From assembly GCA_031286045.1 (NCBI GenBank), contig JAITVA010000085.1, positions 1-35,040 of the forward strand: a DNA stretch of 35,040 bases. The letters are read 5' to 3'. The notes under the pieces were generated by a model. The model saw nothing but the letters and a program-made list of their open reading frames with translations. It was not told the origin of the DNA and made no database searches. Source of the DNA: Propionibacteriaceae bacterium. Its GTDB lineage: Bacteria > Actinomycetota > Actinomycetes > Propionibacteriales > Propionibacteriaceae. Below are positions 1-35,040 of the stretch, piece after piece (the first letter of the stretch is position 1; every line of letters starts with the position of its first letter). The translations under genes were made by a program, and so were the position numbers.

Positions 1-111
1 GCCTCCCGACGATACTCCTCAGTAAACCTCCGCCGATGCTTACCCTCCGACATGACACCATCCTCCCCCAGCCCAAAAGCCAAGTTCCCAGTGTCCGGAA
101 TTTGGGGTTCA
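1..111 (-). mobile_element. Left end of an IS3-family insertion sequence (terminal repeat plus start of OrfA), cut off by the window edge
   Basis: Minus strand reads TGAACCCCAAATTCCGGACACTGGG from position 111 inward, an IS3-type terminus. It is followed by an ORF starting at 53 that translates MSEGKHRRRFTEEYRREA, like the N-terminus of an IS3 OrfA helix-turn-helix protein. Confidence 0.8.
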
Positions 112-693
112 CCTCAGACCCAGCCCGACGCCGGTACTGTCACCATCGTGGGAATGGACCCTCGGGCGGACCGTAAGTCCCTCTTCCAGCGGGTCGGCGT
201 CCAATTCCAGGAGGCGCGTCACGCCGACAACATCACGGTGGCCGAACTCTGCCAGGAGACGGCCTGTCTCTATTCCTCCCCGGCCGACTATTCAGTGTTG
301 CTGGAACGCTTCGGACTGTCGGACAAGGCCAAACAGCCTGTGTCTGAGATCTCGGGCGGTCAGCGCCAACGACTGTTCGTCATCCTGGCTCTTCTGCCTG
401 ATCCTGATGTTGTCTTCCTCGACGAGTTGACCACCGGCTTGGACATCCGAGCGCGCCGGGAAGTGTGGTCCTGTCTGACCGAACTCAAGAACCAAGGCCT
501 GACTGTCTTCCTCAGCTCGCACCACATGGATGAGGTCGAAGCGCTCTGCGACCGCATCATGATCCTGAGACAGGGTCGGACAGTCTTCGCTGGCACGGTG
601 GCCGAGGCCATTGAGTCCAGTGGCCACCAGCGCCTGGACGACGCCTACCTGTGGTACTCCGACGAAGAGGGGGAGCCTCATGCGAGCCTTTAG
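112..693 (+). pseudogene. ABC transporter ATP-binding protein, 5'-truncated by the IS insertion (no Walker A)
   Basis: Keeps the signature motif (SEISGGQRQRL), Walker B (PDVVFLDELTTGLD) and H-loop (LSSHHMDE). ABC homology starts at about 112 (QTQPDAGTVTIVGMDP); upstream residues of the ORF are read through the IS end. Confidence 0.8.
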
Positions 694-1423
694 CACGATG
701 TTGCGCGTCGAGTCGAAACTCTCCTTGCGTGACATGAACATGCCGATTTTCGCCCTCGCGATGCCAGTTGCCGTGATGGTCGTCATCGGCGCCATTTTCG
801 GACAGCAGCCAGCCTACGAGGGCGCGCCGTACAGCTTCGTGGCCCAGTCATTCGCAGCTGTTTCCACTATCGCGATCATCGCCGGTGGGGTGATGGGTTT
901 GCCCATGTTGATCTCGGAATACCGTCACCGTAAGGTGCTGAAGCGCTACCAGGTCACGCCGGTCAGCCCGGCGCTGATCCTCGGCGTTCATCTGGTGATC
1001 TACAGTCTGTATGCGATTGTGTCGCTCGGACTGGTCTTCCTGGTCGCCGCGCTCGGTTTTGGTTACCGATTGCCCGGTTCCTGGCTGGGTTTCCTGGGCG
1101 GTTTCGTCTTGGTGATGGTGGCGATCTTCAGCATCGGCCTTCTGGTCGGAGGCCTGGCCCCCAATCCGAAGATCGCGGGAGTGATCGCCTCCCTGCTCTA
1201 CTTCCCCATGCTGGCGTTGTCCGGGTCAACCCTGCCCTACGAGGTCATGCCGCCGGTCATGCGGGCAGTGGCCGACATCCTGCCTGCGACCCAGGGAGTC
1301 AAGCTACTGAAGGCGACGTCTCTGGGGCTGCCAACCAGTGACATGCTGGCGCCCTGTCTGATCATGGCTGGCTTGGCTGTGGTCTGCGGCGTCCTGGCGG
1401 TTCGATTCTTCCGTTGGGAATGA
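680..1423 (+). CDS. ABC-2 type transporter permease
   Basis: Overlaps the ATPase gene end; about 6 hydrophobic segments; ABC-2 pattern (ISEYRHRKVLKRYQVTPVSP, LSGSTLPYEVMPPVMR). Confidence 0.8.
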   Translation: MRAFSTMLRVESKLSLRDMNMPIFALAMPVAVMVVIGAIFGQQPAYEGAPYSFVAQSFAAVSTIAIIAGGVMGLPMLISEYRHRKVLKRYQVTPVSPALILGVHLVIYSLYAIVSLGLVFLVAALGFGYRLPGSWLGFLGGFVLVMVAIFSIGLLVGGLAPNPKIAGVIASLLYFPMLALSGSTLPYEVMPPVMRAVADILPATQGVKLLKATSLGLPTSDMLAPCLIMAGLAVVCGVLAVRFFRWE

Positions 1424-1514
1424 GGATCCTGGACGGGGGACCGGCGCCGTCAGATAAGCCTTCTGCGGCTCGAAGGCCCCCGCTCTCGTCGTCGGAACCT
1501 CTAGGATGATGGCC

Positions 1515-2363
1515 ATGACAGCACTCAAAATGGATGGAAAAGCGCAGGCGGCGGCGATCAAACTGGAGTTGGCTGACCGGGTGGCCGACCTCAAGCGACG
1601 TCAGATCCATCCCGGTTTGGGCACCCTCTTGATCGGGGACGATCCGGCCAGCCAGATCTACGTGGCGGGCAAGCACCGCGACTGCGCCGAGGTCGGCATC
1701 GAGTCGATTCGGATCGACTTGCCGGCCACGGCCAGTTCTGACGAGGTCGCCCGTGTCATCGGCCAACTCAACGCTGATCCGGCCTGCACCGGGTACATCG
1801 TTCAGTTGCCGCTACCAAGGCACCTTGATGAGAACTGGGCTTTGTCTCTGATCGACCCGAGCAAGGACGCCGATGGCCTGCATCCGATGAGCCTGGGCAA
1901 GCTGGTCTTGGGTATGCCAGGGCCGCTGCCCTGCACGCCGCGCGGCATCATCGAATTGTTACGGCGCTACGAGGTCGAACTGAACGGAGCGCACGTCTGC
2001 GTCATCGGTCGCGGCACCACAGTCGGACGTCCTCTGGGCTTGATGCTGACCAGACGCAGTGAGAATGCCACCGTGACCCTGTGTCATACCGGCACCCGCG
2101 ACCTGGCTGATCAAACCCGCCAGGCTGACATCGTCATCGCCGCGGCCGGTCGGGCGGGCATGCTCACAGCCTCCATGGTCAAGCCTGGCGCGGTCGTCGT
2201 CGATGTCGGCGTCACCCGAGTCGATGGCAAGCCCCGAGGTGACGTGGCGGCGGACGTCTGGGAGGTCGCCTCAATGGTCACGCCCAACCCGGGTGGGGTC
2301 GGTCCGATGACGCGGGCGATGTTGTTGGCCAACGTCGTCGACGCGGCGGTGGAGTCGGTCTGA
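1515..2363 (+). CDS. folD: Bifunctional methylenetetrahydrofolate dehydrogenase/methenyltetrahydrofolate cyclohydrolase
   Basis: FolD motifs: [76 protein letters not shown]. Confidence 0.95.
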
Positions 2364-2734
2364 TGTCGTCATCCGATCTGGATCGGGCGAGGCGGGCGGC
2401 GACAGGTGAGCGCGAGGCTCCACCTGTCGTCGGCCCGCGATGGTGGACCCGTTTGGTCGACGACCGGGGGCCTCTCGGCGGCATTCGGCGGCAATGGCCC
2501 TGGCTCATCGTGGTGGTGTTCGTCGTGGTCGGCCTGGCTTTGGTCGCTTCCCGTCAGTGGCGGTGGGGGGCCGGTGTGATCGGCGCAGGCATGATCATGG
2601 CCGGAGTCTTTCGCAGCACCATGCGCGATCCGGGCATCTTGGCGATCCGTGGACACCGCTGGATCGACCTGTGCTTCTACTATGGCTTGGGGGTGTCCAC
2701 GGTCGTCTTCGCCGTCATCGTTCCACAGCCGTGA
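2363..2734 (+). CDS. DUF3017-type small membrane protein
   Basis: Overlaps the folD stop; three hydrophobic segments; matches the usual folD-linked actinobacterial DUF3017 context. Confidence 0.65.
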   Translation: MSSSDLDRARRAATGEREAPPVVGPRWWTRLVDDRGPLGGIRRQWPWLIVVVFVVVGLALVASRQWRWGAGVIGAGMIMAGVFRSTMRDPGILAIRGHRWIDLCFYYGLGVSTVVFAVIVPQP

Positions 2735-2848
2735 TCATCGGTTCCCTGGGGCGCGGGGTCAGCGGTCGCGGCCCGGACGTGATCTCGGCGTCATACTGCT
2801 GAAACATGGACAGTGAAAAATAGCTCGTCTGTAAAAGATTCCGGAAGG

Positions 2849-3649
2849 ATGAGCATAATGGCACGAATGGCAAAGATCGCGGCTGTGTCGGCGGGGATGG
2901 TCCTCGTCTTGACCGGCTGCTCCAGTGGCGACGACCAACCCAGTGCGAACAACTCCCTGGGGACAATCACGGCGGGCTCCTTGACGGTGTGCTCCGACCC
3001 GCCTTTCGCACCATTCGAGTTCGAGGACGCGTCTTCTCCATCGGGCTACTCCGGTTTCGACATCGATGTCTCTGACGCCATCGCCACGAAGCTGGGCTTG
3101 AAGCTGGTCGTGGTCGACACGGACTTCGACGCACTGCAATCAGGCGCCTCACTGGACGCGGGAGTGTGCGACATGGGGGCCTCGGGGATCACCATCACCG
3201 AAGACCGCAAGTCCAGTATCGACTTTTCCGCTCCGTATTATGACTCTTTGCAGTCCTTATTGGTGGCCAAAGCCTCCGGGATCACATCGCTGGATGACTT
3301 GGCGGGCAAGAACATCGGGGTGCAGACCGGCTCGACCGGTGAACACTATGCCAATGAGAACAAGCCCGATTCTGCGACGGTTGTGAGTTTCCCGTCCGAC
3401 GGGGAGATGTGGGTGGCCATTCAGGCGGGCCAGGTCGACGCCTTGTTGGAGGACTTCCCGATCAACCACAATCATGCCAAGGCCGATCCGCTGTACACCG
3501 TGGTCGGCAAGTATCAGACCAACGAGCAGTATGGGCTGACATTTGCCAAGGGCAAGAATCCGACGCTGGTGGCGGCGGTGGACGCCCAATTGGAGACCAT
3601 GCGTTCCGACGGGACGTACGACAAGATCTACGACAAGTACTTCAGTTGA
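2849..3649 (+). CDS. Amino-acid ABC transporter substrate-binding lipoprotein
   Basis: Lipobox LVLTGCSS; SBP family 3 pattern (LTVCSDPPFAPFEFED, GYSGFDIDVSDAIA, DFSAPYYDS, GKNIGVQTGSTGE). Confidence 0.9.
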   Translation: MSIMARMAKIAAVSAGMVLVLTGCSSGDDQPSANNSLGTITAGSLTVCSDPPFAPFEFEDASSPSGYSGFDIDVSDAIATKLGLKLVVVDTDFDALQSGASLDAGVCDMGASGITITEDRKSSIDFSAPYYDSLQSLLVAKASGITSLDDLAGKNIGVQTGSTGEHYANENKPDSATVVSFPSDGEMWVAIQAGQVDALLEDFPINHNHAKADPLYTVVGKYQTNEQYGLTFAKGKNPTLVAAVDAQLETMRSDGTYDKIYDKYFS

Positions 3650-3676
3650 GGACTCAGCTGATCGCCGGGAGCCGGC

Positions 3677-4488
3677 GTGTGGCGAAGGATCATGATGACG
3701 CTGAATGATATCCGTCCGACAGTGCGGCGGCGCATCGCCCGTGTGACGTCGTACGTGGTCTTCCTCGCCTTGGTCGTGGTGGTGATCGCCACGGCCGACT
3801 GGGGGATCATCGTCGACAAGTTCTTCAACCCCATGGTCACGGGCAAGATGTGGCCAGGGATTCTACGGGCCGCGCTCAACACCGTGCTTTACACCCTGAT
3901 CAGCTTCGCCGTCGGCTTGGTGGCGGCGGTGGTGTTCGCGCTGATGAAGATGTCCAAGGGACCCTTCCGCTGGTTCGCCACCGTCTACATTGAGATCTTT
4001 CGCGGTATTCCGGCCATGCTGACCATCTTCATCATGGCTCTGGGTATGCCAATCGCTTTCAATGGGCTCAAGTTCCCCGGTGGCACAACCGGCGGCGGCT
4101 TGGTCGGTCTTATGCTTGTGACTAGCGCTTACACTGCTGAGATCATCCGCTCGGGCATCGTGGCGGTTCCCAAGGGACAGCGTGAGGCGGCTCGTTCTTT
4201 GGGCATGTCGCACATGCGCACGACCGTGACGGTGATCCTGCCCCAGGCCTTCCGCATCGTCATCCCACCCCTGACCAATGAGATTGTCATGTTGCTGAAG
4301 GACACCTCTTTGCTGGGAATCGTCGGAGCGACCATGATGTCGAAGGAGCTGACTTTCTTCGGTCGCGACGGCATGACGACCTATGGCAATCCGACGCCGC
4401 TGTTTGTGGCAGCGGTCATCTATTTGATCATCACGATTCCGTTGACCTACGTGGTGTCTCGGTTGGAGAAGAGAATGGCGGTGAAGAA

Positions 4489-4492
<4 letters not shown>
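3677..4492 (+). CDS. Amino-acid ABC transporter permease (HisM/GlnP-like)
   Basis: EAA loop [33 protein letters not shown]; multiple TM segments; operon context. Confidence 0.9.
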
Positions 4493-5274
<782 letters not shown>

Positions 5275-5541
5275 GCACGCCCAGACCTGAGGATGTGCGC
5301 GCGCCCGACCATCACCGGTTCTGGCGGCACGGTGTCAGTTGTGCTTGTCAACACTGAGTTCTGCGCTGGCCTGTGGGTGGAACATTCCCGAGCTGACACA
5401 ACTGATATTAATTGAATACATGATTATGTGTCCAGGGTCGAAGACACTATGCTGAGACGAGGTTGATCCGGGGCCCTGAAATCCACTGTGGTGTGGGATT
5501 CGAACCAGTTGAGGGCCGTCGGTTTTGGAAAGGAACATAGA

Positions 5542-8025
5542 GTGTCGTATTTCTCGCGTAAGGTCGTCGCGGGGATGGCTGCTGTGGTGCTCGGTTTGTC
5601 CGGTGTCGCCTCTGTCGCCCCCCATGCTTTGGCTGATCCTGGCAGTGGCGATGTGGCGATCGAGCCCACTGAGGCCACACTGGCGGATGTGACAACATTG
5701 CCCGTCCACATTTTCACATTCAACGATTTCCACGGACGCATCGATGATCCAGGAATCACGCTTCCATTTGTCAACGCCCTCCAGAAGGCGGTGTTGGTTG
5801 ACAACAACAGAGACGACTCAATGGTCGTCAGCGCGGGTGACAACATTGGAGCCTCGCTGTTCAACTCAGCTATCGCCGAAGACGTGCCGACCATTCAACT
5901 CCTGAATGACCTCGCTGCCACCGACGGCATCAATTTCAAGGCCTCTGCGGTCGGCAACCACGAGTTCGACACCGGTTTTTCCGATTTGCGCGATCGTGTC
6001 ATTGGCAGCAATGGTGGTGGCTTGGTTCAAGGCTGGGAGTACCTGGGCGCCAACGTGGTCTCGAAGGCCACGGGTCAGCCCGTTCTCAAGCCCTATTCGA
6101 TCTATACCTTGGGCAATGGGCTGACCGTCGGTGTGGTCGCGGCGGTCACCGAAGGCGTGCCTTCACTGGTCACGCCCGCCGGTATCGCTGAGCTGAACTT
6201 CACCGATCCAGTCGCGGCGGTCAACACTTACGCCGCCCAACTGAAAGACGGCAAAGCCAGCAATGGCGAGGCGGATATCGTCCTGGCGGTCTATCACGAG
6301 GGCGCGTCGGTGACCTCGTCACTCGACGACGCCATGAGGGCCTCCGAGGTCTTCACCCACATCGTCAACGACACCTCCGCCAGTGTGGACGCCATCGTCA
6401 ACGGTCATACTCATCAGTTGTACTCGTGGACCGGCGCAGGCGAGCAAGACCCCCAGGGGATGGACCACCACCAGGGTCGCCCCGTGGTTCAGGCGGCCAG
6501 CTATGGCACAGCCATCGGCCAGATCGATCTCACCGTGAACGCCACAACCAAGGCCGTCCTGTCCGCACAGGTGGGCGCCATCCCGGTGACCAGCAAGGAT
6601 CCAGTCGATTTGAGTCTCGGCTCGATGCAAATCATCAGCAACCATGTCAAGGCGGCGGTGGACGAGGCGAAGATCTTGGGCGCGCCGACCGTCGCGTCGG
6701 TGGCGGCCGACATCACCACCGCGTACACCGGTGGCGAATGGGTGTCTGGGACCTATCGTGACCAGGCCACCATGATCTATCAGAACACCGAAACTGCGAC
6801 CCGCGACGACCGAGCCAGTGAGTCAAGCTTGGCCCGACTGGCGGCCAACGCCTTCCTTGACACGGCCGAGACTTCCCCTGTCATCGGCGGGGCCGATATC
6901 GGCATCATCAACGCCGGCGGTGGACTGAGAAACGAGTTGCTGTACAACGCCGACGGGACGATCAGTTACGGCGGCGCCAACGCCATCATGCCCTTCGCCA
7001 ACAACTTGTGGACCGTCGAGTTGACCGGCGCCCAGTTCAAGCAGTTCCTCGAAGAGCAGTGGCAGACCTGGCCTGACGGCACGGTGGCTCCGCGGCCCTT
7101 CGTCAACACCGGGGTCTCCTCGAACGTGTCGTACACCGTCAACACCGATGTGCGCACCGCCGACCCCTGCACCCTGGAAGAGGGCTGCGCCTGGAACGAT
7201 CCGGGCAGCCATGTGACCTCGGTCTTCATCAACGGCGAGCCGCTTGACCCCGAGCGGACCTACAAGATCATCACGATCTCCTACCTGATCTCCGGTGGCG
7301 ACAACTACCGTGTGATGGCTGAGGGTTCCAACCCGACTGACACCGGTTTGCTCGACCGTGACGCCTGGATCGACTACCTGAAGAAGTCCTCCGGGGTGAC
7401 GACGACCCAGTCGACCCCGACCAAGAAGATCGAGCCGGACTTCATGCGCCCCTCGGTGGTGGTCTCCAATCTGACCCCGGCGACCGCCCCGATGCAGGCG
7501 ACGACCGTCACCGCCGGTCAGAATCTGACGGCGTCCCTGTCGCGGCTGGACCTGACCTCGCTCGGCAGCCCCGCCAACACCACGATCGTGTCCTACCTCA
7601 ATCCGATCGCTCAGGCCGGTCAAGATCCGACCCTCGGCGTCGAGTTGGGCACCTCTGCGGTGACCGCTCCCGGTGATCAGGCCGGTTGTCAGGCGGCCGG
7701 TGTCCCGGCTGAGCTGCTGTCCTACTCTGCCGACGCGACCGCCCCGTCCTCCAACGGCTGCGCCAAGCTCGACGTCACGATTCCGACGGACACGGCAGCC
7801 GGAGATTACATCGTGACCACCTTCGCTTGGCCAAGCATGACCATGGTGATGTTCCAGGTGCATGTCGATGCGGCCCCGGTCGTGTCTCCGGTGGTTCCAG
7901 GGGCGAGCGCCAAGACCGGCGGCCAGGTCATCTCGCCGAGTCGGTCGCAGGCTCCTGTGGTGGTCCTGGCCTTGGCGGCTGTGATGGTGATGGCTATCGC
8001 CTCCTACCGCCTCACCCGGCCATGA
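5542..8025 (+). CDS. Secreted metallophosphatase/5'-nucleotidase with C-terminal membrane anchor
   Basis: GTG start at 5542 after AAGGAAC; signal peptide; FNDFHGRID, VGNHEFDTG and NGHTHQLY motifs; 5'-nucleotidase C-domain (NAGGGLRNELLYN); C-terminal TM. Confidence 0.9.
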   Translation: MSYFSRKVVAGMAAVVLGLSGVASVAPHALADPGSGDVAIEPTEATLADVTTLPVHIFTFNDFHGRIDDPGITLPFVNALQKAVLVDNNRDDSMVVSAGDNIGASLFNSAIAEDVPTIQLLNDLAATDGINFKASAVGNHEFDTGFSDLRDRVIGSNGGGLVQGWEYLGANVVSKATGQPVLKPYSIYTLGNGLTVGVVAAVTEGVPSLVTPAGIAELNFTDPVAAVNTYAAQLKDGKASNGEADIVLAVYHEGASVTSSLDDAMRASEVFTHIVNDTSASVDAIVNGHTHQLYSWTGAGEQDPQGMDHHQGRPVVQAASYGTAIGQIDLTVNATTKAVLSAQVGAIPVTSKDPVDLSLGSMQIISNHVKAAVDEAKILGAPTVASVAADITTAYTGGEWVSGTYRDQATMIYQNTETATRDDRASESSLARLAANAFLDTAETSPVIGGADIGIINAGGGLRNELLYNADGTISYGGANAIMPFANNLWTVELTGAQFKQFLEEQWQTWPDGTVAPRPFVNTGVSSNVSYTVNTDVRTADPCTLEEGCAWNDPGSHVTSVFINGEPLDPERTYKIITISYLISGGDNYRVMAEGSNPTDTGLLDRDAWIDYLKKSSGVTTTQSTPTKKIEPDFMRPSVVVSNLTPATAPMQATTVTAGQNLTASLSRLDLTSLGSPANTTIVSYLNPIAQAGQDPTLGVELGTSAVTAPGDQAGCQAAGVPAELLSYSADATAPSSNGCAKLDVTIPTDTAAGDYIVTTFAWPSMTMVMFQVHVDAAPVVSPVVPGASAKTGGQVISPSRSQAPVVVLALAAVMVMAIASYRLTRP

Positions 8026-8066
8026 GTGCCATGATTGACAAGGGATGATCCTCAGTCATTCCGAAG

Positions 8067-8097
8067 GTGCGCCGCCTGGTTGGTTCAGGCGGCGCAC
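8067..8097. terminator. Hairpin terminator after the 5'-nucleotidase gene
   Basis: Perfect 12-bp stem GTGCGCCGCCTG/CAGGCGGCGCAC, 7-nt loop. Confidence 0.7.
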
Positions 8098-8240
8098 TGG
8101 TCTTATGGGGGGATGAGAGGTTCGAACCCAATGACCTTGCGGCGGAATCTCTCAGTCAAGGTGACGGGCATTCGGGCCTGCCGTGTCCTACGCGGTGGAT
8201 GCCCCGCAAGGTGACCAGGGTCGCACGGTAGGGTAGTGGC

Positions 8241-10493
8241 GTGGTCGATACTGTGACGGCGGCGCGAAGCACGCCGGATGTTGAGCAGCCTTGGGCTGAG
8301 TTGGGGTTGAGGCAAAGCGAGTACCAGCGCATTCGAGAGATCTTGGGTCGGCGTCCGACCGGCTGCGAACTGGCGATGTACTCAGTGATGTGGAGCGAGC
8401 ATTGCTCGTACAAGTCATCGAAACTCCATCTCAAGCGTTTCGGTGTCTTGGAGCCGACCACCCCGCGAGGACCTCTGCTGGCCGGGATCGGCGAACAGGC
8501 CGGAGTGGTCGATGTCGGTGACGTCTGGGCGGTGACCTTCAAGATCGAGTCGCACAACCACCCGAGTTATGTCGAGCCCTATCAGGGCGCGGCCACCGGT
8601 GTCGGCGGGATCGTGCGTGACATCTTGGCCATGGGGGCGAGACCCGTCGCCGTGATGGATCCACTGCGTTTCGGGCCGCTCGACGCGCCCGACACGGCCC
8701 GAGTGCTGCCCGGTGTGGTCGCAGGCGTGGGCGGTTATGGCAACTGCCTGGGGCTTCCCAACATCGGCGGCGAACTGGTCTTCGACCAGTCTTACGCTGG
8801 CAATCCACTTGTCAACGCCTTGTGTGTGGGCGTGTTGCGCCATGAGGACATGCAGCGCGCGGCTGCCACCGGCGTCGGCAACAAGGTCATTCTTTATGGC
8901 GCCAGGACTGGCGGCGACGGCATCGGCGGAGCCTCCATTCTGGCTTCCGAGACGTTCACGGCCGGTGGGCCGACCAAGCGTCCCAGTGTCCAGGTGGGCG
9001 ACCCTTTCATGGAGAAGCTGCTCATCGAATGCACCCTTGAACTGTTCCAAGCCGGTGTGGTGTTGGGGATTCAGGACTTCGGTGCGGCCGGCCTGAGTTG
9101 CGCCACCTCGGAGCTGGCCTCGGCTGGTTCGGGGGGAATGCATATCGATCTTGACTCGGTGCCCTTGCGTGATTCGACTCTGGCGCCCGAAGAGATTCTG
9201 ATGAGTGAGTCGCAAGAGCGCATGATGGCAGTGGTGAGACCGGACGATGTCGCTCGTTTCATGGAGATCTGCGCCCGCTGGGATGTCTTGGCCACCGTCG
9301 TCGGCGAGGTCACCGAGGGCGACCATCTGATGATTGACTGGCGTGGCGAGCGGGTGGTCGATGTCGATCCCAAGACGGTGGCCCATGAGGGACCGACCTA
9401 TGATCGACCCGTCGCCCGGCCCGATTGGCTTGATCGCACACGCGCCGACGACGCGGAGAGTTTGCCTCGCCCGACCACGGCGGACGGTCTCAAGCATGAC
9501 CTGCTGGCACTGATCGCCTCACCGAATCTGGCTGACGTTTCTTGGGTGACGAATCAATATGACCACTACGTCCGAGGAAACTCTGCCCTGGCCCAGCCGG
9601 AGGATTCCGGAATGCTGCGCATTGACGAGGCCACAGGCTTGGGCATCGCCTTGGCGACGGACTGTAACTCTCGCTTCGAGTACCTCGATCCCTACCGTGG
9701 GGCTCAGATCGCCTTGGCTGAGGCCTACCGCAACGTCGCCATCACCGGGGCGGAACCGGTGGCGATCACGGACTGCCTCAACTTCGGCTCGCCCGAAGAT
9801 CCTGAGATCATGTGGCAGTTCGTCGAAGCGATCAAGGGCTTGGTGGACGGCTGTGGTGAGTTCGGCACGCCTGTGACTGGCGGCAATGTCTCCTTCTATA
9901 ACAAGACTGCTGACCAGGCGATCCTCCCCACGGCGGTGGTGGGGATGCTGGGCGTGATCGACGACGTGGCTGACCGGATTCACTCCGGCTTCGTCCATGA
10001 CGGCGACGCGATCTATCTGTTGGGTCAGACCCGCGAGGAGCTGTCGGGTTCAGCTTGGGCCGGTGTGGTCCACAACCATCTGGGCGGCGTTCCGCCGCTG
10101 GTGGATTTCGAGGAGCACCGGCGCTTGGTGAGCTTCTTCCAGACCGCCTCGAAGACCCATCTGTTGGCTTCAGCCCATGATCTCAGCGACGGTGGTTTGG
10201 GTGTGGCCTTGCTGGAGTGCTGTTTCCGCAAGGGATTGGGCGCCGAGGTCGATCTTCAAGGCGACGCCTTCGTCGCCTTGTTCGCCGAGTCGACCGGGCG
10301 TGTGCTGATCAGTTGCGCGGCCGAGAACCAGGCGGCGGTGGAGGCGCTGGCGACCCAGTGTGGCGTCACGATCACCGACTTGGGCCAGGTGCGCGCCGCA
10401 GGTCGGCTGGTTGTGGCCAATCAGTTCAGCCTCGATCTGTGCGAGGCACGCCGCGCCTGGGAGGCGACCATTCCGGCGGCCTTGGGGCGCTAG
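8241..10493 (+). CDS. purL: Phosphoribosylformylglycinamidine synthase subunit PurL
   Basis: Small-type PurL of 750 aa: [76 protein letters not shown]. Confidence 0.95.
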
Positions 10494-10611
10494 CTCCAGC
10501 CAGGTGAGCACAGTCCGGCAGGCGAAACGGGCGATCTCCACTCAGCCGGATGTGGCGAGAAGCGTTGCCAATTTGCCATATCAGGGCAAGGATCGTTGGG
10601 ATGTGCTTTCA

Positions 10612-10638
10612 TTTGCACTCTGGGCTATCGAGTGCTAA
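10612..10638. promoter_or_regulatory. CIRCE element 1 (HrcA operator)
   Basis: TTTGCACTC-N9-GAGTGCTAA, one mismatch to consensus TTAGCACTC-N9-GAGTGCTAA. Confidence 0.88.
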
Positions 10639-10645
10639 AAATGGA

Positions 10646-10672
10646 TTAGCACTCTCAACCTGGGAGTGCTAC
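10646..10672. promoter_or_regulatory. CIRCE element 2 (HrcA operator)
   Basis: TTAGCACTC-N9-GAGTGCTAC, one mismatch to consensus; 7 bp after element 1. Confidence 0.92.
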
Positions 10673-10685
10673 GTCTGGGCAGTGA

Positions 10686-12404
<1,719 letters not shown>

Positions 12405-12421
12405 TCCATCCCGACTCAGTC

Positions 12422-12455
12422 GGCGCGGGCGGTCCCAACCGGGGCCGCCCGCGCC
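12422..12455. terminator. Terminator hairpin downstream of groEL
   Basis: GGCGCGGGCGGTCCC-AACC-GGGGCCGCCCGCGCC: 15-bp stem with one G-T pair, 4-nt loop. Confidence 0.8.
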
Positions 12456-12521
12456 GCATCTGAGGCTCACGCCTGGCGCGTCCGTTTCTCAAAAGGATCG
12501 ACTATGAGACAAGCTAGTCTC

Positions 12522-13184
12522 ATGTCAGGCATTCTCTACGTTCATGTGAAGTCCCCTCGCGAGGCCGAACAGGCCGAACAGGGTGGCGCTGATCGGCTGG
12601 TGTTGACCGGTGAAGACGGCCTCTTGTCACCTTTGCCTCAAACCCTCGTCGCCGTGCGTCGAGCCTCGACCCTGCACCTGCGGGTGATGTTGCGCTCGCA
12701 TGTCGGTTCAGACGTCGATGGGGGTGAGATGACTCGCCTCAAGGGGCTGGCTTCGTCTTTCCAGGCTGAGGGCGCTGATGGTTTCGTCTTCGGTTTCCTC
12801 AACCCGATGACAGGCGTCGACGTCGACGCTTGCTGCGAACTGGCGGGCGACGACAGCTGGAATTGGACCTTCGACCGCACGGTTGACGCGGCATTGGATC
12901 AGGATCGCGCCTGGGAGGATGTGCGCCGCCTGCCTCGGCTGGACTCGATCATGACAGCCGGTTCGGCTCGTGACGTGGAGCATGGCATCGACCGACTGAT
13001 CAGCCATCGGATGAAGCGCCCTGCTGTCATCGCCGCCGGTGGTCTGCGATCCGAGCACGTCCCATGGCTGGTCCGGGGCGGGGTGACACAGTTCTTGATC
13101 GAGCCGGAGCGAGGCGGAGTCGATGCGGTGCGCTCATGGCGGCGGTTGGTGGATCAGGAGATCGCCCGCCGCCCAAGCCTGTGA
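12522..13184 (+). CDS. CutC-family (copper homeostasis-like) TIM-barrel protein
   Basis: CutC-like pattern: AEQAEQGGADRLVL, LRVMLRSHVG, GADGFVFGFLNP, SIMTAGSARDVEHGI, IAAGGLRSEHVPWLV. Start 12522 preferred; ATG 12504 is an in-frame alternative. Confidence 0.75.
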   Translation: MSGILYVHVKSPREAEQAEQGGADRLVLTGEDGLLSPLPQTLVAVRRASTLHLRVMLRSHVGSDVDGGEMTRLKGLASSFQAEGADGFVFGFLNPMTGVDVDACCELAGDDSWNWTFDRTVDAALDQDRAWEDVRRLPRLDSIMTAGSARDVEHGIDRLISHRMKRPAVIAAGGLRSEHVPWLVRGGVTQFLIEPERGGVDAVRSWRRLVDQEIARRPSL

Positions 13185-13187
13185 GTG

Positions 13188-13955
13188 TCAGCTGGCCGGG
13201 TTCGGTTTGTCGCCGTGACGCAGTGCCCACCATTGCAGCGCCACATCGACCACCGCGACGGCCCAACTGCCGACCATCGTCCAGGTGTTGATCCCCAAGT
13301 CGACGTTGTACGTCGTGGTGTCGAGAATGCGCCCGATCACGAAAAGCAGGGCAAGGAAGCCGAGATAACCGATCGTGGTGGCACGCAGGGTCTTCACTCG
13401 AAAACGCACGCGAGGGATCATCCAGAAGAAGGCCCCGATGGTGGCGAGCATGCTCAGGAGAGGTTCGGCCAGCCCGACGACGCCCATGACCACCAGCAGC
13501 ACGAGCAGGGGAGGATAGGCCGCCGTGAAGCAGTCGGCCACCCTGACTGATCTGACCGCGGTGACCGGCAAGGCGTCTGGTGGGGGCGGAGCCCAAGTCG
13601 TGGACAACGTCAAACTGGTTGAGGCGACCTGGAAGGGTTCGAGTGGTGAATGCGGGCTGTGTCGGACGGTGACGCTTTCTTCCCCCAAGTCGCCGGTTGC
13701 GGTCAGTGCCATTGCGGCGACCGTGAACGGTTGATCGGGATCGCGCTGGTCGCGCTGGGTCGGTGTCACCGACGCCAGGGGCACGGCGTCACTCGGCTCG
13801 TGGAAGCTTTCTGGTGGCACGGTCGAGGCCGATGGCAGGTCAGGAGCGGGATCCCCGACCGCCAGGCTGGTCGCGTCGACCGGTTCGGCGAAGGCGCGAG
13901 GTCGTTCGATTGGCGCGTACCTCGGTCCATCTTTCCATGTAGCCACGACGGTCAT
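13188..13955 (-). CDS. Hypothetical membrane protein with Pro/Ser-rich N-terminal region
   Basis: MTVVATWKDGPRYAPIERPRAF start; four C-terminal hydrophobic segments; convergent with the cutC-like gene. Confidence 0.65.
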   Translation of the reverse strand: MTVVATWKDGPRYAPIERPRAFAEPVDATSLAVGDPAPDLPSASTVPPESFHEPSDAVPLASVTPTQRDQRDPDQPFTVAAMALTATGDLGEESVTVRHSPHSPLEPFQVASTSLTLSTTWAPPPPDALPVTAVRSVRVADCFTAAYPPLLVLLVVMGVVGLAEPLLSMLATIGAFFWMIPRVRFRVKTLRATTIGYLGFLALLFVIGRILDTTTYNVDLGINTWTMVGSWAVAVVDVALQWWALRHGDKPNPAS

Positions 13956-14167
13956 TGTACTGGGGAAGCGCCGACTCCACACTGATGACGCGGCGGTGTT
14001 CTGTCGGTTGTGGACCGCCAGGATAGCGTCACACTCGTCCACAAGCTAGGCTGGTGGGTGTCCATCATGACGAAGCGGTGGCGCGGATCGTTCACGGGGC
14101 GAACCGTCGCCCCGGTCACACGGTGTGACAGGACTCGGCAGGATCAACAAGGAAGCGAGGTGGACTC

Positions 14168-14551
14168 ATGCCGACAGGTAAGGTACGTTTTTATGACCCA
14201 GACAAGGGTTTCGGGTTCATCGTCAAGGACGGTGGCGGCGATGTGTATGTGCGCGCCTCGGTCCTACCCGCCGGAGTGGCGACGCTCAAACCCGGCCAAC
14301 GCGTGGAATTCGGCGTCGCCGACGGTCGCAAGGGTGAGCAGGCTTTGTCGCTATCGTTGATTGAGGTGCCGGAGTCCTTGTCCAAGGCTCAGCGCAAGTC
14401 GACTGAACAGTTGACGATCATCACCGAGGATCTGATCAAGCTGCTGGACTCGATCGGCAATGGTTACCGTCGGGGTCGTTACCCTGACTCAAAACTGGCG
14501 GAGAAAGTTGCGCACATGCTGCGAGGCTTCGCCGATGAATTGGAGTTGTGA
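14168..14551 (+). CDS. Cold-shock domain protein with C-terminal extension (actinobacterial type)
   Basis: TGKVRFYDPDKGFGFIVKDGGGDVYVRASVL, then an alpha-helical tail; AAGGAAGCGAGG upstream. Confidence 0.88.
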   Translation: MPTGKVRFYDPDKGFGFIVKDGGGDVYVRASVLPAGVATLKPGQRVEFGVADGRKGEQALSLSLIEVPESLSKAQRKSTEQLTIITEDLIKLLDSIGNGYRRGRYPDSKLAEKVAHMLRGFADELEL

Positions 14552-15321
14552 TGGTGGTTCTCAAGACTGACGCTGTGTTGAGCGCGGCTGTCGACCAGGC
14601 GCGGGTGGCCGCGGAGGCTGAGGCCGGGCATCATCGGGTCGGCGATCACTTGGGGTACGTCCAAGAGGTCGATCGGGTCGGCACACACAGGTTCGTCTGT
14701 CTGCATCCGGGCTATCATGGCTGGTACTGGGCGGTGACTTTGTCGCGGGCGTCCCGCGCGCGCACGGCCACGGTCGACGACGTGGTGTTGTTGCCTGGGG
14801 AGGACGCTTTGCTCGCGCCACGTTGGGTGCCCTGGTCGGACCGGGTCGCCCCAGGCGATGTCGCGCCTGGCATGCTTTTGGCGACCGCCCCCGAGGATCC
14901 GCGTCTCGTGCCTGGTTACACCGCCGGAGCCGATCCTAAGACTCCAGACGAGGCGATCGAGGTGCGCGCGGTGGTGCGCGAGCTCGGGCTCGGGCGGACC
15001 CGCGTGTTGAGCAAGGAAGGCCGTGACGAGGCCTGCTTGCGCTGGACTCAGGCCCACGGCGCCGATCAACCGGAGGCCAAGCAAGCCCCGGCGCCATGCG
15101 CCTCTTGTGGCTACTTCATCCGTCTACGTGGCGAACTCGGCGCTGCTTTTGGTGTATGCGCCAATGCCTATTCAAGCTCAGATGGCGTCGTCGTCGCCAT
15201 CGACCACGGTTGTGGTGCTCATTCCGACGTGATCGAGGAGCGGCGGGGGATCGAGCTGCCGCCCCTGCTGTGGGATGACGCGGTTGAGACGCGGGTCGTC
15301 ACTGGCTCTGTGTTTGATTGA
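14551..15321 (+). CDS. DUF3027-type protein
   Basis: ATG overlaps the cold-shock stop; matches the conserved csp-DUF3027 pairing; CASCGYFIRLRGELGAAFGVCANAYSSSDG. Confidence 0.75.
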   Translation: MVVLKTDAVLSAAVDQARVAAEAEAGHHRVGDHLGYVQEVDRVGTHRFVCLHPGYHGWYWAVTLSRASRARTATVDDVVLLPGEDALLAPRWVPWSDRVAPGDVAPGMLLATAPEDPRLVPGYTAGADPKTPDEAIEVRAVVRELGLGRTRVLSKEGRDEACLRWTQAHGADQPEAKQAPAPCASCGYFIRLRGELGAAFGVCANAYSSSDGVVVAIDHGCGAHSDVIEERRGIELPPLLWDDAVETRVVTGSVFD

Positions 15322-15586
15322 CAGCTGAGGCGCCGCCCGTTCGTGGGGTGCGGTGGCGATGGCGGGCGGTGAACACGATCAGGATGGCGCCCAGGGCCGT
15401 GCCGGTGACGAGTGTCCAGAGTTGAGCATTGATGTGGCCACTCCACCAGTACGCCATCGTGGCGACCGCGAAAATGACCGTTCCGACCACAGAGGCGGTG
15501 AAACCTGAGGCGTCCAGCGGCACGACTGGGGCTTGCTGCAATAGGGGATGCTCGGTTCCCTCAGTGCTATGGATCAATCGACTCAC
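15299..15586 (-). CDS. Small membrane protein, DUF2530-like
   Basis: Two TM segments (FTASVVGTVIFAVATMAYWW; LWTLVTGTALGAILIVFTARHRHRTPR); convergent with the DUF3027 gene. Confidence 0.6.
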   Translation of the reverse strand: MSRLIHSTEGTEHPLLQQAPVVPLDASGFTASVVGTVIFAVATMAYWWSGHINAQLWTLVTGTALGAILIVFTARHRHRTPRTGGASAVNQTQSQ

Positions 15587-15776
15587 CAGACTAGGTTACT
15601 GCCATCTGGTCGCCGCGCGAGTCGATGGCCACCGCAGGTGGACGCGGTGATCTGACAGTCGAAGCTGACGTGGAATCCGTCTATTAATCTTCCAGCCTAC
15701 TTCATCGTGATTAAGCCTGTCGAAACATCATCCATAAGTCTCATGGGCTCAGGTCCGGCTGGATAATCTATGGAGC

Positions 15777-17288
15777 ATGGTACAAAACTCACCGCACGCC
15801 AGCGTCTTGGCGTCTGACTCATCGCTGGCCGGGCCGAGTGGCTTGGACCGGTTTTTCTCGATCTCGGCCCGTGGCTCGTCCATCGGCCGAGAGGTTCGTG
15901 GCGGTTTGGTCACGTTCTTCTCCATGGCGTACATCATCGCCCTCAACCCGATCATCATCGGTACCACCGCAGATGTCAACGGCAACCTGATCTCGGGCCT
16001 CCCGATTGATGTCGATGGCAATGTGCCGTTGACCATGGCCATGGTCGCCGCTGCCACCGCTCTGATCGCCGGTGTCATGACCCTCGTCATGGGCGTGGTC
16101 GGTCGCTTCCCGATCGCCCTGGCAGCCGGTCTTGGCATCAACGCCTTGGCCGCCTACACCTTGGCCCCCACCATGCCCTGGAAGCAAGTGATGGGGCTGA
16201 TCGTGTGGGAGGGCATCATCATCACGATTCTGGTGTTGACGAAATTCCGCAAGGCGGTCATGAACGCCGTGCCGCGTTCTTTGCGTACTGGCATCTCGGT
16301 CGGCATCGGCATCTTCATCGCTCTCATCGGTCTGGTGGACGCCGGCTTCATCCGCAAGGGCTCCCAGATGGGTGAGTTGGGTGTGGCTGGGTCGATCATC
16401 GGTTGGCCCCTGCTGGTTTTCGTCGTCGTCTTGGTCGCGCTGATCATCATGTGGGTCAAGAAGGTCAAGGGCGCCATGTTGATCGCCATCGTGGGTGGCA
16501 CGATCTTCGCCGTCATCCTCGAAGTCATCGTCAAGACCGGCGGGTCGGCGGACAATCCGACCACCGGTTGGCGGCTCAACATCCCCGAACTGATTCCTGG
16601 TCAGTCCTGGTTGCCCAACCTCGAACTGCTGAAGTTCTGGGAGCACGTCGATTTGTTCGGTGCTTTCCATGCCGATTTCCGCGCTTGGGTGATTGTCATC
16701 TTGACCATTTTGGCTCTGATGCTGGCCGATTTCTTTGACACGATGGGCACTATCGTCGCCATTGGCAAGACGGGCGATCTGCTCCAGGACGACGGCAACC
16801 CGCCGCGCACCCAACAGATCCTCCTGATCGACTCGCTGGCGGCCATCATCGGTGGCGCGTTCTCAACCTCATCGAACACGTCGTTCGTCGAGTCAGCCTC
16901 CGGCGTCTCTGACGGTGCGCGCACGGGCTTCGCCAACATCATCACTGGCGCCGCCTTCCTGGTCGCTGTCTTCATCACACCCTTGGTCAACCTGGTTCCT
17001 TCGGAGGCAGTCGCTCCCGTGCTGGTGATGGTCGGCTTCCTGATGCTGCAGCAGATCACCGACATTGAGTGGACCGATCTGGAGGTCGCCATCCCGGCCT
17101 TCTTCATGGTCACGATGATGGCCTTCACCTATTCGATCACGACTGGCATGGGCTTGGGCTTCTTGGTCTATCTCATCATCAAGATCGTCAAGGGCAAGGC
17201 AGACAAGGTCAATCCGCTCCTGTGGGTCATCGGCGTTCTGTTCTTGATCTACTTCATGCAGGGTTTGATCATGGAGTGGGTCAGCTGA
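15777..17288 (+). CDS. NCS2-family nucleobase permease (AzgA/PbuG-like)
   Basis: REVRGGLVTFFSMAYIIALNPIIIG, GLGINALAAYTL, DFFDTMGTIVAIGKTGDLL, FSTSSNTSFVESASGVSDGARTGFANI. Confidence 0.93.
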   Translation: MVQNSPHASVLASDSSLAGPSGLDRFFSISARGSSIGREVRGGLVTFFSMAYIIALNPIIIGTTADVNGNLISGLPIDVDGNVPLTMAMVAAATALIAGVMTLVMGVVGRFPIALAAGLGINALAAYTLAPTMPWKQVMGLIVWEGIIITILVLTKFRKAVMNAVPRSLRTGISVGIGIFIALIGLVDAGFIRKGSQMGELGVAGSIIGWPLLVFVVVLVALIIMWVKKVKGAMLIAIVGGTIFAVILEVIVKTGGSADNPTTGWRLNIPELIPGQSWLPNLELLKFWEHVDLFGAFHADFRAWVIVILTILALMLADFFDTMGTIVAIGKTGDLLQDDGNPPRTQQILLIDSLAAIIGGAFSTSSNTSFVESASGVSDGARTGFANIITGAAFLVAVFITPLVNLVPSEAVAPVLVMVGFLMLQQITDIEWTDLEVAIPAFFMVTMMAFTYSITTGMGLGFLVYLIIKIVKGKADKVNPLLWVIGVLFLIYFMQGLIMEWVS

Positions 17289-17317
17289 TCTGGCTTCAGA
17301 TCAACGAGCCTCGTCGG

Positions 17318-17968
17318 CTACCGGCTGGTCCACCAGGCCAACAGGTCTGGCGGACCAGCCGGGGTAGGCGGCGGGTCGACGATCAGCGCTGCGATGAAGG
17401 TCAGAGTCGGGTTGACGAAGTCGGCCGTCTCTTCGGCTAGAGCCGGCAAGGCGGACGCCCACGTGTGATGCAGCTCAGTCAGTCGGTGCGCGGCCGTGAA
17501 ACCGATTGACATGTGTTCACTGGAACGCAGCGGTATGTCGAGCCGCTTCTGCCATAGGTGGCGAACGCTGAGTTCGATCGGCACCTCGGCGCGTACTAGG
17601 TCGAACTCGATGGCGTCGATGCGATCACTTGCGAGTGCGATGGTCGTTCGCGCGTCGGCCAAGCCGTCGAGCCAGGCACGAACCAGTGCCCAGCAGGCCT
17701 CAGCGCGTGAGGAGTCGATGAAACGGCCTGCCAGCAGCGATTCGAGGTCATGATGGTTGGGCGCACCGGGCCGGATGACGCCACCATCGACCGGTTGACG
17801 GGTCAAGGGACCCAGTCGAGACAGCAGGGAGTGGGTTCGGCGGGGCTGGTCTGGGCACAGCACAGGGGCGGCGAGTTCGCGAAGATGCCCGGCCAGCGGC
17901 TCTGGCGCCGCGAAGCACTGGCGGAACGTGTCGACGTTGATGGCCCACAAGCGCAATTCTTCTACCAT
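17318..17968 (-). CDS. Hypothetical protein
   Basis: 216-aa ORF, coding-like composition, no family recognised. Confidence 0.5.
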   Translation of the reverse strand: MVEELRLWAINVDTFRQCFAAPEPLAGHLRELAAPVLCPDQPRRTHSLLSRLGPLTRQPVDGGVIRPGAPNHHDLESLLAGRFIDSSRAEACWALVRAWLDGLADARTTIALASDRIDAIEFDLVRAEVPIELSVRHLWQKRLDIPLRSSEHMSIGFTAAHRLTELHHTWASALPALAEETADFVNPTLTFIAALIVDPPPTPAGPPDLLAWWTSR

Positions 17969-18017
17969 GACCCAACGGTAGCGCAGAGTCGGGGGATTAT
18001 CGCGAAATCACAGCCTA

Positions 18018-18389
18018 TCAGCCGACATGACCGTGATGTGGCGGAGCTTCAGCCAGCAGTCGGCGCTCGTCGGCGTTCACATTGGTGCGGCGGCTGGGTG
18101 GGCGGATGTCCACGTCGAGCCCAAGGCGGGCACGAATCCGGGTGAGGGTGGCGTACCACTGGGCAGGGCTGACGCCGATCATCTGACGGTGTGTCATGGG
18201 GTGTGGCCATGCCTGCGCGGTCTCCTGCCGGTTGTGGGCGTGCTCACGGATCGCGGTCGGCGACCAGCCGAGTCGATCCAAATCGCTGAGAAGAGCCTGG
18301 TCCGTGGTGAACTCGGCTAGGGGGAGATCCTCGCCGGTGAGGGCGTGAGCCAGCAGGACACTGAACGAAATGACCGACATGGCACTCAT
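18018..18389 (-). CDS. Hypothetical protein
   Basis: MSAMSVISFSVLLAHALTGEDLPL start; coding-like composition; no family recognised. Confidence 0.5.
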   Translation of the reverse strand: MSAMSVISFSVLLAHALTGEDLPLAEFTTDQALLSDLDRLGWSPTAIREHAHNRQETAQAWPHPMTHRQMIGVSPAQWYATLTRIRARLGLDVDIRPPSRRTNVNADERRLLAEAPPHHGHVG

Positions 18390-18446
18390 TCTACGGATTT
18401 CGTCGTGGTGTGTTTTGTTCGCTATCGTGGGTACGTCGTTCGCCAA

Positions 18447-18519
18447 GGCCCCGTAGCTCAGGGGATAGAGCGAAGGTTTCCTAAACCTTGCGTCGTAGGT
18501 TCGAATCCTATCGGGGCCG
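18447..18519 (+). tRNA. tRNA-Arg (anticodon CCT)
   Basis: GGCCCCG acceptor pairs with CGGGGCC; D-arm GCTCAGGGGATAGAGC; anticodon arm AAGGT-TTCCTAA-ACCTT; T-arm GTAGGTTCGAATCCTAT. Confidence 0.95.
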
Positions 18520-18547
18520 CCTTTGCACGATGAGATGGGGCCGGGAG

Positions 18548-18595
18548 CGGCAGGAAGGGGTCCAGAGAGCCCATGTAGTGGGCCCCTCCCTGCCG
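18548..18595 (+). terminator. Hairpin downstream of tRNA-Arg
   Basis: CGGCAGGAAGGGGTCC/GGGCCCCTCCCTGCCG: 16-position stem with one mismatch and one G-T pair. Confidence 0.65.
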
Positions 18596-18713
18596 CCCTC
18601 GGCTTTGTCCACTCGAGACTGCTAGTGAGCTTTCTCCAATGACTCAGCGAATCGAGTGGCTGAACGACATCGACGCGAGGGTTGCTGATTTGCCATCAGC
18701 ACAATCGCCTCAC

Positions 18714-18860
18714 TCAATGATCACCATGATTATTGAGTTGTGCTTCACGGTTGGGGTGACCGTAAGCGAACCGGGTGGAAGCCGAGATGACTTCGCTGAC
18801 CCAGGCATGTGTGACTGATTTGGCGGGGATTAAGCGGCCTTCTTGGTCTGTCGTCCACAT
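18714..18860 (-). CDS. Possible 48-aa small protein with a MerR-type spaced promoter
   Basis: MWTTDQEGRLIPAKSVTHAWVSEVISASTRFAYGHPNREAQLNNHGDH. Upstream minus strand: TTGACC-N19-TGGAAT, ending about 10 bp before ATG. Confidence 0.3.
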   Translation of the reverse strand: MWTTDQEGRLIPAKSVTHAWVSEVISASTRFAYGHPNREAQLNNHGDH

Positions 18861-18926
18861 ATGACTATTCCAAGGTCTGCCCTTGCGTGAAGGTCAAGTG
18901 CCAGCTGAGCGGCCTTCTTTGACAGT

Positions 18927-18963
18927 GATGGGCGGACGCCCCCGAAGGAGTCGTCCGCCCATC
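18927..18963 (-). terminator. Strong hairpin with UUCG tetraloop downstream of the 21-codon ORF
   Basis: Minus strand GATGGGCGGACG-A-CTCC-TTCG-GGGG-CGTCCGCCCATC; perfect 12-bp outer stem. Confidence 0.75.
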
Positions 18964-19005
18964 GTGGTGGTTGGGATTGCTGAGTCTCAACCGTGGGTGC
19001 TCACA

Positions 19006-19071
19006 TCAGCACCACCAACCATTCGCTTGAGCAGCGAAGACCGTGGCGTCGGCAACTGTCTCGATTGTCAT
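19006..19071 (-). CDS. Candidate short peptide gene (21 aa)
   Basis: MTIETVADATVFAAQANGWWC*; preceded by AAAGGGGGGAAGAGAC; followed by the UUCG hairpin at 18927-18963. Confidence 0.45.
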   Translation of the reverse strand: MTIETVADATVFAAQANGWWC

Positions 19072-19233
19072 GTCTCTTCCCCCCTTTACATGATTGAGTT
19101 GACTCCCCGTGGAGTGGCTCTCCAAGGTGATCAACAGTCAAGTGCATGCGGTAGCGTCAATGTCAAGTGGAAATGACCATCTCGGCCGTGACATTGCTCT
19201 CAGGTCGAACCGGCGCTCTGACGACGGGCGGTC

Positions 19234-20001
19234 TCAGATAGCTAAACGCAAGCGCAGGATCCGCATGACTGAGTCGACCACATGGGCCTGGTTGGGGTTG
19301 AGGACATCGGAGTTGAGGGAAGTGTAGGCCTCCTGCACAACGCTGGAAGGGAAGTGTTGATCCAGTCCGGAATACACCACCTCAAGTGCGGCCACGTACT
19401 CGTCGATCAAGGCGTCCAGCTCAGCCTCGGCCGTGGCCTCAACGACCTTCTCGAAACGGGTGTCGAGTTCGCGTAGCGCCACGAACTCGGGAGCGTCGGG
19501 GTTGCCGACACGTCTCTGGTTGAGAGACCGGAATCGGGCGCGGTCGGTGTCGTCGCCGAGAGCCTCCACCAGGTCATTGTGCATGGTGGCCAGTGTCTGC
19601 GCCTGAGTCTCCGGGTAGGTCCTGCGCAACTGATCGACCACCACCGCGAAGTCCGGCGAGATGTCTGGCGGGCAGCCAGTGGCCTGGAGTTCTTTGACTG
19701 CCTCCAGGCGGGCCGTGGTCTCAAGGATTTGGTTCTCCAGGGCGGCCGCCAAGTGCTTCAGCGCCTCGACTGAGATCTCTGAGTTCGAGTCGTCCAGGAT
19801 GTCCTTGGCTTGTTTGAGGCTGAAGCCCAAGGAGGTCAGACGCTTGATGCGCAGAAGTTCGACCACATGATAACCGGTGTATGTCCGGTAGTTGCCATGT
19901 GTTCGGTCTGCCGAGGACAGCAAACCAATCTCTTCGTAGTGCCGAAGCGTGCGTGGAGTCAACTGGGTCATATCGGCGACCTGTTTGATAGTGAAGGGCA
20001 T
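19234..20001 (-). CDS. MerR-family transcriptional regulator
   Basis: MPFTIKQVADMTQLTPRTLRHYEEIGLL...YRTYTGYHVVELLRIKRLTSLGFSLKQAKDIL; RBS AAAGAGGTGG before ATG 20001. Confidence 0.92.
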   Translation of the reverse strand: MPFTIKQVADMTQLTPRTLRHYEEIGLLSSADRTHGNYRTYTGYHVVELLRIKRLTSLGFSLKQAKDILDDSNSEISVEALKHLAAALENQILETTARLEAVKELQATGCPPDISPDFAVVVDQLRRTYPETQAQTLATMHNDLVEALGDDTDRARFRSLNQRRVGNPDAPEFVALRELDTRFEKVVEATAEAELDALIDEYVAALEVVYSGLDQHFPSSVVQEAYTSLNSDVLNPNQAHVVDSVMRILRLRLAI

Positions 20002-20270
20002 CAGCCACCTCTTTCCATCGTGATTGTCGGGCAACCGGTGAGGTGATGGGAGCGACGACATATTATCGGTCATCGCCTCCATGACACCCATTTTAGGCCT
20101 GAGATTGTTGTTAGAGAGGCATCCATAAGAAAATGCAAAGATTTCTGGGCAAATTCCTCATGACATCACTGCCGCGACCGGCCTGATCGTCCATGCCGGC
20201 GGCCCTTGTGTGTTCGTGACCATCGGGTGTCAGTCCTCGACTTGAGGGCCTTGGTGTGCCGACAGCCGAC

Positions 20271-20882
20271 TCACTCCAGAGCCACCAGGACAGTGCCCGT
20301 GTCAGCGCTTTGGGTGATGTGGGACACGACCTCCTCTGGCACTTCTGCGAGAATGACATCCGCAGAACCACCGGAAGAGAACAAGCCAGACGAGACGGTC
20401 GTGGGCACAGTCACGACTCGAATGCCTTTGGACACTGTCATGGCTCCTGACGCGGGGTCGGACCAGAAGACCGACACGTGATCGCCAGGGCGGATGATGT
20501 CAAGGATTTGAGTCGAGACGGTCAACGGGATGACAACATGTCCAGTTTTGGCTGAGGACAGTGAGACGAAGCTGTCGTCGGTCAGTATCGCACCGGCTGG
20601 AACCGGCGCTGCCATCATGTGCTCGTCGAGGTGCTCGCTGGAGGTGATAGCGCCTTCAGGTACGACGGCCGTTGGGATTTCACTGCGTTTCACCTGGTCG
20701 GACGTGGGTATGCTGCCAGCTTCTATTCGCTCGACAGCGGTGTAGACCGTGGTGGTCGGTTCGTCATGACCCGTGGCCACCGAGCAGATGGCGAGAACGG
20801 AGACCATGGCCGCCACCACAGCCAGCGCTCGTCTGCGCCTCATGATGTGTGTCAGCACATTCCTGATCTGTTTCATACCCAT
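20271..20882 (-). CDS. SAF-domain / CpaB-RcpC-like protein
   Basis: N-terminal TM; RIEAGSIPTSDQVKRSEIPTAVVPEGAITSSEHLDEHMMAAPVPAGAILTDDSFV and IIRPGDHVSVFW are typical of SAF/CpaB proteins. Confidence 0.8.
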   Translation of the reverse strand: MGMKQIRNVLTHIMRRRRALAVVAAMVSVLAICSVATGHDEPTTTVYTAVERIEAGSIPTSDQVKRSEIPTAVVPEGAITSSEHLDEHMMAAPVPAGAILTDDSFVSLSSAKTGHVVIPLTVSTQILDIIRPGDHVSVFWSDPASGAMTVSKGIRVVTVPTTVSSGLFSSGGSADVILAEVPEEVVSHITQSADTGTVLVALE

Positions 20883-20913
20883 GACTATGTGGCCTTTTCC
20901 AAGCGATGTGCGG

Positions 20914-20953
20914 TTATCCACAGAAGGAAGGTCAGATGAAAAAGTTATCCACA
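20914..20953 (+). promoter_or_regulatory. Pair of DnaA-box-like 9-mers (TTATCCACA x2), 31 bp start to start
   Basis: TTATCCACA at 20914-20922 and 20945-20953, both on + strand, between divergent genes. Confidence 0.7.
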
Positions 20954-21006
20954 GGCAGGCTGAATCTGACACGAGAGGCCTTTTCGGGCACATGGTTATG
21001 AGTATG

Positions 21007-21675
21007 GTGAACATCGACCAGTCAGGCCCGGTCAGACCGGCGCCCTTGCCCGCCCCGACGCCCGCCCAGGAGGACATGCTCCTGAAGACCTTGGTGGAGG
21101 CGTTGGACCATGTGCCTGATGACGATCCGGTCGCAGTGGCCGAGCTGGTGTGGCAGAAGATGACGGCATACGACGCTGGAGTCCGCTTGACTGACCACGA
21201 CTATCTGGTCGCCTGTGTGGCGATGACGATGGCCGAGGCGCGCGATGAGGTCTGGCGACGACTCACCCAAGGTCAAGCCAGTCGATTCCTACCGTTTTGG
21301 CTGGGCGTCCTGGCCAGGTCGCCCCAGGCGGTGAGGCTCACTCCGTTGGCCGTCACAGGGGTGTTCGCCTGGATCAGTCAGGCCAAGAATCTCCATGAGA
21401 GGTGTCTGACGCAGGCCGAGACCATTGACGCCGACTACCCGCTGGTGCGCTTGCTGCGCCGAGTCACGCAAGAGAGCCCGACGGTTGGTCAGTGGTTCCA
21501 GGCGGTGGATGACGCCGTTGCGCGTCAGCGACTCGGGAAACCTGACGCAGTGCCGAGTCGGCGATGGAGCGATGGCGGACGCGCGGGTCGAACCACACAA
21601 CTCGGCGAGGCGGGGATCAGCGTCGACCAGGACTTCACAGTTGTATCTGGACGATGTGTCCGACCAGGTAGGTGA
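21007..21675 (+). CDS. DUF4192-like C-terminal region protein, short form or truncated
   Basis: Segment VAVAELVWQKM...ADYPLVRLLRRVTQESPTVGQWFQAV resembles the C-terminal half of DUF4192; GTG start at 21007. Confidence 0.5.
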   Translation: MNIDQSGPVRPAPLPAPTPAQEDMLLKTLVEALDHVPDDDPVAVAELVWQKMTAYDAGVRLTDHDYLVACVAMTMAEARDEVWRRLTQGQASRFLPFWLGVLARSPQAVRLTPLAVTGVFAWISQAKNLHERCLTQAETIDADYPLVRLLRRVTQESPTVGQWFQAVDDAVARQRLGKPDAVPSRRWSDGGRAGRTTQLGEAGISVDQDFTVVSGRCVRPGR

Positions 21676-22324
21676 TTCCCATTGTCAACATACCAACCAA
21701 ACAGTTGCGCAGGATGGCGGGGAGAATACGGGCATGTCCGAGCCAGGCCGCCACCGATCCCGTCAGTGACAACACCACGACCACGGCGATCATGGTGGCG
21801 ACCACGCGGGCATCCGGATCGGTGAGAACCATGACCAAGAGTGGGACTAGGGCGCCCAGCGTGAAGGAGACGAAGGAGGCCAGGGCTGCCGCCCAGGGAG
21901 ACGTTTGTTCATGGGCCGAGATGCCGAAGCGAGCTTCGGTCTGGGCGGCGACCGCGTCATGGGCGGAATACTCCCGAGCGACCTGATTGGCCAAGTGGTG
22001 AGACAGCCCGCGGCCCTCATAGATGGCGGTCAGATCAGCCAAGGCCTGATCGGGGTCCGCTTTCAGGGCATCGCGTACCTGCTCGACCGCTGCCAGTTCT
22101 GTGTCCTTTTGGCTTGAGACGGAGACGTACTCACCGCCAGCCATGGACAGCGCGCCAGCGACAAGTCCAGCCAAGCCGGCGACGAGCAGAGCCTGCGAGC
22201 TGCTAGTGGCCCCAGCCACGCCCATGACGATGCCAGCGGTCGACACGATGCCATCGTTGGCGCCCAAGACGCCAGCGCGCAGCCAGTTGAGCTTCGCTGC
22301 TAGTGACGAGGGATGATCGGCCAT
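21635..22324 (-). CDS. VIT1/CCC1-family Fe/Mn transporter-like protein
   Basis: LNWLRAGVLGANDGIVSTAGIVMGVAGA, GALSMAGGEYVSVSSQKDTE, ISAHEQTSPWAAALASFVSFTLGALVPL. Confidence 0.92.
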   Translation of the reverse strand: MADHPSSLAAKLNWLRAGVLGANDGIVSTAGIVMGVAGATSSSQALLVAGLAGLVAGALSMAGGEYVSVSSQKDTELAAVEQVRDALKADPDQALADLTAIYEGRGLSHHLANQVAREYSAHDAVAAQTEARFGISAHEQTSPWAAALASFVSFTLGALVPLLVMVLTDPDARVVATMIAVVVVLSLTGSVAAWLGHARILPAILRNCLVGMLTMGITYLVGHIVQIQL

Positions 22325-22539
22325 AAAAGTATCTTGCCAAACCTCGGCGAAGAAAGCACAATCTGAGGTCCTCGCCCGCTCACCGGGCGGCGTGTGATGG
22401 TTCGGTCTGGAGCAGTAAACTCATACCGTGCTTCAGTCTCGCCCTTGGCGGTCGGGTTTGAGATCATGAGCCAGGTCCACCTCGCTGTGACGGTGGGCAG
22501 TGGATCGCCATCCGATGAGACGAGCGTGAAGGAGTCAAC

Positions 22540-25014
22540 GTGAGCGAGGTCACTGGTCCGGCGGAGTACGACCTGCGACAGGTCCAAGACAAATGGCAGG
22601 CCTATTGGGCTGAACACAAGACGTTTCGTCCGCTTGATGACGGGTCAAAGCCACGTCGCTACGTCTTGGATATGTTCCCATACCCCTCTGGGGATCTGCA
22701 CATGGGTCATGCCGAGGCCTTCGTCATGGGCGATGTCGTGGCACGGTACTGGAAGCTCCAAGGCTATGACGTGATGCACCCCCTGGGATGGGACTCGTTT
22801 GGGCTGCCTGCAGAGAACGCCGCTATCGCTCATGGCACTCATCCGGCCGAGTGGACTTATGCCAACATCGAGACACAAGTCCGGTCATTCCTGCGTTACG
22901 GCTTGTCAGTCGACTGGTCAAGGCGGCTGCACACCTCGGATGTCGAGTACTACCGCTGGACTCAGTGGTTGTTCCTGCGCTTCTTCGAGAAGGGTCTGGC
23001 CTACCGCAAGGCCAGTTATGTCAACTGGTGCCCCAACGACCAGACGGTCTTGGCGAACGAGCAGGTCGTGCAAGGATTGTGCGAGCGCTGCCATGCCGTG
23101 GTGACCAAGCGTCGGCTGACACAGTGGTATTTCAAGATCACTGATTACGCCCAACGCTTGCTCGATGACATGGAGCAACTGGAGGGCAAGTGGCCAGATC
23201 GCGTGCTGGCGATGCAGCGCAATTGGATCGGCCGCTCCCAAGGCGCCTATGTCGACTTCCACATTGACGGGCGCGAGGAGCCAGTCACAGTGTTCACCAC
23301 CCGGCCGGACACGCTGTACGGTGCGACCTTCATGGTGGTGGCTCCGGACTCCGACCTGGCCAACGAGATCGTCTCCGACCAGCAGAGGAGCCAATTCGAG
23401 GCCTACCTTGAACAGACCAAGAAAGCCACTGACATCGAGCGACAGTCGACCGAACGGGAGAAGACGGGTGTCTTTCTCGGTCGGTATGCCGTCAATCCGG
23501 TCAACGGTGCACGCATCCCGATGTGGGCGGCTGACTATGTGCTCGCTGACTACGGCACTGGAGCCATCATGGCTGTGCCAGCCCACGACCAGCGCGACCT
23601 GGACTTCGCCCGCGCCTACGATCTGCCCATCGTCATGGTGATCGACACTGGCGATGCCGATCCTGCCCTCTCGGGGGTCGCGACAGCCTCAGATGGGGTC
23701 TACGTCAACTCTGGTGACCTCGACGGACTGCGGGACAAGAAGTCCGGCATCGAACGCATTTGCGCCAGCTTGGAGCATGATGGCACTGGTCGCGCCGCCG
23801 TCACCTATCGGTTGCGTGATTGGCTGTTGTCACGTCAGCGTTTCTGGGGTTGCCCTATCCCGATCGTGCATTGTCCAATCGACGGCGAGGTTCCGGTGCC
23901 GGATGATCAGCTGCCCGTCGAGTTGCCTGATCTGCGGGGTGCGGCCTTGGCTCCCAAGGGGATCTCGCCGCTCGCCAGCGCCGACGATTGGGTCACGACG
24001 ACCTGTCCCACATGCGGGGGACCAGCCACCCGCGACGCCGACACGATGGACACTTTCGTCGATTCGTCCTGGTACTTCTTCCGTTACTGCTCGCCTCATG
24101 ACGAGGCTGCGCCATTCGAGAAGGAGGATGTGGCCAAGTGGATGCCGGTGGATCAGTACGTCGGGGGCGTTGAGCACGCCACTTTGCACTTGATGTACTC
24201 GCGTTTCTTCACGAAAGTGCTTCATGACTTGGGAATGGTCGATTTCACTGAGCCCTTCGAGTACCTCATGAATCAAGGGCAGGTCATCAATCAGGGCAAG
24301 GCGATGTCGAAATCCTTGGGCAATGGGGTCGATCTCGGAGCCCAGATCGATCAATATGGGGTCGACGCTATCCGGACGACGGTCGTCTTCGCTGGCCCAC
24401 CGGAAGATGATATCGACTGGGCCGATGTCTCGCCTTCGGCGACCCTGCGGTTCCTGCAACGTTCGTGGCGACTGGCTCAGGATGTCACCAGCCCGGTCGG
24501 AGTCGATGTCACGACAGGCGAAATCGCGCTGCGACGGACGACCCACCGTATCCTCGGAGAAATCACCGATCTGTTGGAGGCCAGGCGGTTCAACGTCTGT
24601 GTCGCCCGCTTGATGGAACTGGTCAACGCCACGCGCAAGGCGATCGACACCGGCGTCGGCGGTGGCGACCCGGCGGTGCGGGAGGCGGCCGAATACACCA
24701 CGGTGGCGCTGTCTCTGTTCGCGCCCTACGTCGCCGAAGAGATGTGGGGGGCGCTCGGACACCAGCCGTCGGTGGCCGAGACATCCTGGCCGACGGTCGA
24801 CCCGCAGCTGCGACAGGCCTTGTCAGGGACGATGGCGGTTCAGGTCCAAGGTAAGGTTCGGGCGAAGTTGGAGGTGCCGGTCGACATCAGCGAGGCCGAC
24901 GCGCAGGCTCTGGCCTTGGGTGACGACAATGTTCAGAAGTACTTGGCGGGTCGCGAAGTGGAGCGGATCATTCTGCGGCTGCCCAAGATGATCTCAATCG
25001 TGCCAAAGTCCTGA
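22540..25014 (+). CDS. leuS: Leucyl-tRNA synthetase
   Basis: [16 protein letters not shown] (HIGH region), [47 protein letters not shown] (KMSKS). Confidence 0.97.
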
Positions 25015-25050
25015 ATGCGGACGGTGGCACGAACTAGGCCACCTGTGCGG

Positions 25051-25090
25051 TTGTCCACAGGTCCTTGCTTGGGTCGAAGATTTATCCACA
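25051..25090 (+). promoter_or_regulatory. Pair of DnaA-box-like 9-mers (TTGTCCACA, TTATCCACA), 31 bp start to start
   Basis: TTGTCCACA 25051-25059 and TTATCCACA 25082-25090, upstream of comEA, same spacing as the 20914/20945 pair. Confidence 0.7.
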
Positions 25091-25140
25091 GATTGCTTCG
25101 AGCCTGACACATCGGGGCGTTTTGACCACATTGTCATGGT

Positions 25141-25923
25141 GTGAGTTCCAAACCGATCGACCCCGCGCCAGAGTCCTACTTGGCACGACTGGGTGTGCTC
25201 TTCCCCGCGACAGGGACGGGCGACGAGGCTTCCGTGGTAGCCCCGGACCAGGACCAGTCGACGACGGCGCCGAAGCAGCCTTGGCCAGGCAGGCTCTATC
25301 AGTTCACCAGCCAGCACCTCAAAGTGGTGGCAGCGTTGGTGCTCGGCATGGTCATATTCGCCACCTGGATGGTGATGCGAGCGCGCACCGTTCCGCTCGA
25401 TGAGCCCACGGACGCCACTTCTCCGATCTGGACGATGCCCGCCGACAGTCCGACCCCGACGGTCGAACCCCAGTGGTTGGTTCATGTGGTCGGTGCGGTG
25501 GCCAACCCTGGAGTGATCCGAGTGGCGGTGGGTGCGCGTGTCATTGATGTCATTGAGACTGCCGGCGGTCTGACTGCCGACGCTGATCCGGGCGATCTCA
25601 ATCTCGCCGCCGTGGTGGCGGATGGCTGCCAGGTGGTGATCGGCACCCAGAGCGAGCCGCGTGGCGAGGTGCGCTTGGGGGTTGATGGTGACCCCTCTGG
25701 TTCGTCGGGCACGACCGGTTCAGGGCAGGGGTCGTTGATCAACCTCAATCAAGCGACCGCCGAGCAGTTGGACACCTTGCCCGGTGTCGGCCCAGTCACC
25801 GCGGCCGCCATTGTGACCTGGCGCGACACCAGCGGCCCCTTCACCGTGGTGGAGCAACTCCAGGAAGTCGATGGCATCGGTCCCAAGACCTTCGCCCAGA
25901 TCCAACCCTACGTCTGCTTATGA
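25141..25923 (+). CDS. comEA: ComEA-family DNA-binding competence protein (SLBB + helix-hairpin-helix)
   Basis: WLVHVVGAVANPGVIRVAVGARVIDVIETAGGLT (SLBB); INLNQATAEQLDTLPGVGPVTAAAIVTWRDTSGPF (HhH). Confidence 0.9.
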   Translation: MSSKPIDPAPESYLARLGVLFPATGTGDEASVVAPDQDQSTTAPKQPWPGRLYQFTSQHLKVVAALVLGMVIFATWMVMRARTVPLDEPTDATSPIWTMPADSPTPTVEPQWLVHVVGAVANPGVIRVAVGARVIDVIETAGGLTADADPGDLNLAAVVADGCQVVIGTQSEPRGEVRLGVDGDPSGSSGTTGSGQGSLINLNQATAEQLDTLPGVGPVTAAAIVTWRDTSGPFTVVEQLQEVDGIGPKTFAQIQPYVCL

Positions 25924-28304
25924 GTGAGATGATGAAGCACCGACCGGACAAGCGCACAGATCAGTTGGATCTGCGTCTGGTGGGCCCTGCGATCACAGTC
26001 TGGGCTGGCACGTGGCTGACAACTGGCTGGGACTGGGGCAAGTGGGCTGCGGCTGGCTTGGCCGCTGTCATCGCGGTGGTCGCCGCTGTCATGTGGCTGC
26101 GCGGCCGTCACCTGGCACAGGCCGGGGCGGACTGTGAGTCCACGACCACGAGAGTGGCACAGGTCACGATGGCGGCGTGGGCGATCTGTGTGGTGGCCGT
26201 CTCCAGTGCTGTCATCGGCGGCGCTCGTGTGCTGAGTCTGGAGCATGGCGTGGTCGCCCAGGCGGGCATGGAAGGCCGAGTAGCACAGGTCGAGATCGTT
26301 CTCCAGCAGGTCAAGTTGACGCCCACCTGGGGGAGCGTCGTCGCCCAGGCCACCACCGAGCAGGTCGCTTTGGCGGGCCACAACTATCGAGTGCGTCAGC
26401 CGGTCACCGTCATGGTGTCGGCCGCAGCGGCCCAGGCCTGGTTGAAGTACCCCGCCGGCTCTGTGCTCGGTATGACAGCGCGATTGTCCTCGGTCGACAT
26501 CGCGGATGGGGTGGCGGCTCAGTTGTCCGTGCTGGACGAGGCTCGACTGGTCCGTCCGCCACCGTGGTGGCAGTCAACCATCGAGTCCATGCGTCAGGGT
26601 CTGTCGCTGGCGATGGTGCACAGTCCACCCGAGCAGGCGGGACTGATTCCAGCCCTCGTGGTCGGAGACACCTCGGCGATGTCGGCGACGGTGGTCGATG
26701 ACTTCACGACCACCGGGTTGACTCACCTGACCGCCGTGTCTGGAGCGAACCTGGCCGTGTTGCTGGCCTTTCTGTCGACACTCGCTCGAAGGGCGGGTGT
26801 GCGCGGGACCGGCCTGACGCTTGTGTCGGCGGTTGGTGTGATCGCCTTCGTCCTGATGTGTCACTCGGAGCCAAGCGTGTTGCGTGCCGCGGCCATGGGG
26901 CTGGTGTCGCTGGTCGCGGTCGGTCGTGGTTCTGGAAAACGCTCAGGTGTGCGTGGCCTATGTCTGGCGGTCATGGGCTTGTGCTGGGTCGACCCTTGGA
27001 TGAGCCGGTCCTGGGGGATGGCCCTGTCCGTGCTCGCTTGCACCGGCATCATCGTCTGGGGTGGGCGTTGGGCCACAGTCTTGTCACGTTGGCTGCCCCG
27101 ATGGGTGGCGGAGGCGATGGCCATCCCCTTGTCCGCTCAACTCCTCACTCAGCCGGTCGTGACCTATCTGTCGGGGGCGGTGTCGGTTTCGGGGCTGATC
27201 GCCAACGCCGCCGCTGAGCCGTGGGTGGCGCCAGCGACTGTGGTCGGGCTGGTGGCCGCTGTGGCCAGCGTCTTCAACCTGGTGGTGGCCTCATGGCTGG
27301 GCTATGTCGCTGGCTGGTGTGCCCAGCCGATCTTGACCGTCAGCCACGTCTTGGCCCACCTGCCCGGCGCTTCCCACGCTTGGCCGACCACCGCGGTGGG
27401 CTTGGTCGTCATCAGCGTCGGCTGTGGGGTGTTGGCGTGGGTCATGCCGCTCTTGTTGGATCGCGTCTGGGTGGTTTTGGCCGTCTCGGTCGCCTTGGTC
27501 GTGACGATGCTGAGCGCACCCTACCAGCCGGGTTGGCCCGGTCAGGATTGGCGGGTGACTGCCTGCGACGTCGGACAAGGAGACGCCACCGTCGTGCGGG
27601 TCGATCAGACCTCGGCCATCCTTCTTGACACCGGCCCATCCGACGCTGGTGTGGTCGGGTGTCTTGATCGGCTTCAGATCACAGAGATCCCACTGGTGAT
27701 CTTGACTCACTTCCATGCTGACCATACCGGTGGTCTTCCTCAGGTGATCGAGAGGTTTCCAGTGGCGGGTCTGCTCGTTCCGGAAGGTGGGGGTGACCCC
27801 GACACGGTCCTGAGCCTGGCGCAAGCCTCAGGAATCGGGGTGACACGGGCACATGCGGGTGCTCGTGCCACGGTCGGTGACGCGACTGTGACGGTCCTGT
27901 CCGCCTATCAGTCAGGGTTGGCGTCGTCTGATGGAGAAGAGTCGTCGACCGAGAACGATGAGTCCTTGGTCGTGCGCGTCGACACGCCACAGATGAGCCT
28001 GCTGGCCACCGGCGATGTCGAGCCTCTCGGTCAGCAGGCCGCTTTGTCGAACCCGGCGGCCTTGAAGGTCGACATCCTCAAGGTGCCGCACCATGGCTCC
28101 TCGCGGCAGGACCCGGACTTTCTCCAGGCCAGCGGGGCGTCGATCGCGCTGATCAGTGTGGGGAAGGACAACGGCTACGGCCATCCGACCAGCAAAGCCT
28201 TGAGCTGGTTGAACGATGCTGGAATGGAGGTGCTACGCACTGATGAACATGGGTCAATCGTCATCGCGCGCACGCGGCAGTGGTCGATCACCACCGAACG
28301 GTAG
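25920..28304 (+). CDS. comEC: ComEC/Rec2-family DNA-uptake channel with MBL domain
   Basis: LIPALVVGDTSAMSATVVDDFTTTGLTHLTAVSGANLAVLL; DVGQGDATVVRVDQTSAILLDTGP; LTHFHADHTGG; PHHGSSRQDPDF. Overlaps the comEA stop. Confidence 0.93.
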   Translation: MSEMMKHRPDKRTDQLDLRLVGPAITVWAGTWLTTGWDWGKWAAAGLAAVIAVVAAVMWLRGRHLAQAGADCESTTTRVAQVTMAAWAICVVAVSSAVIGGARVLSLEHGVVAQAGMEGRVAQVEIVLQQVKLTPTWGSVVAQATTEQVALAGHNYRVRQPVTVMVSAAAAQAWLKYPAGSVLGMTARLSSVDIADGVAAQLSVLDEARLVRPPPWWQSTIESMRQGLSLAMVHSPPEQAGLIPALVVGDTSAMSATVVDDFTTTGLTHLTAVSGANLAVLLAFLSTLARRAGVRGTGLTLVSAVGVIAFVLMCHSEPSVLRAAAMGLVSLVAVGRGSGKRSGVRGLCLAVMGLCWVDPWMSRSWGMALSVLACTGIIVWGGRWATVLSRWLPRWVAEAMAIPLSAQLLTQPVVTYLSGAVSVSGLIANAAAEPWVAPATVVGLVAAVASVFNLVVASWLGYVAGWCAQPILTVSHVLAHLPGASHAWPTTAVGLVVISVGCGVLAWVMPLLLDRVWVVLAVSVALVVTMLSAPYQPGWPGQDWRVTACDVGQGDATVVRVDQTSAILLDTGPSDAGVVGCLDRLQITEIPLVILTHFHADHTGGLPQVIERFPVAGLLVPEGGGDPDTVLSLAQASGIGVTRAHAGARATVGDATVTVLSAYQSGLASSDGEESSTENDESLVVRVDTPQMSLLATGDVEPLGQQAALSNPAALKVDILKVPHHGSSRQDPDFLQASGASIALISVGKDNGYGHPTSKALSWLNDAGMEVLRTDEHGSIVIARTRQWSITTER

Positions 28305-28369
28305 CGGCCCGGTGATCGACGCTGTGATTTCTCCTGAGCCACAGGCGAGGCGGTGTCTGGACCACTTCC

Positions 28370-29359
28370 CTAGTCCCGGCGAGCGGCAGACCGTCGTAGG
28401 ATCGACAGCCGGATGATGAGTTGTTCGAGGGCGAAGTCCGGGTCCTGCGCGGCGCCTTTGATCTGGGCGTCGGCATGGGCGACTGCTCGAATGGCAGAGG
28501 CGATGGTCCGTTCGTTCCAAGCCCGTGAGGCTGCGGCGACATCCTTCATCTTCCATGGGGGAACGCCGATGTCAGCGGCAGAAGGCTGTCGGTCGCGAGA
28601 CAGTGCCAGGTAGTTGCCCATCTGGCGCAGCGAACTTGCCAGGGCGGAGGTGATGAGGACATGGGCCACTCCGGTGCTCAGCGCCCATCGCAGTTCCATG
28701 ATGGCGTCGCCAACCTTGCCCGCCAGGGCGTCGTCGGCGACGGCGTAGGAGGTGATGGACGATCGTCCCGCGAAGTACTGCGCCACGATCGGCCCGGTGA
28801 TGACCGGTTCATCGGTGTCCGCCACCAATTGTCTTGTGGCGGCGGCCAGACTGCGTAAGTCTTGCCCGACTGCGTCGACCAGGGATTGAGCGGCCTTGCT
28901 CTCGATCGTCTTGCCGCAGTCCGCGACCTCTTGGCTGACGAACTGGGCCAGCTTCCAGGGCTTGATGACAGGGCATTCCAGGACGTTGCGTGCCAACCCC
29001 GTGAGTTTGTTCAACAGGGCCTTGCCTTGATTGCCACCGCCGTGGGCGATGATGAGGGCGACATTGTCAGGAACCATCTTCGCTAAGGCGACGACGTTGG
29101 TCTCCAGATCTTTCGGTGTCTTCTCAGCGGAAGTGACGCAGGCGAGGGTAGCGGTTGAGAACAGATCGGTGTTCGCCATCTGGTCGAGCATGCCTGGAGT
29201 CAACTCAGCTCCGGCGGCGGTCGTCACTGCCGCATCGGGGACCGCAGCCCGGGCCTGGGCGATCAACCTGGTCATGGTTCGCTCGCTCAGGAATTGCTCG
29301 GGCCCGGTGATGAGGGTCAGGCCAGCGAAGAGGTCGGTCGTTTTGGTCTTGGTTGCCAC
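28370..29359 (-). CDS. holA: DNA polymerase III subunit delta
   Basis: LFAGLTLITGPEQFLSERTMTRLI; DLRSLAAATRQLV; conserved position next to comEC. Preferred GTG start at 29359. Confidence 0.88.
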   Translation of the reverse strand: MATKTKTTDLFAGLTLITGPEQFLSERTMTRLIAQARAAVPDAAVTTAAGAELTPGMLDQMANTDLFSTATLACVTSAEKTPKDLETNVVALAKMVPDNVALIIAHGGGNQGKALLNKLTGLARNVLECPVIKPWKLAQFVSQEVADCGKTIESKAAQSLVDAVGQDLRSLAAATRQLVADTDEPVITGPIVAQYFAGRSSITSYAVADDALAGKVGDAIMELRWALSTGVAHVLITSALASSLRQMGNYLALSRDRQPSAADIGVPPWKMKDVAAASRAWNERTIASAIRAVAHADAQIKGAAQDPDFALEQLIIRLSILRRSAARRD

Positions 29360-29464
29360 CGCTCCAGTATGCCCCACCTGGGTGCGGGGCCGGGCGGTCT
29401 CGGCCGGCGCGCTGGAGGCACGACCTCAGAAGGTCCAACCCTGACAGTGCGGTAAAGTGTGCCC

Positions 29465-30865
29465 ATGGTCACGTGGTGGATGGCCATCCCGTTTGGGGTG
29501 ATGCTGATTGCGATAGCTGTCATACCACTGATCGGTTGGCTCGCCCATTGGTGGGAGAGGCCACTTCATCAACTTGGTGCGGCGCTGGTCCTTGGGCTCG
29601 GTGTCACGGCGGTCATGCTGACACAAGGCCATGGTGAAGACGTTCTCCACGCCCTGATCGAGTACGGTCAGTTCGTCATCCTGCTGTTCGGTCTGTTCAC
29701 GGTCGCCGGTGGCATCGCTCTGACCGGCGACTTGGCGGGCAGGCCCAAGATCAACACCATCTTCTTGGCTGTCGGCACCGTCTTGGCTTCTTTCATCGGC
29801 ACGACTGGCGCCGCCATGCTATTGATTCGACCACTCTTGCTCGCCAACAGTTATCGACGGCATCGAGCGCATCTGGTCGTCTTCGGCATCTTCACGATGG
29901 CCAACTGTGGCGGGCTACTGACCCCCTTGGGCGACCCACCGCTGTTCCTCGGCTTCTTGCGCGGGGTCCCTTTCACATGGACCCTACAGTTGTGGCCGCA
30001 CTGGCTCGTCACGAACGCCTTGTTGCTGATCACCTTCTTCTGCCTCGACGCCGCGCTGATGTCCGGCGAGGATCGAAGCCGTGACGTGGTCCAACCCCTG
30101 GGCCTGGTGGGCAAAACCCAGATCCTCTGGTTCCTCGCCATCGTCGCCGCAGTGGCCTTCGTGCCTTCGACCAACGTTGAGGCCTTCAGCGCGGGGCAGG
30201 TCGGGTGGGTGTCGCTTGTGCCGTGGCGGGAGGTGGTCATTATGGTTGCGGCGGGCCTGTCCTGGATCACCTCACGACCTCAAGCACGATTCGAGATCAA
30301 CCGGTTCACCTTCGCTCCGATCCAGGAAGTCGCCGCCTTGTTCATCGGCATCTTCCTGACCATGGTGCCGGTCCTCCTGCTGCTGGACGAATATGCCGCT
30401 CAGTTGCCGTTGAGCGCTCTCATCTTGTATTTCATGACAGGTGGGCTGTCGGCTGTGCTCGACAACGCGCCGACCTACGCCAGCTTCTTCGAGGCCGCGC
30501 GTGCTTCGGCGTCGGGCATGACTGGAGTTGAACTGGTGGCAGGGGTGCCCGTCAGCTACCTGGTCGCAGTCTCAACCGCCGCCGTCTTCTGGGGTGCGAT
30601 GACATACATCGGCAACGGGCCCAATTTCATGTTGCGCTCAATCGCGCTTCGACAGGGTGTCACCATGCCCTCATTCGTGGGTTACATCGTCTGGAGCGTC
30701 CGCTGGCTGTTGCCAGTGCTGCTCGCGACCATGCTTCTGTTCATCGCCGACCCCTGGTGGGCCAAGGCGACAGGCGCGCTGGTCGCTGTGTCGATACTGA
30801 TCAGAGCAGTGTTGATCTGGCGGCGATGGCAGGGCATCCCACTCCCGCGCATCAATGATCGATAG
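29465..30865 (+). CDS. NhaD/ArsB-superfamily Na+:H+ antiporter-like protein
   Basis: GGIALTGDLAGRPKINTIFLAVGTVLASFIGTTGAAMLLIRPLL, FTMANCGGLLTPLGDPPLFLGFLRGVPF, LSAVLDNAPTY. Confidence 0.85.
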   Translation: MVTWWMAIPFGVMLIAIAVIPLIGWLAHWWERPLHQLGAALVLGLGVTAVMLTQGHGEDVLHALIEYGQFVILLFGLFTVAGGIALTGDLAGRPKINTIFLAVGTVLASFIGTTGAAMLLIRPLLLANSYRRHRAHLVVFGIFTMANCGGLLTPLGDPPLFLGFLRGVPFTWTLQLWPHWLVTNALLLITFFCLDAALMSGEDRSRDVVQPLGLVGKTQILWFLAIVAAVAFVPSTNVEAFSAGQVGWVSLVPWREVVIMVAAGLSWITSRPQARFEINRFTFAPIQEVAALFIGIFLTMVPVLLLLDEYAAQLPLSALILYFMTGGLSAVLDNAPTYASFFEAARASASGMTGVELVAGVPVSYLVAVSTAAVFWGAMTYIGNGPNFMLRSIALRQGVTMPSFVGYIVWSVRWLLPVLLATMLLFIADPWWAKATGALVAVSILIRAVLIWRRWQGIPLPRINDR

Positions 30866-31057
30866 GGAAGCTGGTCAATCCTGTCTTGTCGCCCAGGCAT
30901 TCGAAGCCCGACGGGGCGGCGACTTGACGGTGAGTCCCCTCAGCGACTACACATAACTGAACCCTGAATCCGGGGACGACCGAGCCTGATCATGGCGCGG
31001 CACCTCGTCGGATGGGATTCCGGGCGTTGTCCCACTGACCCAACGAAGGACGAGATC

Positions 31058-32788
31058 ATGGCCGACTCACAGCACGATCACTGTGACTGGAACAGTCCCA
31101 CATGGTGGCGTCAGGCCGTCGTTTATCAGATTTACCCACGATCTTTCGCAGACTCCAATGGTGACGGCCTTGGCGATCTGGGTGGCATCATCTCACGGGT
31201 GCCTTATCTGGTCGAGCTGGGAGTCGACGCCGTTTGGCTGTCCCCTTTCTATCCCTCCGCCTTGGCCGATGGCGGTTACGACGTGGACGATTACCGTGAC
31301 GTCGATCCGCGCATCGGCACGATGGATGACTTCGACGCGATGGCGACGGTCCTGCATGAGGCGGGCATCAAACTCTTCGTCGACATCGTGCCTAATCATT
31401 CTTCCAATCGACACATCTGGTTCCAGGCCGCTCTGAACGCGGCGCCCGGCTCACCCGAACGAGACCGCTATATCTTCCGTCGTGGCATCGGGGCGAATCA
31501 CGCCCTCCCGCCCAGCGATTGGCGGGCCGCCTTCGGCGGCAGCACCTGGGAACCGGTGGGTGACGGGTGGTTTTACTTCCATCTCTTCGCCCCTGAGCAG
31601 CCCGATTGGAACTGGCGCAATGATGAGGTCCGCCAAGATTTCTTGACGACACTGCGCTTTTGGTCGGACCACGGGGTGGACGGCTTCCGGGTCGATGTGG
31701 CGATGGCCTTGGCCAAGGGATTCGGGACCGATTTCCCCGACGAGTTGCCCAGCCGCGAGCAGATGGAGGCTGTGCCGATCGGGCCGGACCACATGGTGTA
31801 CGATCGCGACGAGGTCGACGAGATCTACGCCGGATGGCGCGAGGTCTTCAACGAGTACGATCCACCGCGTGTGGCCGTGGCCGAGCTGTGGACCGAGCCG
31901 TCCAGTCGAAAGGCCCGCTACGCCACTGATCGTTCCTTGGGCCAAGCCTTCTACTTCGACATCATCAACGCCGGTTTCAACGCGCTCAAGATCAGGGCTG
32001 TCGTCGATGAGGTCCTAGGCTGGGCCGACCAGTCCGGTTCCTCCTCGACCTGGGTGCTGTCGAACCACGACCAGGTACGCCACGCCAGTCGTTTTGGCTT
32101 GCCAGACGCCGACTCTGACGACATTTGGGCCAATCCTGAGCGTGATCGCCAGTGGTTGCTCTCCCGCGGAACCGCTCCGGTCGAAGACCTTGCCCGAGGG
32201 GCACGGCGGGCAAGGGCTGCTTCGGTCTTCGCGATGGGCCTGCCCGGCAGTCTCTACCTCTACCAGGGTGAGGAACTGGGGCTGCGGGAGGTAGCGGATC
32301 TGCCCGATTCCGCCCGTCAAGACCCGATCTTCTTTCGCAGTCCGGGTCGCCACGTCGGTCGTGACGGCTGCCGGGTGCCATTGCCGTGGACCAGCGACGG
32401 CCCATCCTTCGGTTTTGGAACAGGCCCGGCCCACCTGCCGCAACCGGCTTGGTTCGCCGACTTTGCCGTCAGCGTCGAAGAGGAGGATCCAGACTCGACC
32501 CTTCACCTCTACCGTGAGGCTCTGCGTCGGCGCCGTGAGTTGCAGGGGCCTGAAGTTCTGACGTGGATCGACCACCTAGACGCACCCGAAGTCCTGCACT
32601 TCGAGCGTCCCGGTGGTTGGCAGGTCGTCATGAACGCCGGGGCGGAGCCATGCCCGTGGGAGAAGCTCGGTTTGAGTGCTCGGCCATCCCTTGAGCGCAT
32701 CCTCGCCAGCGGTCGGTTGACCGAGGAGGCTTTGCCTGGCGAGACGACTGTCTGGCTGCTCGCGAGAGCCACCGCAACCCTCGGCTGA
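31058..32788 (+). CDS. GH13 alpha-glucosidase / oligo-1,6-glucosidase-like
   Basis: WWRQAVVYQIYPRSFADSNGDGLGDLGGI, GVDAVWLSPFYPS, DIVPNHSS, GFRVDVA, AELWTEP, LSNHDQVRH, YLYQGEELGL. Confidence 0.93.
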   Translation: MADSQHDHCDWNSPTWWRQAVVYQIYPRSFADSNGDGLGDLGGIISRVPYLVELGVDAVWLSPFYPSALADGGYDVDDYRDVDPRIGTMDDFDAMATVLHEAGIKLFVDIVPNHSSNRHIWFQAALNAAPGSPERDRYIFRRGIGANHALPPSDWRAAFGGSTWEPVGDGWFYFHLFAPEQPDWNWRNDEVRQDFLTTLRFWSDHGVDGFRVDVAMALAKGFGTDFPDELPSREQMEAVPIGPDHMVYDRDEVDEIYAGWREVFNEYDPPRVAVAELWTEPSSRKARYATDRSLGQAFYFDIINAGFNALKIRAVVDEVLGWADQSGSSSTWVLSNHDQVRHASRFGLPDADSDDIWANPERDRQWLLSRGTAPVEDLARGARRARAASVFAMGLPGSLYLYQGEELGLREVADLPDSARQDPIFFRSPGRHVGRDGCRVPLPWTSDGPSFGFGTGPAHLPQPAWFADFAVSVEEEDPDSTLHLYREALRRRRELQGPEVLTWIDHLDAPEVLHFERPGGWQVVMNAGAEPCPWEKLGLSARPSLERILASGRLTEEALPGETTVWLLARATATLG

Positions 32789-32799
32789 CTGGCTGGTCG

Positions 32800-33711
32800 T
32801 CAGAGCAGTTCTTTGGCTTTCAACAGTCCCCACAGGCTGGCGTTGACCGGAGTGGGGATACCCGCCTCCTCGCCTAGGCGGTGAACCATGCCGCCGAAGA
32901 TGTCGGTCTCGCAGCGCCGGTGAGCCAAGGTGTCTTGAGCCATTGAGGTGTATTGAGTCGGGCCGAGTCCATCCAACACGTCCAGCCATGAGTCGATGTC
33001 GGATTCGTCCAGGTCGACGCCCTGAGCCCTGGCCACGGCGACGACTTCGCGCTGGGCGGCGATCATCACGTCGCGGGCGGGGCTGGCCGGGTCCTGCACG
33101 ATCCGGTATGGCGCCTCCAGCACGCCTGTGATTTGGTTGACGCCAGTGTTGACCAGAAACTTCCACCACAGCTGTCGTACCATGTCGGTGGGAATCTCAT
33201 AGGCCAGACCCGCCGCGTCGAACAGCCGGGCCAGCCACTGGGCCTGCTCCGAATAAGGCGGCTCGTTGACGGCTTCACCGAAGGCCATCTTTCCCAGGCT
33301 CGAGTATGACACCTCGTGCCCGTGGCGGACAGCGTCGATTCCGAAGGTGATGGAGAGCAGGGGATGGGACTGGGGGTAGGCCTCGGCTATCTGAGCCTCC
33401 GAAGTGATGCCATTCAGCAGCGAGACAATCACGGTGTGATCGCTGATGTGACGACTGACTTGAGGCAATGCCTCAGGCAGAGCCATGTGCTTCACCGCCA
33501 CGATGAGCAGGTCGGCGGGTTCGACCGTGTCATCCGGTGCCACGATGGTGAAGTCGTGGCGTTTGCCGTTGACGGTCACGCCTTCGCGCCGCAGACCTTC
33601 GGCGCGTGCGCCAGTCGCGATCACCCGAACGTCGGTGTCAGGGGCGTCTTGGAGCTTGGCGGCGTAGGACGCTCCCATCGCGCCGAGTCCGATCACAGAT
33701 ATGCGAACCAT
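32800..33711 (-). CDS. panE: 2-dehydropantoate 2-reductase (ketopantoate reductase family)
   Basis: MVRISVIGLGAMGASYAAKL; LLIVAVKHMALPEAL; LWWKFLVNTGVNQITGVLEAPY. Confidence 0.85.
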   Translation of the reverse strand: MVRISVIGLGAMGASYAAKLQDAPDTDVRVIATGARAEGLRREGVTVNGKRHDFTIVAPDDTVEPADLLIVAVKHMALPEALPQVSRHISDHTVIVSLLNGITSEAQIAEAYPQSHPLLSITFGIDAVRHGHEVSYSSLGKMAFGEAVNEPPYSEQAQWLARLFDAAGLAYEIPTDMVRQLWWKFLVNTGVNQITGVLEAPYRIVQDPASPARDVMIAAQREVVAVARAQGVDLDESDIDSWLDVLDGLGPTQYTSMAQDTLAHRRCETDIFGGMVHRLGEEAGIPTPVNASLWGLLKAKELL

Positions 33712-33749
33712 GACAAGTATCTTGCCACAGCCTTTGGTTCCTTGTTTCT

Positions 33750-34442
33750 CTACGGCTGGGTGGTGAGTGCGGCTCGCAGGTAAGGATTGCTCGCTCGCTC
33801 GACCGCCATGGTCGAGGCGGGTCCGTGGCCGGGCAACAGTCGCGCTCGGTCGGGCAGGTCCCACACTGGTCCGCGCAAGGTGCGTGTCATGGTCGCCAGG
33901 TCGCCGCCCGGCAGATCGGTGCGTCCGATGGAGCCAGCGAACAGTGTGTCGCCGGTGAAGATGATCGGCTCGGCTGCGTCGGTCTCGACTGCGAACATGA
34001 CAGAACCGGGGGTGTGGCCAGGGCTCGGTGTGATGGTGACGGCGAACTCGGCCAGATCGAGGGCGGCGTAATGGTCGAGCAGGCAGACCCGGCTCGGTTC
34101 GGTCAGGTCGCGTCGCAGAACGGTCTTGACCAGCATCCCCAACTCAGGCGGCAGCCCCGCGTAGGGATCGCTCAGCAGGTGGCGGTCCTCGCTGCGGATC
34201 CACACCGGAATGGCGTAGTGGTCGGCCACCGGCGCGGCATCCGCGATGTGGTCGACGTGCCCGTGTGTCGCCAAGACCGCGACTGGGGTCAGGTCGTGGT
34301 CAGTCACAATCTGAGTGACGTCGGGAGCAGCGCCCATTCCCGGATCGATGATGAGACATTCTCGACCGTCGTCGCGCGCCAGGACGTGACAATTCGCCTG
34401 CATTGGCCCACACACGACTGTGAACAGAAACATACACAACAC
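33750..34442 (-). CDS. MBL-fold metallo-hydrolase (glyoxalase II-like)
   Basis: ATHGHVDHIADAAPVADHY, SPGHTPGSVMFAV, FTGDTLFAGSIGRTDLPGGD, LPGHGPASTMAVER. Confidence 0.88.
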   Translation of the reverse strand: MLCMFLFTVVCGPMQANCHVLARDDGRECLIIDPGMGAAPDVTQIVTDHDLTPVAVLATHGHVDHIADAAPVADHYAIPVWIRSEDRHLLSDPYAGLPPELGMLVKTVLRRDLTEPSRVCLLDHYAALDLAEFAVTITPSPGHTPGSVMFAVETDAAEPIIFTGDTLFAGSIGRTDLPGGDLATMTRTLRGPVWDLPDRARLLPGHGPASTMAVERASNPYLRAALTTQP

Positions 34443-34722
34443 CTAAAACAAAACGGTCGGGGATTCCGACTTCATGCATGTTACCGCCGATTGTCTCCCA
34501 CAGCGCTTTCAGCACGAAGATGTCCCGTGCGTGCAGTCTATCTCAAAGATAACCGGTGAGGCGTCCTTGTGCCGATCGACCCGGTTTGGCGCCCTGAGGG
34601 ATGAGTCATCCTGGCCTGGGCGGGCGTCGCTCACCGCCGTGACGGTCAGTGCTTGCCTAAGGAACCGATGATCAATCATGCGCCGCCATCTGGGCGCTCG
34701 GACAGGCAATCTTCGACCCGCA

Positions 34723-34854
34723 TATCTAGCGATGGACGTCCAGTCCATGTACGAGACATGGGGATCGAATCTCACCCACCCCAGCGCCCATCTGACGACA
34801 CAGCATTAACCATCGATTCCCCTAGTTCACGGACCAGACGTCTATCGCTAGATA
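34723..34854. repeat. Inverted repeat, 18-bp arms with one mismatch, 96 bp apart
   Basis: TATCTAGCGATGGACGTC (34723-34740) versus reverse complement of GACGTCTATCGCTAGATA (34837-34854). Confidence 0.85.
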
Positions 34855-34921
34855 GGGCGGGACGCAGATCGCTCGTCCCGTCGTCCATACGGCAGCACCG
34901 CTTTCGTCATCAGTTCTTTCA

Positions 34922-34949
34922 GGGTGGGCCTTGTTTGTGGGGCCCACCC
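34922..34949. terminator. Hairpin terminator after the right-edge minus-strand gene
   Basis: GGGTGGGCC-N10-GGCCCACCC. Confidence 0.7.
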
Positions 34950-34960
34950 CAACCTGTGTG

Positions 34961-35040
34961 TCAGTGTAGTTGGCGGCGGCGAATCAACACACCCGCAGCC
35001 ACACACAACATGGCCAAGGCAGCCACACCAAGCAGACCAC
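34961..35040 (-). CDS. C-terminal end of a probable membrane/wall-anchored surface protein, cut off by the window edge
   Basis: Minus strand ends ...GLLGVAALAMLCVAAGVLIRRRQLH*: hydrophobic helix then a basic tail, followed by a terminator. Confidence 0.6.
   Translation of the reverse strand, partial: GLLGVAALAMLCVAAGVLIRRRQLH

What the first reader, a model, noticed from the sequence alone, without database searches (positions are those of the whole stretch)
18927..19071. Unannotated 21-codon peptide gene ending NGWWC with strong RBS and UUCG hairpin, downstream of a MerR gene
Seen directly: the minus strand encodes MTIETVADATVFAAQANGWWC* after AAAGGGGGGAAGAGAC, then a 12-bp-stem hairpin capped by a UUCG loop. 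The ORF lies 162 bp past the MerR stop, on the same strand. Possible roles: a secreted or modified signalling peptide (an aromatic-Cys tail is unusual), or a Trp/Cys leader peptide with attenuator. No modifying enzyme or trp/cys gene is visible in the window, so function is open.
Basis: partly seen in the sequence, partly recalled or inferred. Interest (0 to 1): 0.62.

Follow-up and report, generated by a model that had tools for sequence, protein, structure and literature searches.

The report
MerR-controlled tryptophan-tailed short peptide gene
The 21-codon reading frame is very probably a real, overlooked gene: relatives of the neighbouring MerR regulator sit beside similarly short peptides with tryptophan-rich or hydrophobic tails, behind the same type of promoter, and some of these systems also carry the protease of a known class of modified peptides (daptides).

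Summary
In detail: MTIETVADATVFAAQANGWWC* (minus strand, 19071-19006), strong ribosome site, strong UUCG hairpin, 162 bp after a MerR gene. It is very probably a gene. The MerR has a rare all-helical C-terminal domain. In Propionibacteriaceae, genes with that domain sit next to short peptide genes with aromatic or hydrophobic tails (FPWNWWPII, CWWWVCCR, IAWFLALLLLL, GFYLGL, GWYWIIKI). A MerR-type promoter (TTGAC, 19-bp spacer, TGACGctACGTCA-like dyad) precedes the window's peptide; with a site after the hairpin it is one of only two matches in the 3.04-Mb genome. In relatives the same operator precedes peptide, MerR, ABC-transporter and RRE-M50 protease genes. Four relatives have a daptide-type leader box and a daptide-type intramembrane protease; a Bifidobacteriaceae daptide cluster carries the same operator. 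The window, G009 and genus g15 form a reduced subtype with neither leader box nor adjacent protease. Most likely it is the structural gene of an autoregulated peptide product (antimicrobial and/or inducer). The Trp/Cys attenuator reading is not supported. Activity, export and modification are unproven. New variant of a known kind.

The parts
19234..20001 (-). MerR-family regulator gene (255 aa from ATG 20001; the ORF extends to a possible start at 20091): N-terminal MerR DNA-binding domain and a rare all-helical C-terminal domain
   Evidence: Pfam MerR_1 1.5e-20; C-domain profile; AlphaFold models
19136..19166 (-). MerR-type promoter/operator TTGACA-TTGACGCTACCGCATGCAC-TTGACT (19-bp spacer) upstream of the peptide gene
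   Evidence: Best of 70,020 window positions with a matrix built from other genomes; only match to the strict pattern in the whole genome
19074..19087 (-). Shine-Dalgarno region AAAGGGGGGAAGAG
   Evidence: read directly
19006..19071 (-). Peptide gene MTIETVADATVFAAQANGWWC (stop included)
   Evidence: N-terminal similarity to the G017 peptide, 0.0006 of shuffles as good
18927..18963 (-). GC-rich UUCG hairpin, probable transcript end without U-run
   Evidence: strong hairpins also follow the peptide genes of G006, G013, G017 and G220
18867..18897 (-). Second, weaker MerR-type site TTGACC-TTCACGCAAGGGCAGACCT-TGGAAT just after the hairpin; in G013 the second site lies before the protease gene
   Evidence: the reversed control pattern also gave one hit in the genome
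18714..18860 (-). Tentative 48-aa ORF starting about 7 nt after the -10 of the second site (leaderless gene or remnant); no similarity found to the M50 protease
   Evidence: uncertain

Best explanation
The ORF is the structural gene of a small MerR-controlled peptide system. The adjacent MerR binds the 19-bp-spacer promoter at 19166-19136 and switches on a short transcript that ends at the UUCG hairpin. It encodes a 21-aa precursor whose C-terminal aromatic tail (about NGWWC) is the active part. By analogy with G013, where the same operator precedes peptide, MerR, ABC-transporter and leader-cleaving protease genes, the product is most likely an autoregulated antimicrobial and/or inducer peptide related to daptide-type RiPP systems, whose presence the MerR C-terminal domain senses directly or indirectly. 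The window holds a reduced version with no protease found and without the leader box that goes with the protease. Shown here: gene family, pairing with MerR, shared promoter motif, operator before transporter and protease genes in relatives. Inferred: MerR binding, autoinduction, release of the tail, antimicrobial or signal activity.
For: Short peptide genes with aromatic or hydrophobic tails lie beside relatives of this MerR in G013, G006, G017, G009 and G220 and, found afterwards with the MerR C-domain alone, in three g15 genomes. 7 of 10 family loci against 1 of 20 other MerR loci have a Trp-tailed SD-preceded ORF within 300 bp downstream. The g15 peptide occurs only in the 3 of 40 genomes that also have MerR and peptide together. 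A MerR-type promoter matrix from other genomes picks the site upstream of the window ORF first, unique in the genome. The same operator precedes ABC-transporter genes (G013, G075) and M50 genes (G013, L074) not used to build the matrix, except the G013 M50 site in the first matrix. Protease: daptide_HExxH 137-225 bits in the relatives. Operator-linked ABC ATPases score best with the lantibiotic-protection model, below its cutoff.
Against: The window peptide has no direct homolog and lacks the daptide leader box. No protease was found in its genome, though the assembly is 92.7% complete. g15 peptides show pN/pS 0.6-1.1, not strong purifying selection. Two of five g15 genomes with this MerR lack the peptide. 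No expression, binding or activity data.
Confidence: 0.55

Rival explanations
1. Pure peptide pheromone: the processed Trp-rich tail leaves the cell, returns and binds the MerR C-terminal domain, which then activates the peptide promoter (quorum sensing, working like ComR-ComS with its double-Trp pheromone), without antimicrobial activity.
For: Subtype B modules consist of MerR plus peptide with no processing enzyme beside them (window, G009, g15). Operator upstream of the peptide gene. Tails differ between species while W-W is kept.
Against: No recognisable export signal; C-domain has no significant structural match to peptide-binding folds; in G013 and G075 the operator also precedes ABC transporters resembling lantibiotic protection, which favours an antimicrobial.
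Confidence: 0.25
2. Trp/Cys leader peptide with transcription attenuator: ribosome stalling at the Trp-Trp-Cys codons decides whether the hairpin forms.
For: Two Trp codons and one Cys codon just before the stop, hairpin 42 nt downstream of the stop.
Against: No trp or cys gene downstream; next on this strand is an ORF of unknown function across an oppositely oriented tRNA. Predicted pairing of the Trp codons does not overlap the terminator stem. Relatives keep the peptide but not Trp/Cys codons.
Confidence: 0.03
3. Small regulatory or membrane-acting protein that is never released, e.g. a ligand or inhibitor of the MerR inside the cell.
For: Short, no charged residue in the tail, no export signal, gene next to the regulator.
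Against: Protease, leader box and transporter genes under the same operator in relatives point to a processed and exported product.
Confidence: 0.12
4. Chance ORF in an intergenic region; the promoter serves an RNA or another gene.
For: SD plus short ORF is common by chance (55% of random regions); no direct homolog.
Against: Trp-tailed ORFs at this place, on this strand, with SD and promoter recur in independent lineages.
Confidence: 0.05

Closest known systems
Daptides (RiPPs with an amino-modified C-terminus; NCBIfam NF041808, NF041821-NF041824; PMC10036551)
   Same: Subtype A relatives share the leader box (cf. ELExMEAP), the RRE-fused intramembrane M50 protease and linked ABC transporters; a Bifidobacteriaceae daptide cluster (L074) carries the same MerR operator.
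   Different: Propionibacteriaceae loci have no decarboxylase, aminotransferase or methyltransferase beside them and no C-terminal Thr; M50 scores are below the curated cutoff; the window peptide has neither leader box nor protease. No MerR is mentioned in the two daptide papers searched.
ComR-ComS / Rgg-type double-tryptophan pheromone systems of streptococci
   Same: Regulator beside a short ORF whose C-terminus carries a W-W motif; regulator-controlled peptide promoter; a membrane metalloprotease (Eep there, M50 here in subtype A) may process the peptide (PMC9765709, and own knowledge).
   Different: Regulator is MerR with its own helical domain, not an RRNPPA protein; actinobacteria; no evidence yet of signalling.
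MerR regulators with large effector domains (TipAL, BmrR)
   Same: MerR DNA-binding domain and 19-bp-spacer promoter; C-terminal sensor domain; the TipAL DNA-binding domain is among the structure matches.
   Different: C-terminal domain has no significant sequence or structure match in the PDB and pairs with a gene-encoded peptide.
Epipeptide systems (YydF/LiaK-type maturation protease, NCBIfam NF058609)
   Same: The M50 proteases of the relatives match the LiaK model weakly (E 2e-4 to 1e-10).
   Different: Much weaker than the daptide model; no radical-SAM epimerase seen in the ORFs read beside the loci; none in the window.

Membership tests
Daptide precursor (window peptide) | Leader motif ELExMEAP-like | tested here: not met
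   No box in MTIETVADATVFAAQANGWWC; present in G006, G013, G017, G220 and L074 peptides
Daptide precursor (window peptide) | Invariant C-terminal Thr | tested here: not met
   C-terminus is Cys
Daptide precursor (window peptide) | RRE-M50 protease in the genome | tested here: not met
   No match in G000; assembly 92.7% complete
Daptide precursor (window peptide) | Amino-modified C-terminus in the product | not testable with these tools
   needs mass spectrometry
Daptide cluster (relatives G006, G013, G017, G220) | Decarboxylase/DH, aminotransferase and methyltransferase genes | tested here: inconclusive
   None recognised in the ORFs read beside the G013, G006 and G017 loci; whole genomes not searched for them
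Daptide cluster (relatives G006, G013, G017, G220) | RRE-fused intramembrane M50 protease | tested here: inconclusive
   NF041824 137-225 bits over nearly full length, cutoff 300
MerR family (19234-20001) | MerR DNA-binding domain | tested here: met
   PF13411 1.5e-20; structure matches to MtaN, TipAL and BmrR
MerR family (19234-20001) | Regulated promoter with 19-20-bp spacer and dyad | tested here: inconclusive
   Motif present with 19-bp spacer; its dyad is imperfect in the window and binding is untested
MerR-long/short-peptide module (defined here) | MerR C-domain, short SD-preceded ORF with aromatic or hydrophobic tail beside it, MerR-type promoter | tested here: met
ComR-ComS-like pheromone system | Peptide induces its own regulator | not testable with these tools
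   needs a reporter assay with synthetic peptide
ComR-ComS-like pheromone system | RRNPPA (TPR) receptor | tested here: not met
   Regulator is MerR; C-domain model without significant PDB match
Trp/Cys attenuator leader | Alternative pairing exclusive with the terminator and a biosynthetic gene downstream | tested here: not met

The most novel reading that the evidence does not exclude
A new actinobacterial cell-cell signalling class: a MerR regulator with a previously undescribed helical domain directly senses the short Trp-rich peptide encoded beside it and autoinduces it, and the same regulatory module was recruited by daptide-type clusters.
Probability: 0.25. Interest if true: 0.85.

Novelty: new variant of a known kind. 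Interest (0 to 1): 0.6.

Why it matters
It turns an overlooked 21-codon ORF into a member of a peptide family with a defined regulator, operator and, in relatives, a processing protease and transporter. It links MerR regulation to daptide-type leaders, shows protease-only and protease-free versions that searches keyed on modifying enzymes would miss, and makes a question testable: whether MerR proteins can be receptors for gene-encoded peptides.

Tried and rejected
Peptide and DNA searches in relatives: no direct homolog. MerR scan of genome contigs: none. Rfam: only the tRNA. Pfam, PHROGs, NCBIfam on the window peptide: none. Plasmid collection: only partial, generic MerR matches. Mobile island at tRNA-Arg: no second copy of the tRNA 3' end in the window. 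Class-wide MerR C-domain search: only weak hits. Streptomyces and Planctomycete M50 loci: distant, no MerR of this kind in them. Other weak peptide hits in g15: chance frames. M50 remnant next to the window gene: no convincing hit. An earlier idea that CCTTGGAG-AGCCA-CTCCACGG (about 19110) was the operator was dropped: spacing does not fit and the matrix prefers 19166. The ABC transporter at the start of the window was considered as part of the system and rejected: no operator there.

Full report
OBSERVATION. The minus strand reads AAAGGGGGGAAGAGAC-ATG and then MTIETVADATVFAAQANGWWC*, 19071-19006, 162 bp after the MerR stop. The hairpin 18963-18927 has a 12-bp outer stem, a bulge, 4 more pairs and a UUCG loop, z -3.3, without a U-run. 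An SD-preceded short ORF alone is common by chance (55% of random regions); with an aromatic/Trp tail it is 4.8%. The ORF by itself is therefore suggestive only.

NO DIRECT HOMOLOG. The peptide and its DNA have no convincing match in the 18 congeners or further relatives.

THE MerR LEADS TO A FAMILY. The window's MerR gave its best genus matches in G006, G017, G013, G009 and G010, several as pairs of MerR genes. Beside the MerR a short SD-preceded ORF was found in G013 (MTETTTIVDPTTDADRTIDLTITDYDAVDAPCWWWVCCR), G017 (MSTETDLDLTITEFDSTEAPIAWFLALLLLL) and G006 (MSTDSKLDLTITEFDSNEAPVVWFLALLLLL), and, about 600 bp upstream of the MerR, in G009 (MDLTIPPATEPSPNPGISLFGWYWIIKI). None was recognised for G010. 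In G013, G017 and G006 the peptide gene is followed by an M50 membrane metalloprotease. A profile of these proteases found G220, another genus: MerR C-terminus, MSNEETTNDEVTISTDEQSDFVITEYDAVDAPGFYLGL, protease.

INDEPENDENT TEST. A profile of the MerR C-terminal domain alone (DNA-binding part excluded) was run on 199 genomes of the family. Besides the known ones it found five genomes of genus g15 and weakly G204. Three g15 genomes have a 24-aa ORF 61-165 bp behind the MerR with an identical upstream sequence GAGAAAGGAAGATGCACA: MLTTTITTNIPIDTPFPWSWWPIA, MFTIIVTTNAPTDTSFPWNWWNWG, MLTITITTGTTEDVSFPWNWWPII. The other two (G090, G099) keep the MerR or a remnant without a recognisable peptide. Identity between the three loci is about 0.7 upstream and in the CDS but 0.25-0.43 just after the stop; pN/pS is 0.6-1.1, so length and tail are kept while the rest varies. 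Among 40 congeners that peptide occurs only in these three genomes (weaker hits are chance frames). SD-preceded Trp-tailed ORFs within 300 bp downstream occur at 7 of 10 family loci against 1 of 20 other MerR loci (Fisher 0.0004). That family set includes the loci where the pattern was first noticed, and two entries start from the short MerR; the g15 trio was found afterwards. Outside the family only weak matches exist.

THE PROMOTER. Upstream of the peptide genes lies a MerR-type promoter with a 19-bp spacer: G095 TTGACC TTGACGCTACGTCAGCATG TTGACT; G079 TTGACT TTGACGCTACGTCAGCATC TTGAAT; window TTGACA TTGACGCTACCGCATGCAC TTGACT (19166-19136); G009 TTGATT CTCACGTTACGTCAAGTTG TTAACT. A matrix built without the window ranks the window site first of 70,020 positions and a site just after the hairpin (18897-18867) second. 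In the 3.04-Mb genome the strict pattern occurs only at 19166 and a looser one only at these two sites, with one hit for the reversed control. Sites not used in the second matrix appear before ABC-transporter genes in G013 and G075, before the M50 gene of G013, before the divergent MerR in G079 and G095, before the long MerR in G017 and G006, before an MFS-MerR pair in G204, and before the second M50 gene of a Bifidobacteriaceae daptide cluster, L074. The putative regulon is thus MerR, peptide, protease and transporter.

WHAT KIND OF PEPTIDE. The protease matches NCBIfam daptide_HExxH over nearly its full length but below the cutoff (G013 214.8, G220 224.6, G017 137.5 against 300). L074 (MAG JAISBQ010000346.1) is a daptide cluster with aminotransferase above cutoff, dehydrogenase, RRE protein, two proteases and four Thr-ending precursors, the first MRAHLDLTVAELEPLSAAFGPILLVPWLVLILT. 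[quoted passage not shown] A box D[LF][TGV][IV].[ED][LFY][DE]..[EDS]A[PA] is present in every peptide that has the protease beside it and in none of the five without (window, G009, three g15). The box was written from the protease-linked set, so the informative part is its absence in the others. Two subtypes follow: A, leader box plus RRE-M50 (tails VVWFLALLLLL, IAWFLALLLLL, CWWWVCCR, GFYLGL); B, 21-28 aa, no box, no protease beside it, Trp-rich tail. The window is subtype B.

MECHANISM. Shown: family, pairing, common promoter motif, operator before transporter and protease genes in relatives. Inferred: MerR activates the peptide promoter; the transcript ends at the hairpin; the C-terminal tail is the product; the MerR C-domain senses the product or its effect. 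ABC ATPases behind the operator in G013 and G075 score best or near best with the lantibiotic-protection model TIGR03740, below its cutoff, which favours an antimicrobial with autoinduction. The reduced MerR-plus-peptide modules leave a pure pheromone possible. The AlphaFold model of the C-domain is seven helices (pLDDT 78, pTM 0.69) with no significant PDB match, so its ligand is open. The full-length model matches only MerR DNA-binding domains.

REJECTED. Attenuation: no target gene, no competing pairing with the terminator, Trp/Cys codons not kept in relatives. Mobile island at the tRNA: no repeat of the tRNA 3' end in the window.

LIMITS. The window is one whole contig of a fragmented genome (92.7% complete, 310 contigs), so missing genes may lie in gaps. 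Genus g15 is unnamed here. No expression or biochemical data were available. That no prior work links MerR to such peptides rests on a few searches of an open-access library.

Noticed in passing
window 18867-18897 (-) and 18714-18860 (-): Second MerR-type site right after the hairpin; its -10 ends about 7 nt before the ATG of a 48-aa ORF, so a leaderless gene, or a promoter left behind after loss of a downstream gene, is possible.
   Followed up: partly
window 18833-18851 and 18908-18926: A 19-nt imperfect direct repeat (ACNGNCNAAGAAGGCCGCT on the minus strand) flanks the second site.
   Followed up: no
window 18447-18521 (+): tRNA-Arg(CCT) borders the module; no repeat of its 3' end elsewhere in the window.
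   Followed up: yes
L074 1-7960: Bifidobacteriaceae MAG contig with a daptide cluster of four precursors and two RRE-M50 proteases; the MerR operator precedes the second protease gene.
   Followed up: partly
L122 7496-13501 (G079): The g15 MerR/peptide module of G079 adjoins carrier-protein, acyltransferase and ketosynthase-like genes; neighbours differ in each g15 genome, as if the module moves.
   Followed up: no
L121 8458-9446 (-) (G075): The operator-linked ABC ATPase gene of G075 is split over two frames, probably a frameshift.
   Followed up: no
L126 2123-4250 (G204): MFS transporter plus a short-type MerR behind the same operator, without a recognisable peptide; the MFS resembles the fragment at the start of L074 by eye.
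   Followed up: no
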